From positions 310,001 through 374,000 of the forward strand of contig CAILAC010000002.1 of NCBI GenBank assembly GCA_903832055.1: a stretch of 64,000 bases of DNA. The letters run 5' to 3'. The stretch is from an uncultured Acidobacteriota bacterium. Lineage in GTDB: Bacteria > Acidobacteriota > Terriglobia > Terriglobales > Acidobacteriaceae. Positions 1 through 64,000 of this stretch are shown here, one piece after another. Both the position numbers and the translations under genes were made by a program. The notes below the pieces were generated by a model. The model worked only from the letters and a program-made list of their open reading frames with translations. It made no database searches and was not told where the DNA came from. Positions within the stretch are counted from its first letter, which is position 1; every line of letters begins with the position of its first letter.

Positions 1-2005
1 ACCCGCCCGCAACAGTGACTTGGCTCCCAAAGCCGCTCCCGGTCCAAGGCAGCATGAGGACCTGATTATTTGCCGTATCCAGGATATAGAGATTCGACGC
101 TCCATCAACCGCCAGAGCACTTGGAAAGGATCCTGCCGCTAGCGCGATTGGAAGTTGATTGAGATATCCTGTCCCGGACCATGGAACCATGATAACTTGA
201 TCCTGAAATGGACTACTCGCGAAGATGTTCCCATTTCCATCCGCAGCTATTCCAGTTGGACATCGATGATAGTTGCCAAGGGGCTTGGCTACCCCAAAGT
301 TACTGCCCGCCCAGGGCAACTTCCAGATATAGTTATCAAGCGTGTCAGAAACAAATACACTGCCTCCTGCATCAACGGCCACGCCCGTAGGGCCGTAGAA
401 TGAATTTGGCAATCTCTGCTGAGTGCCATATGTCGCACCATTCCATTGAAGTTCCAGTACCTTATCATTACCACTGGACACAATGAAGATATCTCCGGCA
501 CCATCAATGGTGATTCCCATTGGATTATTCAGCCCTGCAACCGGAAGCGTCGTTTGCAATCCATAGCCCAATGCGGTAACTGGAATCTCAACAACGCGGT
601 TATTTCCTGAGTCCGAGATATATACATTGCCGGCACCGTCCACAGCAACTCCTGCTGGTGCGCTCAGTTGAGCACCAATCTGGGTTCTCGTACCAGGGAT
701 GAATGCGGTTCGAGTTCCTAGTCCGGTTCCTGACAGAAAGGCTGTTGCAAGCACATTTCCCTGCATGTCGTAGATGCTGACAGCGCCTAGTCTCGCTCCT
801 GATGCAAGTGGTGTAAATGTGACATCGATGCCGCAGGTTGAGGTGTATTGATATGTTTGAGGCAAGCAAGTGCTGTGTCCGGCATCTACAAAGTCTCTCC
901 CCGGTGCGCCTTGCATCATGACACTATAGCCACCTACTGCAGTTCCTGCTGTAATGTTGAAGCTGTAGGTCTGGACCGGAGCCGAAACTCCTATGGAATA
1001 TGAGCCGAAGTTCACGCTGCCTTGAACGATTTCAAGGACTTGATTGCTTGCGGAATCTGCCACAAAGACATTTCCCTTCCAGTCCGGCGCGAGAGCTTGA
1101 GGGGAGGCATAGCTGCTTCCAATATTGACCTCGGACTTATAGCGCTTGGCAAATGGAAACCACGGTTCCTCGAGCACACTGCCATCACCCGCAGCTGCGA
1201 TGAAGACATCGCTAGCGCTGTCCACCGCTACATCAGTAGGTGCGTTCAATCCGCGCCGTATGATTTGCTGTGTTAGATAGCCACCCACAGTGAGTGGCTC
1301 TTTGATGATGCGGTTATTGCCAGTATCCGCAATGTAGAGAGTCGAGGCCGCGTCGATGGCAATCCCCGTTGGATTGCTAAGTCCATCAGTCAAGACGATG
1401 GGAGCCTGGTAGCTTTGATTGACTTGGCGTAGCTCAACGATGCGGTTATTACCGGTGTCGGCTACATAGACGTTGCCAGCGGCATCAATTGCGACACCAC
1501 TGGGATTATTCAATCCGCTGGCCATGTAGATGGGATCCCCATGGCCTTGAGCTGTGACGGGCAACATCACAATTTGATTGTTTCCCGAATCGGCTATATA
1601 TAGGTTGCCGCTCCAGTCCGAGATCATACCTTTGGGACTTGATAGCCCACCCAGGATTACCTGAGGTTGTCCCAACTGACCGTTCACTTGAGTGACACAG
1701 AGAATGCGGTTGTTGCCGGTGTCGGCAATATAGATATTACCCTGGCCATCGACTGCAACACCCGCTGGTGCAGACACTAACCCGCTCGCGATATGAATTT
1801 GAGTGCCAGTCAGCGTTACCTGAGCATGCCCCTGTTGCCCGTGAAGCAACAGGGTAGTGATAAAGGTTAGTAGAACCAGCAACGGGAATCTATTTCGGAC
1901 GATCAGGGTGCTGCCTGGCTGACCTCGATCATCAGGCACGCGCGCCTTGTTGGGCATTGACTGGCCCGCGTTGGTTGCTGTGTTCAATTCTTGGATTAAG
2001 CCCAT
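1..2005 (-). CDS. Secreted NHL-repeat beta-propeller protein (3' end beyond left edge)
   Basis: Reading the complement from the ATG at 2005 gives one frame with no stop all the way to base 1, about 668 codons, so the C-terminus lies outside the window. A hydrophobic stretch near residues 37-60 (FPLLVLLTFITTLLLHG, then QGHAQ) reads as a signal peptide. After it come many repeats of the NHL type, each with a core like GVAVDGQGNIYIADTGNNR or GIAIDAASTLYIADTGNNR. Repeats resume after an interrupting stretch of about 100 residues (near bases 1050-700) without propeller motifs. An AGGAAGAG ribosome site sits 5-12 bases before the ATG. The family forms beta-propellers that usually bind proteins or ligands outside the cell; the partner here is unknown. 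Confidence 0.85.
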   Translation of the reverse strand, partial: MGLIQELNTATNAGQSMPNKARVPDDRGQPGSTLIVRNRFPLLVLLTFITTLLLHGQQGHAQVTLTGTQIHIASGLVSAPAGVAVDGQGNIYIADTGNNRILCVTQVNGQLGQPQVILGGLSSPKGMISDWSGNLYIADSGNNQIVMLPVTAQGHGDPIYMASGLNNPSGVAIDAAGNVYVADTGNNRIVELRQVNQSYQAPIVLTDGLSNPTGIAIDAASTLYIADTGNNRIIKEPLTVGGYLTQQIIRRGLNAPTDVAVDSASDVFIAAAGDGSVLEEPWFPFAKRYKSEVNIGSSYASPQALAPDWKGNVFVADSASNQVLEIVQGSVNFGSYSIGVSAPVQTYSFNITAGTAVGGYSVMMQGAPGRDFVDAGHSTCLPQTYQYTSTCGIDVTFTPLASGARLGAVSIYDMQGNVLATAFLSGTGLGTRTAFIPGTRTQIGAQLSAPAGVAVDGAGNVYISDSGNNRVVEIPVTALGYGLQTTLPVAGLNNPMGITIDGAGDIFIVSSGNDKVLELQWNGATYGTQQRLPNSFYGPTGVAVDAGGSVFVSDTLDNYIWKLPWAGSNFGVAKPLGNYHRCPTGIAADGNGNIFASSPFQDQVIMVPWSGTGYLNQLPIALAAGSFPSALAVDGASNLYILDTANNQVLMLPWTGSGFGSQVTVAGG

Positions 2006-2383
2006 CGTGACTCTTCCTGGCAAGGGGAGTTTAGTCACACTATCGGCAGTTTTTTAGTAGTTCTTCAGCAAGTCGGCAGGGTGATGGCCGGCGCTTTGTT
2101 GTCGCACGGGTTTGGACTATGCATTTGATAACATTGGGTTAGTTTGCGTCGGTGTTCTATTCCCAACCGTACCGACCAATGGCAAATCACATTACGCAGG
2201 TCATTTGGAAGGGCTTGGGATTCATTGCAGGTCAGTAGATGCCTCAAGCGCGGATTCCGCTGCCCTCTGGCCTGGCGGGCCCCCGGGTCCCTCATTTTCA
2301 CCACCCCACCTCAATTCATCGGATGAAGCTCGTTCTTTGGGGAATTGCCGTGTTGACCGCGCGCTGCCGTAAAGTGGGGATGA
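2006..2383. other. Intergenic region between divergent genes
   Basis: This stretch separates the minus-strand NHL gene from the plus-strand small membrane gene and should hold their promoters. I see no convincing coding frame, repeat or RNA in it. Short open frames exist on both strands, but their translations look like random GC-rich sequence. Confidence 0.4.
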
Positions 2384-2686
2384 ATGGCGCTTCACTTTTC
2401 CATCTTCCGTCTCCGCAAGAAATCCCTTCTCCGCGGTACGATCCTGGCCCTGGGGTCGATGGCCTCTGCATTCCGATTTTCGGGCTTTCCTGAGGTGCGC
2501 AAGTCCCTTTGGCTGCTGATTCCTTTCCTGGTCACCTGCTTCGCCACATTTGATACAGCTCGCTGCCTTGAGAAGCGCTGGACCTTCTATCACGGCGCTG
2601 TCCTCCTGCTTGTCTATGTGGATCTGATGGTGTTGCTCATGATTTCCTTCTTCCTGCTCGCGCCATATTCAGGAGCTTTCTTCTAG
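2384..2686 (+). CDS. Small predicted membrane protein, 100 residues
   Basis: A frame of 100 residues with a basic N-terminus (FRLRKKSLLRG) and two strongly hydrophobic segments, near residues 43-55 (LWLLIPFLVTCFA) and 70-95 (GAVLLLVYVDLMVLLMISFF). The stretch between them, FDTARCLEKRWTFYHG, looks like an ordered inter-helix loop, which is why I take this as a gene and not a chance frame. I do not recognise a family. It lies 94 bases upstream of mscL on the same strand and may share its transcript. The start is uncertain because the only purine-rich sequence (GGGGATGA) is very close to the ATG. Confidence 0.55.
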   Translation: MALHFSIFRLRKKSLLRGTILALGSMASAFRFSGFPEVRKSLWLLIPFLVTCFATFDTARCLEKRWTFYHGAVLLLVYVDLMVLLMISFFLLAPYSGAFF

Positions 2687-2780
2687 TCTTGCCGCCCTTC
2701 AACGACATGCGCCCTTCCCCTGGACCTGCTACTGCCTGTACCATGAGCAAGTTTGGTATTCCGCACGTTGGAGTTTTCAC

Positions 2781-3191
2781 ATGTTCAAAGGATTTCGGGA
2801 ATTCATCTTCCGCGGCAACGTTGTTGATCTCGCAGTTGCGGTCATCATCGGCGGCGCTTTCAATGCAATCGTCGGTTCTCTCGTAAAGGACATTCTCGGC
2901 GGCTTCATCGCCGCGCTCGTCGGCAAGCCAGACTTCAGCGCACTTGCGTTTGATGTCCGCGGAGGGCACATCGCTTATGGCAACTTCCTCAATGCCGTCA
3001 TCTCGTTCCTCATGGTCGCCTCTGTTGTCTACTTCTTCATCGTCCTGCCCCTCAACAAGATTGCCGAGCGCGCAGCCTCAAAGAAAGCGGCGGCTCCCGC
3101 TGAGCCCACCACGAAGACTTGCCCTGAGTGCCTGAGCGAAATCCCCCTGGCTGCCAGACGTTGCGCCCATTGCGCTCAGCCTGTCGCCTGA
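2781..3191 (+). CDS. mscL: Large-conductance mechanosensitive channel MscL with C-terminal zinc ribbon
   Basis: The first 100 residues match the MscL family: an N-terminal amphipathic helix (MFKGFREFIFRGNVVDLAV), a glycine/alanine-rich first membrane helix (VAVIIGGAFNAIVGSLVKDI) that lines the pore, a periplasmic loop, and a second helix near residues 72-92 (NAVISFLMVASVVYFFIVL). MscL opens under membrane tension to release solutes during osmotic downshock. Where the usual cytoplasmic helical bundle would sit, this protein has a linker of lysines and alanines and then a zinc-ribbon-like tail with two cysteine pairs (CPECLSEIP and CAHC). The tail is uncommon in the family generally. Total length, 136 residues, is normal. 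Confidence 0.93.
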   Translation: MFKGFREFIFRGNVVDLAVAVIIGGAFNAIVGSLVKDILGGFIAALVGKPDFSALAFDVRGGHIAYGNFLNAVISFLMVASVVYFFIVLPLNKIAERAASKKAAAPAEPTTKTCPECLSEIPLAARRCAHCAQPVA

Positions 3192-3204
3192 ATTTCCCAG
3201 AAAA

Positions 3205-3233
3205 GCGCAGAGGCAACTGCTGGGTCTCTGCGC
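3205..3233 (+). terminator. Hairpin after mscL
   Basis: GCGCAGAG and CTCTGCGC form a perfect 8-bp stem with a 13-base loop, 14 bases after the mscL stop. There is no T-run after it, so a Rho-independent role is only possible. Confidence 0.4.
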
Positions 3234-3269
3234 CTGTAGTCTCTCAACCTCCTTGCCACGAGACTTTTG

Positions 3270-3968
3270 ATGACGCGCTTCCCCGCAATAGTCCGAAGGA
3301 TTTCTAAGGCGTCGGTGTGCATCGCAATTGTTTGCGTGTTCGCGTTCATGGTCGGGAGATCGAAGACGAGTGGATCGCTCCGGGTCCCCGCTGTCTTCGC
3401 TGCCGCAAGTGCTGCCGCGAATCCGGCCACTCCGTCTCCCTACGCACCTTCGTACACTAAAAATGGCGACCTGGTTCCGCCGACTCAATACAGAGAATGG
3501 ATCTACCTGACCAGTGGCTTGGACATGAGCTACACCCCCCGCACTGCGGCGCAGGGAGACATGTCAGTTTTTGACAACGTATTCGTCAATCCCGAGGCCT
3601 ACCACGGCTTCCTGGCAACCGGGCAATGGCCAGACAAGACCGTATTTGTGCTCGAATCCCGCAATGCAGCCAACAAGGGCTCCATCAACAAGGCTGGCCA
3701 CTTCCAGTCGGGCGGGGTCCAGGGTCTCGAAATACACGTCAAAGACGAGGCACGTTTCCCCGGCAAATGGGCGTTCTTTGACGTAGCCAGCGAATCAAAG
3801 GCGACGCTGTTTCCGCAGACCGCAGCCTGCTACTCCTGCCACGCCAGCCATGCCGCAGTGGATACGACATTCGTCCAGTTCTATCCAACCCTGCTGCCCA
3901 TTGCCCAAAAGCACGCGACACTCAGCGCCGCCTACCTCAAGGAATCCGCATCCGACGAGGCGAAGTAA
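3270..3968 (+). CDS. Cytochrome P460-family haem protein
   Basis: The 232-residue product begins with a signal-anchor-like hydrophobic stretch (KASVCIAIVCVFAFMVG), pointing to export. The mature part has the P460 pattern: an early YREWIYLTSGLDMSY block, a central KTVFVLESR strand, a GLEIHVKDEARFPGKWAFFD segment, and a single c-type haem site CYSCH near the C-terminus. P460 cytochromes bind haem through CxxCH with an extra lysine cross-link and can oxidise hydroxylamine, although many homologues have no proven substrate. An in-frame TTG lies one codon upstream, but the ATG at 3270 is the natural start. The local presence of cytochrome c maturation genes fits a c-type haem protein. Confidence 0.82.
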   Translation: MTRFPAIVRRISKASVCIAIVCVFAFMVGRSKTSGSLRVPAVFAAASAAANPATPSPYAPSYTKNGDLVPPTQYREWIYLTSGLDMSYTPRTAAQGDMSVFDNVFVNPEAYHGFLATGQWPDKTVFVLESRNAANKGSINKAGHFQSGGVQGLEIHVKDEARFPGKWAFFDVASESKATLFPQTAACYSCHASHAAVDTTFVQFYPTLLPIAQKHATLSAAYLKESASDEAK

Positions 3969-3970
3969 AC

Positions 3971-4013
3971 GCAAAGCGGCCTCCCCCTCATCCATCAGGG
4001 GAGGCCGCTTTGC
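3971..4013. terminator. Bidirectional terminator hairpin between convergent genes
   Basis: GCAAAGCGGCCTCCCC at 3971-3986 and its exact reverse complement at 3998-4013 form a perfect 16-bp stem with an 11-base loop. It sits between the P460 stop (3968) and the stop of the opposing gene (4024), so it can serve both strands. Confidence 0.8.
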
Positions 4014-4023
4014 TTGAATCAAT

Positions 4024-4683
4024 CTACTTTGCCAGCGAGGGCAACTCAACCCCGATGCTTTGCACCAGGATGTAGAGATAGCAGGCCAGGCCCAGTACCG
4101 GCGGCAGCCACAGAGTGGCATATTTGCGCACCAAGTACTGCACCACCTTCAAATTAGGCGTCTCTTCCGGCAAGTGCTCTTCACGGTCGCGCCGCGAAGC
4201 AACCCGCGCCAGGCTCAGGTTGAGTTCCGTCTTCAGCACCGCAAAGTGAGCCTTGTTTGGGAATCGAAGGAGGCCCCGCAGCAGGTGGTCTGTATCAATC
4301 CAGTACTCGCGGTCCCGGTCAGCCTCCATCAGCGCAAATTCAAATGCCTTCTTGGCCTCTGCATCCAGTTGCACCTGGCTCTCGTCAAAGTGCCCATCCA
4401 TCTCTGAAACAGGCGAGGGCAGCGCATGCGAGCCAACCAGCCAGCGAAGATAGTATGCGTTCGACTTGAGCGCGCCGACCCGCTCCGCCCTGGTCCCGTC
4501 GTCGAGCATCAATCCACATAGCAGATCGCCGACGGTGATTACCGAGTCATCGCGGTGGTGGCACTCCTCACGAGCATGGTAGATCGCCCGACGAGTGGCC
4601 TCCGTATAGCGCTCCAGCACTGACTGGCGACTTGCCCGCGTGCTCATCACGCTATCAAAAACAGTTGCTCCCAGCATTCCCAT
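4024..4683 (-). CDS. Clp N-domain-like protein with C-terminal membrane helix
   Basis: The first 150 residues read as the double-repeat Clp N-terminal (ClpA/ClpC substrate-binding) domain: VLERYTEATRRAIYHAREE followed by a short helix pair (VITVGDLLCGLM), then a second copy-like half (AKKAFEFALMEAD ... IDTDHLLRGLLRF). No AAA+ ATPase domain follows. Instead there is a basic linker and one membrane helix near residues 190-212 (LWLPPVLGLACYLYILVQSIG). It is therefore not a protease chaperone but perhaps a membrane-tethered adaptor or stress sensor; that role is inference. A near-palindromic repeat lies just upstream and may be its operator. M3 is an alternative start. Confidence 0.75.
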   Translation of the reverse strand: MGMLGATVFDSVMSTRASRQSVLERYTEATRRAIYHAREECHHRDDSVITVGDLLCGLMLDDGTRAERVGALKSNAYYLRWLVGSHALPSPVSEMDGHFDESQVQLDAEAKKAFEFALMEADRDREYWIDTDHLLRGLLRFPNKAHFAVLKTELNLSLARVASRRDREEHLPEETPNLKVVQYLVRKYATLWLPPVLGLACYLYILVQSIGVELPSLAK

Positions 4684-4701
4684 CGATGCGATCCCCCGAT
4701 A

Positions 4702-4736
4702 CCTAAACTTCTGTACTAGCCATGTACAGGTTTAGG
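4702..4736 (-). promoter_or_regulatory. Inverted repeat upstream of the Clp-N gene, possible operator
   Basis: The plus strand reads CCTAAAC-TT-CTGTAC, a 7-base spacer, then GTACAG-GTTTAGG. The two half-sites are exact complements apart from a two-base insertion. It ends 19 bases before the ATG at 4683. It has no T-run and lies at promoter distance, so an operator for a dimeric repressor is more likely than a terminator of the upstream MFS gene. Confidence 0.5.
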
Positions 4737-4827
4737 ACAACCGTCGGAAGTTACCAATCCCACGAGAGCTTTGTCAATATCCCATGAATGGGGGATGACA
4801 AATGTGTAAGTTAGCTATCAGGCCCCC

Positions 4828-6099
4828 TCAGTCTAATTCCCTGAGGGCCCTGGAAAACGCGAAGAACCCCACGTACGCCAGCGAAGAAATCCCCGCCATT
4901 GCCGCCAGCGCGTGGTTGGTCGGGATTTGCCGAGAGAGTTCCCCCGCCAGTAACGCCCCCAAGGGTGGCAGGCCCAGAAAGCACGTTCCGTAGATGCTCA
5001 TCACCCGGCCGCGCATCGCGTCGGATGACAAAGTCTGCATCGCCACGTTCACGCTTGAGATGGTCAAAATGATCCCAAACCCCTCAAAAAGCATGCACAC
5101 CTCAGACAGCGCCACACTATGCGAATAGCAGAACACCACCACCAGTGCCATCACCGCCGCGCCGCAGAACGAGATAAGGCGACCCCGATTCCTGATCGCG
5201 GACTGTGAAGCAACCGTCACCGCCCCCAGCACCGCGCCCGCGCCCGAAGCCGCCAGCAGCAGCCCCAGCCCGCTCTCGCCTACGTGCAGTTCATTCTTGG
5301 CAAAATAGGGAATAAACGTCAGAAACGGTATCGTCAGAAAGCTCGAAACCGCAATCATCCACATCAATACATGCATTTGCGGCTTGCTGCGCACATAGCG
5401 AAACCCCGACACCAGGCTATCCATCAGCCCTTCGTGCCGTACCAGCTCTTCCTCCGGGTAGCGAATCCGCGAAAGCGCCACCAGCACCGCCACAAAGCTC
5501 ACCCCGTTCAAAAAGAAATTTCCCGCCACACCAAATGCCGCCATCGCATATCCGCCCAGTGTCGGCCCCAATATCCGCGACATATTAAACTGCGCCGAAT
5601 TCAACGCGATCGCATTCGTCAGGTCCTCACGCACCACCAGCTTGGGCACCATGGCCTGGTAGCTGGGATTGTTCATCGCCAGCGCCGTGCCATTCAAAAA
5701 CGCAAGCAACGCCAGTTCTCCTACCGTCAGCATTTTTAGGTAAGCCAGGCCCGCCAGGATAAACGCCAGCACCATCATCACCGTCTGCGTCACCAGCAGC
5801 AGACGCCGCTTGTCCACACGGTCGGCAATCACCCCGCCAAACAGCATGAAAAGGAGAAAAGGAATCGCGCCTGAAAACCCCACCACGCCCAGCCAGAACG
5901 GGGAGTCCTTCATGTGCAGAACCACCCACCAGCCCTGCGCCACATTTTGCATCCAGGTCCCGATGTTCGAGGTAAAGTTGCCGCTCCAGAACAGGCGAAA
6001 ATTAGGGTTTCGCAGCGCCCGTACCACCTTCGGCCACTTTCGCCGCGCAGAGTCCTCCAGCAGTACTGCGCCAGCCTCTCCGCCCGGAGACTGCTGCAT
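4828..6099 (-). CDS. MFS transporter (EntS-like exporter family)
   Basis: The 423-residue protein has the 12-helix pattern of the major facilitator superfamily, with FRLFWSGNFTSNIGTWMQNVAQGWWV at the first helix and the diagnostic loop 2-3 motif GGVIADRVDKRRLLL. The N-terminal NPNFRLFW segment and overall length match the enterobactin-exporter-like MFS_3 group, which exports siderophores, drugs or macrolides; the substrate here cannot be read from sequence. The frame stays open upstream of the ATG at 6099 for about 30 codons without another ATG, GTG or TTG start, so 6099 is taken as the start. It may be transcribed together with the Clp-N gene downstream. Confidence 0.85.
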   Translation of the reverse strand: MQQSPGGEAGAVLLEDSARRKWPKVVRALRNPNFRLFWSGNFTSNIGTWMQNVAQGWWVVLHMKDSPFWLGVVGFSGAIPFLLFMLFGGVIADRVDKRRLLLVTQTVMMVLAFILAGLAYLKMLTVGELALLAFLNGTALAMNNPSYQAMVPKLVVREDLTNAIALNSAQFNMSRILGPTLGGYAMAAFGVAGNFFLNGVSFVAVLVALSRIRYPEEELVRHEGLMDSLVSGFRYVRSKPQMHVLMWMIAVSSFLTIPFLTFIPYFAKNELHVGESGLGLLLAASGAGAVLGAVTVASQSAIRNRGRLISFCGAAVMALVVVFCYSHSVALSEVCMLFEGFGIILTISSVNVAMQTLSSDAMRGRVMSIYGTCFLGLPPLGALLAGELSRQIPTNHALAAMAGISSLAYVGFFAFSRALRELD

Positions 6100-6333
6100 C
6101 CCGGCTACATCCAGCGTCTCCAGCGGCGCAAGCTTCTCCCTTGATGAACGGCCAGTAGTTCCCTGTCCCTCAGCGTCTGTCAGAATTCCCCCAAACCCGT
6201 CTCTCCCTCAATCTTACGTGTCACAAAGCCGCCAAACTCAACCTCACATTCGCACGTCACACTCACAGCAGCAAACTCAACATGCCATAATCATTCTCAC
6301 CACCAGTAAGCACCCAGGAGTGGCCTCAGCACC

Positions 6334-6534
6334 GTGAAGACGATCGTCCGCATCCTGATCACCCTCTTCCTCACTGCCCTCGCTTACGAATGCATGGTTC
6401 TGGCCTTCCACCTCCTCAACGAGCCTTCCGATCGCTCCCTCTACACCGGATTCGCCATACTGGCCCTGCTCGCCCTCTTCCTGCCCTTCCTGCTCTGGCG
6501 TCTTTGGAGAAAACGAAATGACAATGTTTGGTGA
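6334..6534 (+). CDS. Small two-helix membrane protein coupled to the SPFH gene
   Basis: A GTG start at 6334 gives 66 residues: a first helix near residues 5-27 (VRILITLFLTALAYECMVLAF), a short polar loop (NEPSDRS), a second helix near 39-56 (GFAILALLALFLPFLLW), and a basic end RLWRKRNDNVW. AGGAG lies 13 bases before the GTG, which is rather far. The gene overlaps the start of the SPFH gene by 17 bases, so the two are probably translationally coupled and may act together in the membrane. I know no named family. Confidence 0.65.
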   Translation: MKTIVRILITLFLTALAYECMVLAFHLLNEPSDRSLYTGFAILALLALFLPFLLWRLWRKRNDNVW

Positions 6535-7495
6535 AGTTCAACCTCCCCGTAGCCGCAACTCTGACGAATCCGGTGCTCCCGAACTGCGCAGATACATCCG
6601 CCCCCTCCTGCTCGGCATCGCAGCCATCTTCGTCGCGCTCATCTTCTTCAACTACATCGCCGCCGTCACACGCATCGGCGCAGGCTACGTTGGCGTCGAA
6701 ATCCTCCTCTCCGGCAGCCAGCGCGGCCCCTCTGAAATTCCCATCAAGACTGGCTGGGTCTTCTACAGCCCGCTCCGCAGCCAGATCATCGAGTTTCCCA
6801 CCTTCGTCCAGACCGTCAAGTGGACCCACGACCCCAACGAAGGCCATCCCATCAACGAAGAGATGAGCTACAACTCCAAAGAAGGCATGGAGATGTACTC
6901 CGACGTCTCCCTCTCCTATGCCATCGACCCCAAGATGGTTCCCGACTTCTATCTGAAGTACCGCCTCAGTGACCTCAACATGTTCACCCATGGCATCCTC
7001 CGCGACGTCGTCCGCAACTCCCTCAACGAAGTTGCCTCCACCTACTCCATTGAAGAAATCTACGGCGAACACAAAGCCGAATTCCTCCACAAAGTCGAGT
7101 TGCTCATCCAGTCCAAGCTCACCCCGGTGGGCGTCGGCGTCCAGCAGTTCGGCTTCATCGGAGCGCCCCGCGTTCCCGACGTCATTTCAGCCGCCATCAC
7201 CAGCAAAGCCCAGGCCATCCAAAACGCAGAGCGCGCCCAGAACGAACTAGCCCAGACCCAGGCCGAAGCCGCCAAAAAGATCGCCGAAGCCGACGGCGAC
7301 GCGAAATCTGCCGTAGCCCGCGCCACGGGCGAGGCCGAAGCCAACCGCATCCGCCAGGCCTCCATCAGCCCCCAGCTACTCGAACTCCGCAAGCTCGAAA
7401 ATCAGCGCGCCCTCATCGATCGCTGGAACGGCCAGCTCCCCCAGGTCGAATCCGGCTCCGGCGGCATGATGCTCCAACTCCCCAAACCCCAGTAG
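6518..7495 (+). CDS. SPFH / band-7 (prohibitin-like) membrane protein
   Basis: The 325-residue product has one N-terminal membrane helix near residues 29-52 (PLLLGIAAIFVALIFFNYIAA), then the SPFH/prohibitin domain (VGYEG-like entry GAGYVGVEILLSG, then YSPLRSQIIEFPTFVQTV and EMYSDVSLSYAID), and a C-terminal alanine/glutamate-rich coiled coil (NELAQTQAEAAKKIAEADG) typical of prohibitins and HflC/HflK. Such proteins form large membrane rings that organise microdomains and can modulate FtsH protease. It starts inside the preceding small membrane gene, suggesting one operon. The partner protease is not in this window. Confidence 0.88.
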   Translation: MTMFGEVQPPRSRNSDESGAPELRRYIRPLLLGIAAIFVALIFFNYIAAVTRIGAGYVGVEILLSGSQRGPSEIPIKTGWVFYSPLRSQIIEFPTFVQTVKWTHDPNEGHPINEEMSYNSKEGMEMYSDVSLSYAIDPKMVPDFYLKYRLSDLNMFTHGILRDVVRNSLNEVASTYSIEEIYGEHKAEFLHKVELLIQSKLTPVGVGVQQFGFIGAPRVPDVISAAITSKAQAIQNAERAQNELAQTQAEAAKKIAEADGDAKSAVARATGEAEANRIRQASISPQLLELRKLENQRALIDRWNGQLPQVESGSGGMMLQLPKPQ

Positions 7496-7840
7496 CCGCG
7501 GCAACAAGCGATTTTTGAAAGGTCACGGCTTCTCAGGCCGCAGAAAAGTCCCCGTACCGAAACCTTTTGAAAGGGCACGGCTTCAGCCGTGCCGTTAAGA
7601 AGCCACAAGTTATTGATCCTTCAATAGACAAAAGGAGCGATAAGAACCAGAAAGGCGCACCCGCAGCACGAATTATCAAAATGAGGCATAGAGCGGTCAC
7701 AAGCATGGGCCGAAATTTCTCAATTCCCGACTCGCCTGCGATGTCTCGTGTAATGAGGTCTGTGCCTACCCCAGTCCCCAAGTGAACCGAGGGCTCCCTC
7801 AGAGCGGTTTCGAAGGGCCATCGAAGCTGGGAACACCCGC
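7496..7840. other. Intergenic region with palindromic repeat copies
   Basis: No credible gene. The stretch holds two partial copies of a GC-rich repeat: one degenerate near 7519-7540 (GGTCACGGCTTCTCAGGCC) and one perfect palindrome at 7574-7593. Confidence 0.6.
7574..7593. repeat. Dispersed palindrome GGCACGGC-TTCA-GCCGTGCC
   Basis: Perfect 8-bp arms around a TTCA loop, preceded by AAAG. The same core preceded by CAAG recurs near 16441 and, inverted, near 19874-19900, all outside genes. This marks a repeat family, not a single gene's terminator. Confidence 0.75.
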
Positions 7841-8998
7841 CTACTTCTCGTTCCCTGGCACCTGTTTGGGAGGTGCCGAATAGAGCCGGTCGAACACCCC
7901 GCAGATTTCTATATTCAAGTCCACGCCCAGCGTACTTGCCTTACAGTAGGCGACCATAACCGCAAATTTCTGATTAACTCCCTTGGCGCGGATATTGGAA
8001 TAGGTAATCTGGGCTGCCTCCGTTCTGAGGAGCCTACCTATGCTCTCAGCGTCAGCAAGTGCGAAGCGTGTAAACAATTCGTTAGCTCGTATCCACTGTT
8101 CCTGCTGTTCGATCGTGAAACCGTTTATGTATGCTTCATCCGGCGCAGTGCCAAGCCAGTCACAAATTATTTTGAAATCGTCTCTCAGCGAATCGCTTGC
8201 GCTCTCGCCCTGAGTCAGCGTGCGATACATCTCAAGGAATTGACGGTGTAATTCGCGGCTCAATTCCAATGACTTCGTCATTCTGGGAATCTTCTCAACA
8301 GAGAAGATCGCGTTCGCAAAAGACTGGAAGTCTTTAGGTGAGCGTGTCCGGAGCTTTGACGATTTCGTCGCGGCCACCGACTCGGCCATCGTTTGCTGAA
8401 ACGACTGCGCGGTTGCCTCTGGCTCTTCCAATGACTCAATGGCACGCAAGGCTCTTGCGCAACACTCGAACTGCACGAGGTTGTCAATATCGTCCTGGGC
8501 TAACGCCGAAAAGCGAGGGTCCTTCATTAATCTCGCAAGGACAGGACTCGACTTCAGTTTATTGTTTTGTTTGACCAAATTCATTCTGCTTCTGACCAGG
8601 CTGAATATCAAACCCGCGTAAACGCAAAGGGCAACACAAAACGCAAGCCATGTCTCGCTGCTTGCTGTAAGACCAAGAATGAAGATAAAGAGGGCGAGGG
8701 CAGCAGATTGCAGCGCATGGTTCCTGCGCGAGGAGACTTGAAGTGAGATCTCACGGATAGGCGAAACGGCCAGTGAGTCCCACTGGTATCGAACTCCTAG
8801 CCTCCGGAGAAAGTAATAGGCAAAGGCTGTGACAGCAGTGACGAAAACTATTTCTACCTGCTCTGTGCTATCGAGGGAATCCGCCCACAATACTTTAGCC
8901 CATATCGCGAGGCGATAGCCAACGAGCCCTACAAATACGCCAGAAGCGATACTGAGTGACCGCCGTATTTCTGGTTGGTTTTTCAGTCTCCCAAACAC
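7841..8998 (-). CDS. Unknown membrane protein, 385 residues
   Basis: A single frame with two hydrophobic pairs in the N-terminal 140 residues, near residues 16-34 and 50-60, and near 97-130 (ALALFIFILGLTASSETWLAFCVALCVYAGLIFSL given here only in part), followed by a charged, helical cytoplasmic-looking domain of about 245 residues rich in Leu, Glu and Arg. I recognise no family and no catalytic motif. Third-position codon choice is much less biased than in the neighbours (many A/T endings), and it is flanked by repeat-bearing intergenic DNA on one side and a long spacer on the other, so recent acquisition is possible. It stands alone, with no operon partners. Confidence 0.7.
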   Translation of the reverse strand: MFGRLKNQPEIRRSLSIASGVFVGLVGYRLAIWAKVLWADSLDSTEQVEIVFVTAVTAFAYYFLRRLGVRYQWDSLAVSPIREISLQVSSRRNHALQSAALALFIFILGLTASSETWLAFCVALCVYAGLIFSLVRSRMNLVKQNNKLKSSPVLARLMKDPRFSALAQDDIDNLVQFECCARALRAIESLEEPEATAQSFQQTMAESVAATKSSKLRTRSPKDFQSFANAIFSVEKIPRMTKSLELSRELHRQFLEMYRTLTQGESASDSLRDDFKIICDWLGTAPDEAYINGFTIEQQEQWIRANELFTRFALADAESIGRLLRTEAAQITYSNIRAKGVNQKFAVMVAYCKASTLGVDLNIEICGVFDRLYSAPPKQVPGNEK

Positions 8999-9226
8999 TA
9001 GCTACCATCTGTCTTTCTAGAGCCAAAGTTTAACATGCGTCCCGCAGGTACCCCACCCTCGCAACGCACTTGGTTTTGTTCGGCGTCCCCGTGGACAGGT
9101 CTTGATCTGTGCGGTGATTGTGGCTAACGTAGGACTCAGCCCGCCCCGCACCATCCCCTCAGCCCCCTTGTTGTAACCTGAATCTTCAACCTGCTTCGCC
9201 CATCTCACCCCGCGAGGACTCTCTCC

Positions 9227-11365
9227 ATGCCCCTCCGCCTCCGATCACTTCTCCTCCTCGCAGCCTCCGCCGCAGCCGTATCGCCGCTGGTCGCCCAGGC
9301 CCCCAAACAGGTCTTCGGTTATCGCGACTTCGCCGCCCAGGCCAAAATCGACGCCAGCTTCCTCGCCGTCCCCGACGCCGCCCTCGCCGGACAGCACCTC
9401 AAAACCCTCACCGCCAAGCCCCACATGGCCGCCACCAAAGAGGACTATGAGACCGCCGAATACGTCGCTCAGAAATTCAAAGCCGCCGGCCTAGACACCG
9501 AAATCGTCCCCTACCGCGTCCTCCTCAACCAGCCCCGCAAAGTCCACTTTGAAGCCGTCACCGACTCCGGCGCAGCCCTCATCTCCGGCCCCACCCCCGA
9601 GCATGTAAGCGCCGACGCATTCCAGGACGATCCCCGCGTCGTCATGCCCTTCAACGGCTCCTCCGGCTCCGGCGACGTCACCGGCGCTGTCGTCTACGCC
9701 AACTACGGCCGCCTCGAAGACTTCGACCAGCTCGCCGCCCTCCACATCGACCTCCACGGCAAAATCGTCCTCGTCCGCTACGGAGCCAACTTCCGCGGCG
9801 TCAAGGTCTACATCGCCCAGCGGCGCGGAGCCATCGGCGTCCTCATCTACTCCGACCCCATCGACGACGGCTACTTCAAGGGCGACGCGTACCCCAACGG
9901 CCCCTGGCGTCCGGAAACAGGCGTGCAGCGCGGCTCAGTCCAGTACCTCTTCAAATATCCCGGCGACCCCCAGACCCCCGGCGTCGCCTCCACCCCTGAT
10001 CTGCCCGACTCCGCCCGCCTCGACCCCCTCAAAACCGGCAATCAGCCCAGCATCATCTCCATCCCCATCAGCTACCACGACGCCGCGCCCATTCTCAAAG
10101 CGCTCAAAGGCACCGCCGTACCCAAAGGCTGGCAGGGAGCACTCCCCTTCAGCTACCACACCGGCGGCACAGAAGCCCTCACCGGCGCAAAGCTCCACCT
10201 CATCTCTGACCAGGACTACCAGGTCCGCACCATCTGGGATGTCATCGGAAAAATCAAAGGTACTGACTACCCCGATGACTGGGTCGTCGTCGGCAACCAC
10301 CGCGACGCCTGGGTCTACGGCGCAGTAGACCCCAATAGCGGCACCGCCTCCATGCTTGAATCCGTTCACGGCTTCGGCGCACTCCTCAGCCAGGGCTGGA
10401 AACCCAAACGCACCATCGTCGTCGCCAGTTGGGATGCAGAAGAAGAGGGCCTCATCGGCTCCACCGAATGGGTCGAGCAGCACGCAGAAACCCTCAAGCG
10501 CGCCGTCGCCTACTTCAATGTCGATGTCGCCGTCGCCGGCTCGGAATTCGGCGCTGAAGCCGTCCCCTCCCTCAAGCAGTTCATCCGCGAAGTCACCCAG
10601 CAGGTCCCCAGCCCCAAAGGCGGCACCGTCTACAGCCAATGGAAAGCTGCCGCATCCGCCACCCAGCAGGGCGACGCCAACACCGGCCACATCACCCGCT
10701 CCAACGCACCCAGCGAAGACGTCACCGTCGGCGATCTCGGCTCCGGCTCTGACTTCACGCCCTTCCTCCAGCACGTCGGCGTACCCTCCACCGACATCGG
10801 CTCCCACGGCGACTACGGCGTCTACCACTCCGTCTTTGACAACTACGCCTGGTTCACCATGAACGCCGACCCCACCTTCGTCTACCTCCAGCAAATGGCC
10901 CGCATCCTCGGCCTCGAAGCCATCCACATGGCCGACGCCGACATCCTGCCCTACGACTACCCCACCTACGCCAAAGAAATCTCCAGCTACATCGAAGCCG
11001 CCAAACGCAAACCCGCCGCCACCACCCTCGACTTCGCACCCGCCGAGGCCGCCGCCGCCCGCTTTGCCAAGGCCGCCACCTCCATCCGCCAGCTCCAACT
11101 CGCTCCAGGCACCAATCCCGCAGCGCTCAACAGCACACTCCGTGCCGCTGAAACCGCCTTCATCGCCCCCGCAGGCCTCCCAAACCGCCCCTGGTACAAG
11201 CACACCATCTACGCCCCTGGCGAATTCACCGGCTACGCCGCCGTCGTCATCCCCGGCGTCAACGAAGCCCTCGACGCTAAAAATCCAACCACCGCCGCCC
11301 AGCAACTGATCGTCCTCACCCAATCACTCAACCAAGCGGCCCAAACCCTTGAAGCCGCTCAGTAA
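9227..11365 (+). CDS. M28-family metallopeptidase, glutamate carboxypeptidase II-like
   Basis: The 712-residue protein starts with a clear signal peptide (LRSLLLLAASAAAVSPLVAQA). A protease-associated domain lies near residues 130-240 (GKIVLVRYGANFRGVKVYIAQ). The M28 zinc peptidase domain follows: GNHRDAWVYGAVDPNSG carries the first His and bridging Asp, SWDAEEEGLIGSTEW carries the catalytic and ligand glutamates, and HGDYGVYHSVFDNY holds the last His. The C-terminal 140 residues resemble the transferrin-receptor-like dimerisation domain. The family (NAALADase/PSMA) trims C-terminal acidic residues from peptides outside the cell. GAGGA sits 12-16 bases before the ATG. A strong terminator follows, so it is monocistronic. 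Confidence 0.92.
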   Translation: MPLRLRSLLLLAASAAAVSPLVAQAPKQVFGYRDFAAQAKIDASFLAVPDAALAGQHLKTLTAKPHMAATKEDYETAEYVAQKFKAAGLDTEIVPYRVLLNQPRKVHFEAVTDSGAALISGPTPEHVSADAFQDDPRVVMPFNGSSGSGDVTGAVVYANYGRLEDFDQLAALHIDLHGKIVLVRYGANFRGVKVYIAQRRGAIGVLIYSDPIDDGYFKGDAYPNGPWRPETGVQRGSVQYLFKYPGDPQTPGVASTPDLPDSARLDPLKTGNQPSIISIPISYHDAAPILKALKGTAVPKGWQGALPFSYHTGGTEALTGAKLHLISDQDYQVRTIWDVIGKIKGTDYPDDWVVVGNHRDAWVYGAVDPNSGTASMLESVHGFGALLSQGWKPKRTIVVASWDAEEEGLIGSTEWVEQHAETLKRAVAYFNVDVAVAGSEFGAEAVPSLKQFIREVTQQVPSPKGGTVYSQWKAAASATQQGDANTGHITRSNAPSEDVTVGDLGSGSDFTPFLQHVGVPSTDIGSHGDYGVYHSVFDNYAWFTMNADPTFVYLQQMARILGLEAIHMADADILPYDYPTYAKEISSYIEAAKRKPAATTLDFAPAEAAAARFAKAATSIRQLQLAPGTNPAALNSTLRAAETAFIAPAGLPNRPWYKHTIYAPGEFTGYAAVVIPGVNEALDAKNPTTAAQQLIVLTQSLNQAAQTLEAAQ

Positions 11366-11387
11366 CCAATACCCCGCAACAATCCAC

Positions 11388-11433
11388 AAATCCTGAATCT
11401 CGCCAACTTCTCCGGCCAGATTCAGGATTTTTT
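11388..11433 (+). terminator. Rho-independent terminator of the M28 gene
   Basis: AAATCCTGAATCT at 11388-11400 pairs exactly with AGATTCAGGATTT at 11418-11430 (13-bp stem, 17-base loop), running into a T tract. It lies 23 bases after the stop codon. Confidence 0.85.
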
Positions 11434-11628
11434 GCTTTGGAGCCACTCCGCAATCCACCCACCGCCAGACAATCCCCCAAATATTTCCCGAAATGACACT
11501 TTTCTCTGGACATCTCCCCCAAAATAGTGCAAAGTAACATTACTAAAGACTTCTATTGGCGCTTGGTTTGTGTTACCAGGGGAACCACCTCCGGGTGGGT
11601 GTTCAGTGGAGTCCGAAAGAGACTACTC

Positions 11629-11721
11629 ATGCATGACTTTTTGATTGCTCTGGTTTTCGTTGCGATGGTCGCCTCCCCCGCGATCATTGCCTCGATGCCC
11701 AAAACTGCCCACGAAGAGTAG
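11629..11721 (+). CDS. MHD-type membrane microprotein, 30 residues (copy 1)
   Basis: ATG at 11629 opens a 30-residue frame beginning MHDFLIALVFVAMV and continuing with ASPAIIAS before a short polar tail ending HEE. It is one membrane helix or a signal-like peptide. A homologous 32-residue gene lies on the opposite strand at 16643-16741; the two agree or are conservatively substituted at almost every one of the first 22 positions. An identical 12-base sequence, GTGTTACCAGGG, lies upstream of both (11570 here; 16850 there, opposite orientation relative to the gene). The longer frame reaching back to 11527 is not needed. A strong terminator follows at 11870. Function unknown. Confidence 0.72.
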   Translation: MHDFLIALVFVAMVASPAIIASMPKTAHEE

Positions 11722-11869
11722 TTCTCGTGTAACCCTTTTGTCTGTGTGTCAGGCTAAAGCCCGGCACGATCATCCACCCGCTTCACCCGCTGGCCAGAGC
11801 ATAGAATTCCCTCCCCCGGAATCCTCTACTCCCCAACCCCAGCAAAACAATTGAGATGAGCCCTCCCCA

Positions 11870-11916
11870 CTGGCCGTTTTTCTGAGTGAACTCTCAGAAG
11901 ACGGCCAGCTTTTTTT
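11870..11916 (+). terminator. Rho-independent terminator, microprotein transcript
   Basis: CTGGCCGT ... TCTGAG pairs with CTCAGA ... ACGGCCAG, followed by CTTTTTTT. The stem is interrupted only by a small internal loop. Its presence implies a plus-strand transcript from the microprotein region. Confidence 0.8.
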
Positions 11917-11962
11917 GTTGTGACGCACGTCACGCTTCCCTCCCCCAAACGTCCAACTTGCA

Positions 11963-11991
11963 TTGACCGCAGTCACCTCGCCTCGTAAACT
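11963..11991 (+). promoter_or_regulatory. Predicted sigma-70 promoter for ccmE
   Basis: TTGACC (11963-11968), a 17-base spacer, then TAAACT (11986-11991), 59 bases before the ccmE ATG and downstream of the preceding terminator. Confidence 0.5.
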
Positions 11992-12050
11992 GGTTAGGAA
12001 CTCACTGTTTGACATTCGTCAAAAGCCGCGTTCAGGAATTTGGGGTTGCC

Positions 12051-12596
12051 ATGAAGTTATCCGCGCAGCAGACCCGCATCATCATCGCCTCTGTCGTCGT
12101 CCTCAGCACCATCGGCTACCTCGCATTCACCGGAGCAGCAGCCAACAAGAGCTACTACGTTACCGTTCCTGAAATGCAGGCTATGGGCGACAAGGCCTTT
12201 CAGGCGTCCCTGCGCGTCGAGGGCTTCGTCAAGCCAGAGACCATCCAGGCCAGCGGCACCCACGTCACCTTCGTCCTCGACGAGTTTGAAAGCCACAATC
12301 CCAAGGCAACCCCCACCATGCGCGCCCTCCGCGTCGTCTATCAGGGCACGGAACCACCCCCTGACACATTCAAGAGCGACGCACAGGCCCTCGCCATTGG
12401 CACATACGGCCGCGACGGCGTCTTCCACGCCACGCAGCTCCAGGCCAAATGCGCCAGCAAATACGCGCCAGCTGACCCAGGCAAATCTCCAGCAGGCGCG
12501 CAGCCCGGAATGGCCCCGACCGCTCCCGCTCAGGACAAACGCGCCGCCGAGACGCCGGCAGGTTCAAATTCGCAATCTGCAGCAAAGAGCCTCTAA
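12051..12596 (+). CDS. ccmE: Cytochrome c maturation haem chaperone CcmE, CxxxY type
   Basis: From ATG 12051 the 181-residue product has an N-terminal anchor helix (RIIIASVVVLSTIGYLAFTG), the CcmE OB-fold (YYVTVPEMQ ... SLRVEGFVKPETIQ ... HVTFVLDEF ... VVYQGTEPPPDTFK) and the strand LAIGTYGRDGVFHATQLQAKC. CcmE carries haem covalently and passes it to apocytochromes at the outer face of the inner membrane. Textbook CcmE binds haem through His in HxxxY. Here the site reads CASKY near residues 133-137, i.e. the CxxxY variant known from archaea and Desulfovibrio-type system I*. The tail is a Pro/Ala-rich low-complexity region. A frame opening at 12009 exists, but M15 begins the homologous part. 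ccmA follows. Confidence 0.9.
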   Translation: MKLSAQQTRIIIASVVVLSTIGYLAFTGAAANKSYYVTVPEMQAMGDKAFQASLRVEGFVKPETIQASGTHVTFVLDEFESHNPKATPTMRALRVVYQGTEPPPDTFKSDAQALAIGTYGRDGVFHATQLQAKCASKYAPADPGKSPAGAQPGMAPTAPAQDKRAAETPAGSNSQSAAKSL

Positions 12597-12603
12597 AGTC
12601 CCG

Positions 12604-12659
12604 TGCCGGGTCTCATTCCCGGCATTCCTCAGTGCAAATGAACGCGGGGCTTCTGCCCC
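12604..12659. repeat. Two short palindromes between ccmE and ccmA
   Basis: TGCCGGG / CCCGGCA (12604-12624, 7-base loop) and GGGGC-TTCT-GCCCC (12646-12659). The second is of the GGGGCTT-AGCCCC type that recurs near 16584 and 22305. Confidence 0.6.
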
Positions 12660-12674
12660 TGAAGGAACCGACCG

Positions 12675-13382
12675 TTGACTCTGGCCCCGGATTCCAGCGA
12701 TACAGCCTCCAACGCTCTGCTTCTGTCGCCCGCCCCGCTCGCCCGCGTCCAGTCCGTCTCTCGTCTCTTCGGCTCGTTCGCCGCCCTGCGCCAGGTTTCA
12801 GTCGATTTCGCGCCGGGCCAGTGCTCCATCCTTCTGGGTGAAAACGGCGCAGGCAAATCCACCCTGCTGCGCATCCTCGCCGGCCTCCTGCACCCCTCCG
12901 ACGGCAAGGTCACGGTCTTTGAAGACCTCACCCCCCACGCCGCCCGCCACCGCATCGCCTACATGAGCCACGCCCCCATGCTCTACGACGAGCTCACCGG
13001 CCTTGAAAACCTCACCTACTTCAGCAGCCTTTACCAGCGCGGCTCATGCCTCTCCCCCGCCCAGGCCCTCGAACAGGTCGGCCTCGACCCCGCCCTCACC
13101 CGCACCGTAGGCCAGTACTCCCAGGGTATGCGCCAGCGCGCCTCGCTCGCCCGCGTCCTGCTCTCCCAACCCCAGTTGCTCCTCCTCGACGAACCCTTCT
13201 CCAACATGGATGTCGAAAGCGTGCAGCAGATGGTCGCGCTCCTCGCCCGATTCCGCTCCGCAGACCGCGCCATCGTCATCACCACCCACCAGCGCGAACT
13301 AGCCGCCCCCATCGCCGACCAGGTCGTCACCCTCAAAGCAGGCCGCCTCCACTCCGTAACCCCCGGCCAACCCACCCTCTAG
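12675..13382 (+). CDS. ccmA: Haem exporter ATP-binding subunit CcmA
   Basis: A 235-residue ABC ATPase: Walker A GENGAGKST near residue 57, signature QYSQGMRQRASLARV, Walker B LLLLDEPFSNMD, and the H-loop TTHQRE. The compact size, the small VFEDLTPHAARHRIAYMSH region and the ccmE gene just upstream identify CcmA, which powers release of holo-CcmE from the CcmABCD complex. The start is TTG at 12675 with GAAGGAA upstream; a variable N-terminal 25 residues precede the conserved part. The membrane partners ccmB and ccmC are 4.5 kb away on the other strand, so the operon is split. Confidence 0.85.
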   Translation: MTLAPDSSDTASNALLLSPAPLARVQSVSRLFGSFAALRQVSVDFAPGQCSILLGENGAGKSTLLRILAGLLHPSDGKVTVFEDLTPHAARHRIAYMSHAPMLYDELTGLENLTYFSSLYQRGSCLSPAQALEQVGLDPALTRTVGQYSQGMRQRASLARVLLSQPQLLLLDEPFSNMDVESVQQMVALLARFRSADRAIVITTHQRELAAPIADQVVTLKAGRLHSVTPGQPTL

Positions 13383-13398
13383 GCCCCACAACACCGCC

Positions 13399-13797
13399 CT
13401 AGTGCAGCGAAGTCACAAGCGCCACAGCCTTCGTAAGACGCGCCTCCCGTGGCCGCGATGTCTTCTCATTCGATGGCGTATAGATATGCTCAATCTGCTC
13501 GATCCGGTAAGCCCCCGGCGCAAATCGCAGGTCCTTCCCAATCCCGTCGCCCGGCAAAAGCACAATATCCCCCGGCTTTGGCAGCGTGTGCAACGTCTCC
13601 AGCGGCACCAGGTTCACCGCCGAGCCATCCTCCACTACAAATTCAAGGCAGTTCTGGCTGTGAATTCCACGCCTCCACTCCTTGGCCTCCTGACGTGCCT
13701 TGAACGACTGGTAGTATGTCGCGGCGACCGTAGGAAAAACAACAAGTGAACTGGCAATTCCCAGATAGGCGTTCCATTGGGCTGCAGTCAGGAACAT
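13399..13797 (-). CDS. Hypothetical membrane-anchored protein, 132 residues
   Basis: From the ATG at 13797 the product has one N-terminal helix (YLGIASSLVVFPTVAATYYQSF), a basic patch (KARQEAKEWRRG), and a small soluble domain with strands such as CLEFVVEDGSAVNLVPLETL and PGDIVLLPGDG that could form a beta-barrel. AGAGG lies 7 bases before this ATG, which is why I prefer it over the frame opening at 13875. It converges on ccmA with a 16-base gap and faces away from hemW. No family recognised. Confidence 0.6.
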   Translation of the reverse strand: MFLTAAQWNAYLGIASSLVVFPTVAATYYQSFKARQEAKEWRRGIHSQNCLEFVVEDGSAVNLVPLETLHTLPKPGDIVLLPGDGIGKDLRFAPGAYRIEQIEHIYTPSNEKTSRPREARLTKAVALVTSLH

Positions 13798-13947
13798 GAA
13801 TCCTCTTTCTCCATGACACTCAAAAATTACGATGGTGGACTTGCCCAGTATCGTATCCCAGAGATAAAGAACCAATCATGCCCCTAAAAAATCTGCCCGT
13901 CTCCCACCAAAAACACCTTCAGACGCTTCAATGAGAAAATAAAACGA

Positions 13948-15168
13948 ATGCTTACGCCGGATCACAACGCGCTCGGCCTCTACTTCAGCATCCCCTTCTG
14001 CCGCGCCAAGTGTACCTACTGCAATTTCGCTTCAGGCGTTTACCCCGCCAGCGAACACTCCCGTTACGTCGCCCGCCTCATCCACGACCTCGCCGCCGCG
14101 CCCGCCTGGGCCCAGTCCATGCAGGTCCACCTGCCCCGACAGGTCGATACAATCTACTTCGGCGGCGGAACCCCCGTCCTGCTTGCACCCGAGCTCTTCA
14201 CACAAATCTTCGCCGCCATCCGCGATCAGTTCCAGCTCACACCCGACGCTGAAATCACCATCGAGTGCGCCCCCGGCCAGCTCCCCGACGACACCCTCGC
14301 CGCCATGGTCGCCGCCGGCGTCAACCGCGTTTCCCTCGGCGTCCAGTCCTTCGTCGACCGCGAAGCCACCCTCAGCGGCCGCTTCCACACCCGCGACATC
14401 GTCCTCCAGGATCTTCGCCGCCTCCGCGCCGCCGGCATCCCCAACCTCAACATCGACCTCCTCGCCGGCCTTGCCGACCAGACCCTCGCCTCATGGCGCG
14501 AATCCCTCGCCGTCCTCCGCGACACCGGTGTACCCCATGCCAGTGTCTACATGCTCGAAATCGACGAAGACTCCCGCCTCGGCCGCGAACTCATCGAAGG
14601 CGGCATCCGCTACTCCGCCGGCCTCGTCCCCAACGACGACACCATCGCGCAAATGTACGAAGAAGCCGTAACCTCCCTCGCCGCCTCAGGCCTCGCCCAG
14701 TACGAAATCTCCAACTTTGCCCAACCCGGCATGGAGTCCCGCCACAACCTGCGCTACTGGCAGCGACGCCCCTATCTGGGCCTCGGCCTCGACGCAAGTT
14801 CCATGTTTTACGCTGAAGACAAAATGGTCCTCCGTGCCACCACGACAGACGACCTGCCCGAATTCCTCGACCCCGCAGAAACCGCTCACGAAACATCCTG
14901 GCTCGGTCCCACCCAGCAGCTTGAAGAAGCCTGGTTCCTCGGCCTCCGCCGCAACGCCGGCGTCTCCATCCGCGCCCTCATCACCGAGTTCGGCCCCGAT
15001 GCGGTCGCACCCTCCATCGCCGTCGCCCACCGCCTCGCCGCCGACGGTCTCCTCTCCACTGCAAAAAATTTCGTCCGCCTTACCGACCGCGGCCGCCTCA
15101 TCTCCAACGATGTTTTCGCCGAGTTCCTCGGCCTCGCTCCGGCCCATCACACCGCACAATCAAAGTAA
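13948..15168 (+). CDS. hemW: Radical SAM haem chaperone HemW
   Basis: The 406-residue protein opens with [19 protein letters not shown], the radical-SAM cysteine motif CxxxCxxC, followed by the HemN/HemW landmarks [36 protein letters not shown] and [10 protein letters not shown], and a C-terminal HemW wing domain. As in HemW and unlike coproporphyrinogen dehydrogenase HemN, the fourth cysteine after CxxC is absent (CNF). HemW binds haem and inserts it into membrane respiratory enzymes. Its position beside cytochrome c maturation genes fits a local haem-handling region. It has no clear GGAGG site. The threonine aldolase gene starts 19 bases after it. Confidence 0.88.
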
Positions 15169-15187
15169 TCCCAGAGGAATCCCGACC

Positions 15188-16246
15188 GTGCCCGACCTAC
15201 AGACCCAGCCCGTCATCGATCTCCGCAGCGACACACTCACCCACCCCACCCCCGAGATGCGCGCCGCCATGGCCGCCGCCGAGGTTGGCGACGACGTCTA
15301 CGGCGAAGACCCCACAATCAACCGCCTTGAAGCACGCGCCGCTGAACTCTTCGCCCGCGAGGCAGCCCTTTTCGTGCCCACCGGAACGATGGGCAACCAG
15401 ATCGCCATCCGACTCCACACCCGCCCCGGCCAGGAGATCATCACCGAGTCTCGCTCCCACATCCTCGATTGGGAAATGGCCACAGCAGCCACATTTTCCG
15501 GCTGCCTCATCCGTGCGGTAGCGGCCCCGCGAGGCATCCTCACCTGGGACCACATCGAGCCTGTCATCTACGCCAAAGGCAACTTCCGCGCCGCTACAGG
15601 CCTCATCGAACTCGAAAACACCGCCAACCTCGCCGGAGGCACCGTCACACCCCTGCCCATCCTCGAGGAAATCTGGGCCGAAGCCCGCAAGCGCAACCTC
15701 CCCGTCCACCTCGACGGAGCACGCATCTTCAACGCTGCCTCCACCCTGCCCGGCGATGTCTTCGAAAACGCTCGCACCCTCACCAGCGGCTTTGATACCG
15801 TCATGTTCTGCTTGTCAAAAGGGCTCTGCGCCCCGGTCGGGTCCATGCTGGTGGGCTCGAAGGCGGCCATCGACGAGGCCCGCATTTACCGCAAAGCTCT
15901 CGGTGGCGGCATGCGTCAAGCCGGGATTCTCGCGGCAGCCGGATTGATCGCACTCGAAAAAATGCCCCTCCGCCTCCATGAAGACCACGCCAACGCCCGA
16001 TTCCTCGCCGAGACCCTGACCGCCAGCTCCGAAGTGGAGATTGACCTCGCCGCAGTCCAGACCAACATCGTCGTTTTCTCGCTCAAAACACAAAAATCTG
16101 CTGACTTCGTAGCCCGCCTCAAATTACACGGTGTACTCATGAGTACCGTCGGTCCCCGCAGCGTACGCCTGGTTACACACCACGACGCCGACCAGGCCGC
16201 CTGTCAAAAAGCCGCACAAATCCTCAAGACCGCCCTGGAAATCTGA
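15188..16246 (+). CDS. ltaE: Low-specificity L-threonine aldolase (PLP-dependent)
   Basis: From GTG 15188 (AGAGGAA upstream) the product is 352 residues. It begins [20 protein letters not shown], the classical threonine aldolase N-terminus, with [16 protein letters not shown], the cofactor-contact EITESRSHI-like segment, [12 protein letters not shown] (PLP-ring Asp) and the Schiff-base lysine in [14 protein letters not shown]. It splits L-threonine and L-allo-threonine to glycine and acetaldehyde. The same frame stays open upstream to 14717 inside hemW, but that extension is a hemW shadow. The 19-base gap suggests co-transcription with hemW. Confidence 0.9.
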
Positions 16247-16263
16247 GGCCTGGTCTTGGAAAA

Positions 16264-16307
16264 GCGCGTGTGCATGTCTGAGCTAATGCTCGGACATGCA
16301 CACGCGC
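16264..16307 (+). terminator. Long near-perfect hairpin after ltaE
   Basis: GCGCGTGTGCATGTC at 16264-16278 pairs exactly with its complement at 16293-16307. After one T/G pair, GAGC/GCTC extends the stem around a TAAT loop: 20 pairs in 44 bases, 18 bases after the stop. No T-run follows, so termination may be Rho-dependent or the hairpin may protect the 3' end. Confidence 0.6.
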
Positions 16308-16642
16308 CACAAATGAAATAATTTCAATGGCCTTGACAGCCTGCGGAAAGACGCCTTCGATTGGCGCTTTGTAAAAGGGCAAGATTCCCACCGCTTGGCT
16401 AAGGACTCTTTTGAGGAGCGCAACAGTCTCGCTTTGTAACAAGGGCACGGCTTCGGCGGGGACGATCAAGACAAGACCATCAACAGGGATTCAGCCGCTG
16501 CCATGCTTCAACCGTGACACTGGCTTCACATTGCGCATTTCCGCAATCCGTCCAGCCACGCAAATCATGACAGTACAATCAGCGGGGCTTTTAGCCCCTT
16601 GCACACAGAGAACCAGGGCAATAATGCTTGTTAACCGCTCGC
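16308..16642. repeat. Cluster of dispersed palindromic repeats
   Basis: No gene between the ltaE hairpin and microprotein copy 2. I see a degenerate unit at about 16363 (GGCGCTTTGTAAAAGGGCA), a second at 16430-16457 (CGCTTTGTAACAAGGGCACGG...), and the palindrome GGGGCT-TTT-AGCCCC at 16584-16598. The CGCTTTGTA-CAAGGGCACGG unit reappears inverted at 19874-19900. Confidence 0.65.
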
Positions 16643-16741
16643 TTACTCAAACTTCGAGTCGGGGCTGCCGCTCTTCGCGGCGACGACGGCGGGTGCAACA
16701 ACCATTCCGATGAAGGCAAGAACAATCAGAACATCATGCAT
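16643..16741 (-). CDS. MHD-type membrane microprotein, 32 residues (copy 2)
   Basis: On the complement, ATG at 16741 gives MHDVLIVLAFIGMVV followed by APAVVAAKSG and an acidic/polar end, 32 residues in all. AGGGGAG lies 8 bases before the ATG, a good ribosome site. It matches copy 1 at 11629 in the MHD start, LI.L.F..MV...PA..A pattern and length. Predicted to be a single membrane helix. It lies downstream of the ccmBCD genes on the same strand but 195 bases away. Function unknown; too short for most gene finders. Confidence 0.75.
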   Translation of the reverse strand: MHDVLIVLAFIGMVVAPAVVAAKSGSPDSKFE

Positions 16742-16935
16742 GGGAGTAATCTCCCCTGTGGGAATTCGTCCGAACTCGTCCACACCCTGATCATCGGTCA
16801 GATTTGAAAATTCTTAAATCCCACGAAGACAGTGCTTGTAACCAAGACAGTGTTACCAGGGTACCCACATTTGTGTTACATGAGGCCGTAGCAAAATACA
16901 AGAAAAATCGCTTTAGCATGAACCATGCCTGTCAA
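16742..16935 (-). promoter_or_regulatory. Leader of microprotein copy 2 with repeated GTGTTAC motif
   Basis: GTGTTAC occurs at 16850-16856 and again at 16873-16879 on the plus strand. The first is part of GTGTTACCAGGG, which also lies 59 bases upstream of microprotein copy 1. CAGTG-type repeats (ACAGTGCTTG / ACAGTGTTAC) lie beside it. A shared regulator site is inferred, not shown. Confidence 0.4.
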
Positions 16936-17043
16936 CTAGGCCTTGCCACGCTGCCCTAACCACTTTGCCGCCATCCAGCCCGCGTACCCAAGATGAATCG
17001 CCCAGGTGCAGAAAAATGCCGCCACCAGATATGAATGTCCCAC
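16936..17043 (-). CDS. ccmD: CcmD-like small haem-exporter subunit
   Basis: A GTG start at 17043 preceded by GAGGAGGA gives 35 residues: GHSYLVAAFFCTWAIHLGYA, then GWMAAKWLGQRGKA. A single membrane helix with an aromatic/Trp entry, a His near its outer end and a basic cytoplasmic tail is the pattern of CcmD and its relatives, which stabilise the CcmABC-CcmE complex. It follows the ccmC stop by 64 bases on the same strand, the usual ccmD place. CcmD sequences are poorly conserved, so identity rests mainly on position, size and topology. Confidence 0.65.
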   Translation of the reverse strand: MGHSYLVAAFFCTWAIHLGYAGWMAAKWLGQRGKA

Positions 17044-17107
17044 AGTTCCTCCTCACATTCTCTTTTATTTCAATCACTTACACCAAACTCCGACGAAGCG
17101 CTGTAGC

Positions 17108-17815
17108 TCAGTCTCCTGCCAGAGCCTCCAGAGCCGCCACGGTGTCAATCGCCTGCTGTCGCCGCTCCACATAAACCCGTATGCCCAGCACAAGTAACCC
17201 CCACATCGCCCACGCCAGCACGTTCCAGCCAAAAGCCGCCAGCATATGCGGATCCTTGATGCCCGAATCAGGCCCCCCGCCAAAGACAGGAGCGGGATGC
17301 TGCGTCCGCCAGAGCCGGTTTGCCAGGTAATTGATCGGCATGTCAATCGCACCGAAGACTGAAAGCACAGCAGCCAGCGTCTGCATCTGCGCCCCGGAAG
17401 CAAACCGCCGCGTCAACAGGTAACTGACGTAGATCAGCCAAAGTACCAAAGTTGTAGTCAGCCGCGCATCCCATGTCCACCAGATGCCCCACACCGGGCG
17501 GCCCCAGAGCGGCCCGGTAATCAGCACCACCGAGCAATACACCACTCCAACTTCAGCACCGGCCAAAGCCCATGCGTCAGCAGCCTGCGCCCGGCCCGGA
17601 TGACCCCGCCGCCATACCAGAAAGAACAGCGACGCCACGAAATTGATGACAAAAAACAAATACGAGAGCATCGCATTGGGCACGTGATAGTAGAAGATGC
17701 GCTGGACGTCGCCCATCGTGGCTTCAGTCGGCGCAACGTAGATGGCCTGGTAGAAGCCCCAGCCCATCAGGGCAAGGACGACGAGCGCAGCTACAGCGAA
17801 CAGGAGTTTTTTCAT
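17108..17815 (-). CDS. ccmC: Haem exporter / haem lyase-type protein CcmC
   Basis: A 235-residue, six-helix membrane protein with the tryptophan-rich haem-handling motif WGRPVWGIWWTWDARLTT near residue 115, preceded by the periplasmic His in RIFYYHVPNAM and followed by a second conserved His in the C-terminal half (IKDPHMLAA region). CcmC presents haem to CcmE and forms the holo-CcmE bond. It sits downstream of ccmB (108-base gap) and upstream of the ccmD-like gene. Its normal length excludes the much larger CcmF. No ccmF, ccmG or ccmH is visible in the window. Confidence 0.9.
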   Translation of the reverse strand: MKKLLFAVAALVVLALMGWGFYQAIYVAPTEATMGDVQRIFYYHVPNAMLSYLFFVINFVASLFFLVWRRGHPGRAQAADAWALAGAEVGVVYCSVVLITGPLWGRPVWGIWWTWDARLTTTLVLWLIYVSYLLTRRFASGAQMQTLAAVLSVFGAIDMPINYLANRLWRTQHPAPVFGGGPDSGIKDPHMLAAFGWNVLAWAMWGLLVLGIRVYVERRQQAIDTVAALEALAGD

Positions 17816-17923
17816 CGCAGAAGTTTCCCTTTTGTATTGACGACTTTTAGTTTAGACCGATGTGAGACAAAGCAATGGTGACCGTCAGCACTGGATTTGG
17901 ACGCAGTCCATGTTTACGCATCA

Positions 17924-18625
17924 CTATTCTGCTTCAAGAATCGTGTCGAAAAGAATGAGACTAACCGTCGTGAAGATGATGTCGTACCCGCCGAGAAGCT
18001 TGATCCAAAGCAGGTTTGGGTCACTGTTGTCGCCGGTGAGAATGGTCTTGACCGAGAGCACCATCGCCAGCAGCGCCGGCAGGAAGATGGGAAAAAGGAT
18101 GAGCGGCAGCAGCAGTTCCCGGTTGCGGCTGCGGATCGACAGCGCCGCAAAAAAAGTCCCGTTCGCCACCAGCGCCCAGGTGCCAAAAGGAATGACAAGC
18201 AATAGCAGCCACGCATTCCCAAGAGGATGCAAGTTATAGAAGATAAAAAAGATAGGTCCCAAGACGAACTGCACAATCGAGACATACAAAAAGTTCGCCA
18301 GCACCTTAGCCAGAAACAGTGCCGCCCCATCCGAGGGCGTCATCCGCAAAGCATCCAAAACCTGATGACGAATCTCCCGCGCCCAGGCCTGGTTCAGAGA
18401 ACTGACGCTGGCAAAAAGCGTCGCCACACACAGCACCCCGCCAGCAATTTCCCGCGAAGTATCCGCTGTCGGATCAAAAGCCATGCTGAATAGCACAACC
18501 ACCAGCAGCGCAAAAAACAGCATCGAATTGATGGCCTCGCGCGAACGCCACTCAATCTGCAGGTCTTTGCGCAGGTGAGACCAGACCAGCCCTGTCCAAC
18601 TGATTGAATTTTGAGCAGATTCCAT
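17924..18625 (-). CDS. ccmB: Haem exporter membrane subunit CcmB
   Basis: The 233-residue protein has six hydrophobic segments. It begins SHLRKDLQIEWRSREAINSMLFFALLV (shown in the sequence as one run), the CcmB signature in which a cytoplasmic RKDL..EWR element precedes helix 1. The loop LNQAWAREIRHQVLDALRMTP is also family-typical. CcmB is the permease partner of the CcmA ATPase. It begins 6 bases after the ybaK stop, so ybaK-ccmB-ccmC-ccmD probably form one minus-strand operon, apart from ccmE-ccmA. Confidence 0.88.
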   Translation of the reverse strand: MESAQNSISWTGLVWSHLRKDLQIEWRSREAINSMLFFALLVVVLFSMAFDPTADTSREIAGGVLCVATLFASVSSLNQAWAREIRHQVLDALRMTPSDGAALFLAKVLANFLYVSIVQFVLGPIFFIFYNLHPLGNAWLLLLVIPFGTWALVANGTFFAALSIRSRNRELLLPLILFPIFLPALLAMVLSVKTILTGDNSDPNLLWIKLLGGYDIIFTTVSLILFDTILEAE

Positions 18626-18631
18626 TGGTAT

Positions 18632-19120
18632 TCATTCTGTCATGCGTACGCCGTCTTTGGTGAGATCGGCGACGGTTGCTGCGGCGGCGCGCAGATAATC
18701 CGCGGGAGCGAGGATGAGTTGGGTGCCGCGGACGCCGGCGGAGACGCTGATTTCGTCAAAGAGTTCGATCGTCTCGTCGACAAAGACGGGGTAGGCTTTT
18801 TTTGCGCCAAAGACGGTAACGCCGCCGCGAATGTAGCCGGTGAGGGGTTGCACTTCCTTGAGAGAAACCATTTCGGCTTTGCGGACCTGCGCGGCGCGGG
18901 CGAGTTTTTTGAAATCCACCTCAGCGTCGCCGGGGATTACGGCGAAAAAGTGAGAGCCGGCTCCGTCGGTAGTAAGGAGGGTTTTGAAGACTTGTTCGAT
19001 GGGCATGTTGATTTTGCGGGCGACGGAGATGGCGGTTAGGTCGTCGGGATCGACTTCGTACTCGCGAAGGGAGTAGGGGATTTTGAGGGATTCGAGGAAG
19101 CGTGCGCCGTTGGTTTTCAT
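18632..19120 (-). CDS. ybaK: YbaK/EbsC-family aminoacyl-tRNA deacylase
   Basis: The 162-residue frame has the YbaK/ProX fold: TNGARFLESLKIPYSLREYE at the start, QVFKTLLTTDGAGSHFFAVIPG with the catalytic-region Lys, KAEMVSLKEVQPLTGYIRGGVTVFG and VSAGVRGTQLILAPADYLRAA. Members hydrolyse Cys-tRNA(Pro) or related mischarged tRNAs. It is the first gene of the minus-strand run that continues into ccmB. Its coding strand is C-rich, whereas the ccm genes just downstream are balanced, so the strand-composition change falls at its 3' end. Confidence 0.9.
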   Translation of the reverse strand: MKTNGARFLESLKIPYSLREYEVDPDDLTAISVARKINMPIEQVFKTLLTTDGAGSHFFAVIPGDAEVDFKKLARAAQVRKAEMVSLKEVQPLTGYIRGGVTVFGAKKAYPVFVDETIELFDEISVSAGVRGTQLILAPADYLRAAAATVADLTKDGVRMTE

Positions 19121-19184
19121 GGGGATATCGTGGATTGTCCCAGAAGTTTTTCGCTTCTGACAAATTGAAGTTTATCGTGGTCGA

Positions 19185-19844
19185 ATGAAGTTCTCTTTCA
19201 AGAACAGTACTCTAGCCGCTTTGGGCTTAGTAGCACTGATGTCACTTCCATTACTGGCTGCAGACAACCGACCGGCGGCCCGCGCACGATATGCGGAGCT
19301 TGCCAAAAAGGTCAGGGCTGGCGATTTGAGTATCGACTGGAAGGCGCTGCGCGTCGCTGCCGCCATCGGCGAAGTTGGGGACTCGTCGGAGGATATGCTG
19401 GCTGGCCAGAAAGCCACTGTCGCGTTGAATGACGGCAAGTTTGCGGAGGCGCTGAAGATATGTAGGGAAATTGAGGAGCACAACATTGCCGATGAGGACG
19501 CACACTATGTGGCGTGGCGATCGCTGGTTGGGCTTGGCCGGGAGGAGGAATCCGAGAAGGAGCGGGTGCTGCTTGCGGCGCTGTTGCAATCCATTACGGA
19601 TTCCGGCGATGGAAAGAGTGCAAAGACGGCGTGGTTTGCGACGACCATTCGTGAGACGTATCTCTATATGGGCGCAGTACTGAACGTGCAGTTTGTGGAC
19701 CATCGCACATGGAAGCAGGACGGCCACTATTACGATGTGGTGGAGGTGAAGGACCAGAATGGGAAGCAAATGATTCTCTGGTTCAACGCGGATACGGAGA
19801 TGCAGAGGCAGATGGCTGCGGGCGAACGCGCGGTGCAGAAGTAA
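19185..19844 (+). CDS. Secreted DUF4919-like protein
   Basis: The 219-residue product has a signal peptide (TLAALGLVALMSLPLLAAD) and a helical body: ARYAELAKKVRAGDLSIDWKALR near the N-terminus, NIADEDAHYVAWRSLVGLG in the middle, and LQSITDSGDGKSAKTAWFATT before a final strand-rich part (DVVEVKDQNGKQMILWF). The Y..L...V..GD..ID..LR opening and the SGDGKS..TA segment recall DUF4919, a family of unknown role. It is transcribed divergently from ybaK. The C-terminal part resembles tetratricopeptide-associated DUFs, so the family name is tentative. Confidence 0.65.
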   Translation: MKFSFKNSTLAALGLVALMSLPLLAADNRPAARARYAELAKKVRAGDLSIDWKALRVAAAIGEVGDSSEDMLAGQKATVALNDGKFAEALKICREIEEHNIADEDAHYVAWRSLVGLGREEESEKERVLLAALLQSITDSGDGKSAKTAWFATTIRETYLYMGAVLNVQFVDHRTWKQDGHYYDVVEVKDQNGKQMILWFNADTEMQRQMAAGERAVQK

Positions 19845-19873
19845 AGCGACGGAGAGAAGCCCGTGGCTGAACA

Positions 19874-19999
19874 GCTTCAGCCGTGCCCTTGCTACAAAGC
19901 GGGCAGAAATAGGTCGGACCTTTGGCTCTTGGGGATTGTTTGGATTCTTTTCCCAGGCAGATGGCCTGGGCTGGGATGGCGGCACGCCTTTGGCGCTCT
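19874..19999. repeat. Dispersed repeat cluster
   Basis: 19874-19900 is an inverted copy of the CGCTTTGTA-CAAGGGCACGGCT unit seen near 16430. 19952-19999 carries CCCAGGC-AGAT-GGCCTGGG followed by GGCGGCACGCCTTTGGCGCT, which recurs at 22340-22388. Confidence 0.7.
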
Positions 20000-20074
20000 G
20001 TAGTGCCTCGACGACCGTACAATGAAGGTAAAGGTATTTGAAGCGAATTCCTGAAGCGACCATCCAAACAAGAC

Positions 20075-22063
20075 ATGGCAGACGACGCGAACAAGACTGC
20101 GAAGCCGAAGAAGGCTGACGACGAGATTACCGGCAAGGCGTATGACGCGCGGCTGATGCGGCGGCTGGCTCGGTACCTGGGGCCTTACCGGGTGCAGGCG
20201 ACTGTGTCTGTGGTGGCGGTGATTTTGAAGGCTGCTTCGGATGTGGTTGGCCCCTATCTGGTGAAAGTCGGGCTGGACCGGTATCTGACCGCGCACGCGA
20301 CGTTGAATTCGACGATTGGTACGAACTGGCTGGGGCGGCGGCTGAGTGCTGATCCGTTTACCGGGCTGGGGCAGTTGGCGGGGCTGTACCTGGGGGCGCT
20401 GCTGCTGGCATATGGGTTTGAGTTTACGCAGACGTACCTGATGCAGTGGACGGGGCAGAAGGTGATGTTTGACCTGAGGCGGGAGATCTTCAGGCACATG
20501 CAGCGGATGCATATCGGGTTCTTTGACAACCATGCGGTGGGCAAGCTGGTGACGCGACTGACCTCTGACGTGGACGCGATCAATGAGATGTTCACGGCCG
20601 GTGTGCTGAGCATGATTGATGACGTGTTTGCGCTATCGGTGATGGTCGTGGTGATGCTGGCGATGAACTGGAAGCTGGCGTTGCTGACGTTTGCGGTGTT
20701 GCCGGGGATTGTGTGGGCGACGCAACTGTTTCGCAAGACGGTGCGGGAGAGCTACAGGCGGGTGCGGGGGGCGATTGCGCGGATTAACAGCTTCACGCAG
20801 GAGCATGTGAGCGGGATGAGCGTGGTGCAGCTTTTCAATCGCGAGGAAAAGGCTTATACGGACTTTCGCGCGGTGAATGAGCAGCACATGATTGCCTTCA
20901 AGGACACGGTGTTTGCGTATGCGCTGTATTACCCGGCGGTGGAGATTCTGTCTTCGATTGCGATTGCGCTGATTATCTGGCGGGGCGGTTTTGGGGTGAT
21001 GTCGGGGCTGGTGACGATTGGGGTGCTGTCGGCGTTTATCCAGTATTCGCAGCGGTTTTTCAGGCCGATTCAGGATTTGAGCGAGAAGCTGAACATCCTG
21101 CAGGCGGCGATGACGGCGTGTGAGCGGATTTTCAAGCTGCTGGATACGCCGAGCGAGATTGTTTCGCCAGCGGTGACGCGGGTGGGGGATGGGTCGAACC
21201 GGATTGAGTTCAGGAATGTGTGGTTTACGTACCAGCCGCTGACGGAGGAGCAGCTTGAGCAAGTGAAGAGCGCGGATTCAGCGGAGCTAGCGGCGCTAGA
21301 GAATATTGAGTGGATTTTGAAGGATGTTTCATTCACCGTGGAGCCGGGGCAGACGGTGGCGATTGTGGGGCATACAGGGGCGGGCAAGACGACGCTGACG
21401 GGGCTGATGATGCGGTTTTATGACGTGACGCGGGGGTCGGTGCTGCTGGATGGGGTGGACCTGCGGGAGCATGATCTGGGCGCGCTGCGGCGGCATTTTG
21501 CGGTGGTGCTGCAGGATCCGTTTCTGTTTACGGGGACGATTGCGGAGAATATTCGGCTGGGAGCAGCCGAGACTACGGACGCGCGGATGGTGGAAGCGGC
21601 GCGGGATGTGAATGTGCTGGACTTTGTGCAGAGTCTGGGCAAGGGGTTTGAGGAGCCGGTGCTGGAGCGTGGCGCTTCGATGTCGACGGGGCAGAAGCAG
21701 CTGATTAATTTTGCACGGGCGCTGGCGTATGACCCGCGGATTTTGATTCTGGATGAGGCGACGTCGAGCGTGGATACGGAGACGGAGCAGAAGATTCGTC
21801 TTGCGCTGGAGCGGATGGTGGAAGGGCGGACGAGCGTGTTGATTGCGCATCGGCTGTCTACTGTGCAGCGGGCGGATGTGATTCTGGTGATGCACAAGGG
21901 GCAGCTGCGGGAGTTCGGTTCACACCAGGAGCTTTTGGGGCAGCGGGGAATCTACTGGAAGCTTTACCAGTTGCAGTATAAGGACCAGGAGCCTGGGGCT
22001 GGGGCGCTTGCGGGTGGACACCTGGCACCGGAATTGGCTTCGAGGTTAGCGGCCGGGGCTTGA
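20075..22063 (+). CDS. ABC exporter, fused permease and ATPase (MdlB/MsbA-like)
   Basis: In 662 residues it carries an ABC-exporter membrane domain (about residues 25-335, six helices, with the coupling element RRVRGAIARINSFTQEHVSG) and an ATPase domain (Walker A GHTGAGKTT, Q-loop VVLQDPFLFTG, signature MSTGQKQLINFARAL, Walker B ILILDEATSSVD, H-loop IAHRLST). The signature reads STGQ instead of LSGGQ, as in MdlB/YheH-like half transporters. An acidic insertion, EEQLEQVKSADSAELAALEN, precedes the ATPase core. It probably works as a dimer to export lipids, drugs or peptides. The upstream spacer holds repeats. Confidence 0.9.
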   Translation: MADDANKTAKPKKADDEITGKAYDARLMRRLARYLGPYRVQATVSVVAVILKAASDVVGPYLVKVGLDRYLTAHATLNSTIGTNWLGRRLSADPFTGLGQLAGLYLGALLLAYGFEFTQTYLMQWTGQKVMFDLRREIFRHMQRMHIGFFDNHAVGKLVTRLTSDVDAINEMFTAGVLSMIDDVFALSVMVVVMLAMNWKLALLTFAVLPGIVWATQLFRKTVRESYRRVRGAIARINSFTQEHVSGMSVVQLFNREEKAYTDFRAVNEQHMIAFKDTVFAYALYYPAVEILSSIAIALIIWRGGFGVMSGLVTIGVLSAFIQYSQRFFRPIQDLSEKLNILQAAMTACERIFKLLDTPSEIVSPAVTRVGDGSNRIEFRNVWFTYQPLTEEQLEQVKSADSAELAALENIEWILKDVSFTVEPGQTVAIVGHTGAGKTTLTGLMMRFYDVTRGSVLLDGVDLREHDLGALRRHFAVVLQDPFLFTGTIAENIRLGAAETTDARMVEAARDVNVLDFVQSLGKGFEEPVLERGASMSTGQKQLINFARALAYDPRILILDEATSSVDTETEQKIRLALERMVEGRTSVLIAHRLSTVQRADVILVMHKGQLREFGSHQELLGQRGIYWKLYQLQYKDQEPGAGALAGGHLAPELASRLAAGA

Positions 22064-22069
22064 AATCGG

Positions 22070-22247
22070 TCAAGGCTCCTTGGCAGGCCTTTCATTTGAA
22101 TCGAGCCAGGGGCGCAATCCATCGCGCGAGGCGTCCTCATCGCGGTTGAACTTGTAGTCAGGAGGGAAATTTGTTCTGCCTGCTAAGCAGCCTCTTGATT
22201 GCATCCCCGCGACGTTCTATTACTTCTCGCGTGAATTTGACTTCCAT
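22070..22247 (-). pseudogene. Possible small-gene remnant with a frameshift
   Basis: On the complement, ATG 22247 opens MEVKFTREVIERRGDAIKRL and stops after 29 residues. A shifted frame then continues with NFPPDYKFNRDEDASRDG to a stop at 22070. Together they read like one small acidic/basic protein, possibly an antitoxin-type regulator, broken by a frameshift near 22163. The evidence is only the look of the translations. Confidence 0.22.
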
Positions 22248-22302
22248 GTTCTTCGCATATCGCTGGCAGATTTGAAATCTCCAGAATCGCGATTGATATG
22301 TA

Positions 22303-22388
22303 GGGCTTTCAGCCCTCCTGTTTCTGATCTGGCATCTTTCCCAGGGCGATGCCCTGGGCTGGTATAACGGCGCGCCTTTGGCGCTTGG
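22303..22388. repeat. Dispersed repeat upstream of lpxB
   Basis: AGGGCT-TTC-AGCCCT lies at about 22304-22318. CCCAGGGC-GAT-GCCCTGGG (22340-22358), then CTGGTATAAC and GGCGCGCCTTTGGCGCTT, matches the unit at 19952 and lies just before lpxB. Confidence 0.7.
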
Positions 22389-22440
22389 CGCACATCCGCC
22401 GATATCGCGCATTACAGTACGAGCCTATAAGCTGGAGTGG

Positions 22441-23634
22441 ATGACAGCGAAGGCACTGACAATTTTTCTATCGGCGGGGGAGGCTAGTGGTGAGGCTTAT
22501 GGGGCTTTGCTGCTGGCGGAGTTGAAGCTGCGTTTGCCGGGTGCCCGATTTCTGGGAATGGGTGGGGAGCGGATGGAGGCGCTGGGGTTTGAGCGCGTGG
22601 TTCGTTCAGAAGATGTGGCGGTGATGGGGATTACCGAGGTGATTCGGCACCTGCCGCGGATTTATGGGGAGTATCGGAAGCTGAAGGCTGCGGTGAACAC
22701 GGCGGACGCGGCGCGGCGGCCGGATGTGGCGGTGCTGATTGATTTTCCGGATATTCATTTGAAGCTGGCGGAGGAGTTCAAGCGACTGGGGATACCGGTG
22801 ATTTTCTTTGTGAGTCCGCAGCTTTGGGCTTGGAAGAAGGGGCGGATCAAGCTGGTGCAGCGGTTTGTGGACCGGATGCTGGTGATTTTTCCTTTTGAAG
22901 AGGGTTTTTACCGGGAGCGGGGGGTGGATGCGCAGTATGTGGGGCATCCGCTGGCGGATCTGGCTTTGCCGACGGTGAGCCGGGCGGAGTTTGCGAAGGC
23001 GAATGGGCTGAACGTGACGAAGGCGTGGGTGGGATTACTGCCGGGGAGTCGGGCAAAGGAGATTCGGCTGAATTTGCCGGAGATGCTGGTGGCGGCGGGG
23101 GAGCTGGCTCAACGCAATGAGGATTTGGAGTTTCTGCTGCCGCTTGCGGCTACGTTGACTGCTGCGCAGCGGACGACGGTGCGGGCGATAGTGGCGGAAG
23201 CCGGGGCTGGGTTGCCGGTGCGGCTGGTGGAGGATGCGCGGGCGGCGCTGTTTCATGCGCGGGGATCGGTGGTGGCGAGCGGGACGGCTACCGTGGAGGC
23301 GGCGCTGATGGGGAAGCCGTTTGTGGTGGTTTACCGGGTATCGCCGATGACTTACTGGATTGCCAAGAGAGTGGTGACGGTACCCCATGTTGCTATGGTG
23401 AATCTGGTTGCGGACAAGCGACTTGTTCCGGAACTGATTCAGGATGACTTTACTGCCGGTCGTATCGTCCAAGAGCTTGAGCCGCTGCTTTTGGAGAGCG
23501 AGGCTCGCGCTGCGATGATGGCTGGGCTGGCGGCGGTGGGCGCGAAGCTGCGGGCTGGCCGTGAGCCGGGTGAGACGGCGATTGGGGCAGTGGCGGGGAT
23601 TGTGGTGGAGACGCTAGGATTGGCGCTTGAGTAA
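22441..23634 (+). CDS. lpxB: Lipid-A-disaccharide synthase LpxB
   Basis: From ATG 22441 (GGAG four bases upstream) the product is 397 residues. It starts with LTIFLSAGEASGEAYGALLL, has GARFLGMGGERMEALG, then RPDVAVLIDFPDIHLKLA, VIFFVSPQLWAWKKGRIK, YVGHPLADL, GLLPGSRAKEIRLNLP and ASGTATVEAALMGKPFVVVY, all LpxB landmarks. The enzyme joins UDP-diacylglucosamine and lipid X during lipid A synthesis on the inner membrane, so the cell has LPS. The frame is open 21 codons further upstream through a repeat; the homology starts at 22441. Confidence 0.95.
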   Translation: MTAKALTIFLSAGEASGEAYGALLLAELKLRLPGARFLGMGGERMEALGFERVVRSEDVAVMGITEVIRHLPRIYGEYRKLKAAVNTADAARRPDVAVLIDFPDIHLKLAEEFKRLGIPVIFFVSPQLWAWKKGRIKLVQRFVDRMLVIFPFEEGFYRERGVDAQYVGHPLADLALPTVSRAEFAKANGLNVTKAWVGLLPGSRAKEIRLNLPEMLVAAGELAQRNEDLEFLLPLAATLTAAQRTTVRAIVAEAGAGLPVRLVEDARAALFHARGSVVASGTATVEAALMGKPFVVVYRVSPMTYWIAKRVVTVPHVAMVNLVADKRLVPELIQDDFTAGRIVQELEPLLLESEARAAMMAGLAAVGAKLRAGREPGETAIGAVAGIVVETLGLALE

Positions 23635-23652
23635 TTGATGAGTTTGGAGATT

Positions 23653-23678
23653 CCCCCATCTCAAAGTCGAGATGGGGG
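23653..23678 (+). terminator. Hairpin after lpxB
   Basis: CCCCCATCTC and GAGATGGGGG form a perfect 10-bp stem with a six-base loop, 18 bases after the lpxB stop, followed by GGCACCC but no T-run. It may be a terminator or another dispersed palindrome. Confidence 0.55.
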
Positions 23679-23732
23679 GCACCCGGAGTGGTTGGTGGGA
23701 AAAGAACTGTGTTGAGAAAGAACGGGTAGACG

Positions 23733-25742
23733 ATGACTTCCCCTTGGTTTGGTGAAAATTTGCGATTCCCTTCCCTGCTGATGGCGGGGTTGTTGCTGTT
23801 GCCGGCGGGGCTGGTGGCGCAGTCGGCGAACTCTGCTAACCGGCTGGCGGTGCAGGGATATGTGATTGACGCGGAGCTGGACCCGGCTGCTCATCACCTT
23901 TCAGCAACGACGACGGTGACGTTTACTGCGCCTGAGAGCGCGGATGTGGTGAATTTTGGGTTTCATCCGGCGCTGAAGCTGACGAAGATTACCGACGATG
24001 CGGGGAAGTTGCTGACGGGGGACCGGTCGGCGGATGGCGCGATCAGGGTTGCTCCAGTCACGCCGTTTGTGAAGGGGCAGCCGGTGCACTGGACCTTTGT
24101 GTACCAGGGCACGATCACGGGGAATGAAGACGGGCCGGAAGAGGGGCTGAAGCTGGCGGCGATTGGGGAGCCGATCAGCTATCTGCTGTATCCGGGGCGG
24201 TGGTTTCCGATGACCGGGTACCTGACGAACCGGTTTACGGCGGAGATGCATATTCGCGTGCCGCAGGGTTTAAGGGTGCTAGCTAGCGGGGCGCAGGGGG
24301 GTGGAGTGCCAGCGACGCTGGCGAACGGGAAACCGGCAGACCAGTTCAACTTTAGCTGGATGAAGCCTGGGTTTCCGGGGACGGTGATTGCGGGGCGGTT
24401 TGTGGCTCCGCTGGCGGTGACCGGGGGCGGCGCGAACATTCACGTGTATCTGACGGTGACCCATCAGCAATCGATTGGAGATCTGGGGGATACGGCGGCG
24501 AAGGAGTTTGAGTTTTTCACGAGCACGTTTGGCGGGGCTGAGAGCGGTCGGCTGAATGTGGTGGAGCTGCCGGATGATACGCTGCCGGCGGTGTGGGCTC
24601 CGGAGCTGGCGGCGATTTCAGGTTCGCGGACGGGAGACAAGTCGGGAATACGGCTGCTGGCGAATACGATTGCGCACCAGTGGTGGGGCTCTGAGGTGAG
24701 CCCGCAGACGCTGAACGACGCGTGGATTACGAACGGCATGGCGCGCTATGGCGAGCTGATGTACCTGGAGGAAGAGAACGGCAAGACGGCGATGAAGAAC
24801 GCGATCCAGGATGTTTCGGCAGGCGCGCTGGCGTATGACACGACGCCCTTGTCGAGCGCGGGGCGGCTGAGTGCGTTTTCGCCGCAGTTCCAGTCGATGA
24901 CGCTGGAGAAGGGCTCAATGGTCTTTCACATGCTGCGCTGGGAGTTGGGGGATGAGCTCTTCAAGAAGGTATTACAGGGCGCGCTGAGCCAGTATACGGA
25001 CAAGGGAATTCGATCAACCGACTTTGAGAAGGTGGCGGAGGGGCAGAGCCAGCAGGAGTTGACTCCGTTTTTTGCGCAATGGGTGGATGGCACGGGAGCG
25101 CCGGTATTTGTGAATAAGTATGCGGTGTACCGGCTGGGGAACAACAAGGGGTTCAGGACGATTGGTGAAGTGCAGCAGGATCTGGACTTGTTCAGGATGC
25201 CGGTGGAATTGAAGGTAGAGACGGACGGCAAGACGGAGATGAAGAGGGTCGATGTGGTGGGCTCGAATTCGCAGTTTATTGTTGACACGTTTGGGCGGCC
25301 AAGGCGTATTTCGATTGATCCGGACAACTGGGTACTGAAGTCTACGCCGGATCTGCTGGTGCGGGTGGCGATTTTGAAGGGCCAGCAGTTGGTGGCGCAA
25401 GGGGATTTGGCGGGGGCGCTGGGCGAGTTTCAAAAGGCGCTGGACGCGAATTCGCAGAGCTCGCTGGCGAGCTACCGCATCGGCGAGGTGCTGTTTAACC
25501 AGCGCAATTATCAGGCGAGCGCGAATGCTTACCGGGATGCATTGCGGGGGGATGGCGACCCGCGATGGACGGAGGTCTGGAGTCACATTCAACTGGGGAA
25601 GATTTTTGATGTGACGGGGCAGCGGGACCGGGCGGTGAATGAATATCGTCAGGCGGTGCAGACCAACGACAACACGCAGGGCGCGGTGAACGAGGCCCGG
25701 CAGTACCTGCAGAAGCCTTATCAGAAGCCCGAGAACGAGTAG
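23733..25742 (+). CDS. M1-peptidase homologue without zinc site, with C-terminal TPR
   Basis: A 669-residue secreted protein (LLMAGLLLLPAGLVAQS signal). Residues 40-210 resemble the M1 N-terminal beta domain (YVIDAELDPAAHHLSATTTV). The gluzincin helix reads ANTIAHQWWGSEV near residue 310, where active M1 enzymes have HExxHQWWG: the first His is Asn and the catalytic Glu is Thr. The downstream NEGFA ligand motif reads TNGMA, so that Glu is lost too, and no GAMEN-like motif is seen. A TPR region lies near residues 545-660 (ALGEFQKALDANSQSSLASYRIGEVLF). I infer a non-catalytic binding or scaffold protein. No operon partner. Confidence 0.8.
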   Translation: MTSPWFGENLRFPSLLMAGLLLLPAGLVAQSANSANRLAVQGYVIDAELDPAAHHLSATTTVTFTAPESADVVNFGFHPALKLTKITDDAGKLLTGDRSADGAIRVAPVTPFVKGQPVHWTFVYQGTITGNEDGPEEGLKLAAIGEPISYLLYPGRWFPMTGYLTNRFTAEMHIRVPQGLRVLASGAQGGGVPATLANGKPADQFNFSWMKPGFPGTVIAGRFVAPLAVTGGGANIHVYLTVTHQQSIGDLGDTAAKEFEFFTSTFGGAESGRLNVVELPDDTLPAVWAPELAAISGSRTGDKSGIRLLANTIAHQWWGSEVSPQTLNDAWITNGMARYGELMYLEEENGKTAMKNAIQDVSAGALAYDTTPLSSAGRLSAFSPQFQSMTLEKGSMVFHMLRWELGDELFKKVLQGALSQYTDKGIRSTDFEKVAEGQSQQELTPFFAQWVDGTGAPVFVNKYAVYRLGNNKGFRTIGEVQQDLDLFRMPVELKVETDGKTEMKRVDVVGSNSQFIVDTFGRPRRISIDPDNWVLKSTPDLLVRVAILKGQQLVAQGDLAGALGEFQKALDANSQSSLASYRIGEVLFNQRNYQASANAYRDALRGDGDPRWTEVWSHIQLGKIFDVTGQRDRAVNEYRQAVQTNDNTQGAVNEARQYLQKPYQKPENE

Positions 25743-26061
25743 AGAGACAGGGACGAGGGACGAGCAACAGGGGACGGTGCCGATTGGCGCCGTTCCCTTT
25801 TTTCCTTTTTGGAACATCTTGGTTTGACAAGCCTGATTTGTTGAAGCAGCAGGTGGGTTTGGCCGATGGGTTGGTTGATGGATTAGAGACCCGCACCGGA
25901 TGAGGGTGGGGTTGAGGATTCGTACAGGGGGCTGAGGGGATTTCCCCGAGGGCTGCGCAGTTCCCACCAGAAGCGGATAGATTTGCCAGCGGTCGGGAAG
26001 ATAGCTGGGGTCTTGCCGCTCTTCCCCACCCTAATTGAAAAGTGAATGAGGACAGACGCTG
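25743..26061. other. Intergenic region with terminator
   Basis: No gene seen. It holds the terminator at 25771-25810 and the upstream region of the sedolisin frame. Confidence 0.5.
25771..25810 (+). terminator. Rho-independent terminator after the pseudo-M1 gene
   Basis: GGGACGGTGCC and GGCGCCGTTCCC form an imperfect GC-rich stem, followed directly by CTTTTTTCCTTTTT. Confidence 0.7.
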
Positions 26062-27369
26062 ATGCTCACCCTGAAAAAACTCCTGACTGCTTCGCGGGCC
26101 GTGAACGGCCTTGCGGTTGTGTTGATTGCAATGACGAGTTTACCTGTGGTGAAGGCCCAGGCCGGGTCTGAGTTGCGGGCGGGCCCCCAACCCCTGGTAA
26201 AGGGTGTTGTGGACGATGCGCAGCGGGTCACGCTGGCAGGCAATGTTCATCCGATGGCGCGGCCGAAGTATGACGTGGGCCGCGTAGAGGATGGGTTTGC
26301 GGCGAACCGGCTTTTGCTTGTGCTGAAGCGAAGTGGGGCGCAGGAGCAGGCGTTGGCGCAGTTCCTCGAGGAAGCACATACGGCAGGGACGGCGGAGTAC
26401 CACAAGTGGCTGACTCCGGCGGAATTTGGCAAGCGGTTTGGGGCGGCGGACTCGGACATTGCCGCGGCGACGGCGTGGCTGGAGGGGCATGGCTTCTCGG
26501 TGAACAAGGTGCATCCGGGGCGGACTGCAATTGAGTTTTCAGGCAATGCGGCGCAGGTGAAGGCGGCTTTTCACACGGAGATTCACCGCTATTTGATCAA
26601 GGGCGAGACGTATTACGCGAATGCAACTGATCCGCAGATTCCGGCGGCCTTGGCGGGTCTGGTGGCGGGGGTTTCGCCGCTGCACAGCTTTCACGCGCAG
26701 CCGATGGTCAAGGTGGCGGGGCGGGCCAATTACAACCCGAAGACTCATGTGTCGAAGCCGGAGTGGACGTATCCAAATGGCGGGGGGTATATCAGCTTCC
26801 AACTGGGGCCGCAGGATTTTGCGTTGCAGTACGACATCAATTCTGTGTATGCGGCGGGGACCAAGGGGGCGGGACAGAGCATTGGCATTTTGAGTGTCTC
26901 GAATATTGACCTGAACCTGGTGGCGGCTTACCAGACGCTTTTTGGTTTGCCAGCGAATGTGCCGACGGTAGTCATTGACGGCAACGATCCGGGCGAGAAC
27001 AACGCGGCCACGGAGGCGTACCTGGATGTGGAGGAGTCGGGAGCGATTGCTCCGGCGGCGAAGGTAGTGCTGTATGCCTCGGACGGGTCGGTGTTGACTG
27101 ATCCGCTGCTGACGTCGGGACTGCGGGCACTGGACGACAATCAGGTGGGTGTGATCAGCATGAGCTATGGCGAGTGCGAAGCCAGCCTGGGGGCGTCGGG
27201 CAACCGCCAATGGCTGCAACTTTGGCAGGAAGCGGCAGCGCAGGGGATTACGGGGTTTGTGTCTTCGGGCGACGGCGGTTCGGCAGGCTGCGACAACTTT
27301 GACACAGAGGCAGCGGCGGTCAGTGGTCTGGCGGTCAACGGGATGGGATCGACGCCATACAACGTATAG
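26062..27369 (+). CDS. Sedolisin (S53) peptidase, N-terminal part, ended by an in-frame TAG
   Basis: 435 residues: signal peptide (GLAVVLIAMTSLPVVKAQA), a pro-kumamolisin activation domain (EYHKWLTPAEFGKRFGAAD ... VKAAFHTEIHRYLI), and the first half of the S53 catalytic domain with GQSIGILSVSN, the Glu/Asp pair in ATEAYLDVEES, VISMSYGECE and FVSSGDGGSAGCDNF. It stops at TAG (27367-27369) within STPYNV-stop-VGGTDF, where intact sedolisins read straight through. The frame continues unbroken in the next 796 codons, which hold the catalytic serine. So this is a nonsense-interrupted gene, a readthrough case or a sequencing error; by itself this half cannot be active. Confidence 0.85.
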   Translation: MLTLKKLLTASRAVNGLAVVLIAMTSLPVVKAQAGSELRAGPQPLVKGVVDDAQRVTLAGNVHPMARPKYDVGRVEDGFAANRLLLVLKRSGAQEQALAQFLEEAHTAGTAEYHKWLTPAEFGKRFGAADSDIAAATAWLEGHGFSVNKVHPGRTAIEFSGNAAQVKAAFHTEIHRYLIKGETYYANATDPQIPAALAGLVAGVSPLHSFHAQPMVKVAGRANYNPKTHVSKPEWTYPNGGGYISFQLGPQDFALQYDINSVYAAGTKGAGQSIGILSVSNIDLNLVAAYQTLFGLPANVPTVVIDGNDPGENNAATEAYLDVEESGAIAPAAKVVLYASDGSVLTDPLLTSGLRALDDNQVGVISMSYGECEASLGASGNRQWLQLWQEAAAQGITGFVSSGDGGSAGCDNFDTEAAAVSGLAVNGMGSTPYNV

Positions 27370-29760
27370 GTGGGCGGAACGGACTTTTACTACAGCAACT
27401 ACGCGGTTGGTGGAAGTGCGCTGAATACCCAGATACAGAGTTATTGGAGCTATACGTCGAGCACGACGCCGGCGCTTTCGCTATTGCAGGTGGCGCCTGA
27501 GCAGCCGTGGAACAACGCGCTGGGGTTGAATGCGACGACGGGCGGGGTGTTTAATCCACAGTACTCGAGCATTGTGGCGGGGAGTGGAGGCTCGAGCAGT
27601 GCAGCAGTTTATCCGCTGTCGGGTCCGGCGACAGGATACCCCAAACCGGCATGGCAAAAAGGGGCCGGAGTTCCGGCGGATGGGGTGCGCGATTTGCCTG
27701 ACGTGTCACTGTTTGCCGCGAATGGGCCGAACTTTATCTATTACCCGATCTGCGCCAACCAGGGGGATTGCGTGAATACGCGGCCGGGAACGGGGGCGGT
27801 GTATATCACGAGTGTTGGGGGCACTTCTGCATCGTCGCCGGCAATGGCGGGAATACAGGCGCTGATCAACCAGGCGACGGGCAGCTGGCAGGGGCAGGCA
27901 GATTTTGTGTATTACGCGCTGGCCAACAAGACGCTGACGGCGAAACCTTTTCGCGACATAACGGTGGGAAGCAACCAGGTGCCGTGTGTGCAGGGATCGC
28001 CGAACTGCGTGCTGGCGACGACGGGGCCGGGAAAGGGCTACTACGTCGAGAGCGGGTATACGTCGACAGCGGGGTATGACCGGGCGACGGGGCTGGGCAG
28101 CGTGGACGTTGCGAATCTGATCAAGAACTGGTCGATGGCGACCTTCAAGCCGACGACGACTACGTTGGCGATTACGCCGACGAGCTTTGCCCACGGCACC
28201 ACGGTTTCAGCGACGACGACCGTTGCGCCGAAGACGGGGACGGGAACGCCGACGGGCGCAGTGGGGCTGGAGGGCAACGATGCGCAGGACTATGGCAACG
28301 TGATTCAAGTGCTGACGCTGGCGGGCGGCACGGTGACTTCTTCGCTGAACAACCTGCCGGGGGGCACCTATCAGGTCGTAGGCAAATACACGGGCGATGG
28401 CACGTTTGGCGCGAGTACTTCAGCGCCGGTGACGGTGACGGTGACGCCGGAGGCCGATACCCTGATGACGTCGGGATGGGTGCTGAATCCGATGGACTAC
28501 AACCTGTATCCGCTGGTGGCGGGAATGGCGATTCCGTATGGTTCGCAGGTGTATCTTGATGCTGGATTGCAGGGCGTGAATGAGGCGGGTTCGACGCTGA
28601 AGGGACCAAGGCCGGCGACCGGTGCTGTGACTTTCAAGGACACTGTGGGGACGGCGAGCAAGACTTCACTGGTTGCGCTGAATAGTCAGGGTCTGGCGGA
28701 GTGGGCACCGACTTCGCTGGCGATAGGCAGCCACGCGGTGAGTGCGGCGTATGGCGGCGACGCGAGTTACGCGGCGGCGACAGCACCTTCGGCGGCGAGC
28801 TTGAACGTCTTCAAAGGGAATACAAGTATGTATGTGCTTCCTTATGAGACGACGGTAAAGGCGGGGAGCAATGTGACGGTGAATGTGGAGATGAATCCTG
28901 CGTTCACGCCGATTGTGGGCAGTCTGCCGACGGGTGTAGTGACGGTGAATCTGGGCGGTATGACGAAGACGGCGACACTGACGGCATGGGGCGTGAAGCG
29001 CGACTCGATCCAGAATGCGGTGGTGACGTTTACCAACGTGCCTGCGGGGATACTGCCGTTGACGGCGAGTTATGCGGGGGACGCGAACTGGTATGGGACG
29101 GCGGCAACATATGGGTCAGTGAATTCGCTGGCGACTTTGCCTGCGCCGCAGGTGACGCTGACGGCGACGACGACCACATATCTGCCTAACCAATTGGTGC
29201 AGATGACGGGTAAGGTGATTGTGCCTTCAGGTCAGCCGCTGCCGACGGGCTTCTTGTACTTTGAGTGGCGCGATAATCAGGGTTATTACTATTACTACTA
29301 CTACACGCTGCAACCGGGAGCGGGGTACTCCTACTGGAACCTGACCTTCCCGGCGCACCTGCTGGGGGATGGAGTGAACCAGTTTGTGGCGACATTCAAG
29401 GGAGATGCGAATTACTCGGCGCAGTCGAGTTTGCCGTTGGCGATTACGCTGAATGGGTCGGATTTCTCGCTGACAACGACAACGCAGCAGGTGCCGGTGG
29501 CGATTGGCGGAACGGGAGCGGGCTCGGTGATGGTTTCTCCGCTGAGGGGTTTCACGGGGACGGTCGCGGTGACATGCATGGCTCCGACGGGGATCACCTG
29601 CACGCCGACCACCGCTTCGCCGACGGTTGGCGCGGGGGTTACGGACGTGATCACGCTGAAGGCTGCGAGCACGGTGAAGGCGGGGTTCTACCCGGCGGTG
29701 GTGACGGCGACCGGGCAGGGGCATGTGCATACGGCGGAGATCCTGGTGGCGGTGCACTAA
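27370..29760 (+). CDS. Sedolisin C-terminal part with catalytic Ser and Ig-like repeats
   Basis: In the same frame as the preceding gene and directly after its TAG. It opens (GTG) with VGGTDFYYSN and has the S53 serine motif SVGGTSASSPAMAGIQALI and the calcium-site region KPFRDITVGSNQVPC ... GYDRATGLGSVDVANLI. After about residue 260 come Ig-like repeats of the bacterial type (TTTLAITPTSFAHGTTVS, GGTYQVVGKYTGDGTFGAS, GSHAVSAAYGGDASYAAAT, LPLTASYAGDANWYG, VNQFVATFKGDANYSA), then a final domain (GFTGTVAVTCMAPTGITCTP). The Ig repeats probably act as spacers or binding modules outside the cell. A run of seven Tyr near residue 640 is unusual. Confidence 0.82.
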   Translation: MGGTDFYYSNYAVGGSALNTQIQSYWSYTSSTTPALSLLQVAPEQPWNNALGLNATTGGVFNPQYSSIVAGSGGSSSAAVYPLSGPATGYPKPAWQKGAGVPADGVRDLPDVSLFAANGPNFIYYPICANQGDCVNTRPGTGAVYITSVGGTSASSPAMAGIQALINQATGSWQGQADFVYYALANKTLTAKPFRDITVGSNQVPCVQGSPNCVLATTGPGKGYYVESGYTSTAGYDRATGLGSVDVANLIKNWSMATFKPTTTTLAITPTSFAHGTTVSATTTVAPKTGTGTPTGAVGLEGNDAQDYGNVIQVLTLAGGTVTSSLNNLPGGTYQVVGKYTGDGTFGASTSAPVTVTVTPEADTLMTSGWVLNPMDYNLYPLVAGMAIPYGSQVYLDAGLQGVNEAGSTLKGPRPATGAVTFKDTVGTASKTSLVALNSQGLAEWAPTSLAIGSHAVSAAYGGDASYAAATAPSAASLNVFKGNTSMYVLPYETTVKAGSNVTVNVEMNPAFTPIVGSLPTGVVTVNLGGMTKTATLTAWGVKRDSIQNAVVTFTNVPAGILPLTASYAGDANWYGTAATYGSVNSLATLPAPQVTLTATTTTYLPNQLVQMTGKVIVPSGQPLPTGFLYFEWRDNQGYYYYYYYTLQPGAGYSYWNLTFPAHLLGDGVNQFVATFKGDANYSAQSSLPLAITLNGSDFSLTTTTQQVPVAIGGTGAGSVMVSPLRGFTGTVAVTCMAPTGITCTPTTASPTVGAGVTDVITLKAASTVKAGFYPAVVTATGQGHVHTAEILVAVH

Positions 29761-29782
29761 CGCTTCATGAGCCTGAATGGGC

Positions 29783-29820
29783 GAGGGCCACTCCGCACGC
29801 GCGGGGTGGCTCTTTGCTTT
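29783..29820 (+). terminator. Terminator after the sedolisin frame
   Basis: GAGGGCCACTCCGC and GCGGGGTGGCTC form a stem with two imperfect pairs around ACGC, followed by TTTGCTTTT, 22 bases after the stop. Confidence 0.7.
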
Positions 29821-29969
29821 TGGGACGGGGTGTGGGAGGGGAGGCAGGTGCCGGGATAGACTGAAGTTTTGGCCGGGAGGGCGGGGAGATCGGCGAGGAT
29901 TTTCACAATTCATCATGGGCGCATGGGCTGGAGGGAACGCTGGAGCGGCCGGACTGGCCTGCGCTGACG

Positions 29970-31064
29970 TTGGCGGAGATGGACGCGGTAGTGCGGCGGT
30001 ATGGGGGACTGGGAGGGGCAGAGGAGCTGCTGTCGCGGAGCCCGCGGCCTTTTTCTGCGGCGAGCCTGGTGGCTACAGAGAGCGGCGATCGTGTGCTGGT
30101 GAAGAGACATCACAAGCTGGTGCGGGACCGGGCGGGATTGCTGGAAGAACACCGGCTGATGGCGCATCTGGCTGAGGCGAATTGGGGCGGTGGAAGACCG
30201 CTGGTCGCAGGACCGCTGGCAGCGATGGACGGACTGACGGTGGTGGAGCAGGGTGAGTGGGTGTACGAGGTGTTTGCACCGGCTGCGGGGGTGGATGTGT
30301 ATGAAGCGGCGCTCTCGTGGACTCCGTTTTTAAGCGTTGCTCATGCCCGTGTGGCCGGGCGGGCACTGGGGCGATTGCATCGGGCGGTTGCGGGCTATGA
30401 TGCGGCGGCGCGGGGGCGGCGGCAACTGGTGACGAGCTTTACAGTCTTTGCTGGAGGTGAGCCGGAGCTGGCAATGGAGGCTTATCTGGCGGGGCGGCCG
30501 CGGTTGCGGAGTTATGTGGAGGCGCGGGATTGGCGGCGGGATTTTGCCGGGCTGCTGATGCCGTTCTACGCGGAGCTGGAGCCGTGGCTTGGGGAGTTGG
30601 AGCCGCTGTGGACGCATAATGACTTTCATGCCTCGAATCTGATGTGGAGCGGAGCGGGGCCGGATGCTGATGTGACTGGCATGATTGACTTTGGGCTGGC
30701 GGACCGGACGAATGCGGTGCATGATCTGGCGACCGCGATCGAGCGCAACTGCGTGGAGTGGCTGCGGATTGGAGAGTCTGGAGTTATTCATTTAGACCAG
30801 GTGGATGCGCTGTTGGCGGGGTACGAGGACGTAAGGCCGTTGCGAGATGGCGAACGGCGGGCTCTGGTGGCGATGCTGCCGCTGGTGCATTGCGAATTTG
30901 CGCTGAGCGAGACGGATTATTTCCTCAGCGTGCTGGATTCTGAGGAAAAGGCGCGGCTGGCGTATGAGGGGTATTTTCTGGGGCATGCGGCGTGGTTTCG
31001 CGGGGCTGAGGGGCGGGGATTGCTGGAGCATTTGGGAAATTGGGCGACCGGGGTGACAGGTTGA
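29970..31064 (+). CDS. APH-family phosphotransferase (kinase-like)
   Basis: 364 residues with the aminoglycoside-phosphotransferase/choline-kinase fold: RVLVKRHHKLVRDRAGLLEEH (ATP-binding Lys region), a hinge around WVYEVFAP, catalytic THNDFHASNLMW (HxDxxxxN), and metal-binding MIDFGLADR. The substrate cannot be told; relatives phosphorylate small molecules or proteins. The frame stays open for 35 codons upstream (from 29865) and reads SSWAHGLEGTLERPDWPALT, which looks coding, but holds no ATG, GTG or TTG, so the ATG at 29970 is a fallback start. Its stop overlaps the pnuC start, indicating translational coupling. Confidence 0.8.
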   Translation: MAEMDAVVRRYGGLGGAEELLSRSPRPFSAASLVATESGDRVLVKRHHKLVRDRAGLLEEHRLMAHLAEANWGGGRPLVAGPLAAMDGLTVVEQGEWVYEVFAPAAGVDVYEAALSWTPFLSVAHARVAGRALGRLHRAVAGYDAAARGRRQLVTSFTVFAGGEPELAMEAYLAGRPRLRSYVEARDWRRDFAGLLMPFYAELEPWLGELEPLWTHNDFHASNLMWSGAGPDADVTGMIDFGLADRTNAVHDLATAIERNCVEWLRIGESGVIHLDQVDALLAGYEDVRPLRDGERRALVAMLPLVHCEFALSETDYFLSVLDSEEKARLAYEGYFLGHAAWFRGAEGRGLLEHLGNWATGVTG

Positions 31065-31657
31065 TTCCGCTCGTGACGGGTTGGTTGAGTGAACACTGGT
31101 TTGAGCTGCTGGCGGCGGCGGTGAGCGCGGTAGATGTCTGGCTGGCGACGCGGCGGAGCATGATTTCGTGGCCAGTGACGATCCTGGCGAGCTTGCTGTA
31201 TGCGGAGCAGTTTCGCGAGAGCCGATTGTATTCAGACATGTTGTTGCAGGGGATTTTTGTGTTGTTTGCCATCTACGGCTGGTGGCACTGGTGGCGGGGG
31301 TTGAAGGCCGAGGGCGCGGTGAGGGTAGTGGTGCCGGGCTGGTCTTCGCTGCTGCGAGATGTGGCGCTGGGGGCGGTGGCGAGCGTGCTGCTGGGGTACT
31401 GGATGCGGCACTTTACGGATGCTTCCCTGCCCTGGCTGGATGCGGCGCTGACGGGCGCGAGCCTGGTGGGGACGTGGTGGGGAGCGCGGAAGTACATTGC
31501 CAACTGGTGGCTTTGGATTGTGGTGGATGTGATTTATATCGGGGAGTATGTGTTCAAAGGGCTGAATTTGACGGCGGGGTTGTATGGGCTGTTTGTGGTG
31601 CTGGCAGCGCTGGGATTGCGGGATTGGCGGCGGGCGCTGGCGGGGCAGCGGGCCTGA
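31061..31657 (+). CDS. pnuC: Nicotinamide riboside/mononucleotide transporter PnuC
   Basis: From TTG 31061, overlapping the previous stop (TTGA), the product is 198 residues with about seven helices. LYSDMLLQGIFVLFAIYGWW carries the PnuC QxxY...YGWW element, and NWWLWIVVDVIYIGEYVFKG the second conserved polar-aromatic helix. PnuC carries vitamin B3 ribosides into the cell for NAD synthesis by facilitated diffusion, trapped by phosphorylation. The adjoining kinase-like gene could be the trapping kinase, but the APH fold is unlike NadR or NRK, so that is speculation. Another TTG at 31040 is possible. Confidence 0.85.
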   Translation: MIPLVTGWLSEHWFELLAAAVSAVDVWLATRRSMISWPVTILASLLYAEQFRESRLYSDMLLQGIFVLFAIYGWWHWWRGLKAEGAVRVVVPGWSSLLRDVALGAVASVLLGYWMRHFTDASLPWLDAALTGASLVGTWWGARKYIANWWLWIVVDVIYIGEYVFKGLNLTAGLYGLFVVLAALGLRDWRRALAGQRA

Positions 31658-31674
31658 CGCGGGGGACTGGGGCA

Positions 31675-32541
31675 ATGGGCGAGGCTCGGGCTAGTGTTGC
31701 GTTGTTTCCGGTGCATTTTTCGCGGACGTTTTCGCTGCAGCGGCTGGGACAGTATGACCCGACGGCAGTGATGGGGCGGGATGGGTTCTGGAAGGCCTTC
31801 TTTTATCGCGGAGAGCCGGGGGCGGTTTCGATTGTGCGGGAAGAGGGTGGGCTTGGGGTGAGGGCCTATGGGCCGTTTGCCGAGGCGCTGCTTGCGGAGG
31901 CGCTGACGGGTCTGGGGCAGGATGACTGCTATTCGTCGTTTGCGACCGAGGATACGGGGGTTTGGCGGCTGCATCGGCGGCTACCGGGGCTGCGGCTTTT
32001 GCGGGTTCCGTGGCTGTATGACGTGACGTGCTCGGCGATATTGCAGCAGCGGATTCGGACAGTGGACGCGATGCGTGACTGGCGGCGGATTGCGCAGCGG
32101 TGGGGGACGGCGTTTTCGGTGGGGGAGCTGGAGTTGCGGGCCTTTCCGGGGGCTGAGACGCTGGCGCGGGTGGCTCCGTTTGAGCTTGAGGCGCTGGGGA
32201 TTGATGCGAAACGGACGAGGACGCTGTTGAAGCTTGCGCAGGAGTCGCGGTTTTTGCCGCTGAAGACGGAGATGAGCTTTGCAGAGCTGCGGAAGCACCT
32301 GGTTAGAATTCCTGGGATTGGGCCGTGGACGACGGAGACGGTCATGGGCTACGGGGCTGGCGATGTGGATGCGGCGATTCCGGGGGACCTGCACCTGCCC
32401 CACGTGGTTTGCTATGCGCTGGCGGGGGAGCAGCCGGGGACGGATGAACGGATGCTGGAGCTTCTTGAGCCGTTTCGGGGGCACCGGTTTCGGATTATCC
32501 GGCTGCTGTATGCCTCTGGGCTGGCGGTACCTCGGGGATAG
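31675..32541 (+). CDS. HhH-GPD DNA glycosylase, AlkA-like
   Basis: From ATG 31675 the product is 288 residues. The N-terminal 90 residues resemble the AlkA beta domain. The core has VTCSAILQQRIRTVDAMRDW (helices typical of HhH-GPD enzymes), the helix-hairpin-helix LVRIPGIGPWTTETVMGYG, and the catalytic Asp region DVDAAIPGDLHLPHVV. This fits 3-methyladenine/alkylpurine excision repair. No iron-sulphur cysteines follow, which argues against MutY and Nth. The frame runs upstream across pnuC to 31168, but that is a shadow. It follows pnuC by 17 bases. Confidence 0.85.
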   Translation: MGEARASVALFPVHFSRTFSLQRLGQYDPTAVMGRDGFWKAFFYRGEPGAVSIVREEGGLGVRAYGPFAEALLAEALTGLGQDDCYSSFATEDTGVWRLHRRLPGLRLLRVPWLYDVTCSAILQQRIRTVDAMRDWRRIAQRWGTAFSVGELELRAFPGAETLARVAPFELEALGIDAKRTRTLLKLAQESRFLPLKTEMSFAELRKHLVRIPGIGPWTTETVMGYGAGDVDAAIPGDLHLPHVVCYALAGEQPGTDERMLELLEPFRGHRFRIIRLLYASGLAVPRG

Positions 32542-32612
32542 GAGTGACTGCTGCAGTAACGCGTTTGTGGTAATTTCGAGGATGGCAGACTTTGCATTGA
32601 GGGGTGTTTTCA

Positions 32613-33581
32613 TTGGCGATTAAGGAATTTATCAAGCATCATTATCGGCATTTCAACGCGGCTTCGCTGGTGGATGCGGCGGAGGCTTATATCAAGCTGA
32701 TTGATGGCGGCGGGAAGATGTTCCTGACCATGGGCGGTGCGATGAGCACGGCGGAGCTCGGGCTGAGCCTGGCGGAGATGATCCGGCAGGGGAAGGTGCA
32801 TGCGATTACCTGTACGGGCGCAAACCTGGAAGAGGACGTATTTAACCTGGTGGCGCATGACTTTTATGAGCGCGTGCCGAACTACCGCGACCTGACGCCT
32901 GAGGACGAAGTAAAGCTGCTGGACCGGCACATGAACCGGGTCACTGACACGTGCATTCCAGAGATGGAGGCGATGCGACGGATTGAGAAAGTGGTTCTGA
33001 AGGAGTGGATGAAGGCGGATGCGGCTGGTGAGCGGTATTTTCCGCACGAGTTCATGTACAAGATACTGCTGTCGGGGGATTTGAAGGATTCGTATCAGAT
33101 TGACCCGAAGAACAGCTGGCTGCTGGCGGCGGCGGAGCGGAATCTGCCAATGTTTGTGCCGGGCTGGGAGGATTCGACGCTGGGGAACATGTTTGCCGGG
33201 CACTGCATTGAGGGCGATGTAAAGAAGGTGCACACGGTGCGGACCGGCATCGAATACATGATGGAGCTGGCGGAGTGGTATACGGCGACGACGGCGGAGG
33301 TGCCGCTGGGATTCTTCCAGATTGCGGGCGGGATTGCCGGGGATTTTCCGATCTGCGTTGTGCCGATGCTGCACCAGGATTTGCAGAGGCCGGAGGTTCC
33401 GCTGTGGGCTTACTTCTGCCAGATTTCTGACTCGACGACGAGTTATGGATCGTATTCAGGCGCGGTGCCGAACGAGAAGATTACGTGGGGCAAGCTGGGC
33501 GTGGATACGCCGAAGTTCATTATTGAGTCCGACGCGACGATTGTTGCGCCGCTGGTGTTTGCTTACGTTCTGGGCTGGTAG
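32613..33581 (+). CDS. Bacterial deoxyhypusine synthase-like protein
   Basis: About 322 residues (TTG 32613 with GAGGGG eight bases before; GTG 32604 is an alternative). The NAD-binding MFLTMGGAMSTAELGLSLAEMI, ITCTGANLEEDVFNLVAHDFY, CIEGDVKKVHTVRTGIEYMMELAEWY and SYGSYSGAVPNEKITWGKLG segments are those of the deoxyhypusine synthase family. The lysine in TWGKLG, near residue 294, aligns with the catalytic lysine of the eukaryotic enzyme. Bacteria lack eIF5A, so the protein may transfer the aminobutyl group of spermidine to another acceptor such as putrescine (homospermidine synthesis) or an unknown protein. It closes the tight plus-strand run from 29970. Confidence 0.88.
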   Translation: MAIKEFIKHHYRHFNAASLVDAAEAYIKLIDGGGKMFLTMGGAMSTAELGLSLAEMIRQGKVHAITCTGANLEEDVFNLVAHDFYERVPNYRDLTPEDEVKLLDRHMNRVTDTCIPEMEAMRRIEKVVLKEWMKADAAGERYFPHEFMYKILLSGDLKDSYQIDPKNSWLLAAAERNLPMFVPGWEDSTLGNMFAGHCIEGDVKKVHTVRTGIEYMMELAEWYTATTAEVPLGFFQIAGGIAGDFPICVVPMLHQDLQRPEVPLWAYFCQISDSTTSYGSYSGAVPNEKITWGKLGVDTPKFIIESDATIVAPLVFAYVLGW

Positions 33582-33852
33582 ATTCCGCCCTGATTCCTGC
33601 TCGATTCTGGCTGCGACGACAAGAAAGCAGCCAGGATGGGCATCCAGAATAGACTAGAAGTTTCTCTCCGCATCCACTGAGGAATTCCATTGGAAGGCGT
33701 TATGCAATCGTGATAACGTCTTGAGCAGCGGAGTCTGCCTGTTTTTTCGACACACTTCCCCTGTTTGAATCACTGAATACTGAACGGTGCTGCGGGCTTA
33801 GCGTATCCCGACCCGGCACTCCTGATTGCTTTGATGAAGACCCGGCCTGACG

Positions 33853-35817
33853 ATGGATACAACTTCAGAAGGAAAGATCGGTAAATACGAGATCATCCGC
33901 GTTTTAGGGCGTGGGGGCATGGGCGAAGTTGTGCTTGCGCAGGACCGCGATCTTGGCCGCCGAGTGGCGATCAAGCGCCCCTTCAAGACGGCGAATGGTG
34001 AGGGTTTTGCGCGCTTCCAGGTGGAGGCCCGGGCGGCTACGCTGCGCCACCCCAATATTCCAGCAGTGTATGAGATGGGCGAGCAGGATGGACTGCCGTT
34101 CATTGCGATGGAGTTTGTGGAAGGTGAGCCGCTCGACAAGGTGATCTCGTCGGGGCGATCGCTGGAGCTGATTCAAAAGCTCAGCATTATTGAGCAGGTG
34201 TGCTCAGCGCTGGGGCACGCGCATGAAAAAGGCATTATTCATCGTGACATCAAGCCAGCCAATGTGATTTTGCAGGCCGATGGCGTGGCCAAGATCATCG
34301 ATTTTGGCATTGCCAAAATCATGACGCCAGACGCCAACACCGGGCTGACGCAGACGAGCCAGATCATCGGTTCTCTTCATTACATTGCGCCGGAGCGGTT
34401 CAAGGGCGAGACGGTTGATGGACGATCGGATATTTTCTCTGCCGGGGTGATGCTTTACCTGCTGCTGACGGGGAAGCTGCCGTTTACCGGTGGAGAAGAG
34501 ACGGCGTTTTACAAGATTGTGAACGAGGCTGCGACGCCGCTGGGCGCGCACCTGCACGAGTATCCGCCGGCGCTGGACGCAATCATGGACCAGGCGTTGG
34601 CGAAGAATCCGAACCTGCGTTACTCGACGGCGGAGGACTTCGCCGACGCGCTGCATGAGGTGATTGAGGAGCTGAAGCGGAGCCGGGTGGCGCAGCTTTT
34701 TGATGATGCGGAGCGTTTGACGACGGAGAGTCGCTTTGCGCCGGCACTGGAGTTGCTGGAAGAGGCGATGAAGCTCGATCCGGCAAATACGCAGGTGCGG
34801 AAGCTGCGCAAGTTTGTTCGCGAGCACCAGGACCGGAGCAAGCGTGCGGAGCGAATTCGGGAGCTGATTCGGCGTGCTGACGAGATGCTTGCGCTGGAGA
34901 ACTTTGCCGAAGCGCTGTCTGCCCTGAAGGAAGCGCAGGCGATTGATCCTGCGGCGGCAGAGTTGGGTGCTCGTCTGCAGGCGGCCGAAGAACAGAAGCG
35001 GCGCTATGAAATCACCGTGAATGCATTGGCGGCAGCGGCCTCGGCGCGGGATCGTGGTGACATCACAGGCGCACTGAGAATGGTGGAAAAGGGGCTCAAG
35101 AATGACCCTGAAAACGCCAAATTGCAGAGTGCTCTGGCTGTGCTGGCGAAGCAGGCCGAGCGAGAAGCACAAAAGGGAAAGCTTGAAGAGCTGCTGGAGC
35201 AGGCGCGAAATGAGGTTGGTTCGCGGCATTTTTCGGCGGTGGAAGGATTGTTGCACGAAGCGGAGGCGCTGGACCCATCTCACCCTGAGATTGACAAGCT
35301 GCGCCGCGAGGTAGCGCGGATCAAGGAGCTTGAGGAACGCCGCCAACTGCTGGATGAGATTCAAAAGCGGATCAACGAGTTTGTGCGCACCGACAACTTT
35401 GATGCGGCAACGGACCTGGTGAACCGGGCAATTGAGAAGCTGCCGACAGAAGGGTTGCTGCATCGGCTGAAGGCCGAGGTTGACGCGGAATCGGCAAAGT
35501 TCCAGGCAAAGCGGCTGGTGGAGGATTCGATCGCGGCGGCTCGGGAGCTGTTTGCGACATCGCCGATGGAAGCACTGACGCTCTTGCAGAAGGCGATTGA
35601 GCAGGCTCCTGGAGAAGAACGTCTCATTGCATACGCGAAGTCGCTGCGGGAGCAGTTTGACGCACTGCGTGTGGACCAGCTGCATGAGAACACGCTGCGC
35701 CAGGCGCGTGAGTTGCTGGCGGCGAAGCAATACGACAAGGCGATTGGGGTTCTGGAGTCGTTTCAACTGGAATTTGGCGGCCACGCGATTTGCCGCTCTA
35801 CGACCATCTCAACCTGA
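33853..35817 (+). CDS. Ser/Thr protein kinase with TPR/coiled-coil region, 3' end altered
   Basis: Residues 11-275 are a complete Hanks-type kinase: GRGGMGEV glycine loop, VAIKRP, HRDIKPANV catalytic loop, DFGIAK and APERF. Residues 285-640 are TPR-like helices (FAPALELLEEAMKLDPANTQ, FAEALSALKEAQAIDPAAAE, ITGALRMVEKGLKNDPENAK). The last 12 residues (HAICRSTTIST) do not belong: from about 35783 the DNA encodes tssK in another frame. The gene therefore seems to have lost its original 3' end in a deletion joining it to tssK. In type VI systems such kinases (PpkA-like) control activity by phosphorylation. Soluble; no membrane helix is seen. Confidence 0.85.
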   Translation: MDTTSEGKIGKYEIIRVLGRGGMGEVVLAQDRDLGRRVAIKRPFKTANGEGFARFQVEARAATLRHPNIPAVYEMGEQDGLPFIAMEFVEGEPLDKVISSGRSLELIQKLSIIEQVCSALGHAHEKGIIHRDIKPANVILQADGVAKIIDFGIAKIMTPDANTGLTQTSQIIGSLHYIAPERFKGETVDGRSDIFSAGVMLYLLLTGKLPFTGGEETAFYKIVNEAATPLGAHLHEYPPALDAIMDQALAKNPNLRYSTAEDFADALHEVIEELKRSRVAQLFDDAERLTTESRFAPALELLEEAMKLDPANTQVRKLRKFVREHQDRSKRAERIRELIRRADEMLALENFAEALSALKEAQAIDPAAAELGARLQAAEEQKRRYEITVNALAAAASARDRGDITGALRMVEKGLKNDPENAKLQSALAVLAKQAEREAQKGKLEELLEQARNEVGSRHFSAVEGLLHEAEALDPSHPEIDKLRREVARIKELEERRQLLDEIQKRINEFVRTDNFDAATDLVNRAIEKLPTEGLLHRLKAEVDAESAKFQAKRLVEDSIAAARELFATSPMEALTLLQKAIEQAPGEERLIAYAKSLREQFDALRVDQLHENTLRQARELLAAKQYDKAIGVLESFQLEFGGHAICRSTTIST

Positions 35818-36278
35818 GCAAGGTCTTCACCGACCTGGACGAAAAGCTGCGCCTGCTGCTTGAGACCGTCGTCCCGACTAATGTTGTCTCCCTGCCGCTG
35901 AAGCACGTGAACAACACCATCTACGCGACCGCAATCGACAAAGACAAGTACCTGAGCAACACCCGCATGTACCTGGCCTTCAATGCTGATACGAGCGAAG
36001 ACGCAATTATCCGCAAGGTTCCTCAGTTGGTTAAGGTCTGTTCGGCATCACACATTGATCAGTTGATCAGCAGCGCTCTGCCGGGCATTCAACTCACCCA
36101 TGTACCGACGCCGCCAAGCGCAATTCCCATCAAGATGAAGTATCAGTACTTCAGCATGAATCAGGCCGGGCCAGCCTGGGACACGGTGACCCGTGCCCGC
36201 AATCTCGCTGCCCATGTTCCAGGCGATTTTTCCAATCCGCAGATGGAGTTGATCATCCTGCTGCCACAGGCGGGCTGA
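35790..36278 (+). pseudogene. 5'-truncated tssK copy (C-terminal third)
   Basis: The 162-residue frame (TTG 35790) aligns along its whole length with the last third of the full tssK that follows: LPLYDHLNLSKVF vs LPAYDHKELGTQF, IRKVPQLVKVCSASHIDQLI vs ISRVPKLVKTCSQRFVLELI, ALPGIQLTHVPTPP vs ALPGLPLNHLLVPP, KYQYFSMNQAGPAWDTV vs ESQYFAVNRSGPCWEHI. Its N-terminal two thirds are missing. It is joined to the kinase gene and overlaps its end by 28 bases. Divergence from the intact copy is considerable, so it is an old paralogue, not a fresh duplication. It might still be translated from TTG, but a working TssK needs the N-terminal domain. Confidence 0.75.
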
Positions 36279-36283
36279 CAAGC

Positions 36284-37639
36284 ATGAAACAACTGACAAA
36301 ACCCGTGTGGTCAGAAGGTATGTACCTGGGGCCTCATCATTTCCAGGCACAGAACCGCTACTTCGAAGACTCGCTCAACTTTGTGACAGCGAGCCTGTGG
36401 CGCGATGCCTACGGCTTTGCCGGACTGCAGTTTGACGCCGACGCCTTGCGCAACGGGACAATCTCACTGGCACATGCGCGCGGACTGTTTGAGGATGGGC
36501 TGGCATTTGATCTGCCGGGCTCTGATGCAGCACCGGAGCCGCGCGACTTCAGAGCGTTGTTTTCGCCGGTCGCCGACCACCTGACGCTGTATCTGGCTGT
36601 GCCCGTCGATCTGCCCGACGGACGCAATACGAGTCTGGATGCGAACAACGCTTCGACCCTTCGCTTCCACGGCGTTGAACAGCCCATGCCCGACCAGAAC
36701 ACCGGGCGCGACGAAAAGCCCATCCGGGTAGGTCGCAAAAATCTACAATTATTGAGCGAAGCCGAGATCACAGACAAAGTAGCCAGCCTGCCTCTGGTGC
36801 GTGTGTTGCGCGATGGCTCGGGGCGCTTTGAGGCTGATGCTACGTTCATTCCGCCCTGCCTCAATCTGAGCGCCAGCCCGGGGCTTACCGGCATGCTGCG
36901 ACGGCTGATTGAGATTCTGGACGAGAAGAGCACAGTCTTTACGAACGAACAGCAACAGCGTAATGGAGTGTTTCAGGCAGGCATGTCGGCGCGCCACGTG
37001 GCTCAGTACTGGTTTCTGCATGCGCTGAACTCAAATGTCTCGGCTCTGCGGCATTTTCTGCTGTCAAAACATGCCCATCCACAGGAACTCTTCCGCGAGA
37101 TGTCGCGTCTGGCCGGGGCCCTGTGTACATTTGGTCTGGATGTGCATCCTCGCTCGCTGCCAGCGTATGACCACAAGGAACTTGGGACGCAATTTGCCGC
37201 GCTTGATGACCACATCCGCCGCCACCTTGAGATTGTCATGCCTTCCAAGGCAATCAAGATTCCTCTGAAGGCGGTTGAGAGCTTCCTGTACCACGGCGAA
37301 CTACGCGATGAGCGCTGCCTGGGGCCATCGCGCTGGATTCTCGAAATCAGCTCACCGATTGGTGAAGCTGACCTGATCAGCCGCGTTCCCAAGCTGGTGA
37401 AGACCTGTTCGCAGCGCTTTGTGCTGGAACTGATCAAGCGTGCGCTGCCCGGCTTGCCCCTCAATCATCTGCTGGTGCCGCCGCCGCAGATTGCAGCGCG
37501 TGTCGAGAGCCAGTATTTTGCTGTTAATCGCAGTGGACCCTGCTGGGAGCACATCGTGCAGACGCGGCAAATAGGCGTCTATGTACCCGGTGAAATCCCC
37601 TCGCCGGAATTGACATTGATTGTGTTGCTGGACGAGTAG
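36284..37639 (+). CDS. tssK: Type VI secretion baseplate subunit TssK
   Basis: 451 residues, normal for the family, starting KPVWSEGMYLGPHHFQAQNRY, the invariant TssK opening. The middle includes LRDGSGRFEADATFIPPCLNL and LHALNSNVSALRHF, and the C-terminal domain ends YFAVNRSGPCWEHIVQ ... GVYVPGEIPSPELTLIVLL. TssK trimers link the T6SS baseplate to the TssJLM membrane complex. It follows the truncated copy by five bases. No other tss gene occurs in the window (no TssB/C sheath, Hcp, VgrG, ClpV, TssL/M), so it is an orphan here, perhaps the remainder of a partly deleted cluster or serving a system elsewhere. Confidence 0.92.
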   Translation: MKQLTKPVWSEGMYLGPHHFQAQNRYFEDSLNFVTASLWRDAYGFAGLQFDADALRNGTISLAHARGLFEDGLAFDLPGSDAAPEPRDFRALFSPVADHLTLYLAVPVDLPDGRNTSLDANNASTLRFHGVEQPMPDQNTGRDEKPIRVGRKNLQLLSEAEITDKVASLPLVRVLRDGSGRFEADATFIPPCLNLSASPGLTGMLRRLIEILDEKSTVFTNEQQQRNGVFQAGMSARHVAQYWFLHALNSNVSALRHFLLSKHAHPQELFREMSRLAGALCTFGLDVHPRSLPAYDHKELGTQFAALDDHIRRHLEIVMPSKAIKIPLKAVESFLYHGELRDERCLGPSRWILEISSPIGEADLISRVPKLVKTCSQRFVLELIKRALPGLPLNHLLVPPPQIAARVESQYFAVNRSGPCWEHIVQTRQIGVYVPGEIPSPELTLIVLLDE

Positions 37640-37889
37640 CTGCACCTCACTGAATCTCAGCGAACAAAAGCTTCATCGATTCCAAACTTCAACCTCACTG
37701 CTGCGAACGAAGAAAAGATGGTTGAATTCACTGTGATTGAAGGATCAACCGCGCTCATGGGACTGCATAGCTCAGCGGCGACAAGGCGATGCCGTGAAAT
37801 CGAATCAATTCACCGTATTCCGGCGATTCTTTCTGCACAAACCGCGACTGCGCCCGCTAGTCTAAGAGCGTATTTCATGGGCTAAGCGT

Positions 37890-38894
37890 ATGAATGAGCT
37901 TCGACTCTCGACCGCGTGGACGCTGCACGGATTGCGTGCCATCGTCCTGGAAAATCGTTTCCTTCAACTGGTGATTCTGCCTCAGGCCGGCGGAAAGATC
38001 TGGCAGATCACGTACAAGCCGCTTGATGCTCCCCTGCTGTGGAATAACCCCCGCATCGTCCCTGCCCGCCACACCATTCACGCGCACTACGACGACTTGT
38101 GGAGCGGCGGCTGGGATGAGTTGTTCCCCAACGATGAAGCAGGTTTGCTGCAAGGCGAGTTTCTGCCGGACCATGGTGAACTGTGGACCGGCGACTGGCA
38201 TGCGGAGCCGTTTGAAGACAGCGACAGCATCGGCGTTCGCCTGCGTTTCACCACGCCGATCAGCTGCTTCCTTGTGGAGAGAACGATTCGTCTCAGGGCT
38301 GGCAGCGGCCGATTTGAGATTGACTACCGTTTCACCAACCAGAATTCCGAAGTGTACCCCTTCCTGTGGAAGTTGCATCCTGCCTTTGCCGTTTCTGCCC
38401 AGCACCGCATTGATTTCCCCCAGATGACGGCGGTTCGCGAACCGGGATTTCCGGGCACGCTCGGCGAGGCACCCTTGAGTTTCGCCTGGCCCCACGCACA
38501 GTTGGGCGCGAGCAGCCTGGACCTGCGCAATGTTCCAGATGCGTCTTCGCGAGCAGTACATTTCTTTTACGGAACTGAAATGGCAGCGGGCTGGTGCGCC
38601 ATGACGAACCGCGCCAATGGCCTGGCCACCGTATTGCGCTTTGATCCTGAGGTCTTTTCAAGCTGCTGGCTTTTTGCGAGCCACGGCGGCTGGCGCAATC
38701 TCAATGTTGCGGTGCTCGAACCGGCGACCGGCTATCCATTTCAGACGCAGGCGATGATCGATGCGGAGCGGGCGCGCTGGCTGGCTCCCGGAGAAAGCCT
38801 GGAGACGTCCGTGCTTTTCGCAACCGCCGAAGGGTTGAAATCCGTTGGCGGAATCGATGCAAGCGGACAGATCTATCCGGGAGATGAATCGTAG
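37890..38894 (+). CDS. Aldose-epimerase/mutarotase-like protein
   Basis: 334 residues with the galactose-mutarotase-type beta-sandwich pattern: LQLVILPQAGGKIWQITYKP (the family's PxxGG entry), DDLWSGGWDELFPND, RTIRLRAGSGRFEIDYRFTN, LWKLHPAFAVSAQHRIDFP (conserved His) and a C-terminal GWRNLNVAVLEPATGYPF. It lacks a signal peptide, so it is cytoplasmic. It may interconvert sugar anomers for the sugar-oxidation genes downstream. The assignment to a named enzyme is uncertain; related proteins include DUF4432/DUF5107-type homologues. Confidence 0.72.
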   Translation: MNELRLSTAWTLHGLRAIVLENRFLQLVILPQAGGKIWQITYKPLDAPLLWNNPRIVPARHTIHAHYDDLWSGGWDELFPNDEAGLLQGEFLPDHGELWTGDWHAEPFEDSDSIGVRLRFTTPISCFLVERTIRLRAGSGRFEIDYRFTNQNSEVYPFLWKLHPAFAVSAQHRIDFPQMTAVREPGFPGTLGEAPLSFAWPHAQLGASSLDLRNVPDASSRAVHFFYGTEMAAGWCAMTNRANGLATVLRFDPEVFSSCWLFASHGGWRNLNVAVLEPATGYPFQTQAMIDAERARWLAPGESLETSVLFATAEGLKSVGGIDASGQIYPGDES

Positions 38895-38911
38895 GGCTGC
38901 GATGATGCCGA

Positions 38912-39373
38912 CTATGCCTGAGTCTGGGACTGGGTTTGGGACTGAGCTTGGGCTGGTGCCTCAATCGAGAGCAGAATCGCGGCGGCAATCGCAACGACTG
39001 CTCCCGCCATCTGCATCCAAGTCAGGCGCTCGCCGAGCAGCGCGACGGCCAGTCCCACAGTGAGCAGCGGATAGAGCGAAATGAGCGAGATGACGATCGA
39101 TGCTTTGCCGCCCGATTCGAGGGCGCGAAAGCTGGTCCAGGCCCCCAGACCATTCAGCGCCCCGCCGGCAATCGAGGCAAGCACAACGACTGTGCCCAGG
39201 CCCCAGTGAGGCCGAGCGACCACCAGCACCGCGGCTGAGAGCGCCACCATTGCCCAGCAGAACCACAGAAACGAGCGTTCACTGGAGATGGCGTTTGTCG
39301 AGAGCTTTTGCGTAACGCCCGTCACGCCCCAAAAGGCCAGGGCAAGCATCGCAAATCCAAGCCAGATATGCAT
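38912..39373 (-). CDS. Half-size EamA-type transporter subunit B
   Basis: 153 residues, about five helices, a single EamA domain: MHIWLGFAMLALAFWGVTGV, SFLWFCWAMVALSAAVLVV, GALNGLGAWTSFRALESGGKASIVISL, SLYPLLTVGLAVALLGERLTW. The start ATG 39373 has AAGGAG nine bases before it; a GTG at 39391 is less likely. The C-terminus is a Gln/Ser/Thr repeat (QAQSQTQSQTQ) encoded by a short tandem repeat. It lies directly after a second half-size EamA gene; together they equal one ten-helix DMT carrier and probably work as a heterodimer. Confidence 0.85.
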   Translation of the reverse strand: MHIWLGFAMLALAFWGVTGVTQKLSTNAISSERSFLWFCWAMVALSAAVLVVARPHWGLGTVVVLASIAGGALNGLGAWTSFRALESGGKASIVISLISLYPLLTVGLAVALLGERLTWMQMAGAVVAIAAAILLSIEAPAQAQSQTQSQTQA

Positions 39374-39401
39374 ATCGAGATTCTCCTTCACCAGTTCAGG
39401 C

Positions 39402-39857
39402 TCAAGCGCTCAACAGATAAATTGCCACAAAGGCCAGCGCAAGCCCAATCCACTGGGTGCGACCCAGGCGCTCCTTCAAAAACAGAACCGCGAGCAACAC
39501 CGTCACCATCGGAAACAGTGCCGTAACTGGCGCAACAATCGAGGCTTCCCCGCCCTTGACGAGGGCTTGAAAAAAGGCGAGGTTGCCAAGTCCGCCGAGT
39601 ATGCCGGTGAGGAAAGCCCAGAAGACTCCCTTGCGCCGCGCAGGCGCGTCCTCTCGGGGACTGTGCTTCCAAACGGTCCAGCCGACAAAGACCATCAGTG
39701 GGATCAGTCCCACGGTGTACAGCAGCTGATTCACGTAAACGTCCACGCCATTCGAGGCCACCTTGGAAACGAGGCCCCAGGCGCCCCACAGCACGATCGT
39801 CAAGATAGACCAGAGCAGCCAGACTGGCAGCTTGCGCGATTTTGTTTCCTGGTTCAT
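39402..39857 (-). CDS. Half-size EamA-type transporter subunit A
   Basis: 151 residues with one EamA domain: LLWSILTIVLWGAWGLVSKVA, VNQLLYTVGLIPLMVFVGW, GVFWAFLTGILGGLGNLAFFQALVKGG and FPMVTVLLAVLFLKERLGRTQW. It has the WGxxG first-helix motif and the conserved KERL end also seen in its downstream partner. Divergent from the dehydratase gene at 40040, so the pair may export or import a sugar acid or related metabolite; the substrate is unknown. It begins an apparent two-gene operon on the minus strand. Confidence 0.85.
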   Translation of the reverse strand: MNQETKSRKLPVWLLWSILTIVLWGAWGLVSKVASNGVDVYVNQLLYTVGLIPLMVFVGWTVWKHSPREDAPARRKGVFWAFLTGILGGLGNLAFFQALVKGGEASIVAPVTALFPMVTVLLAVLFLKERLGRTQWIGLALAFVAIYLLSA

Positions 39858-40039
39858 GCAGTGCTACCTCGTTACCGGCGGTTTGCCTACAGGGGAGCAT
39901 ACTGGCCGCAGCGCGCATGAGCAATGGCATCGAGACAGGTTAAATCGCGTTTTGCGGTTCATTCTTTCGCTATGACTGTTTGCCCTTCCTGTGACAGGGA
40001 GCGCGGCATTATCATCGGGCCGACGAGAGGAATTTTGCC

Positions 40040-41173
40040 ATGAAGATCACTGCTGTAGAGGCCATCCACCTGCGCGCCGAAGATCCGCTGATTGAGCTGT
40101 TCGATGGCTCCTATGATGACTGCGTCCTGGTCGTTCACACCGACAGCGGACTTACCGGAATTGGCGAAACGGAGTCGATGGCACCAGCGATTCAGGCCAT
40201 CGTGCGCGGCCCGTCGGCGCACAATCACGCGCGGTCACTCTCGGCCGTGCTGGTCGGCGCGGACCCGGCTGATCCGGTTGAACTGTGGCACCGCATGTAC
40301 GACTCAACTGACTACGTTGGCCGGCGCGGCCTGGCCATGCACGCCATTGGCGGCGTTGACCTGGCGCTGTGGGACCTGCGCGGAAAGATCGAAGGCAAGC
40401 CTGTCCACGAACTGCTTGGCGGCGCCAGGCGCGACCGCTTGCCTGCATACGGCACCATCTATCCGATGGCACAGACTCCTGAGGAAGTGCGGGCGCAGGT
40501 CGCGGCGGGGCAGGCGAGAAATCTGCGCAACTTCAAATTTGCAGCCGACCCGTGGTGGCTCGATGACATCGCGCTTACTGGTCGCCTGCTCTCAGCGGCA
40601 CGCGAACAGGCTGGCCCTGACGCCCACCTGATCGTCGATGCCGCGCTCTCATACCGTACGGCATCAGAAGGCCTGCGACTTTTCCCCATCTACCGTGAAG
40701 TCGGGATCTGGTTTCTTGAGGCACCGCTGCCTCTTGACGATGTTGAAGGCCACCTGGAAATGAGCAAACACGGTTTGGCCACCGGAGTTGGCGATCTGGG
40801 CCTGACTCACGTGCGCGAGTTCATTGAGATGATGGACGTGGGCGGCGCCAGCATCTGCCAGCCGGATATTTCCCAGGTCGGCGGCTTTACCGGCATTCAG
40901 CAGATTGCTGCCGCAGCCTACGCGCGCGGCAAACGAGTCATCACGCACGGGTACAAAACCAATATCGAGATTGCCGCCAACCTGCATTTTCTGGCGGCCC
41001 AACCCAATGTCGAACCTCTGGAGTTCTCGCTGAGCCACTCGCCCCTGCGCTGGCACACGACGAACGAACACTTTCCGGTTGAGGCTGACGGGATGGTTCG
41101 CGTGCCCAATTCACCTGGGCTCGGAGTCACGCTCAATATGGAAACGATCGAACGCTACCGATTCAATGCTTAA
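40040..41173 (+). CDS. Enolase-superfamily sugar-acid dehydratase (mandelate racemase type)
   Basis: 377 residues: N-terminal capping domain (ITAVEAIHLRAEDPLIELFDGSYDDCVLVV) and a TIM barrel with AMHAIGGVDLALWDLRGKIEGKPVHELLGG, metal ligands in LIVDAALSYR, FLEAPLPLDD and TGVGDLGL, the Asp of CQPDISQVGG and the catalytic His of ITHGYKTNI. These place it in the mandelate racemase subgroup (galactonate/fuconate-like dehydratases). Two details are unusual: the general KxK motif reads NFKF, and the third metal ligand is Asp (GVGD) instead of Glu. It converges with the alcohol dehydrogenase gene, overlapping by four bases. Confidence 0.85.
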   Translation: MKITAVEAIHLRAEDPLIELFDGSYDDCVLVVHTDSGLTGIGETESMAPAIQAIVRGPSAHNHARSLSAVLVGADPADPVELWHRMYDSTDYVGRRGLAMHAIGGVDLALWDLRGKIEGKPVHELLGGARRDRLPAYGTIYPMAQTPEEVRAQVAAGQARNLRNFKFAADPWWLDDIALTGRLLSAAREQAGPDAHLIVDAALSYRTASEGLRLFPIYREVGIWFLEAPLPLDDVEGHLEMSKHGLATGVGDLGLTHVREFIEMMDVGGASICQPDISQVGGFTGIQQIAAAAYARGKRVITHGYKTNIEIAANLHFLAAQPNVEPLEFSLSHSPLRWHTTNEHFPVEADGMVRVPNSPGLGVTLNMETIERYRFNA

Positions 41174-42171
41174 CTCACGCGCAGCAGCATCTTGAGTGTG
41201 TCACCGGGCGTCCTGGTCATCGTGTCAAACGCCCGCTGCCCCTCTTCAAGGGGCATCTCAACCGTCCACGGGGTCAGGTCAATTTCTCCAGCCTTCAGCA
41301 ACCCGAGCGATCGCTCGAAATCGACAGGTGTATAGGCAAACGACATCACAACGCGATGCTCCTTGCGAATGCTGCTAACGAAGTCAATTTCACTGCGCTC
41401 TTTGGCCATGCCCAGCAGGACGACCTGCCCTCCAGGACGGCACAGATCAAATGCGGCCTGACGGGCAGACTCTGAGCCGCTCGCATCGAGGACAAGGTCA
41501 AGACCATAGCCGGCAAAGTCTCTCGCCTGCGCACGCCCTTCATCAGTGGCTGCATTCACAGCCAGAGTCGCGCCCATGGATCGAACCACAGCGAGCCGCT
41601 GCTCACTCACATCCTGCACGAGCACCTGTCGCACGCCCAGGCGCAGAGCCGTCAGCAGCGCCAGAGCACCCATTGTGCCCCCACCCACAATGCCCATGCG
41701 AAAGAACGGTTGCGGGGCCGCGAGGCGAAAGAGATGAACAATATTTGCCAGCGGCTCCGCAAGCACAGCGCGCGTGTCGGGGAAATCATCGGCAATGTCG
41801 TAGACCTGCGCATCCGGCACCACGACTGACTCGGCGTAGCATCCTGCCGTGGTATCCATGCCGAGCAGGCGCCAACTTGAACAGAGATTCTGCGCCCCGC
41901 TCAGGCATGCAGTGCAGCGCCCGCAACTTACGAGCGGATTGACCACGACTCGCTGCCCACCAGCACCCTGGCTGGCCCGACGCCCCACGAATTCATGCCC
42001 CAGAACCAGCGGTGCGACGCGACGACGGCTATGCCCGAGAAATCCCGAAATGTCTGAGCCACAGATTCCGGCTACGTTGACCAGGATTTCACTCTCGCCT
42101 GCCGCTGCCTGTGGACGCGGACGATCCTCAATTGCCACTTGATGTGGAGCCGTGTAGACCAGTGCACGCAT
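41170..42171 (-). CDS. Zinc-dependent medium-chain alcohol/polyol dehydrogenase
   Basis: 333 residues of the MDR family: catalytic zinc region GICGSDISGF and LGHEFVG, structural zinc loop CGRCTACLSGAQNLC with all four Cys, nucleotide-binding GIVGGGTMGALALL, and DLVLDASGSESARQA. It resembles threonine or galactitol-phosphate dehydrogenases and related sugar-acid dehydrogenases. It starts 46 bases after the PocR-AraC regulator on the same strand and is probably co-transcribed with it. In context it could oxidise a sugar or sugar-acid intermediate. Confidence 0.85.
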   Translation of the reverse strand: MRALVYTAPHQVAIEDRPRPQAAAGESEILVNVAGICGSDISGFLGHSRRRVAPLVLGHEFVGRRASQGAGGQRVVVNPLVSCGRCTACLSGAQNLCSSWRLLGMDTTAGCYAESVVVPDAQVYDIADDFPDTRAVLAEPLANIVHLFRLAAPQPFFRMGIVGGGTMGALALLTALRLGVRQVLVQDVSEQRLAVVRSMGATLAVNAATDEGRAQARDFAGYGLDLVLDASGSESARQAAFDLCRPGGQVVLLGMAKERSEIDFVSSIRKEHRVVMSFAYTPVDFERSLGLLKAGEIDLTPWTVEMPLEEGQRAFDTMTRTPGDTLKMLLRVS

Positions 42172-42216
42172 TGCTCAATCTCCTCGCATCTCTAAACTCG
42201 TCCGCCGCCGACGCAA

Positions 42217-44169
42217 CTAGCCAGCTCGCTCCAACTCATGAGCAGGATTTTCAAAACCACTCCAGCGCTGAGGTTCACTGGCATAGGCCCGCGGCGTGCA
42301 GTGCATGTACTTTTTGAAGACAGAAGCAAAGTAGGCCGGATTGCAAAAGCCGCAGCGGTCAGCCACTTCAGAGACATGCAGTCGCGGATCAAGCAGCAAC
42401 CGCCGCGCCATCTCAAGCCGTTGTCGAATCAGATATTCCTCGAGTGTATGCCCGCTGGTGCGGCTGTAAACGCGGCCCAGGTGCCCGGCCGAGAGCTTCA
42501 AGTCGTGAGCAATATCCTGGATCGTCACCTTCTCCGGGCCCAATTCACGAACCAGCCGCTGCGTCTCACTCACGATCTTTTCGTCGCGCTGGCTAAAGAG
42601 TTGCACCATTTGAACGCGCAATTGTTCAACAAAACTGCGGAACGCCTCTGCCATGGCAAAAGAGCTTGGCGAACCCACGATGATCTGAACCGCCCGGTCC
42701 TTGGCCAGATTGACCAGGACCCCGTTTGACCCCAGGGACGCCATTTCGCGCGCGAGATGCTCACAGGCCCAGGTCAGCAGTCCGCGAGCCTGCTGCAACT
42801 GGGCAATCGTCGCCGCGGCCGGTGCGGCGGCTGCCAGAAACTCCTGCACCGCAGCATTGACTGCCAAAATATCAGCCAATTGCAGAGCCTTGAGCACCTT
42901 GCCCAGGCTCTGCGTGGGCTGCTGCTGCCGGCTGGGTAGCGCTTCAAACCAGTTGATTGTCGAATGCCCCGAATCAAGCGCGGAGGAAGCCTCATGGTAA
43001 GCACGCAGCAGCTCAGTGGACTGCGCATGAGTGCTGCTGATGCCTACCCGCGCCATAGCAAGTCCCTGACCCCGCGCGGTACGCAAAAGAGCCTGCGCCA
43101 TTTCGTCAAGCAGCATCCGCTCGTGCCCATTGGTGCGTGATTTCTGCGCGGTAAAGATACAGATTTCCCCCGGCGTAATCACCGTAGCCAGGGTGTTCGG
43201 CCAGTTCTGGCAGCGGTCTTCGACCATGTGTGCAACCCGAGCCAGAGCAAGATGATTGCCAATGGCTGCTGCGCGCTCAGCCTCACGCCGCGGCGCTATC
43301 GGCTCCTGCGAATTCTGCATGGCAGTCTGCAGTCGCAGGATGAGCACCCGGTCCGGCAACCGCTCCAGGCCGACGCTGTTTGCGAGGGCATGCAATGCTT
43401 CCACGTTGTTGTCGGGGCCGTTGCTCATCTGCCCGGCGAGCATCATTTCAGCCAGCTGCCGGCGGTCAAGAGCCAGTTCACGCTCACGCACGCGCTGGAA
43501 TTCGCTCATGATTTCAAGCCGCTTCCAGGCATTGGCCAGGTAGCGCGCGAACACCTCAAGCATGCGCACCATCTCAGCCAATTGCGCCGTGGTCACAACA
43601 GGCACGCGATAATAGGCCTCTTCCAATCGGGCCATATCGATATGAGGCTGCCCGTCGAGGGCTGACCGCACCTGGGCAAATCCCTGGGGTGATGGCGGCT
43701 GCGTCAGCACCTGCCCGCTGAACAGGGTGCCCAGGTACTTGTCTTCGCATATCACTGGAACCGCAATGTCAGTCAATCCTACGTGGCAGGGATAGACCTG
43801 GCTGCATCCGGAGGTACGGCAACGTTCCTTTGCTGGCCTGTCGCTCCGTCCGCACGTCTGCTCTTCATGGCTGCCAAAGCCGTGCACCAGGTCGCAGAAA
43901 AGAGTACTGGGACTGGGCGAGGTACGCCCCGCCACTTCCCCTCCCCCGCTTTGCTGAGATATCTGCGCAATCTGAACAAGGGCATCGCAGGTATTGACGC
44001 GCGGCTTTTCGCCCGGGTCAAAAAGCTCCAGATCCTCCGCCCACATCAGTTCTACATTTCTGATGGGACTGGAGTGATTGATCAGGACCAGGAAGTACTC
44101 GAACAGCTCAAGGTCTTTTTTGAACTCCTGCTTGAGGGTCCCACCCAGAGCCGCTTTTTGCTTCTTCAT
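42217..44169 (-). CDS. PocR-AraC transcriptional regulator
   Basis: 650 residues. The N-terminal 190 read as a PocR sensory domain (ELFEYFLVLINHSSPIRNVE, TLFCDLVHGFG, CSQVYPCHVGLTDIAVPVICEDKYLGTLFSGQVL), which has cysteines suited to ligand or metal sensing. A middle region near 270-430 resembles the degenerate cyclase-like domain seen in some AraC regulators. The C-terminal 100 residues are a double HTH (VTIQDIAHDLKLSAGHLGRVYSRTSG ... VSEVADRCGFCNPAYFASVFKKY). It probably activates the neighbouring sugar genes in response to a pathway compound. SDR and alpha-galactosidase genes lie upstream on the same strand, the alcohol dehydrogenase downstream. Confidence 0.88.
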   Translation of the reverse strand: MKKQKAALGGTLKQEFKKDLELFEYFLVLINHSSPIRNVELMWAEDLELFDPGEKPRVNTCDALVQIAQISQQSGGGEVAGRTSPSPSTLFCDLVHGFGSHEEQTCGRSDRPAKERCRTSGCSQVYPCHVGLTDIAVPVICEDKYLGTLFSGQVLTQPPSPQGFAQVRSALDGQPHIDMARLEEAYYRVPVVTTAQLAEMVRMLEVFARYLANAWKRLEIMSEFQRVRERELALDRRQLAEMMLAGQMSNGPDNNVEALHALANSVGLERLPDRVLILRLQTAMQNSQEPIAPRREAERAAAIGNHLALARVAHMVEDRCQNWPNTLATVITPGEICIFTAQKSRTNGHERMLLDEMAQALLRTARGQGLAMARVGISSTHAQSTELLRAYHEASSALDSGHSTINWFEALPSRQQQPTQSLGKVLKALQLADILAVNAAVQEFLAAAAPAAATIAQLQQARGLLTWACEHLAREMASLGSNGVLVNLAKDRAVQIIVGSPSSFAMAEAFRSFVEQLRVQMVQLFSQRDEKIVSETQRLVRELGPEKVTIQDIAHDLKLSAGHLGRVYSRTSGHTLEEYLIRQRLEMARRLLLDPRLHVSEVADRCGFCNPAYFASVFKKYMHCTPRAYASEPQRWSGFENPAHELERAG

Positions 44170-44400
44170 GTCTGCTGATCTCCCGCCATGCCAGCCGCAT
44201 CACAAGTGTGCGTACCGGCAGCGGAACCAATCATATGCCGTGGGTCTATCCCTCGAATACCGAAAAAACGATGCTTTTCTTCGAAACATTGCGGATTATA
44301 TTGAAATTTTGATGCAGGTTCATGGGCAGACCCGAGGCAAAATCTCAATACCTCGACCGTGGCACACCTTTGGCAGCAGCTGTTCGGAAATCTACCTGAC

Positions 44401-45198
44401 TCACGGATGAGCGCGAATGGTCAGGCCCCCATCAACCACAAGGTGGGTACCGGTCACCCAGGCTGCCTGAGGTCCGGCAAGGTATGCGACAGCCGCCGCA
44501 ACATCGGCAGGCTTGCCACGCCGCCGCAACGGATGCAGAGCTGCCGTCTGTTCTGCCAGCGCCTGCGGGTCGCTTGAAGAACGCAGCCACTCGTCCCACA
44601 TGGGCGTATCAATGTAGCCGGGGCAGACCGCGTTCACGCGAATGTTCCTGGACGCAAGCTCCAGAGCCAGGTTCCGCGTGAGCGCAACCAGACCTGCCTT
44701 GGAACATGCGTAGGGGATTGAATTTTCAAAAGCGTGACTTGCATGAATGGAACTGATGTTGACGATGGCACCACCGGTTTCAGGAAAGAACGGTATGAGT
44801 GCCTGACTGACCAACAGCGGGGCGCGCAGATTAACGGCGATGACATGATCAAACACCATGGCCGTCACTTCGCTGAGCGGTAAGTCAAGCTCAATTGCAG
44901 CATTGTTAATCAGCACATCGACACTAACATCCAAGGTTCGAATCGCAAGGGCGAGTTCTTTGATCTCTCGCGGATCGGCGAGATCAGCAACAACAAAATC
45001 AACCATTGACCCATAGGCATGGCGCAACGTTTCCACTGCTTCGGAAACACCCAAAGCATTGCGATCCACCAGTATCAGCCGGGCCCCACGCGCGAGCAGG
45101 TCCTCCGCAATGGCCCGGCCAATTCCTCTGGCTGCGCCAGTAACAATGACCACCTTGCCGGTGAATTCTCGTGTTGACTCCTGAAGCTTGTCAGGCAT
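44401..45198 (-). CDS. SDR-family sugar dehydrogenase
   Basis: 265 residues, classical short-chain dehydrogenase: cofactor motif VTGAARGIGRAIAED, NNAAIEL, catalytic Ser in NISSIHASH, YACSK with the Tyr-Lys pair, and NAVCPGYIDTPMW. The Asp in ILVDRN after the second strand suggests NAD. Its stop lies 232 bases before the regulator and its start five bases after the alpha-galactosidase stop, so it is co-transcribed with that gene. Likely role: oxidising the sugar freed by the glycosidase (galactose or fucose dehydrogenase type), feeding the enolase-family dehydratase. Confidence 0.85.
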   Translation of the reverse strand: MPDKLQESTREFTGKVVIVTGAARGIGRAIAEDLLARGARLILVDRNALGVSEAVETLRHAYGSMVDFVVADLADPREIKELALAIRTLDVSVDVLINNAAIELDLPLSEVTAMVFDHVIAVNLRAPLLVSQALIPFFPETGGAIVNISSIHASHAFENSIPYACSKAGLVALTRNLALELASRNIRVNAVCPGYIDTPMWDEWLRSSSDPQALAEQTAALHPLRRRGKPADVAAAVAYLAGPQAAWVTGTHLVVDGGLTIRAHP

Positions 45199-45202
45199 TT
45201 CT

Positions 45203-47479
45203 CTACCTCTTCAGTCCCGGCTCTGAAGTTAGCCCGGCAGATGATTTGTTCGACGGTAATTCTTGCAGGAACACAAGCTCAGAACTGAGAGGATGCGCAA
45301 GATGGATTGAGAGACCGGTCGTCATCAATTCCCTTCCCGTGATGGTTCCATCAGGCGCTGTCGCGTCTTCAAAGTGCACGCGATAGTGCGCGGCATCTTT
45401 CAGGCCTGCAAGCAGAAAACGATGCTCGCTCTCATCCCTGATCGAGCCTCGAAATGCAAAGACTACACCATCTTTTCGCGACGGATCCCAGTACTCTACG
45501 CCATCCCACTGTACCCCATCGGGTCGATTGGACACATGATAGAGTTGCGCGTCTCGAATGAGCGGCCGCAGCTTCTCTTTATAGAGTGCAAATGCCCGCC
45601 GAGCTGCCTCATGCTGTTCTGGCGACCATACGGTTGTATCGAGCATGATTGTGGTCCAACCCATCATGCCGCTGCGCAACATGTAGCGGAAGTTTTCGAT
45701 ATTGGCGACGGGCCACTTCTCGACATAGCTCTCCAGCATTGCCGCTGGTAAAACAAAGCTGGTGTCGTAGAATGCGCGGCGATTGGACAGTGGATCATAG
45801 GTATCGGTGATGGAAAAATAATCACCATGCGCAGCTGATCCAAAGTCAACCATGCGACCGCCATCATTGCATATCTCCAGCAGCAGGCCCGGATGCTCGC
45901 GCCGCAGTTGCGCATAGATGTCGTAGTAGGCGCGTACCGCGTGATAGCTCACGTCGGTTGAGTTGGATGCAACCGCAAAATCAAATCCAGAGTCATGCGA
46001 AACCTTGATTGAACTCATGTTCGGCGGAGCATGTGGATGATCTTCGCGCGTGCAGCCTTGCGCGACCAGATAGCCATCATGCTCCAGCATGTCGAGATGA
46101 TTGTCTTCAACCAGGCGCTTGACCTCTTTGGCCGCATATTCCTTCGCAGCAGGCACTCCGAGATCAATCGTCTGGCCCTTGAATTCCTCCGGCTTCCAGT
46201 CTGCTGGTAGGTCATTCACAAGCCAATCACGAACTTTTGGATCGCGCACATTCAGGGCACCCGGCGCCGTATCCAGCGCGGCCTGCGTCCAATCTACCCA
46301 GATGCCAAAGCGCAATCCCTGCCTGTGCGCTTCATCGGCAATCGCGGTCAGGCCATGCGGAAACTTCTTCGGATCGGCATACCAGTCACCCACTCCGCGA
46401 AACCATCCCGCATCAATGTGAAACATCTCCAGTCCAAGCTCTTTTGATTCTGAAATCATGCGCATTGACAGCGCTTCATCCACCTGCATGCCACTGCCCC
46501 AACTGTTATTGACGAGCAGCGGATAGTGGGTGTCTTTCCACGCCTGAGCGTTGTTCAGAACTGCTCTTACCCAGGGCCGCAACTGGTTGCCGGCGCCATC
46601 AGGCCCGCCTTCAAACGCTCCAAGAAATGCTGTCGGAGTCTCAAACTTTCCGCCTGCTGCAAGCCGCGTTCGAAATGGTCCAGGCTCCGGGTTAAGTCCA
46701 ACATCGCTGGTAAGCGTGTCGTGCTCACGTGCAAGTGTGATGCGCGTTCTGCCACTGAATTCAATGCCCGTAAACCACCCTGCTCGCGAACCGCTGGCTC
46801 CATAAACGAACTCGGCCGGAATGATCTCGCGAGCCTCTCCCTTGATCGGTCGCGCGTAGGTTGAAGATCGCCCAATCCACTGATATCCATCTGCAATGCT
46901 TTCAAGATGGGTACCTTCAGCAGATGGTGAATCCGCGCCCTTCTCTACGTAAAAATTCTTAAGCTCCGCGCCGGGCTTCAACTTCCAGGCCATGCTGAGC
47001 GAGTTCACCATGGGCAACCACAGTTCCTGATCTCCCAGGTTCTCGACAATAATTGAGTGTTCAATCGGGCCAAAGCCTGCGCGTGTTTCCCATTGCCAGC
47101 GCAAACGCAGATGCGGTTTCGCTGACTCATACACAAAGCTCACATGATGAGCATCAGAGAGGCTGGCCGCCTGCTTCCATTCCCAGACAATTGGTGTCTC
47201 TACACCATCCAAATCCACGCTGGCAGGTAACGATTCGCTGCGCAAGTTCGTCCAGGAGTTCGCGCTTCCTGCATGTCCATTGAGGCTGACCAAGCTAGGC
47301 CCATGCAATCCCGCATGCACGTGAATGCGCACGTCGGTCGTGCCGATCCATGCTTCGCTGGACTTCTTGATCGCTTCTGAATTGCACGCGATCGCACAGC
47401 CCCACATGACCACACATACAGCAACGGCTACCTGCTTGCATCGACACAGCATCCGAATCATTTGCTTGCCTCTTGTCAT
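45203..47479 (-). CDS. Exported alpha-galactosidase-like glycoside hydrolase (GH36 / clan D)
   Basis: From ATG 47479 (GGAAGG 4-9 bases upstream) 758 residues, beginning with a basic N-terminus and a hydrophobic VAVAVCVVMWGCAIAC that may be a lipoprotein signal. The N-terminal supersandwich (residues 35-280) precedes a TIM barrel with VNNSWGSGMQVDEALSMRMI, MFHIDAGWFRGVGDWYADP, GLRFGIWVDW, the nucleophile region DMLEHDGYL, and the acid/base region YFSITDTYDPLSNR. The nucleophile motif lacks the usual KWD, so the exact substrate may differ from plain alpha-galactosides. A frame opening at 47665 exists but runs into the receptor gene's end. Confidence 0.82.
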   Translation of the reverse strand: MTRGKQMIRMLCRCKQVAVAVCVVMWGCAIACNSEAIKKSSEAWIGTTDVRIHVHAGLHGPSLVSLNGHAGSANSWTNLRSESLPASVDLDGVETPIVWEWKQAASLSDAHHVSFVYESAKPHLRLRWQWETRAGFGPIEHSIIVENLGDQELWLPMVNSLSMAWKLKPGAELKNFYVEKGADSPSAEGTHLESIADGYQWIGRSSTYARPIKGEAREIIPAEFVYGASGSRAGWFTGIEFSGRTRITLAREHDTLTSDVGLNPEPGPFRTRLAAGGKFETPTAFLGAFEGGPDGAGNQLRPWVRAVLNNAQAWKDTHYPLLVNNSWGSGMQVDEALSMRMISESKELGLEMFHIDAGWFRGVGDWYADPKKFPHGLTAIADEAHRQGLRFGIWVDWTQAALDTAPGALNVRDPKVRDWLVNDLPADWKPEEFKGQTIDLGVPAAKEYAAKEVKRLVEDNHLDMLEHDGYLVAQGCTREDHPHAPPNMSSIKVSHDSGFDFAVASNSTDVSYHAVRAYYDIYAQLRREHPGLLLEICNDGGRMVDFGSAAHGDYFSITDTYDPLSNRRAFYDTSFVLPAAMLESYVEKWPVANIENFRYMLRSGMMGWTTIMLDTTVWSPEQHEAARRAFALYKEKLRPLIRDAQLYHVSNRPDGVQWDGVEYWDPSRKDGVVFAFRGSIRDESEHRFLLAGLKDAAHYRVHFEDATAPDGTITGRELMTTGLSIHLAHPLSSELVFLQELPSNKSSAGLTSEPGLKR

Positions 47480-47667
47480 GAACCTTCCAGAACCCTGCGA
47501 AGGCAGCCACTTTTCGCGGCAATTGAAGCAACACCTATCTGAAGAGAAAAACAGAACTCTCGCGCACATGCAACTGAGCGCTTCTGTTCCGAAGTATTTG
47601 AAAGAAAGCTCGAGACTTGCAGAAGAGACGCGACACCGATCCGCGTCTCCTCCTGCATTTCTCAAGA

Positions 47668-50600
47668 CTAGAAGAAGAAGCGGCCGCCAATCTGCATCAC
47701 CCTCTGTCCAGTCTTTCCGTTGATTCCGCCAAACGTCGGCGAGTCTGGATCGGCAATGACACTGCCGAAATTCGGATGATTGAGGATGTTCTGCGCTTCG
47801 ATGCGTACTTCAAAATACCGCGACTCGTTCGAAGAGATATAGAACTTCTTGAGGATGCTCGCATCCGTATAGAAATCCCCTGGGTTGCGCAGGTCGGCAA
47901 ACATAACCGGCGCATTGCTCAGCGAGTAGTCCGGCGTGCGCTTGAATGCATTTGCATTCAAAACACCCGTGGCGCTTCCGTTGACAAACTGCCCGTTGAC
48001 GACCAATGCGTTGCCGTAGTTGGTGCCGTGCTTGTAGCTATGATTGGCCAATGACCAGCGCAGAGCTGCGCCCGGCGCGGTGTTGCCACCATCAACAGTC
48101 GGAAGCAGGACCGGCGTTCCCTTTACGTCCCACGTGCTGATGCCGGCAAGAGCCCATCCACCCGCCACAGCTTCCATAAGATAGCCGCCAAGACCAGTCG
48201 GCTGATTCATGAACTGGCGATGCCTTCCAAACGGAAGATCGTAGTTATAGTTCAGCTTCAGGGTCTGAGGCAATTCATACAAGGCAACACCATAGCCCTC
48301 CATCAGGTTATGCGGATTCTGCAATTTTCCAGCCGTCGCTCCAAACTGGTGAACATCGCTGCTGGCCGTATTGCTGAGTGTCTTGCGAACTGCGTAGGAA
48401 GCCAGGAGCGCCAGACCGTGGAAGTTGCGCGTCTGAATCTGCACGTTGGCAAAGTTAGAGAACGACTTGCCCCATGTTGCCTGGCCCGGTGTTGTCGATG
48501 TCGTACCCGCATATTGCGGAGACAATGCAAGCAACTGGCTCAACGCCACTGTCGGCTGGCTGGCAAACGTCTGCGATTGGCCATAAAACGGATTCGGCAC
48601 CTGATCATTCAAGTGTGTGCCCAATTGATAGAAGCCGACTGGAGTGTTATTCAAGCTCCAGTTCCAGACATTGGTCAGCAGGTGCACGCCCTTGATGCCC
48701 TGATACTCGGCAGTGAGGACCCAGTCCTTGCTCAACTGGCGCTGAACACTCGCTCCCCACATGTAATCGGTGGGAGTATCGTAGTGGCCAATGGTGGTGC
48801 CGGTCTGGTCAAAATTGCCAGCTGCCCCATAACTCGCATACCAGTAATCCTGATTACTCTTGAGAGGCGGCACAAAGCCGAGATTCGAACCGCTCGGTTG
48901 CAGCGGGAACGTCCCAAGGCCATGATCGTTTCCAAATTCACTTACCCAGTGCTGGCCATCGAGCGTCGGCACCTGGTTGAATGTGTTTGAGTTGTAGTAG
49001 AAGCTCAACCAGTCCGTCGCCAGTCCATTCAGTCCCTGATCCACGGTACCCGCGCTCAGGTGAAGTACCGTCTTGTCGTTGACCTGCCAGTTGATTCCAA
49101 GGCGCGGAGCAAAGTTGGCGATGTTTGTGGTGTAGAGATTCTTCTGTGGATACTCCTTGGTTCCTATCAGTGCTACGCGCCCGGTTGCTCCCTGCGAGAG
49201 CCATGCTGGCTGGGGCATACCTGCCAGCGCAGGTTCTGCTGCGAGTACCTGTTCCCACGACCAGCCGCTGTTTGCTGACAGTACATCCTTCGCATTCAGG
49301 TCATAGACGAGACTTCCAGGCACATGACGCCCCTGCTTGGCTCCATCATGATCCCAGCGAAGTCCGATCTGTACGGTCAGTTTCGTATTCACCTTCCAGT
49401 CATCCATGACATATGCGGCTTCATTCCAACCAAAAGGAGTGATGTTCCAGTTGCCCCACTGAAAGAAGCTGGAAGAACCCATCATCAACTCGGCAAGCGG
49501 ACTACCTGAGAGACCATCGTTCTGGTTCCAGTACTGGTTTGAACCGCCGCCGGGATTGACCCATGCTGCACCAGTCTTGTCACCACCTTGTTCAGTGAAG
49601 CGAATAAACGACTGCTCATAACCTAACTTGAAGGTGTGCCGGCCGAGGAGTCGGGTCACAGATATGCTGCCGTTGTCAGACTGTGTAATGAACGAGTCAT
49701 ATTCTGCGCCGCCTACCGGCGTATAACCGCTGACGGTCATTGCCGGCGGAATCTGGTTTGTCGATTTTTCGCTATTACTCTTGAGCAGGGGATCAAAAGC
49801 CCAGTTGGATGTGTCCACCTTGGGATCAGGAGCCGAACCCAATCCTGAAACGCCATTGCTGATCAGCTTTGAAACTGCGAATCCGAGGTGCCCGTTGAAT
49901 ACAGTCTTGGGCGTAGGAGTCCACGTGTACAGTAGGCTCCCGCTCCAATCATCGTCCGTCGTTACCGATTCCGCTGCGTGAGCAAAGGGCGCGGGAATGT
50001 TGTTCGTCATCATCGAACGGCTGATGCTGCCCTGCAGATGTTGGTTGTCATGGAGGGCATCATCAAGGCGAAGAAAGACCTTATCGGTAGGCCTCGTCGT
50101 GCTGATCGAGTCATAACGATTGTTCGCATGGTCACTGTTCGCAGACGGACTGTGATTGGGCTGCGGCCATAGTGCGAGGTAGTCGAGAAACAGGCCACTC
50201 TGCCCAGAGACGGGGCAGGTCAGGCTGCCGCAATTGACCGTTGAACCGTAAGCAGCTGGAATCTTGTTCCCAGGAAACTGAGGACGAATCCAGCAGGGAG
50301 ATGAACCTGCCAGCGGCCCGGTGCAATCCTCTGCATTCGAATCAGTTGTTCCATTGAACGGATCATAGATGGTGGCGGTGACCGGAACTCCGTTGATGTT
50401 ATTGATGACCGTCTCAGAAAAGTCACCCTGATGATTCAAAATCGTGGGCACGCTGCTCACAATCGATTGCCCGCGAGAAAATCTTTCACCTTCCCAGGCT
50501 GCATAGAAGAACGTCCGATCCACGCCGTTGTAAAGATGCGGTATCTTCACAGGGCCACCGAACGCAGCTCCGTAGTTGTATTGGTTAAACGCCTGTCTCG

Positions 50601-51489
50601 GGTTTCCCAGAGAGTTGTCGGTCCAATCATTGCCGTTCAGTGTTTCATTGCGGAAGTAGAAGAACGCGCGGCCGTGATACGTGTTGGTGCCGCTTTGCGT
50701 TTCCATGGAGATGATGCCGCCGGCGTACCGCCCCTTGTCGGCGGTCAGCACACCGCTCTCAACTCGAAACTCACCAATCGAATCAGGCGTGGGTATCGAG
50801 CGGTTGGTGGCGTTGAACTCCGCCTCCTGCACCTGGTTTCCATCGACGGTAATGCTCGTGCCGTTGACCTGGCCGCCCGAAACCGAATAACTGTTGCCCG
50901 TGTTGGCGATCAGGTAGGCTGAATTACCGAGCGTTCCAATCTGATCGCTCAGCGGCCCTTGCCCCTGAATCGAAGGAATTGTCGCCGTCAGGTCAAGCGA
51001 ATTCCGGTTCAATTGCGGCAGTTCCGTGATCATCTTGTTATCAAGAACATCAGAGGTGCTGGACTCGTCCGACGAGATCAGCGACGTAGCGCTCGTCACC
51101 GTCACCGTTGTCTCAATGGCTCCCGGCTTCAAAGCAAAGTTCTGAGACAAGTGGTCGCCTGTGCTCAGGTGCAGCCCTGAACGCTTCTCAGTTCCAAAGC
51201 CCGCGGCGCTCACCGTCACCGAATACGCCCCCGGCAACACTTCAGGAAGAACGTAGATGCCTGCGGTGTTGGCCACTGCAGAATAGGGAACGTTCGTCGC
51301 GAGATTTACCGCGCGAATCTCAGCTCCGGGTACCGCGGCGCCGGTTGTGTCAGTGACCTGGCCGCTCAACTGCGCGTTTGAGCTTTGGGCATTCATCAGC
51401 GGACTCAACATCATTGCCAGCATCATCACAACCGATGCCACGATCGCAGTTCGGCACACCACGGATTGAGTTTTTTGGGAAATCATCAT
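47668..51489 (-). CDS. TonB-dependent receptor, Oar-like, with carboxypeptidase-regulatory N-domain
   Basis: From ATG 51489 (GGAGG nine bases before) 1273 residues. Signal peptide near residues 12-35 (VASVVMMLAMMLSPLMNAQ), then a carboxypeptidase-regulatory-like Ig domain (LSGQVTDTTGAAVPGAEIRA ... GIYVLPEVLPGAYSVTVSA), a plug region (ITELPQLNRNSLDLTATIPS ... TSITVDGNQVQEAEF), and a beta-barrel of about 1000 residues ending in an aromatic strand (QRVMQIGGRFFF). Such receptors in Acidobacteria are thought to take up glycans or polymers with TonB energy. The alpha-galactosidase gene follows by 188 bases; no SusD-like partner is present. Confidence 0.92.
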   Translation of the reverse strand: MMISQKTQSVVCRTAIVASVVMMLAMMLSPLMNAQSSNAQLSGQVTDTTGAAVPGAEIRAVNLATNVPYSAVANTAGIYVLPEVLPGAYSVTVSAAGFGTEKRSGLHLSTGDHLSQNFALKPGAIETTVTVTSATSLISSDESSTSDVLDNKMITELPQLNRNSLDLTATIPSIQGQGPLSDQIGTLGNSAYLIANTGNSYSVSGGQVNGTSITVDGNQVQEAEFNATNRSIPTPDSIGEFRVESGVLTADKGRYAGGIISMETQSGTNTYHGRAFFYFRNETLNGNDWTDNSLGNPRQAFNQYNYGAAFGGPVKIPHLYNGVDRTFFYAAWEGERFSRGQSIVSSVPTILNHQGDFSETVINNINGVPVTATIYDPFNGTTDSNAEDCTGPLAGSSPCWIRPQFPGNKIPAAYGSTVNCGSLTCPVSGQSGLFLDYLALWPQPNHSPSANSDHANNRYDSISTTRPTDKVFLRLDDALHDNQHLQGSISRSMMTNNIPAPFAHAAESVTTDDDWSGSLLYTWTPTPKTVFNGHLGFAVSKLISNGVSGLGSAPDPKVDTSNWAFDPLLKSNSEKSTNQIPPAMTVSGYTPVGGAEYDSFITQSDNGSISVTRLLGRHTFKLGYEQSFIRFTEQGGDKTGAAWVNPGGGSNQYWNQNDGLSGSPLAELMMGSSSFFQWGNWNITPFGWNEAAYVMDDWKVNTKLTVQIGLRWDHDGAKQGRHVPGSLVYDLNAKDVLSANSGWSWEQVLAAEPALAGMPQPAWLSQGATGRVALIGTKEYPQKNLYTTNIANFAPRLGINWQVNDKTVLHLSAGTVDQGLNGLATDWLSFYYNSNTFNQVPTLDGQHWVSEFGNDHGLGTFPLQPSGSNLGFVPPLKSNQDYWYASYGAAGNFDQTGTTIGHYDTPTDYMWGASVQRQLSKDWVLTAEYQGIKGVHLLTNVWNWSLNNTPVGFYQLGTHLNDQVPNPFYGQSQTFASQPTVALSQLLALSPQYAGTTSTTPGQATWGKSFSNFANVQIQTRNFHGLALLASYAVRKTLSNTASSDVHQFGATAGKLQNPHNLMEGYGVALYELPQTLKLNYNYDLPFGRHRQFMNQPTGLGGYLMEAVAGGWALAGISTWDVKGTPVLLPTVDGGNTAPGAALRWSLANHSYKHGTNYGNALVVNGQFVNGSATGVLNANAFKRTPDYSLSNAPVMFADLRNPGDFYTDASILKKFYISSNESRYFEVRIEAQNILNHPNFGSVIADPDSPTFGGINGKTGQRVMQIGGRFFF

Positions 51490-51675
51490 GAAACGTCGCC
51501 TCCAGAAATCCAGTCGAGCCACAGGCGAAATACTCGGCCCGGATTATCTAGCTCCTATTGATAATCCTGGCGCAAATCATCGTCTATGCAGGATGGCGAT
51601 ATTTCTTATGCTTTAGCGCTCTGGGATGCTCTCAACTGACCGGCCGGAGCTTGCCATTGGCTGTATGCACTCGAA

Positions 51676-53385
51676 TCAGGCGACGACCGGCTCGGTAATT
51701 GACAGACGCTGGTCTGCCGCCACCTCGCCCAGATTCTGCAGCTTTCCGGAAGGCCATTGAATCTGAACCGACGCCCTCCCAGCGGTGGCCAGGCCAAAGT
51801 GCACAGTCAGGTCACTCGACGAGGCATAGCCCACGGAACCTGAAACCGTGCGCACCTGAGTACGACTACCAACCGTGCAGCGTACCACTGCGCCAATGGC
51901 TGAGCGGTTGCTTTGCCTGCCGGTAAGGTGCAGTTGAAGCCAATGATGAGCCGGGCCTTTTTCCGGTCCGCGGTTCCACCACAGTTCGATCGGTGCATTG
52001 ATTGCGCTCACCGCGGCGTCGATGCGGCCATCCCGATTGAAATCGGCAAACACGACTCCGCGATGCAGCGCGGCTTGCCCCATGCCTGGCCCGGCTTCAT
52101 TCGAAACGTCGACGAATCGCCCTGAATTGTTCGCAAACACTCGATTCGTCTGCGCATCCTGAACGTCCAGACCGCCCGCCGCGACAAAGAGATCAAGCCA
52201 GCCGTCATTGTCCAGATCGACCAGCCCGCATCCCCAACCGCTCCACGGGCGGCTCAGGCTCAGCAGTCCTGTCTGCGCGCTGCCATCATCAAACAGCCCT
52301 TTGCCGCGATTCAGGAAAACGTCGTAGGTCTCGTTCTTCAGCCCGGTCATCACAATATCCGGCAGGCCATCGCCGTCGATGTCGCCAAAGTCCGCGCCCA
52401 TTCCAGAGATGTTGCGTCCATCACCGTTGTAAGCCACCGCCGCCTCAACGCCGACTTCCTCCAATCCCTTGCCTCGATTGCGCAGCAGCAGGTTGCGGGA
52501 GTTGTCATTTGCAACAAAAATGCCTGGCCGGCCGTCCCCCGCCCAATCCGCCATGGCGACTCCCATACCCTTGCCGAGCAGGTTTGGCAGCCCCTCCTTG
52601 CGTGTAACCTCGGTAAACGTGCCATTACCGTTGTTGTGATAGAGCTGCATCACCTGAGCACGGTATTTGTCTGGATGGCAGTAAGCCCGGGACTGCGGGT
52701 CCATTCCACCGCAGACCGGGTCAGAACCAGGCGACCAGTCGCAATAATTTGAAATGAACAGATCAAGAAACCCATCGTTGTCGTAGTCAATCCAGCAGGC
52801 CGCAACGCTCCAGGCTGGCCGACCAAGCGATCCGGGGCCTGCAAGTCCCGCCGATGCCGTCATATCCGTGAAAGCGCCCCTCCCGTTGTTGCGGTAAAGA
52901 TGATTGCCGTGGACGCCAACGACAAAGATGTCTTCAAATCCATCGTTGTCATAGTCGGCCACCGCTACGCCCATGCCGTAGCCCTCGCCAGCCAGACCGG
53001 CTTTTGCCGTCACATCGCTGAATGTCCCATCCCGATTGTTTCGAAAAAGCCGGTTCCAGAAGTCAGGCCCGGTCTTCGTCATCCCCGGCAGAGTCGCGCC
53101 ATTGACGCAATACAGGTCAGGCCAACCATCTCCGTCAAAATCAATGACGCCGAGCCCCCCCGGCAGCGTCTCGACCTGATACTTTCGGCCGGCAGCACCG
53201 TTACGCAGCACAAAGTCCAGCCCCGCTGCCGCTGCGCCGTTGACCATCCGAATTCGCGGCTGGACAGCGGATGCTTCCCCCGGCAGGCGAAGAGGGTTCC
53301 CGGCCACCGCCGCGCCCGCTCCCATCGCCGCCAGAGCGCGCAGAAAAGCCCTCCGGTGCATGCTCGCAACGTCGTTACTGGGCAT
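51676..53385 (-). CDS. CRTAC1/ASPIC-UnbV protein with FG-GAP propeller, Tat-exported
   Basis: 569 residues. A twin-arginine signal HRRAFLRALAAMGAGAAVAG opens the protein. Repeated calcium-loop motifs follow (DFDGDGWPDLYCVNG, DYDNDGFEDIFVVG, DYDNDGFLDLFISNY, DIDGDGLPDIVMTG, DLDNDGWLDLFVAAG, DFNRDGRIDAAVSA), as in FG-GAP/VCBS propellers, and a C-terminal ASPIC/UnbV domain (SAIGAVVRCTVGSRTQVRTVSGSVGY ... VQIQWPSGKLQNL). Probably an extracytoplasmic binding protein. It overlaps the upstream TPR gene by 11 bases, so the pair is translationally coupled, and precedes the TonB receptor by 186 bases. Confidence 0.9.
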   Translation of the reverse strand: MPSNDVASMHRRAFLRALAAMGAGAAVAGNPLRLPGEASAVQPRIRMVNGAAAAGLDFVLRNGAAGRKYQVETLPGGLGVIDFDGDGWPDLYCVNGATLPGMTKTGPDFWNRLFRNNRDGTFSDVTAKAGLAGEGYGMGVAVADYDNDGFEDIFVVGVHGNHLYRNNGRGAFTDMTASAGLAGPGSLGRPAWSVAACWIDYDNDGFLDLFISNYCDWSPGSDPVCGGMDPQSRAYCHPDKYRAQVMQLYHNNGNGTFTEVTRKEGLPNLLGKGMGVAMADWAGDGRPGIFVANDNSRNLLLRNRGKGLEEVGVEAAVAYNGDGRNISGMGADFGDIDGDGLPDIVMTGLKNETYDVFLNRGKGLFDDGSAQTGLLSLSRPWSGWGCGLVDLDNDGWLDLFVAAGGLDVQDAQTNRVFANNSGRFVDVSNEAGPGMGQAALHRGVVFADFNRDGRIDAAVSAINAPIELWWNRGPEKGPAHHWLQLHLTGRQSNRSAIGAVVRCTVGSRTQVRTVSGSVGYASSSDLTVHFGLATAGRASVQIQWPSGKLQNLGEVAADQRLSITEPVVA

Positions 53386-54697
53386 CTGGCGTTACCTTCT
53401 CGTGAGCATCGGCATTTCCGCTCTCCTTGTCAGCGGCTGCCGCACCGCCCCGGGCCTGATAGGCATCTGAGAGTCGCCGCGCCTCCGCCTCCGCCCTGGT
53501 TGCGTCTGCCTCTTTACCCTGCGACCGCAGCACCCGGGCCAGCAGCGCATGCAGCGCACCTTTTTCATCGGGATAGCCTTCATCCAGCGGCTTCCGCAGC
53601 CACTCCAGGGCCTCTGCCGCTGCGCCTGTCTGCGCCAGCGCCCGCCCTAGTTCCACAGCCACCGTACGATCTCCCGGAACCACTTCTGCGAGCTTCCTAA
53701 GCCACGGGACCGCCTTTTCGTACTCCCGGCTGTTCATCGCCAGGGTCGCAAGCGTCTGCAAGGCGCCGCGCCGGTGGGCGTCCGCGGCCAGAGCAGCCTC
53801 GGCCGATTGCCCGGCAGCTTCCAATTCACCTGCCGAAAGCTGCGCCTCCGCCAACCTCTCCAGCAACCCAGGGTCGCGCGGCCGGGCCGCAAGCCCCAGC
53901 TTGTACTCTGCCTCGGCGGCAGCAGCATCGCCACGCAACCGCAACTGAACATCCCCCTTGAGCCGGTGGAGCGCCACCTGATCCTCCGGATTAACTGCCC
54001 CTGCTTGAAACCGCGCCGCCGCCGCGCCCGCTTCCTGCGCGTAACAGACTGAGAGTCCATAAGCCGCCGCAGCATCCAACGTGCCCCGCTTCGCCGCCAA
54101 CCTCCGCTCCAGCGATGGGATCGTCAGCGCGCAATGGGGTTGATCTTTCCATTCCTGGCCAGAACGGGTCGAAGCATTCTGCAACCGGCGCGCTACCTCC
54201 AGACCTTCCTCAGAGGCGCGCAAATCCTGCCCAATCTGATGAAATCGCTCCAGCGCAAATCCTGCCCAGGCCTCCAGCGATTCCTCAGATCCATGCCCGC
54301 GCAACACCGCCCGCTGCAAGGCTTCTGCCGCCAGGGCATAGGCTTTCAAGCCAGCCTCAGCCTCTCCGAGGTACTCCTCCGGGATCTCTTCACCCGCCTT
54401 TGCTCGTGCCGCACTTTGCAGGTAAGGGATTGCTTCCGCTGCCTTGCCCGTGCGCAGCAGATCAATCCCCAGCAGCAGGTTTGCAAAATAGTCCAGCGGA
54501 TCCAGCTTGTGCGCCCGCATCAACACCGGGATCGCCTCGGCAAACCGCGCCTCCTGGTGCAATTGAAACCCCTGCTTCAAAATCGCCTGAAAGCCATCCG
54601 GATTCTGCGATTGCGCCCCGAGCAAGCAACATGCGCTCAGCAGTAATCCTGCAACTGCGCCGACGCTCGCAACTCCTCGAAAGCACGTAAAGGACAT
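53375..54697 (-). CDS. Secreted TPR-repeat protein
   Basis: 440 residues with a signal peptide (GAVAGLLLSACCLLGAQS) in which ACC could be a lipobox, then TPR helices throughout: FQLHQEARFAEAIPVLMRAHKLDP, LRTGKAAEAIPYLQSAARA, LRLRGDAAAAEAEYKLGLAARPRDP, LSAGELEAAGQSAEAALAAD, REYEKAVPWLRKLAEVVPGD. The tail is charged and low complexity. It overlaps the CRTAC1 gene by 11 bases. CRTAC1 and TPR proteins are often paired next to Oar-like receptors in this phylum, so they may form an outer-membrane-associated complex; that is inference from gene order. Confidence 0.87.
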   Translation of the reverse strand: MSFTCFRGVASVGAVAGLLLSACCLLGAQSQNPDGFQAILKQGFQLHQEARFAEAIPVLMRAHKLDPLDYFANLLLGIDLLRTGKAAEAIPYLQSAARAKAGEEIPEEYLGEAEAGLKAYALAAEALQRAVLRGHGSEESLEAWAGFALERFHQIGQDLRASEEGLEVARRLQNASTRSGQEWKDQPHCALTIPSLERRLAAKRGTLDAAAAYGLSVCYAQEAGAAAARFQAGAVNPEDQVALHRLKGDVQLRLRGDAAAAEAEYKLGLAARPRDPGLLERLAEAQLSAGELEAAGQSAEAALAADAHRRGALQTLATLAMNSREYEKAVPWLRKLAEVVPGDRTVAVELGRALAQTGAAAEALEWLRKPLDEGYPDEKGALHALLARVLRSQGKEADATRAEAEARRLSDAYQARGGAAAADKESGNADAHEKVTPDAQ

Positions 54698-54992
54698 GCC
54701 GACACCATAACCTTACGTTGTCAGAGGCGGCAAATCCGGGGTTGCATCACGCCGCCGTGCTGAAGGCAGAACGGCGGCATCAGGTCTGCGCCTCTTCAGA
54801 CCTCTGCGCGACATACCGGAAGCGGCATCGATGAAGGGAAGGCGGAAACCGGACAAGGTCACCGCAAGCCAATTCATCTGGCAGGGCTACCGTGATTGGG
54901 CCAGTATCCGTATAATTGGGCGAAGTGAGGCAGCAGCGCAAAGCGGCCTCAGCTACCCGAATCGCAATCAGCAAGTAATTGATTTGATAGTA
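54698..54992. other. Spacer between TPR gene and tRNA-Gly
   Basis: No gene seen. A 123-residue minus-strand frame at 54780-55151 crosses the antisense of the tRNA and is not credible. The plus-strand tRNA promoter should lie here. Confidence 0.45.
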
Positions 54993-55067
54993 GCGGGAGT
55001 AGTTCAGTGGCAGAACGTCAGCTTCCCAAGCTGAATGTCGCCGGTTCGATCCCGGTCTCCCGCTCCA
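54993..55067 (+). tRNA. tRNA-Gly (anticodon CCC)
   Basis: GCGGGAG and CTCCCGC form a perfect 7-bp acceptor stem. The D arm includes AGTTCAGTGG, the anticodon stem-loop is TCAGC-TTCCCAA-GCTGA with CCC at positions 34-36, and the T arm is CCGG-TTCGATC-CCGG. T is the discriminator base, and CCA is encoded at 55065-55067. The sequence is 75 bases including CCA. Confidence 0.97.
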
Positions 55068-55160
55068 TACAAACCTATTTATCAGAAACGTTCGTCCGTT
55101 CTCTGGCCGCAGGCGCAACCTCGTATCGCTGGCGCGTCGTCTGGCAAGCACCCTCTCAAA

Positions 55161-55571
55161 TCAAGCCGTTGATAGTGCTCTCTTCGCCAGCTCAATCTCG
55201 ATTGACGGCGGAGACAGCAACGTATTGTGGATCAGGCAACTATGCACCGATCGCATCAGACCTTGCTCCTGAAGGTCTGTGAGAGCCACCGGGCACGAGA
55301 CCTGAATACGGAAATTCCCCAGTCGTGCGGGCTGCATCAGCTTTTCTGCCGTCACCGACACTTCGACGCCAGACTCGGCCAGACCACGGCTGCGCAAATA
55401 CTGCGCGGCATAAAACGCGGCACATGAGCCGAGCGATGCCAGCATCAGTTCAGGAGGCGTCATACCGGCATCTTCGCCGCCATTTTCCCTGGGTTGGTCA
55501 CAGATGATGCTCTGGCCGCGCGCTTCGATAAGAAACTTGACCTGCTCAAGATGACGAATCGTTACTTCCAT
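55161..55571 (-). CDS. OsmC-family protein
   Basis: 136 residues with the OsmC/Ohr fold: short strands (VTIRHLEQVKFLIEARGQ), the long helix TPPELMLASLGSCAAFYAAQYLRSRG carrying the first reactive Cys, VEVSVTAEKLMQPARLGNFRIQV, and the second Cys in RSVHSCLIHNTLL. The pattern fits thiol-dependent hydroperoxide reductases or related OsmC proteins. It starts 58 bases after the sigma-factor stop on the same strand and may belong to that factor's response genes. It converges on the tRNA-Gly gene. Confidence 0.88.
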   Translation of the reverse strand: MEVTIRHLEQVKFLIEARGQSIICDQPRENGGEDAGMTPPELMLASLGSCAAFYAAQYLRSRGLAESGVEVSVTAEKLMQPARLGNFRIQVSCPVALTDLQEQGLMRSVHSCLIHNTLLSPPSIEIELAKRALSTA

Positions 55572-55629
55572 CAGATCACTCCCGCAAACATTCTTTCTAC
55601 CCGAAGAAAGCCCTCGCAGCAGTAATTCG

Positions 55630-56547
55630 TTACAACAGTGCAGGCATTTTCTCGGGCCGCGACATGCCCATCATGCGCAGGTATTCCTGACTGAGGAGTA
55701 CACGGAGTCGAGAGGACACACTCGCATCGCAAGGCATTTCAATCGATCGACAGCGGTCGATCGCAGAGCGCAGCTCACGGACGAATGCAACGCACGCCGG
55801 ACAAGATTCAATGTGGGTGCGCATCTGTTCGCAAGTGGCCGGCTCTGCCCGGTCATCCAGATACTCCGACAGGTTTGCAAACAACTCACGGCACTCCGCG
55901 GGCCTATTCCTCTTCGAGGTCTTCGCGGAGCCAGCCCTTGCTTTTGAGCCCGAATCCTTTTTCTCACAGGTTCGAGCAGTCAGTTGGTCGATTTCCCTGC
56001 GGACCGAAAGTCGCGCCCGATGCAGCCGCACCCTGACGGTTCCCGGTTTCAAATCGAGCACCTGCGCTACCTGCTCGCTGGAAAGCTCCTCCATATCGTG
56101 CAGCACCAGCACGATGCGCAACTGCGCCGGAATCCGCAACACCGCCTGATGCAGCAGATCATCGCGCTCTGAATGAAGCAGCGTCGCCTCCGGGTCGTCG
56201 GCCGCATCCTGCAACAGACGGCCCAGTTCCGCATCGTCGGGCAACAATTCATCCAAGGAATAGTTGTGTGCCGGCGCATTGGCAGCCTTGCGTCGAGTCC
56301 GCCAGCATCGGTTCCGGGTAACGGTATAGAGCCACACCGCCAGTGCCTGCGGATCGTGGATTTTGACCAGATGCCGCAGCGACCGGTACAGAACCTCCTG
56401 CATGTTGTCTTCCGCATCTTCCGGATGCCCGCAGACCTTCATGCTGAATGAGTAGACCGTGTTCTGCAACAACCCAATCGCCTGCTCCACCGCCTCAGGA
56501 GTAGCGCGGCGCAGCAGTTCAGCAGCTTGAACAAGTTCAGGTCGCAT
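55630..56547 (-). CDS. ECF sigma factor with fused C-terminal zinc-finger anti-sigma domain
   Basis: 305 residues. Region 2 (about 20-90) has VYSFSMKVCGHPEDAEDNMQEVLYRSLRHL and WLYTVTRNRC. Region 4 (about 130-190) has LRIVLVLHDMEELSSEQVAQVLDLKPGTVRVRLHRARLSVRREI (split in two for reading: helix-turn-helix at SSEQVAQVLDLKPGTVRVRL). After a basic linker, residues 215-260 carry ECRELFANLSEYLDD and THIESCPACVAF, a zf-HC2 element with HxxxCxxC as in ZAS anti-sigma proteins. The usual separate anti-sigma gene is absent, so regulation may be in cis. It follows the DUF2892 gene by 63 bases. Confidence 0.88.
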   Translation of the reverse strand: MRPELVQAAELLRRATPEAVEQAIGLLQNTVYSFSMKVCGHPEDAEDNMQEVLYRSLRHLVKIHDPQALAVWLYTVTRNRCWRTRRKAANAPAHNYSLDELLPDDAELGRLLQDAADDPEATLLHSERDDLLHQAVLRIPAQLRIVLVLHDMEELSSEQVAQVLDLKPGTVRVRLHRARLSVRREIDQLTARTCEKKDSGSKARAGSAKTSKRNRPAECRELFANLSEYLDDRAEPATCEQMRTHIESCPACVAFVRELRSAIDRCRSIEMPCDASVSSRLRVLLSQEYLRMMGMSRPEKMPALL

Positions 56548-56610
56548 CAGTCAGAGAGCACTCAGGAACGAGTTCAGTATAGCCCCGTGACTGTAACCTC
56601 ATTGCCGGGG

Positions 56611-56838
56611 TCAGCGGCCGTTAGTGCCGCTGCCAGAAGCGCCACAGCTGGCGTCTTTCAGTCCGACAGCGCGCAAAATCATCATCGCCGGGCACCAATT
56701 GGTGATTCCAGACTGGAACAGGTTCAATCCAACAAATGCCGTCAGCCACAGCCAGTACAGCGAAACAAAGTGGGCCAGCGCCAGTGAAAGCAGCACCATC
56801 GTCCCGGCCATCAGTCGCAATGCGCGTTCTACAGTCAT
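56611..56838 (-). CDS. DUF2892 small membrane protein
   Basis: 75 residues from ATG 56838 (GGGAG upstream). Two helices, RLMAGTMVLLSLALAHFV and YWLWLTAFVGLNLFQSG, then the family hallmark NLFQSGITNWCPAMMILRAVG, where the Cys-Pro motif closes the second helix. DUF2892 domains occur alone or fused to rhodanese (YgaP). The start sits two bases after the RND pump's stop, so translation is coupled and the protein may accompany the pump. A TTG at 56844 would add two residues. Confidence 0.85.
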   Translation of the reverse strand: MTVERALRLMAGTMVLLSLALAHFVSLYWLWLTAFVGLNLFQSGITNWCPAMMILRAVGLKDASCGASGSGTNGR

Positions 56839-56840
56839 CG

Positions 56841-59800
56841 TCAAACTCCCTTTTGAAGCTCAGATTCAGTTGCGAGGCGCGCCTTCTGTCCGGCATGCGC
56901 CATGTAGTACAGCACCGGAACAGCCAGCCGCGAGAGGAAAGTCGATGCCACTTCGCCAGCAATCAGCGAGAGCGCAAGCCCCTGAAAGATCGGGTCAGAG
57001 AGAATCACGCTTGCGCCCACGACTACCGCCGCCGCCGTCAGCAGCATGGGCCTGAATCGCACCGCGCCGGCGTCGATTACCGCTTCATCCAGAGGCATGC
57101 CCTGGCGTCGCCGCAATTCGATGAAGTCCACCAGAATGATCGAGTTGCGCACAATGATGCCCGCTCCAGCGATGAAGCCAATCATCGATGTCGCGGTGAA
57201 GAACGCACCCAGCATCGCATGTGCCGGCAAGATGCCCACCAGCGTCAGCGGAATCGGTGCCATGATCACCAGTGGCACCACAAACGACCGGAACCAACCC
57301 ACCACCAGCACATAGATCAGCACCAGTACCGCCGCAAAAGCCAGCCCCAGATCGCGAAAGACCTCAATCGTAATGTGCCACTCGCCATCCCATTTCATCG
57401 CGTAGTGGTCGGTTGAATCCGGCTGCACCGCGTTGAATCTGGCCAGCGTGTACCCGGCAGGCAGCGTCAGGTGGTCCAGCTGCTTGTTCATCTTGAAGAT
57501 GGCGTACACCGGGCTCTCCTCGGCACCAGCCACATCGCCCGTCACATACACCACGCGGCGCAGATTCTTGTGATAAATGCTCGACTCCAGCGTCTCCTGC
57601 TTCTCTGTGACCAGTTCACGCAGTGACACCATGGCGCCGTCGGCACCCGTCAGGCGAATCTGCTCCAGATTCTTGGACGACGATCGATCCGGGCGGGCAA
57701 TTTCAACAATCGCCGGCACAGGCTCCCGCGCTGACTCGTCGTGGATAAGCCCAGCCGGAGTTCCTGAAGTTGCTGACGCCAGTGCGCGCGCCACATCCGC
57801 CACCGCGATGCCATGTTCCGCCGCTTTTGCCTCGTCCACATGCATCACCAGGCGCGGCTGCGGATCTTCGACATACCAATCCGCATCCACGACGCCGGGC
57901 GTACTTTGAAAAATCGCCTTGATCTGCCGTGCTACATCTGTCTGTCCTTGCAGATCCGGCCCGTATACCTCGGCCACCAGGGTCTGCACCACCGGAGGAC
58001 CAGGCGGCACTTCGCTCACCTGGATACGCGCGCTGTACTGATTGCCCACCGCCAGCAATAGCGGTCGCAGCCGCTTGGCAATGCCGTGGCTCTGCTCCGT
58101 CCGCTCCTTCGCAGGCAACAGATTTACCTGGATATCGGCCTGATTCGCCTGCCGGCGCATGTAGTAGTGGCGCACCAGCCCGTTGAAGTTGTGCGGCCCC
58201 GAGGTCCCGGCATATACCTGATAATTCAGCACCTCCGGCTGCTTCGCCAACTCCGCGCCCAGAGCCTGCGCCACCCTGGTTGTCTGCTCCAGCGGCGTGC
58301 CGTCAGGCATGTTGACGATCACTTGCAGCTCGCTCTTGTTATCAAATGGCAGCATCTTGACCCGCACCAGACCCAGCGGAACCAGCGCAGCCGCCGCGAG
58401 AAACAGCAGCACCATCCCGGCAAAAAACAAATAGCGCGATCGCGGCGAATGAATCAGCGGCGACATCACCCTGCGATACAACCGCGTCGTCCAGCTATCG
58501 GGCTTTGCCTCAGGCTTGACTGCTCCAGCCTCATGTTTGCCCACCAGCCGCAGTGCAGCCCACGGCGAAACCACAAAGGCGACAATCAGCGAAAACAGCA
58601 TCGCCGACGAAGCACCGACCGGAATGGGCCGCATATAGGGCCCCATCAGCCCGCGCACAAAGGCCATTGGCAAAATTGCGGCAATCACCGCGAAAGTTGC
58701 AAGGATGGTTGGATTCCCGACCTCGGCGATTGCTTCAACCGCCACTTCGCTCAGCGAACGGCCAAAGTTCTCAGGCAGACGGAAATGCCGCACCATGTTT
58801 TCGACCACCACGATTGCGTCGTCCACGAGAATGCCAATGCTGAAGATCAGCGCAAACAACGTCACCCGGTTGACCGTATATCCCAGAAAGTAGAAAACAG
58901 AAAGCGTCAACGCCAGCGTCACCGGAATCGCCAGCAACACAACCCCTGACTCGCGCCACCCGAGAAACAGCGCAATCAGCAGCGTTACCGAAAGCGTGGC
59001 CAGCAGCAGGTGTTCCAGTAGTTCGTCTGATTTTGCCTTTGCCGTCTCGCCGTAATTGCGGGTGGTGGTAATCGTCACATCGCTGGGCACTGAGACACCC
59101 TGCATGGCATGAACCCGCGCCAGCACCGCAGTCGCGATATCGGTAGCGTTCGTCCCTTTGCGCTTGGCAACGGTGATGGTCACCGCCGGATACTGCCTCG
59201 GAGCTGCTCCCGCCGACTGGCCACCGTGGGCCGTGCCAAAAAGCACGTAATCCGCAGGGTCTGCGGCGCCATCCACCACCTCATCGGCCACGTCGCGCAG
59301 GTAAACCGGATGCCCCCCGGCAACTCCGACCACCACAGCCTCCAGATCCTCGCGACGAGTGAAGAAATTCCCCGCCTCGACTCGAATCTGCTGATTATTC
59401 TCGGCAAAACTTCCCGCCTGCAGGCTCGAATTGGCGGCCTTCAATCGGTCTGCGATCATCCCCGGCGTCAAATGATACGAATTCAGCTTGGCCGCGCTCA
59501 GCATCACGCGCATCGCGCGCGGCTGCCCTCCGATAATCGTCGTCTCCGAAACGTCAGTTACCTGATCAACGCTATGCTGAATCTCCGCCGCGAATGCTCG
59601 CAACTGATAGCCGTCATAGTGCTCACCCCAAAGCGTCAGTGAGAGAATCGGCACGTCATCAATCGACCGTGCTTTGACAATGGGCTGCGAAGCACCCACC
59701 GGCAATTGCTCCGGATTGGAGTAAAGCTTGCTGTAGACCTTGATGAGCGCGTCTTCCTGGGGCGTACCCACCAGAAAGCGCACGATCACCAGGCTCTGCC

Positions 59801-60080
59801 CAGGGCTTGATGTCGAATACACGTACTCCACACCGGAAATCTGGTGCACCAGCGACTCAATCGGCAGAGTCACCCGCTGCTCCACCTCGGCCGGCGAAGC
59901 ACCCGGCAAAGCCGTTGTGATGTCCAGCATCGGCACCAGAATCTGCGGCTCCTCCTCGCGCGGAATTACCGCAATCGAAAAGACTCCAACCGCCAGCGAT
60001 GCAGCGATAAACAGCGGCGTCAACTTTGAATTGAGAAACGTTTGCGCCAGCCGACCGGCGATTCCAAGCTCGTGTTTCAT
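56841..60080 (-). CDS. RND-family efflux permease
   Basis: From ATG 60080, 1079 residues with the RND arrangement: first helix [24 protein letters not shown], large periplasmic loop ([19 protein letters not shown]), helices 2-6 including [26 protein letters not shown] with the conserved DD proton-relay pair, a second loop with [19 protein letters not shown], and helices 8-12 ending [29 protein letters not shown]. Substrate class is uncertain (HAE-like; the methionine clusters of copper pumps were not seen). Its ATG overlaps the adaptor stop (ATGA). The frame upstream of 60080 is the adaptor gene's shadow. Confidence 0.93.
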
Positions 60081-61189
60081 GGCTGGACCTCGATTTTTAC
60101 GCCAGCCAGGTCGCGGTCCGCCGGGCGATCCACCAGCCTTTCGTTCGCCGCGATACCTGAGAGCACCTCGACTGAATCGACATCCACCCGGCCCAGCGTC
60201 AGGTAACGCAACTGCGCTACGCCCTGCGCATCCAGCACATACGCGCAAGCCAGCGAACCCCTCTGCACCACCCCAGATCGCGGCACCACTACCGCCTGCC
60301 GAACTCCGATTGGAAAATCAGCCGTGCCATAAATCCCGGCTTTCAGCGTCTTTGCTGCCGGCAAATCAATCTTCACCGTAAAAGTCCGGCTCGATGAGTC
60401 AGCGGCAGGCGCCATCTGCGCCACCGTCCCTGTCACTCCGCCATCCGCCGCGCCGCCGACGTTCACCTGCACTTTCATTCCCGTGTGAATCGCACCAATG
60501 GCCGATTCATCTACCGTCGCCAACAGTTGCAGCGGGCCCGCGCTATCCACCTGCAACAGCGGCACTCCAGGCGCAGCCATGCTGCCTGGATCAACTAGGC
60601 GCGCTGTGACCACTCCTGCAAAGGGCGCACGCAGAGTTGTGTAGCCCAGCATCGCCCGCGCCCCGGCCTCCTGTGCCTGCGCCGCCTCGCTCTGCGCGTG
60701 CAGCGCCTCAACGCGGGCATTGGCAGCCTCAGCCCGCCGCGAAACTTCATCCAGTTCCTGCGCGCTCACGCTTTTTTCTGCCTGCAATTGCCGATAGCGC
60801 TCCAGCGTGCTGGCCGCCAAATTCGCTTCAGCCCGGGCCGCACTTTGCTGGCTTTGCGCTGCCTTCACCGCAGCGCTTGCCTGGTCTGCCGCTGCGCCCA
60901 AAACTCCCGCATCGAGAACTACCAGCGCCTGCCCGGCCCGCACCGTGTCCCCTTCGCGCACCAGCATGCGCTCAATCCGCCCACTCACCTGCGGTGAAAT
61001 CGTCGCCGACTCCCGCGCATGGATCGTTCCGCTGGCCCGCACCGTCACCGGCACATCCTGCCGGCGGCTCTCCACCACCCGCGCCTGCAGGCTCCTTGGA
61101 GCAGCTACCTTTGCAGTCTCGGCGGTGTGACAACCCGCCAGCATCACCACGCCTGCGGTGAAAATACATCCCGGCAACAGCCTCTTCAT
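60077..61189 (-). CDS. RND efflux periplasmic adaptor (MFP) lipoprotein
   Basis: 370 residues beginning [20 protein letters not shown], a lipoprotein signal with lipobox LAGC. Then the membrane-fusion pattern: half-lipoyl [30 protein letters not shown], a long alanine-rich hairpin of coiled coil (residues 95-175), second half-lipoyl [22 protein letters not shown], beta barrel [19 protein letters not shown] and membrane-proximal domain. It bridges the RND permease and TolC. Both ends overlap neighbours by four bases (ATGA), so the three genes form a tightly coupled operon. Confidence 0.92.
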
Positions 61190-62541
61190 TGCAGTACCTC
61201 CGCCGCTTCGGGCGTCAAATTTCCAGTCGCAAACAGCAGTTCGGCATAAGCCACGACATTGCCGTAGACAGCGTGCCAGTAGTTGGATTGGCTCTGCCGC
61301 TCGGCATCTTCAGCCCGCAGCAGATCGGTAATTGTCGCCAGACCCGCGCGGTAACGATTGCGCACAATCCTCAGGCTCTCGGCAGATTGCTCCATCGCAG
61401 CCTGGGCCGTCGCCATCGAAAGCTTCTCCGTCTGGCGGCGAATATGCGCTCGCGTCACCTCAAGCCGGGCTCGCTGCATCGAGAGCGCTGCCTGCGCATT
61501 GACCCGCTCCTGCGCTGCATTTTCCTGCGCCAGCTGTGCGCGCTTGCCCAGCGGCAAAATATCGATGCTCACCTGCGCGCCCACAGTCCAGTTGTTCCCC
61601 CCAGAACGATCCAACGCGCCGCGATCTTCTTCCCAGTTGCCATAGGCATTCACGCGCGGGCCAAGCGCCGACTTCGCAGCCTTCACGCCTACCGCCTGCG
61701 CCGCTTGCGACTCCGCCAGAGCGAGCAGATCAGGTCGGGCCTTCATCGCCGACCCCAGTTCCTCTTCCAGCGCAGCCTCGGGATAGGTCCGCGGCTCAAG
61801 CGCTTTCAAGCCTGAAATCTGCAACTGCGGCGAGCCGACCGCCTCCCGCAAGTCAGCCCAGGCAAGCTGCATATCCCCTTCGGCAACAATCAGGTCTTGC
61901 CTGCGCGCCGCCGAGTTGACCTCCGCCAGCATCTGGTCTGATTCGACTGCAAGCCCCGCTTTCACCCGCTCCTCCACTGCACTCAGCAGCGCCGATGCTG
62001 TCTCCTGCTCGTGCTGCGCCACTTCCACTTCCCGCTGCGCATACAAGATCGATTGATAGGCGCGCACCACATCAAGCGCGATGCGCTGATTCACTGACCT
62101 TGACGCAAGAGCTGCACTCTTTTCCGACAAGTCCGCACGGCGAATCTCTCGCTGCGTCTTGAACGAGTCAAAGGCCGTCCAGCTGCCTGAAAAACGCGTG
62201 GAAAAATTCCCGATTGCCTCCGGCCGGTTCAGCGCATTCAACCCAAAATCCGCCTGGGTAAAAGCGCCCTGCCGCAGCCGCGTGCCAAATGCATACACCG
62301 GGTCGTTGCCCCGCGAAATATCCTCGGTAAATTGCAGGCTCGGCAACAGATTTGTCCGCGCCGACCGCGCTTCCGCCTGTGCAACCTTGCCGTCTGCCTG
62401 CGCTACAGCCACCTCGGCGTTCTGCGCCATCGCCATGTCAATGGCTTGCCGCAACGTAAGAGGCTCCTCCGCAAACGAAGATCCTCCCCCCGTAAACAGG
62501 AGAAGCCCCAGAATCAAGGCCGGGAATTGATGTGATTTCAT
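61186..62541 (-). CDS. TolC-family outer-membrane efflux protein
   Basis: From ATG 62541, 451 residues: signal peptide ALILGLLLFTGGGSSFAEE, then two internally similar halves each with long coiled-coil helices (LTLRQAIDMAMAQNAEVAVAQAD ... ALASRSVNQRIALDVVRAYQSILYAQREVEVA; second half ALLEEELGSAMKARPDLLALAESQ-like and SAESLRIVRNRYRAGLATITDLLRAEDAERQS). The NRYRAGLATITDLL element is typical of TolC. First gene of the tripartite pump operon. The frame opening at 62637 precedes the signal peptide and is not needed. Confidence 0.9.
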   Translation of the reverse strand: MKSHQFPALILGLLLFTGGGSSFAEEPLTLRQAIDMAMAQNAEVAVAQADGKVAQAEARSARTNLLPSLQFTEDISRGNDPVYAFGTRLRQGAFTQADFGLNALNRPEAIGNFSTRFSGSWTAFDSFKTQREIRRADLSEKSAALASRSVNQRIALDVVRAYQSILYAQREVEVAQHEQETASALLSAVEERVKAGLAVESDQMLAEVNSAARRQDLIVAEGDMQLAWADLREAVGSPQLQISGLKALEPRTYPEAALEEELGSAMKARPDLLALAESQAAQAVGVKAAKSALGPRVNAYGNWEEDRGALDRSGGNNWTVGAQVSIDILPLGKRAQLAQENAAQERVNAQAALSMQRARLEVTRAHIRRQTEKLSMATAQAAMEQSAESLRIVRNRYRAGLATITDLLRAEDAERQSQSNYWHAVYGNVVAYAELLFATGNLTPEAAEVLQ

Positions 62542-62660
62542 CGGTTGGCTACCTGAATAATGCCCTTCACCTGAACAAAGCCCTACCGCCGCCGATTCGT
62601 TACAGAAATCAGGGGAAAATTCGCGCTGACTCTGCAACCTTGCGCATCAGCGGGGTCACT

Positions 62661-63206
62661 TCACTCCGAAGGCAAAGTATCCCTCAACCCCTGCGCCACC
62701 CCATCAATCGAAGTCTGCTGGCTCAATTGGGTAATTTCCTGGTCCGCCGCAATGCTGTGCAGACCCATCCTCTGCGCCATTTGCCGCTCCATCCCCAGCA
62801 GCGCCGTAAGTTCGCGCTCACTCAACAGCAGCATTTGCAGCATCAGCTGATCCCGCTCCTCGGCCCTGCGACTTATCCGCGATTGCCGCATGAGAATAAA
62901 GCTCGCCACCAGAATCGCTTCAAACGCAAACAGAATATCCAGCAGCGGAAATGGCGCCGGATCAAAGCGATAAAGTCCGCGAATCGGCAACCAGTTCCAG
63001 CCCACCCAAGCAACAAAAACCGCCGCATGCGCACCCACATACGAGAGACTGCCAATGAACGAGGCCATCCGGTCGCCCAGCTTTTCCGATTGTGTGCGCT
63101 GCGCCAGGAACTCCTGCTCATGCCGCGCAATTAGATCAATATGCTCCTGCAAGTGGATCTGGACCTTCTCAGGAGACTCAAGCGGATTCGCATTCTGCGC
63201 CATCAT
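62661..63206 (-). CDS. DUF1003 membrane protein
   Basis: 181 residues. A charged helical N-terminus (QEHIDLIARHEQEFLAQRT) leads to two helices with the family's recognisable segment: LGDRMASFIGSLSYVGAHAAVFVAWVGWN (first helix region) and RFDPAPFPLLDILFAFEAILVASFILMRQSR (second). FDPxPFxLL is the DUF1003 hallmark. A coiled-coil C-terminus follows. Function unknown; it sits upstream of the efflux operon on the same strand but 119 bases away from TolC. Confidence 0.85.
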   Translation of the reverse strand: MMAQNANPLESPEKVQIHLQEHIDLIARHEQEFLAQRTQSEKLGDRMASFIGSLSYVGAHAAVFVAWVGWNWLPIRGLYRFDPAPFPLLDILFAFEAILVASFILMRQSRISRRAEERDQLMLQMLLLSERELTALLGMERQMAQRMGLHSIAADQEITQLSQQTSIDGVAQGLRDTLPSE

Positions 63207-63302
63207 GCCACCTCACCAAGCGCATTGTTGCACCCACGATAAGATGGCGCTGCCTCTTTATGTGCTATCTCTCCTCGGCGCGAACTGCTCGCCAACTCTC
63301 AC

Positions 63303-64000
63303 TCACTCTGCTCCGCCTGCACCATATGGCAGCGGCAGGCGCAGACAAGCCACACAGCCATGCATTTCCCCTGAAGAACTACCCCCGCTGTCGCCCCGAT
63401 TCGTCAGTTGAACCGAGCCTCCATGCCCAAGCGCAATCTGCTGCGCCAGCACCAGCCCAATGCCGGTTCCACTCGGCTTGGTCGTATAAAACGGAACAAA
63501 CAAGTTGCTGGCATTCGTCAGTCCAGGACCATTGTCAGTAATGCTGATCAGCACCTCGCCCGCGCCCGTCTCCCATGAGATTTCGACGCAAGGCGTGTGC
63601 CCACCCGGCGATAGCAGCGCCGCATCCGCGCTCATTGAAGCTTCGGCGGCATTGCGCACCAGGTTAATCAGCGCCTGCGCCAACTGATCCGCATCCGCCA
63701 GCACCACCACGTCGTCAGCCTCAGATACGCTCACAGCCACACGCGTCTCAAGCTTTGCAACCCGCCTGATGAGCCCCGTCAGCGCGACCGATTCAAGCCG
63801 CGGCGCAGGCAAACCAGCAAGTTCCCTGTAAGCCTGCAAAAAGCGGTTGAGGCTCTCGGCGCGATCCTCAATCACTTCCAAACCGCGCTCAAAATCCTCC
63901 GCATCCTCGATCGAATCCGCCGCCGAACCTAACCGGCTTCTCAAACTCCCGGCAATTGACTTGATAGGCGTCAGCGAGTTGTTGATCTCATGCCCCAGCA
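63303..64000 (-). CDS. Sensor histidine kinase, NtrY/NtrB-like (5' end beyond right edge)
   Basis: The frame is open to base 64000 on the complement. It enters the window at LGHEINNSLTPIKSIAGSL, the H-box with the phospho-accepting His of NtrY-type kinases. It continues through the dimerisation helices (FERGLEVIEDRAESLNRFLQ), then the ATP-binding domain: N-box LINLVRNAAEAS, G1 SITDNGPGL, F-box LFVPFYTTK and G2 GTGIGLVLAQQI. An apparent TTG start at 63944 falls inside the kinase domain and is not the real start. The sensor part and probably a response regulator lie to the right. It ends 96 bases before the DUF1003 gene start. Confidence 0.93.
   Translation of the reverse strand, partial: LGHEINNSLTPIKSIAGSLRSRLGSAADSIEDAEDFERGLEVIEDRAESLNRFLQAYRELAGLPAPRLESVALTGLIRRVAKLETRVAVSVSEADDVVVLADADQLAQALINLVRNAAEASMSADAALLSPGGHTPCVEISWETGAGEVLISITDNGPGLTNASNLFVPFYTTKPSGTGIGLVLAQQIALGHGGSVQLTNRGDSGGSSSGEMHGCVACLRLPLPYGAGGAE

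What the first reader, a model, noticed from the sequence alone, without database searches (positions are those of the whole stretch)
11629..16741. A pair of paralogous 30-32 residue membrane microproteins (MHD family)
Copy 1 (11629-11721, plus) and copy 2 (16643-16741, minus) share the MHD start, a matching hydrophobic core (LI.L.F..MV...PA..A) and a divergent polar tail. They flank a haem/cytochrome maturation region. Copy 2 has a strong ribosome site, copy 1 a strong downstream terminator. Two independent copies with conservative changes are hard to explain unless the peptide is made. I know of no named family.
Basis: partly seen in the sequence, partly recalled or inferred. Interest (0 to 1): 0.72.

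Follow-up and report, generated by a model that had tools for sequence, protein, structure and literature searches.

The report
Paired membrane microproteins beside cytochrome genes
Two tiny hydrophobic peptides that could pass for accidents of sequence belong to a real, selectively conserved family of roughly 32-residue membrane proteins found in one family of acidobacteria, but what they do is still unknown.

Summary
In detail: both ORFs are at the stated places and are genes by selection. The genome has five copies; all 15 genomes searched in its genus have some, as do 42 of 299 sampled in the class, 40 of them in one family, with up to 8 matches each. Orthologues show purifying selection (copy 1 and L042: pN 0.04, pS 0.33). 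H2, D3, F10 and P17 are nearly invariant; residues 3-24 are predicted helix. Copy 2's ~100 bp upstream region is a conserved promoter-like array. A profile of it finds 10 places in 299 genomes, all before family genes, though it detects only 7 of the 42 carriers. Copy 1 belongs to a second subfamily with another operator-like palindrome and, in its genus, a C-rich 3' region resembling an sRNA. Copies flank the ccm operon; 27 of 46 testable genomes keep one within 10 kb of ccmB. No convincing match in Pfam, NCBIfam, PHROGs or PADLOC, nor of one query in plasmids or phages. Best reading: separately regulated single-pass membrane microproteins acting through a partner membrane protein. Coding is well supported; partner and function are inferred. 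A toxin is disfavoured, not excluded.

The parts
11629..11721 (+). Copy 1, 30-aa membrane microprotein, type 1 (ccmE-side subfamily)
   Evidence: Translation; own-genome HMM hit E 7.6e-19 (it was in the query); orthologue L042 pS 0.33, pN 0.04
11533..11546 (+). Palindrome AGTAACATTACTAA upstream of copy 1, candidate operator; a further GTTACC at 11572-11577
   Evidence: GTAAC-N0-3-TTAC upstream of 6 of 117 copies: the 5 type-1 copies of the genus and L116. One perfect and one 1-mismatch match in the genome; the backward control also gave one
11797..11831 (+). Stem-loop 3' of copy 1 with C-rich loop CTCCCCC (11811-11817)
   Evidence: Fold of 11722-11960, z -3.99; CCCTCCCC also downstream of the type-1 copies of L042, L039, L037, L038
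11860..11868 (+). Second C-rich stretch, GCCCTCCCC, just before the terminator hairpin
   Evidence: a C-rich stretch before a hairpin and T-rich tail also in L042, L039, L037, read by eye
11870..11916 (+). Intrinsic-terminator-like hairpin and T7
   Evidence: Fold; not listed by the strict scan
11936..11946 (+). Third TTCCCTCCCCC, between the terminator and ccmE
16643..16741 (-). Copy 2, 32-aa membrane microprotein, type 2 (ccmC/aroF-side subfamily)
   Evidence: Translation; own-genome HMM hit E 6.0e-21 (it was in the query); L043 pS 0.63, pN 0.12; predicted helix 3-24
16780..16878 (-). Promoter/operator-like region of copy 2: TAACAC 16878-16873, GTGGGTA 16868-16862, TAACAC 16855-16850, GTGGGAT 16824-16818, -10-like GATGAT 16795-16790
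   Evidence: Alignment A4 of 42 upstream regions; profile R1 hit E 1.2e-17 (this region was in the training set); box positions counted
16757..16784 (-). Hairpin at the predicted 5' end of the copy 2 mRNA, before the ribosome site
   Evidence: Fold z -2.36; inner stem covaries over 49 leaders
16751..16757 (-). Ribosome-site motif AGGGGAG of copy 2
   Evidence: partly paired with CTCCC before the ATG in the predicted fold

Best explanation
The two ORFs are genes for about 32-residue single-pass membrane microproteins, members of a multi-copy family found almost wholly in one acidobacterial family. Shown by sequence: they are under selection as proteins; type 2 copies such as copy 2 have a dedicated, conserved upstream array and often a 5' hairpin; type 1 copies such as copy 1 have another palindrome and, in this genus, a C-rich 3' region ending in a terminator-like hairpin. 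Inferred: each is its own transcription unit; the array binds an activator; the peptide is made on demand, inserts as one helix, and uses the nearly invariant HD, F10 and P17 to dock sideways on a larger membrane protein and tune its activity or stability, as AcrZ or CydX do. The recurring sites around the ccm operon make a respiratory or cytochrome-linked partner the first candidate, but only weakly.
For: Five copies in the genome. All 15 genus genomes have hits, best E 1.2e-6 or lower; 42 of 299 class genomes, 9 of 106 genera. Orthologue pairs with pN well below pS: 0.04 v 0.33, 0.04 v 0.64, 0.03 v 0.71. Membrane-like hydropathy in 115 of 117. Helix 3-24, mean pLDDT 93 and 95 for residues 1-10 and 11-20. 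Among 68 copies in loci found without a DNA pattern: MHD in 52, MVHD in 10, F10 in 56, P17 in 57, and F and P one place later in all 10 MVHD forms. Places found by the promoter profile at E of about 0.001 or lower: 4 in the own genome, all at family genes; 33 in 15 genus genomes, 32 at family genes and one running into a contig end; 10 in 299 class genomes, all at family genes.
Against: No partner is identified. Away from the ccm locus the neighbours tested are unlike one another: MutS2, lysozyme, FolC-like Mur ligase, ThiC, SHMT, LigD. ccmB occurs in 287 of 299 class genomes, family members in 42 of 299. Eight of the 15 genus genomes have their copies on other contigs than ccmB. Several copies per genome is unusual for a fixed subunit. 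The promoter profile was trained on family genes, so only the lack of other hits is informative; only the best first-look candidates were scored (150 of 289, 13 per genome shown). The closest orthologue of copy 2 (L041) is uninformative, pN 0.08 v pS 0.11. No expression data.
Confidence: 0.48

Rival explanations
1. Type I toxin: the hydrophobic peptide harms the membrane and is held down by an antisense RNA from the long upstream region.
For: Short hydrophobic peptide; tandem copies about 390-920 bp apart; an upstream array found only at these genes. The ribosome site is predicted paired in many leaders: at least two bases paired in 34 of 59 leaders folded alone and in 52 of 59 folded with 30 bases of ORF, as a translation-restrained toxin mRNA might be.
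Against: Tail net negative in 72 and positive in 8 of 102; no K or R in residues 1-20 of 102. Position beside the same genes in many genomes. One query peptide gave no match in plasmids and three at E 8 or more in phages; nothing in PADLOC for 27 members. No antisense transcript could be sought.
Confidence: 0.15
2. Accessory factor of cytochrome c maturation or of a c-type cytochrome complex, acting in the membrane with CcmB/CcmC or an oxidase.
For: Types 1 and 3 upstream of ccmE and type 2 after ccmC recur in the genus, in genus g9 and in further Acidobacteriaceae assemblies. A copy within 10 kb of ccmB in 27 of 46 testable genomes over three genera. In L044 two copies lie next to a cytochrome c gene.
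Against: Own upstream array and terminator-like hairpin suggest separate transcription. None of the 8 testable genomes outside those three genera, and 8 of 15 in the genus, has a linked copy. Most ccmB-bearing genomes of the class sample lack the family.
Confidence: 0.15
3. Signal-peptide-like precursor of a short secreted peptide cut after residue 22, for example a pheromone.
For: Small residues at 18, 21 and 22 and a polar tail of about ten residues that is alike within the genus.
Against: No K or R in residues 1-20 of 102, and nearly invariant HD, F10 and P17 in the part that would be discarded. Tails differ between genera.
Confidence: 0.08
4. The loci matter as RNAs (C-rich RNA, leader) and the peptide is incidental.
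For: 5' hairpin; C-rich stem-loop after type 1.
Against: Selection at the protein level. C-rich motifs follow type 1 of the genus (5 of 5) and only 6 of the other 112 copies, 107 of which had the full 320 bases to look at.
Confidence: 0.03

Closest known systems
Single-helix small membrane proteins such as AcrZ and CydX (functions recalled; starts of abstracts of PMC7267776 and PMC6005532 seen in the listing)
   Same: Under 50 residues, one membrane helix, conserved residues within it
   Different: No sequence match, no linked partner gene, several copies per genome, an upstream array shared by copies
CIN1 locus, ccaF1-CcsR of Alphaproteobacteria (passages of PMC10253847 and PMC8625941)
   Same: Type 1 only: a small ORF followed by C-rich stem-loops and a terminator-like hairpin (that CcsR loops are C-rich is recalled)
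   Different: CcaF1 is a 71-aa DUF1127 RNA-binding protein; no Rfam match near here at E up to 1 that is plausible; no RNA shown
Type I toxins such as Ldr and Ibs (recalled)
   Same: Small hydrophobic peptides, tandem intergenic copies
   Different: Acidic tails, syntenic inheritance, no antisense RNA known
CcmD (recalled)
   Same: Small membrane protein beside ccmC
   Different: A separate 35-aa ORF (16936-17043, -) takes the ccmD place; 27 family members match no Pfam family below E 0.089

Membership tests
Small single-pass membrane proteins (functional class) | Under 50 residues with one hydrophobic helix | tested here: met
   Hydropathy in 115 of 117, two of them window copies; predicted helix 3-24 of copy 2. 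Lengths 30-36 in 105 of 117
Small single-pass membrane proteins (functional class) | Selected as protein | tested here: met
   pN below pS in orthologue pairs; translation itself not detected
AcrZ/CydX-like modulators | Binds a larger membrane complex | not testable with these tools
   No partner identified
Type I toxin-antitoxin | Antisense RNA against the toxin mRNA | not testable with these tools
   No transcript data
Type I toxin-antitoxin | Positively charged hydrophobic peptide (usual, not strict; recalled) | tested here: not met
   Tail net negative in 72, positive in 8 of 102
CIN1 / CcsR locus | DUF1127 protein upstream of the RNAs | tested here: not met
   No Pfam match below E 0.089 in 27 members
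CIN1 / CcsR locus | C-rich loops and a terminator 3' of the small ORF | tested here: inconclusive
   Motif and predicted fold in type 1 of the genus; no RNA shown
CcmD | Matches the CcmD profile | tested here: not met
   the ORF in the ccmD place gave no Pfam match either, so the profile may be insensitive
Sec signal peptide | Positively charged N-terminal region | tested here: not met
   No K or R in residues 1-20 of 102

The most novel reading that the evidence does not exclude
A regulatory circuit special to one acidobacterial family. A dedicated transcription factor reads a phased array found at no other gene and switches on a battery of transmembrane microproteins. The type 1 transcript is dual: a microprotein that tunes a respiratory membrane complex and a C-rich 3' RNA that blocks ribosome sites of further mRNAs.
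Probability: 0.15. Interest if true: 0.8.

Novelty: new variant of a known kind. Interest (0 to 1): 0.55.

Why it matters
A selected, multi-copy family of about 32 residues is of a size that gene callers easily lose; whether deposited annotations include it was not checked. Its upstream array makes two questions directly testable: which regulator reads it, and when. Type 1 offers a test of whether small-ORF plus C-rich-RNA loci exist outside Alphaproteobacteria. The hosts are a little-studied group of bacteria.

Tried and rejected
Non-coding accident: rejected by homologues and by selection in orthologues; the two window copies alone do not settle it (13/9/13).

Known RNA family: Rfam at E up to 1 on 9000-19500 gave three sub-threshold matches (a snoRNA and two microRNAs), taken as chance.

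Known protein family: best were a PHROG of unknown function at E 0.0093 in 4 of 27 members and TrbE at E 0.024, far below its cut-off; taken as noise.

Presence of ccmB as a test of linkage: useless, since it is nearly universal (56 of 61, 287 of 299).

A sigma-28-like reading of the type 2 promoter was considered by eye and dropped because the -10 differs between groups.

Promoter pattern in the own genome with one mismatch: 13 places, 1 of them at a family gene; replaced by the profile R1.

Open ribosome site as an argument against a toxin: dropped on checking. The motif is wholly unpaired in 21 of 59 leaders folded alone and in 5 of 59 folded with 30 bases of ORF. For this reason the toxin reading was raised from 0.12 to 0.15 and the best reading lowered from 0.50 to 0.48.

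Consensus fold of 49 leaders: no pairs. The stem counted was read from single folds, which favours it; 27 cells changed on both sides against 10.4 in shuffles (0 of 500), but pairs with such a change were 4 against 3.7 (322 of 500) and a third of the cells do not pair.

C-rich motif as a general signature: of 6 TTCCCTCCCCC in the genome 2 are at this locus; the other 4, by eye, lack the hairpin.

Pattern scan of genome contigs: of 65 stretches 59 were confirmed by the family HMM and 6 were not (L090, L093, L096, L115, L140, L141), among them the two titled outside Acidobacteria.

Rows dropped: one search kept 117 copies after removing identical upstream-plus-ORF letters. Of 114 with 200 upstream bases, 58 hold the promoter anchor pattern. 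The column count used 61 regions, 5 of them anchored on an alternative pattern, after dropping those over 90% alike. One search was typed by hand: 54 genomes with a copy, 46 with a printed ccmB position; not every copy was entered, strong ones included, but rereading the lists no omitted copy of the 19 unlinked genomes lies within 10 kb of ccmB. Tandem or draft contigs can hide linkage. Type labels in the tree were set by me from position.

Full report
The observation. A degenerate pattern of their common start occurs exactly twice in the window, against 0.01 expected. Between the copies, differences by codon position are 13/9/13 with pS 0.62 and pN 0.32, so the pair alone is weak evidence of coding.

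A real family. A profile of the two peptides finds five strong copies in the genome: these two and three in tandem on contig C10. All 15 genus genomes have copies, best E 1.2e-6 or lower; of the other 46 genomes in that search only G022 and G034 have strong matches and two more reach E 0.01. With a 27-member alignment, 42 of 299 genomes sampled from the class match at E 0.001 or lower; 40 are in the same family, and the other two are 80% and 73% complete. Contig length and copy spacing identify G001 as Acidicapsa dinghuensis 4GSKX, so the window groups with that genus. A pattern scan of public genomes gave 65 stretches, 59 confirmed by the family HMM. In all 117 distinct copies were collected.

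Selected as protein. Orthologue pairs: copy 1 and L042, pN 0.04 v pS 0.33; copy 2 and L043, 0.12 v 0.63; others 0.01 v 0.42, 0.04 v 0.64, 0.03 v 0.71. Copy 2 and its closest relative L041 are not informative, 0.08 v 0.11. Pooled over 2144 non-independent pairs the ratio is 0.38. A ribosome-site motif precedes 103 of 117 copies, against 89 of 912 control 15-mers.

The protein. Membrane-like hydropathy in 115 of 117; one predicted helix, residues 3-24. In 68 copies held in loci found without a DNA pattern, 52 start MHD and 10 MVHD, 56 have F10 and 57 P17, and all 10 MVHD forms have F and P one place later. No K or R in residues 1-20 of 102; tail net negative in 72 and positive in 8 of 102. Pfam, NCBIfam, PHROGs, PADLOC and solved structures give nothing convincing. 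One query peptide gave no plasmid match and three phage matches at E 8 or more.

The type 2 promoter. Copy 2 and about half of the copies (58 of 114 with 200 upstream bases) share an anchor pattern; around it lie TAnCAC-N4-GTGGnA, a further TAnCAC, GTGSnATT and [GC]ATn[AC]T, the last starting 29 bases after GTGS. In 61 regions T at position 34 is fixed without having been selected; G/C at 29 and A/C at 33 are fixed too, but in 5 regions these belong to the alternative anchor. I read this as a sigma-70-type -10 with a poor -35 and activator sites; that is inference. A sequence profile of 42 regions finds 4 strong places in the own genome, all before family genes, the next at E 0.23; 150 of 289 first-look candidates were scored. 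In 15 genus genomes 33 places reach about E 0.001: 32 precede family genes and one runs into a contig end; seven weaker ones (E 0.013-0.43) do not. In 299 class genomes, with stricter filters, 10 places in 7 genomes, all at family genes, in three genera; most carriers are missed, so the array is either more divergent or absent there. The predicted mRNA often begins with a small hairpin: mean z -1.46 in 60 leaders, 43 below -1. Its inner stem covaries more than shuffles on some measures and not on others, and a third of cells do not pair. The ribosome site is often predicted paired, in copy 2 with CTCCC before the ATG.

Type 1. Copy 1 was not found by this profile and has AGTAACATTACTAA instead. 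Relatives sit between an M28 peptidase and ccmE in the genus, in g9 (strain AB60 by spacing) and in other Acidobacteriaceae assemblies. In a tree of 98 short sequences the 12 labelled type 1 fall in a clade of 22 with all 7 type 3 and three type 2 sequences, support 0.62: consistent with an old duplication, not proof. All 5 type-1 copies of the genus have CCCTCCCC within 320 bases downstream (3, 3, 2, 2, 1), against 6 of the other 112 copies, one each. In the window the first lies in a loop, the region folds with z -3.99, and a terminator-like hairpin follows. A weak sigma-70-like match lies between it and ccmE (one found, 0.3 expected). The layout resembles ccaF1-CcsR of Rhodobacter (passages), but the protein is of another kind and no RNA has been shown.

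Neighbourhood. The common order is M28 - type 1 - (type 3) - ccmE - ccmA - ybaK - ccmB - ccmC - (small ORF in the ccmD place) - type 2 - DAHP synthase - YncE-like, not every locus showing every gene (families checked). In the window the ccmC-ccmB half is on the other strand. A copy lies within 10 kb of ccmB in 27 of 46 genomes where both places were printed: 7 of 15 in the genus, 4 of 4 in g9, 16 of 19 in g40, 0 of 8 in the rest. In the 8 unlinked genus genomes the main copy is next to a phage-type lysozyme gene (8 of 8) and a mutS2 gene (7 of 8, families of one locus checked). Elsewhere the neighbours tested are varied. The ccm link looks like an old address and is only weak evidence of function.

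Mechanism and limits. The most likely working is a helix that docks on a membrane partner; identity-level conservation in the helix and separate promoter-like arrays favour it. Partner, regulator and inducing condition are unknown. A toxin is less likely because of charge and syntenic inheritance, but expression tests are needed. I found no description of this family in the searches (listings only) or in passages of PMC10903887, which does not mention Acidobacter-; large smORF catalogues such as that of PMC11364881 (listing only) were not searched and may hold members unnamed.

Noticed in passing
window 11797-11946: Three C-rich CCCTCCCC motifs within about 140 bases between copy 1 and ccmE, one in a predicted hairpin loop; a candidate C-rich RNA, the motif being kept at this locus in five genomes of the genus.
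   Followed up: partly
window 16936-17043 (-): A 35-aa ORF starting with GTG directly after ccmC, in the place of ccmD; no Pfam match.
   Followed up: partly
L036:7659-8748: Three tandem family copies before DAHP synthase in the same genome; two encode identical proteins and differ at 3 synonymous sites in the ORF.
   Followed up: yes
L046, L116, L127, L134, L139, L145, L150: A third subfamily (MVD, MVN, MRD, MKD or MID start) sits just upstream of ccmE in these seven loci.
   Followed up: partly
L048-L055: In eight smaller genomes of the genus the main copy lies next to a lysozyme gene, in seven also beside mutS2, instead of at the ccm locus.
   Followed up: partly
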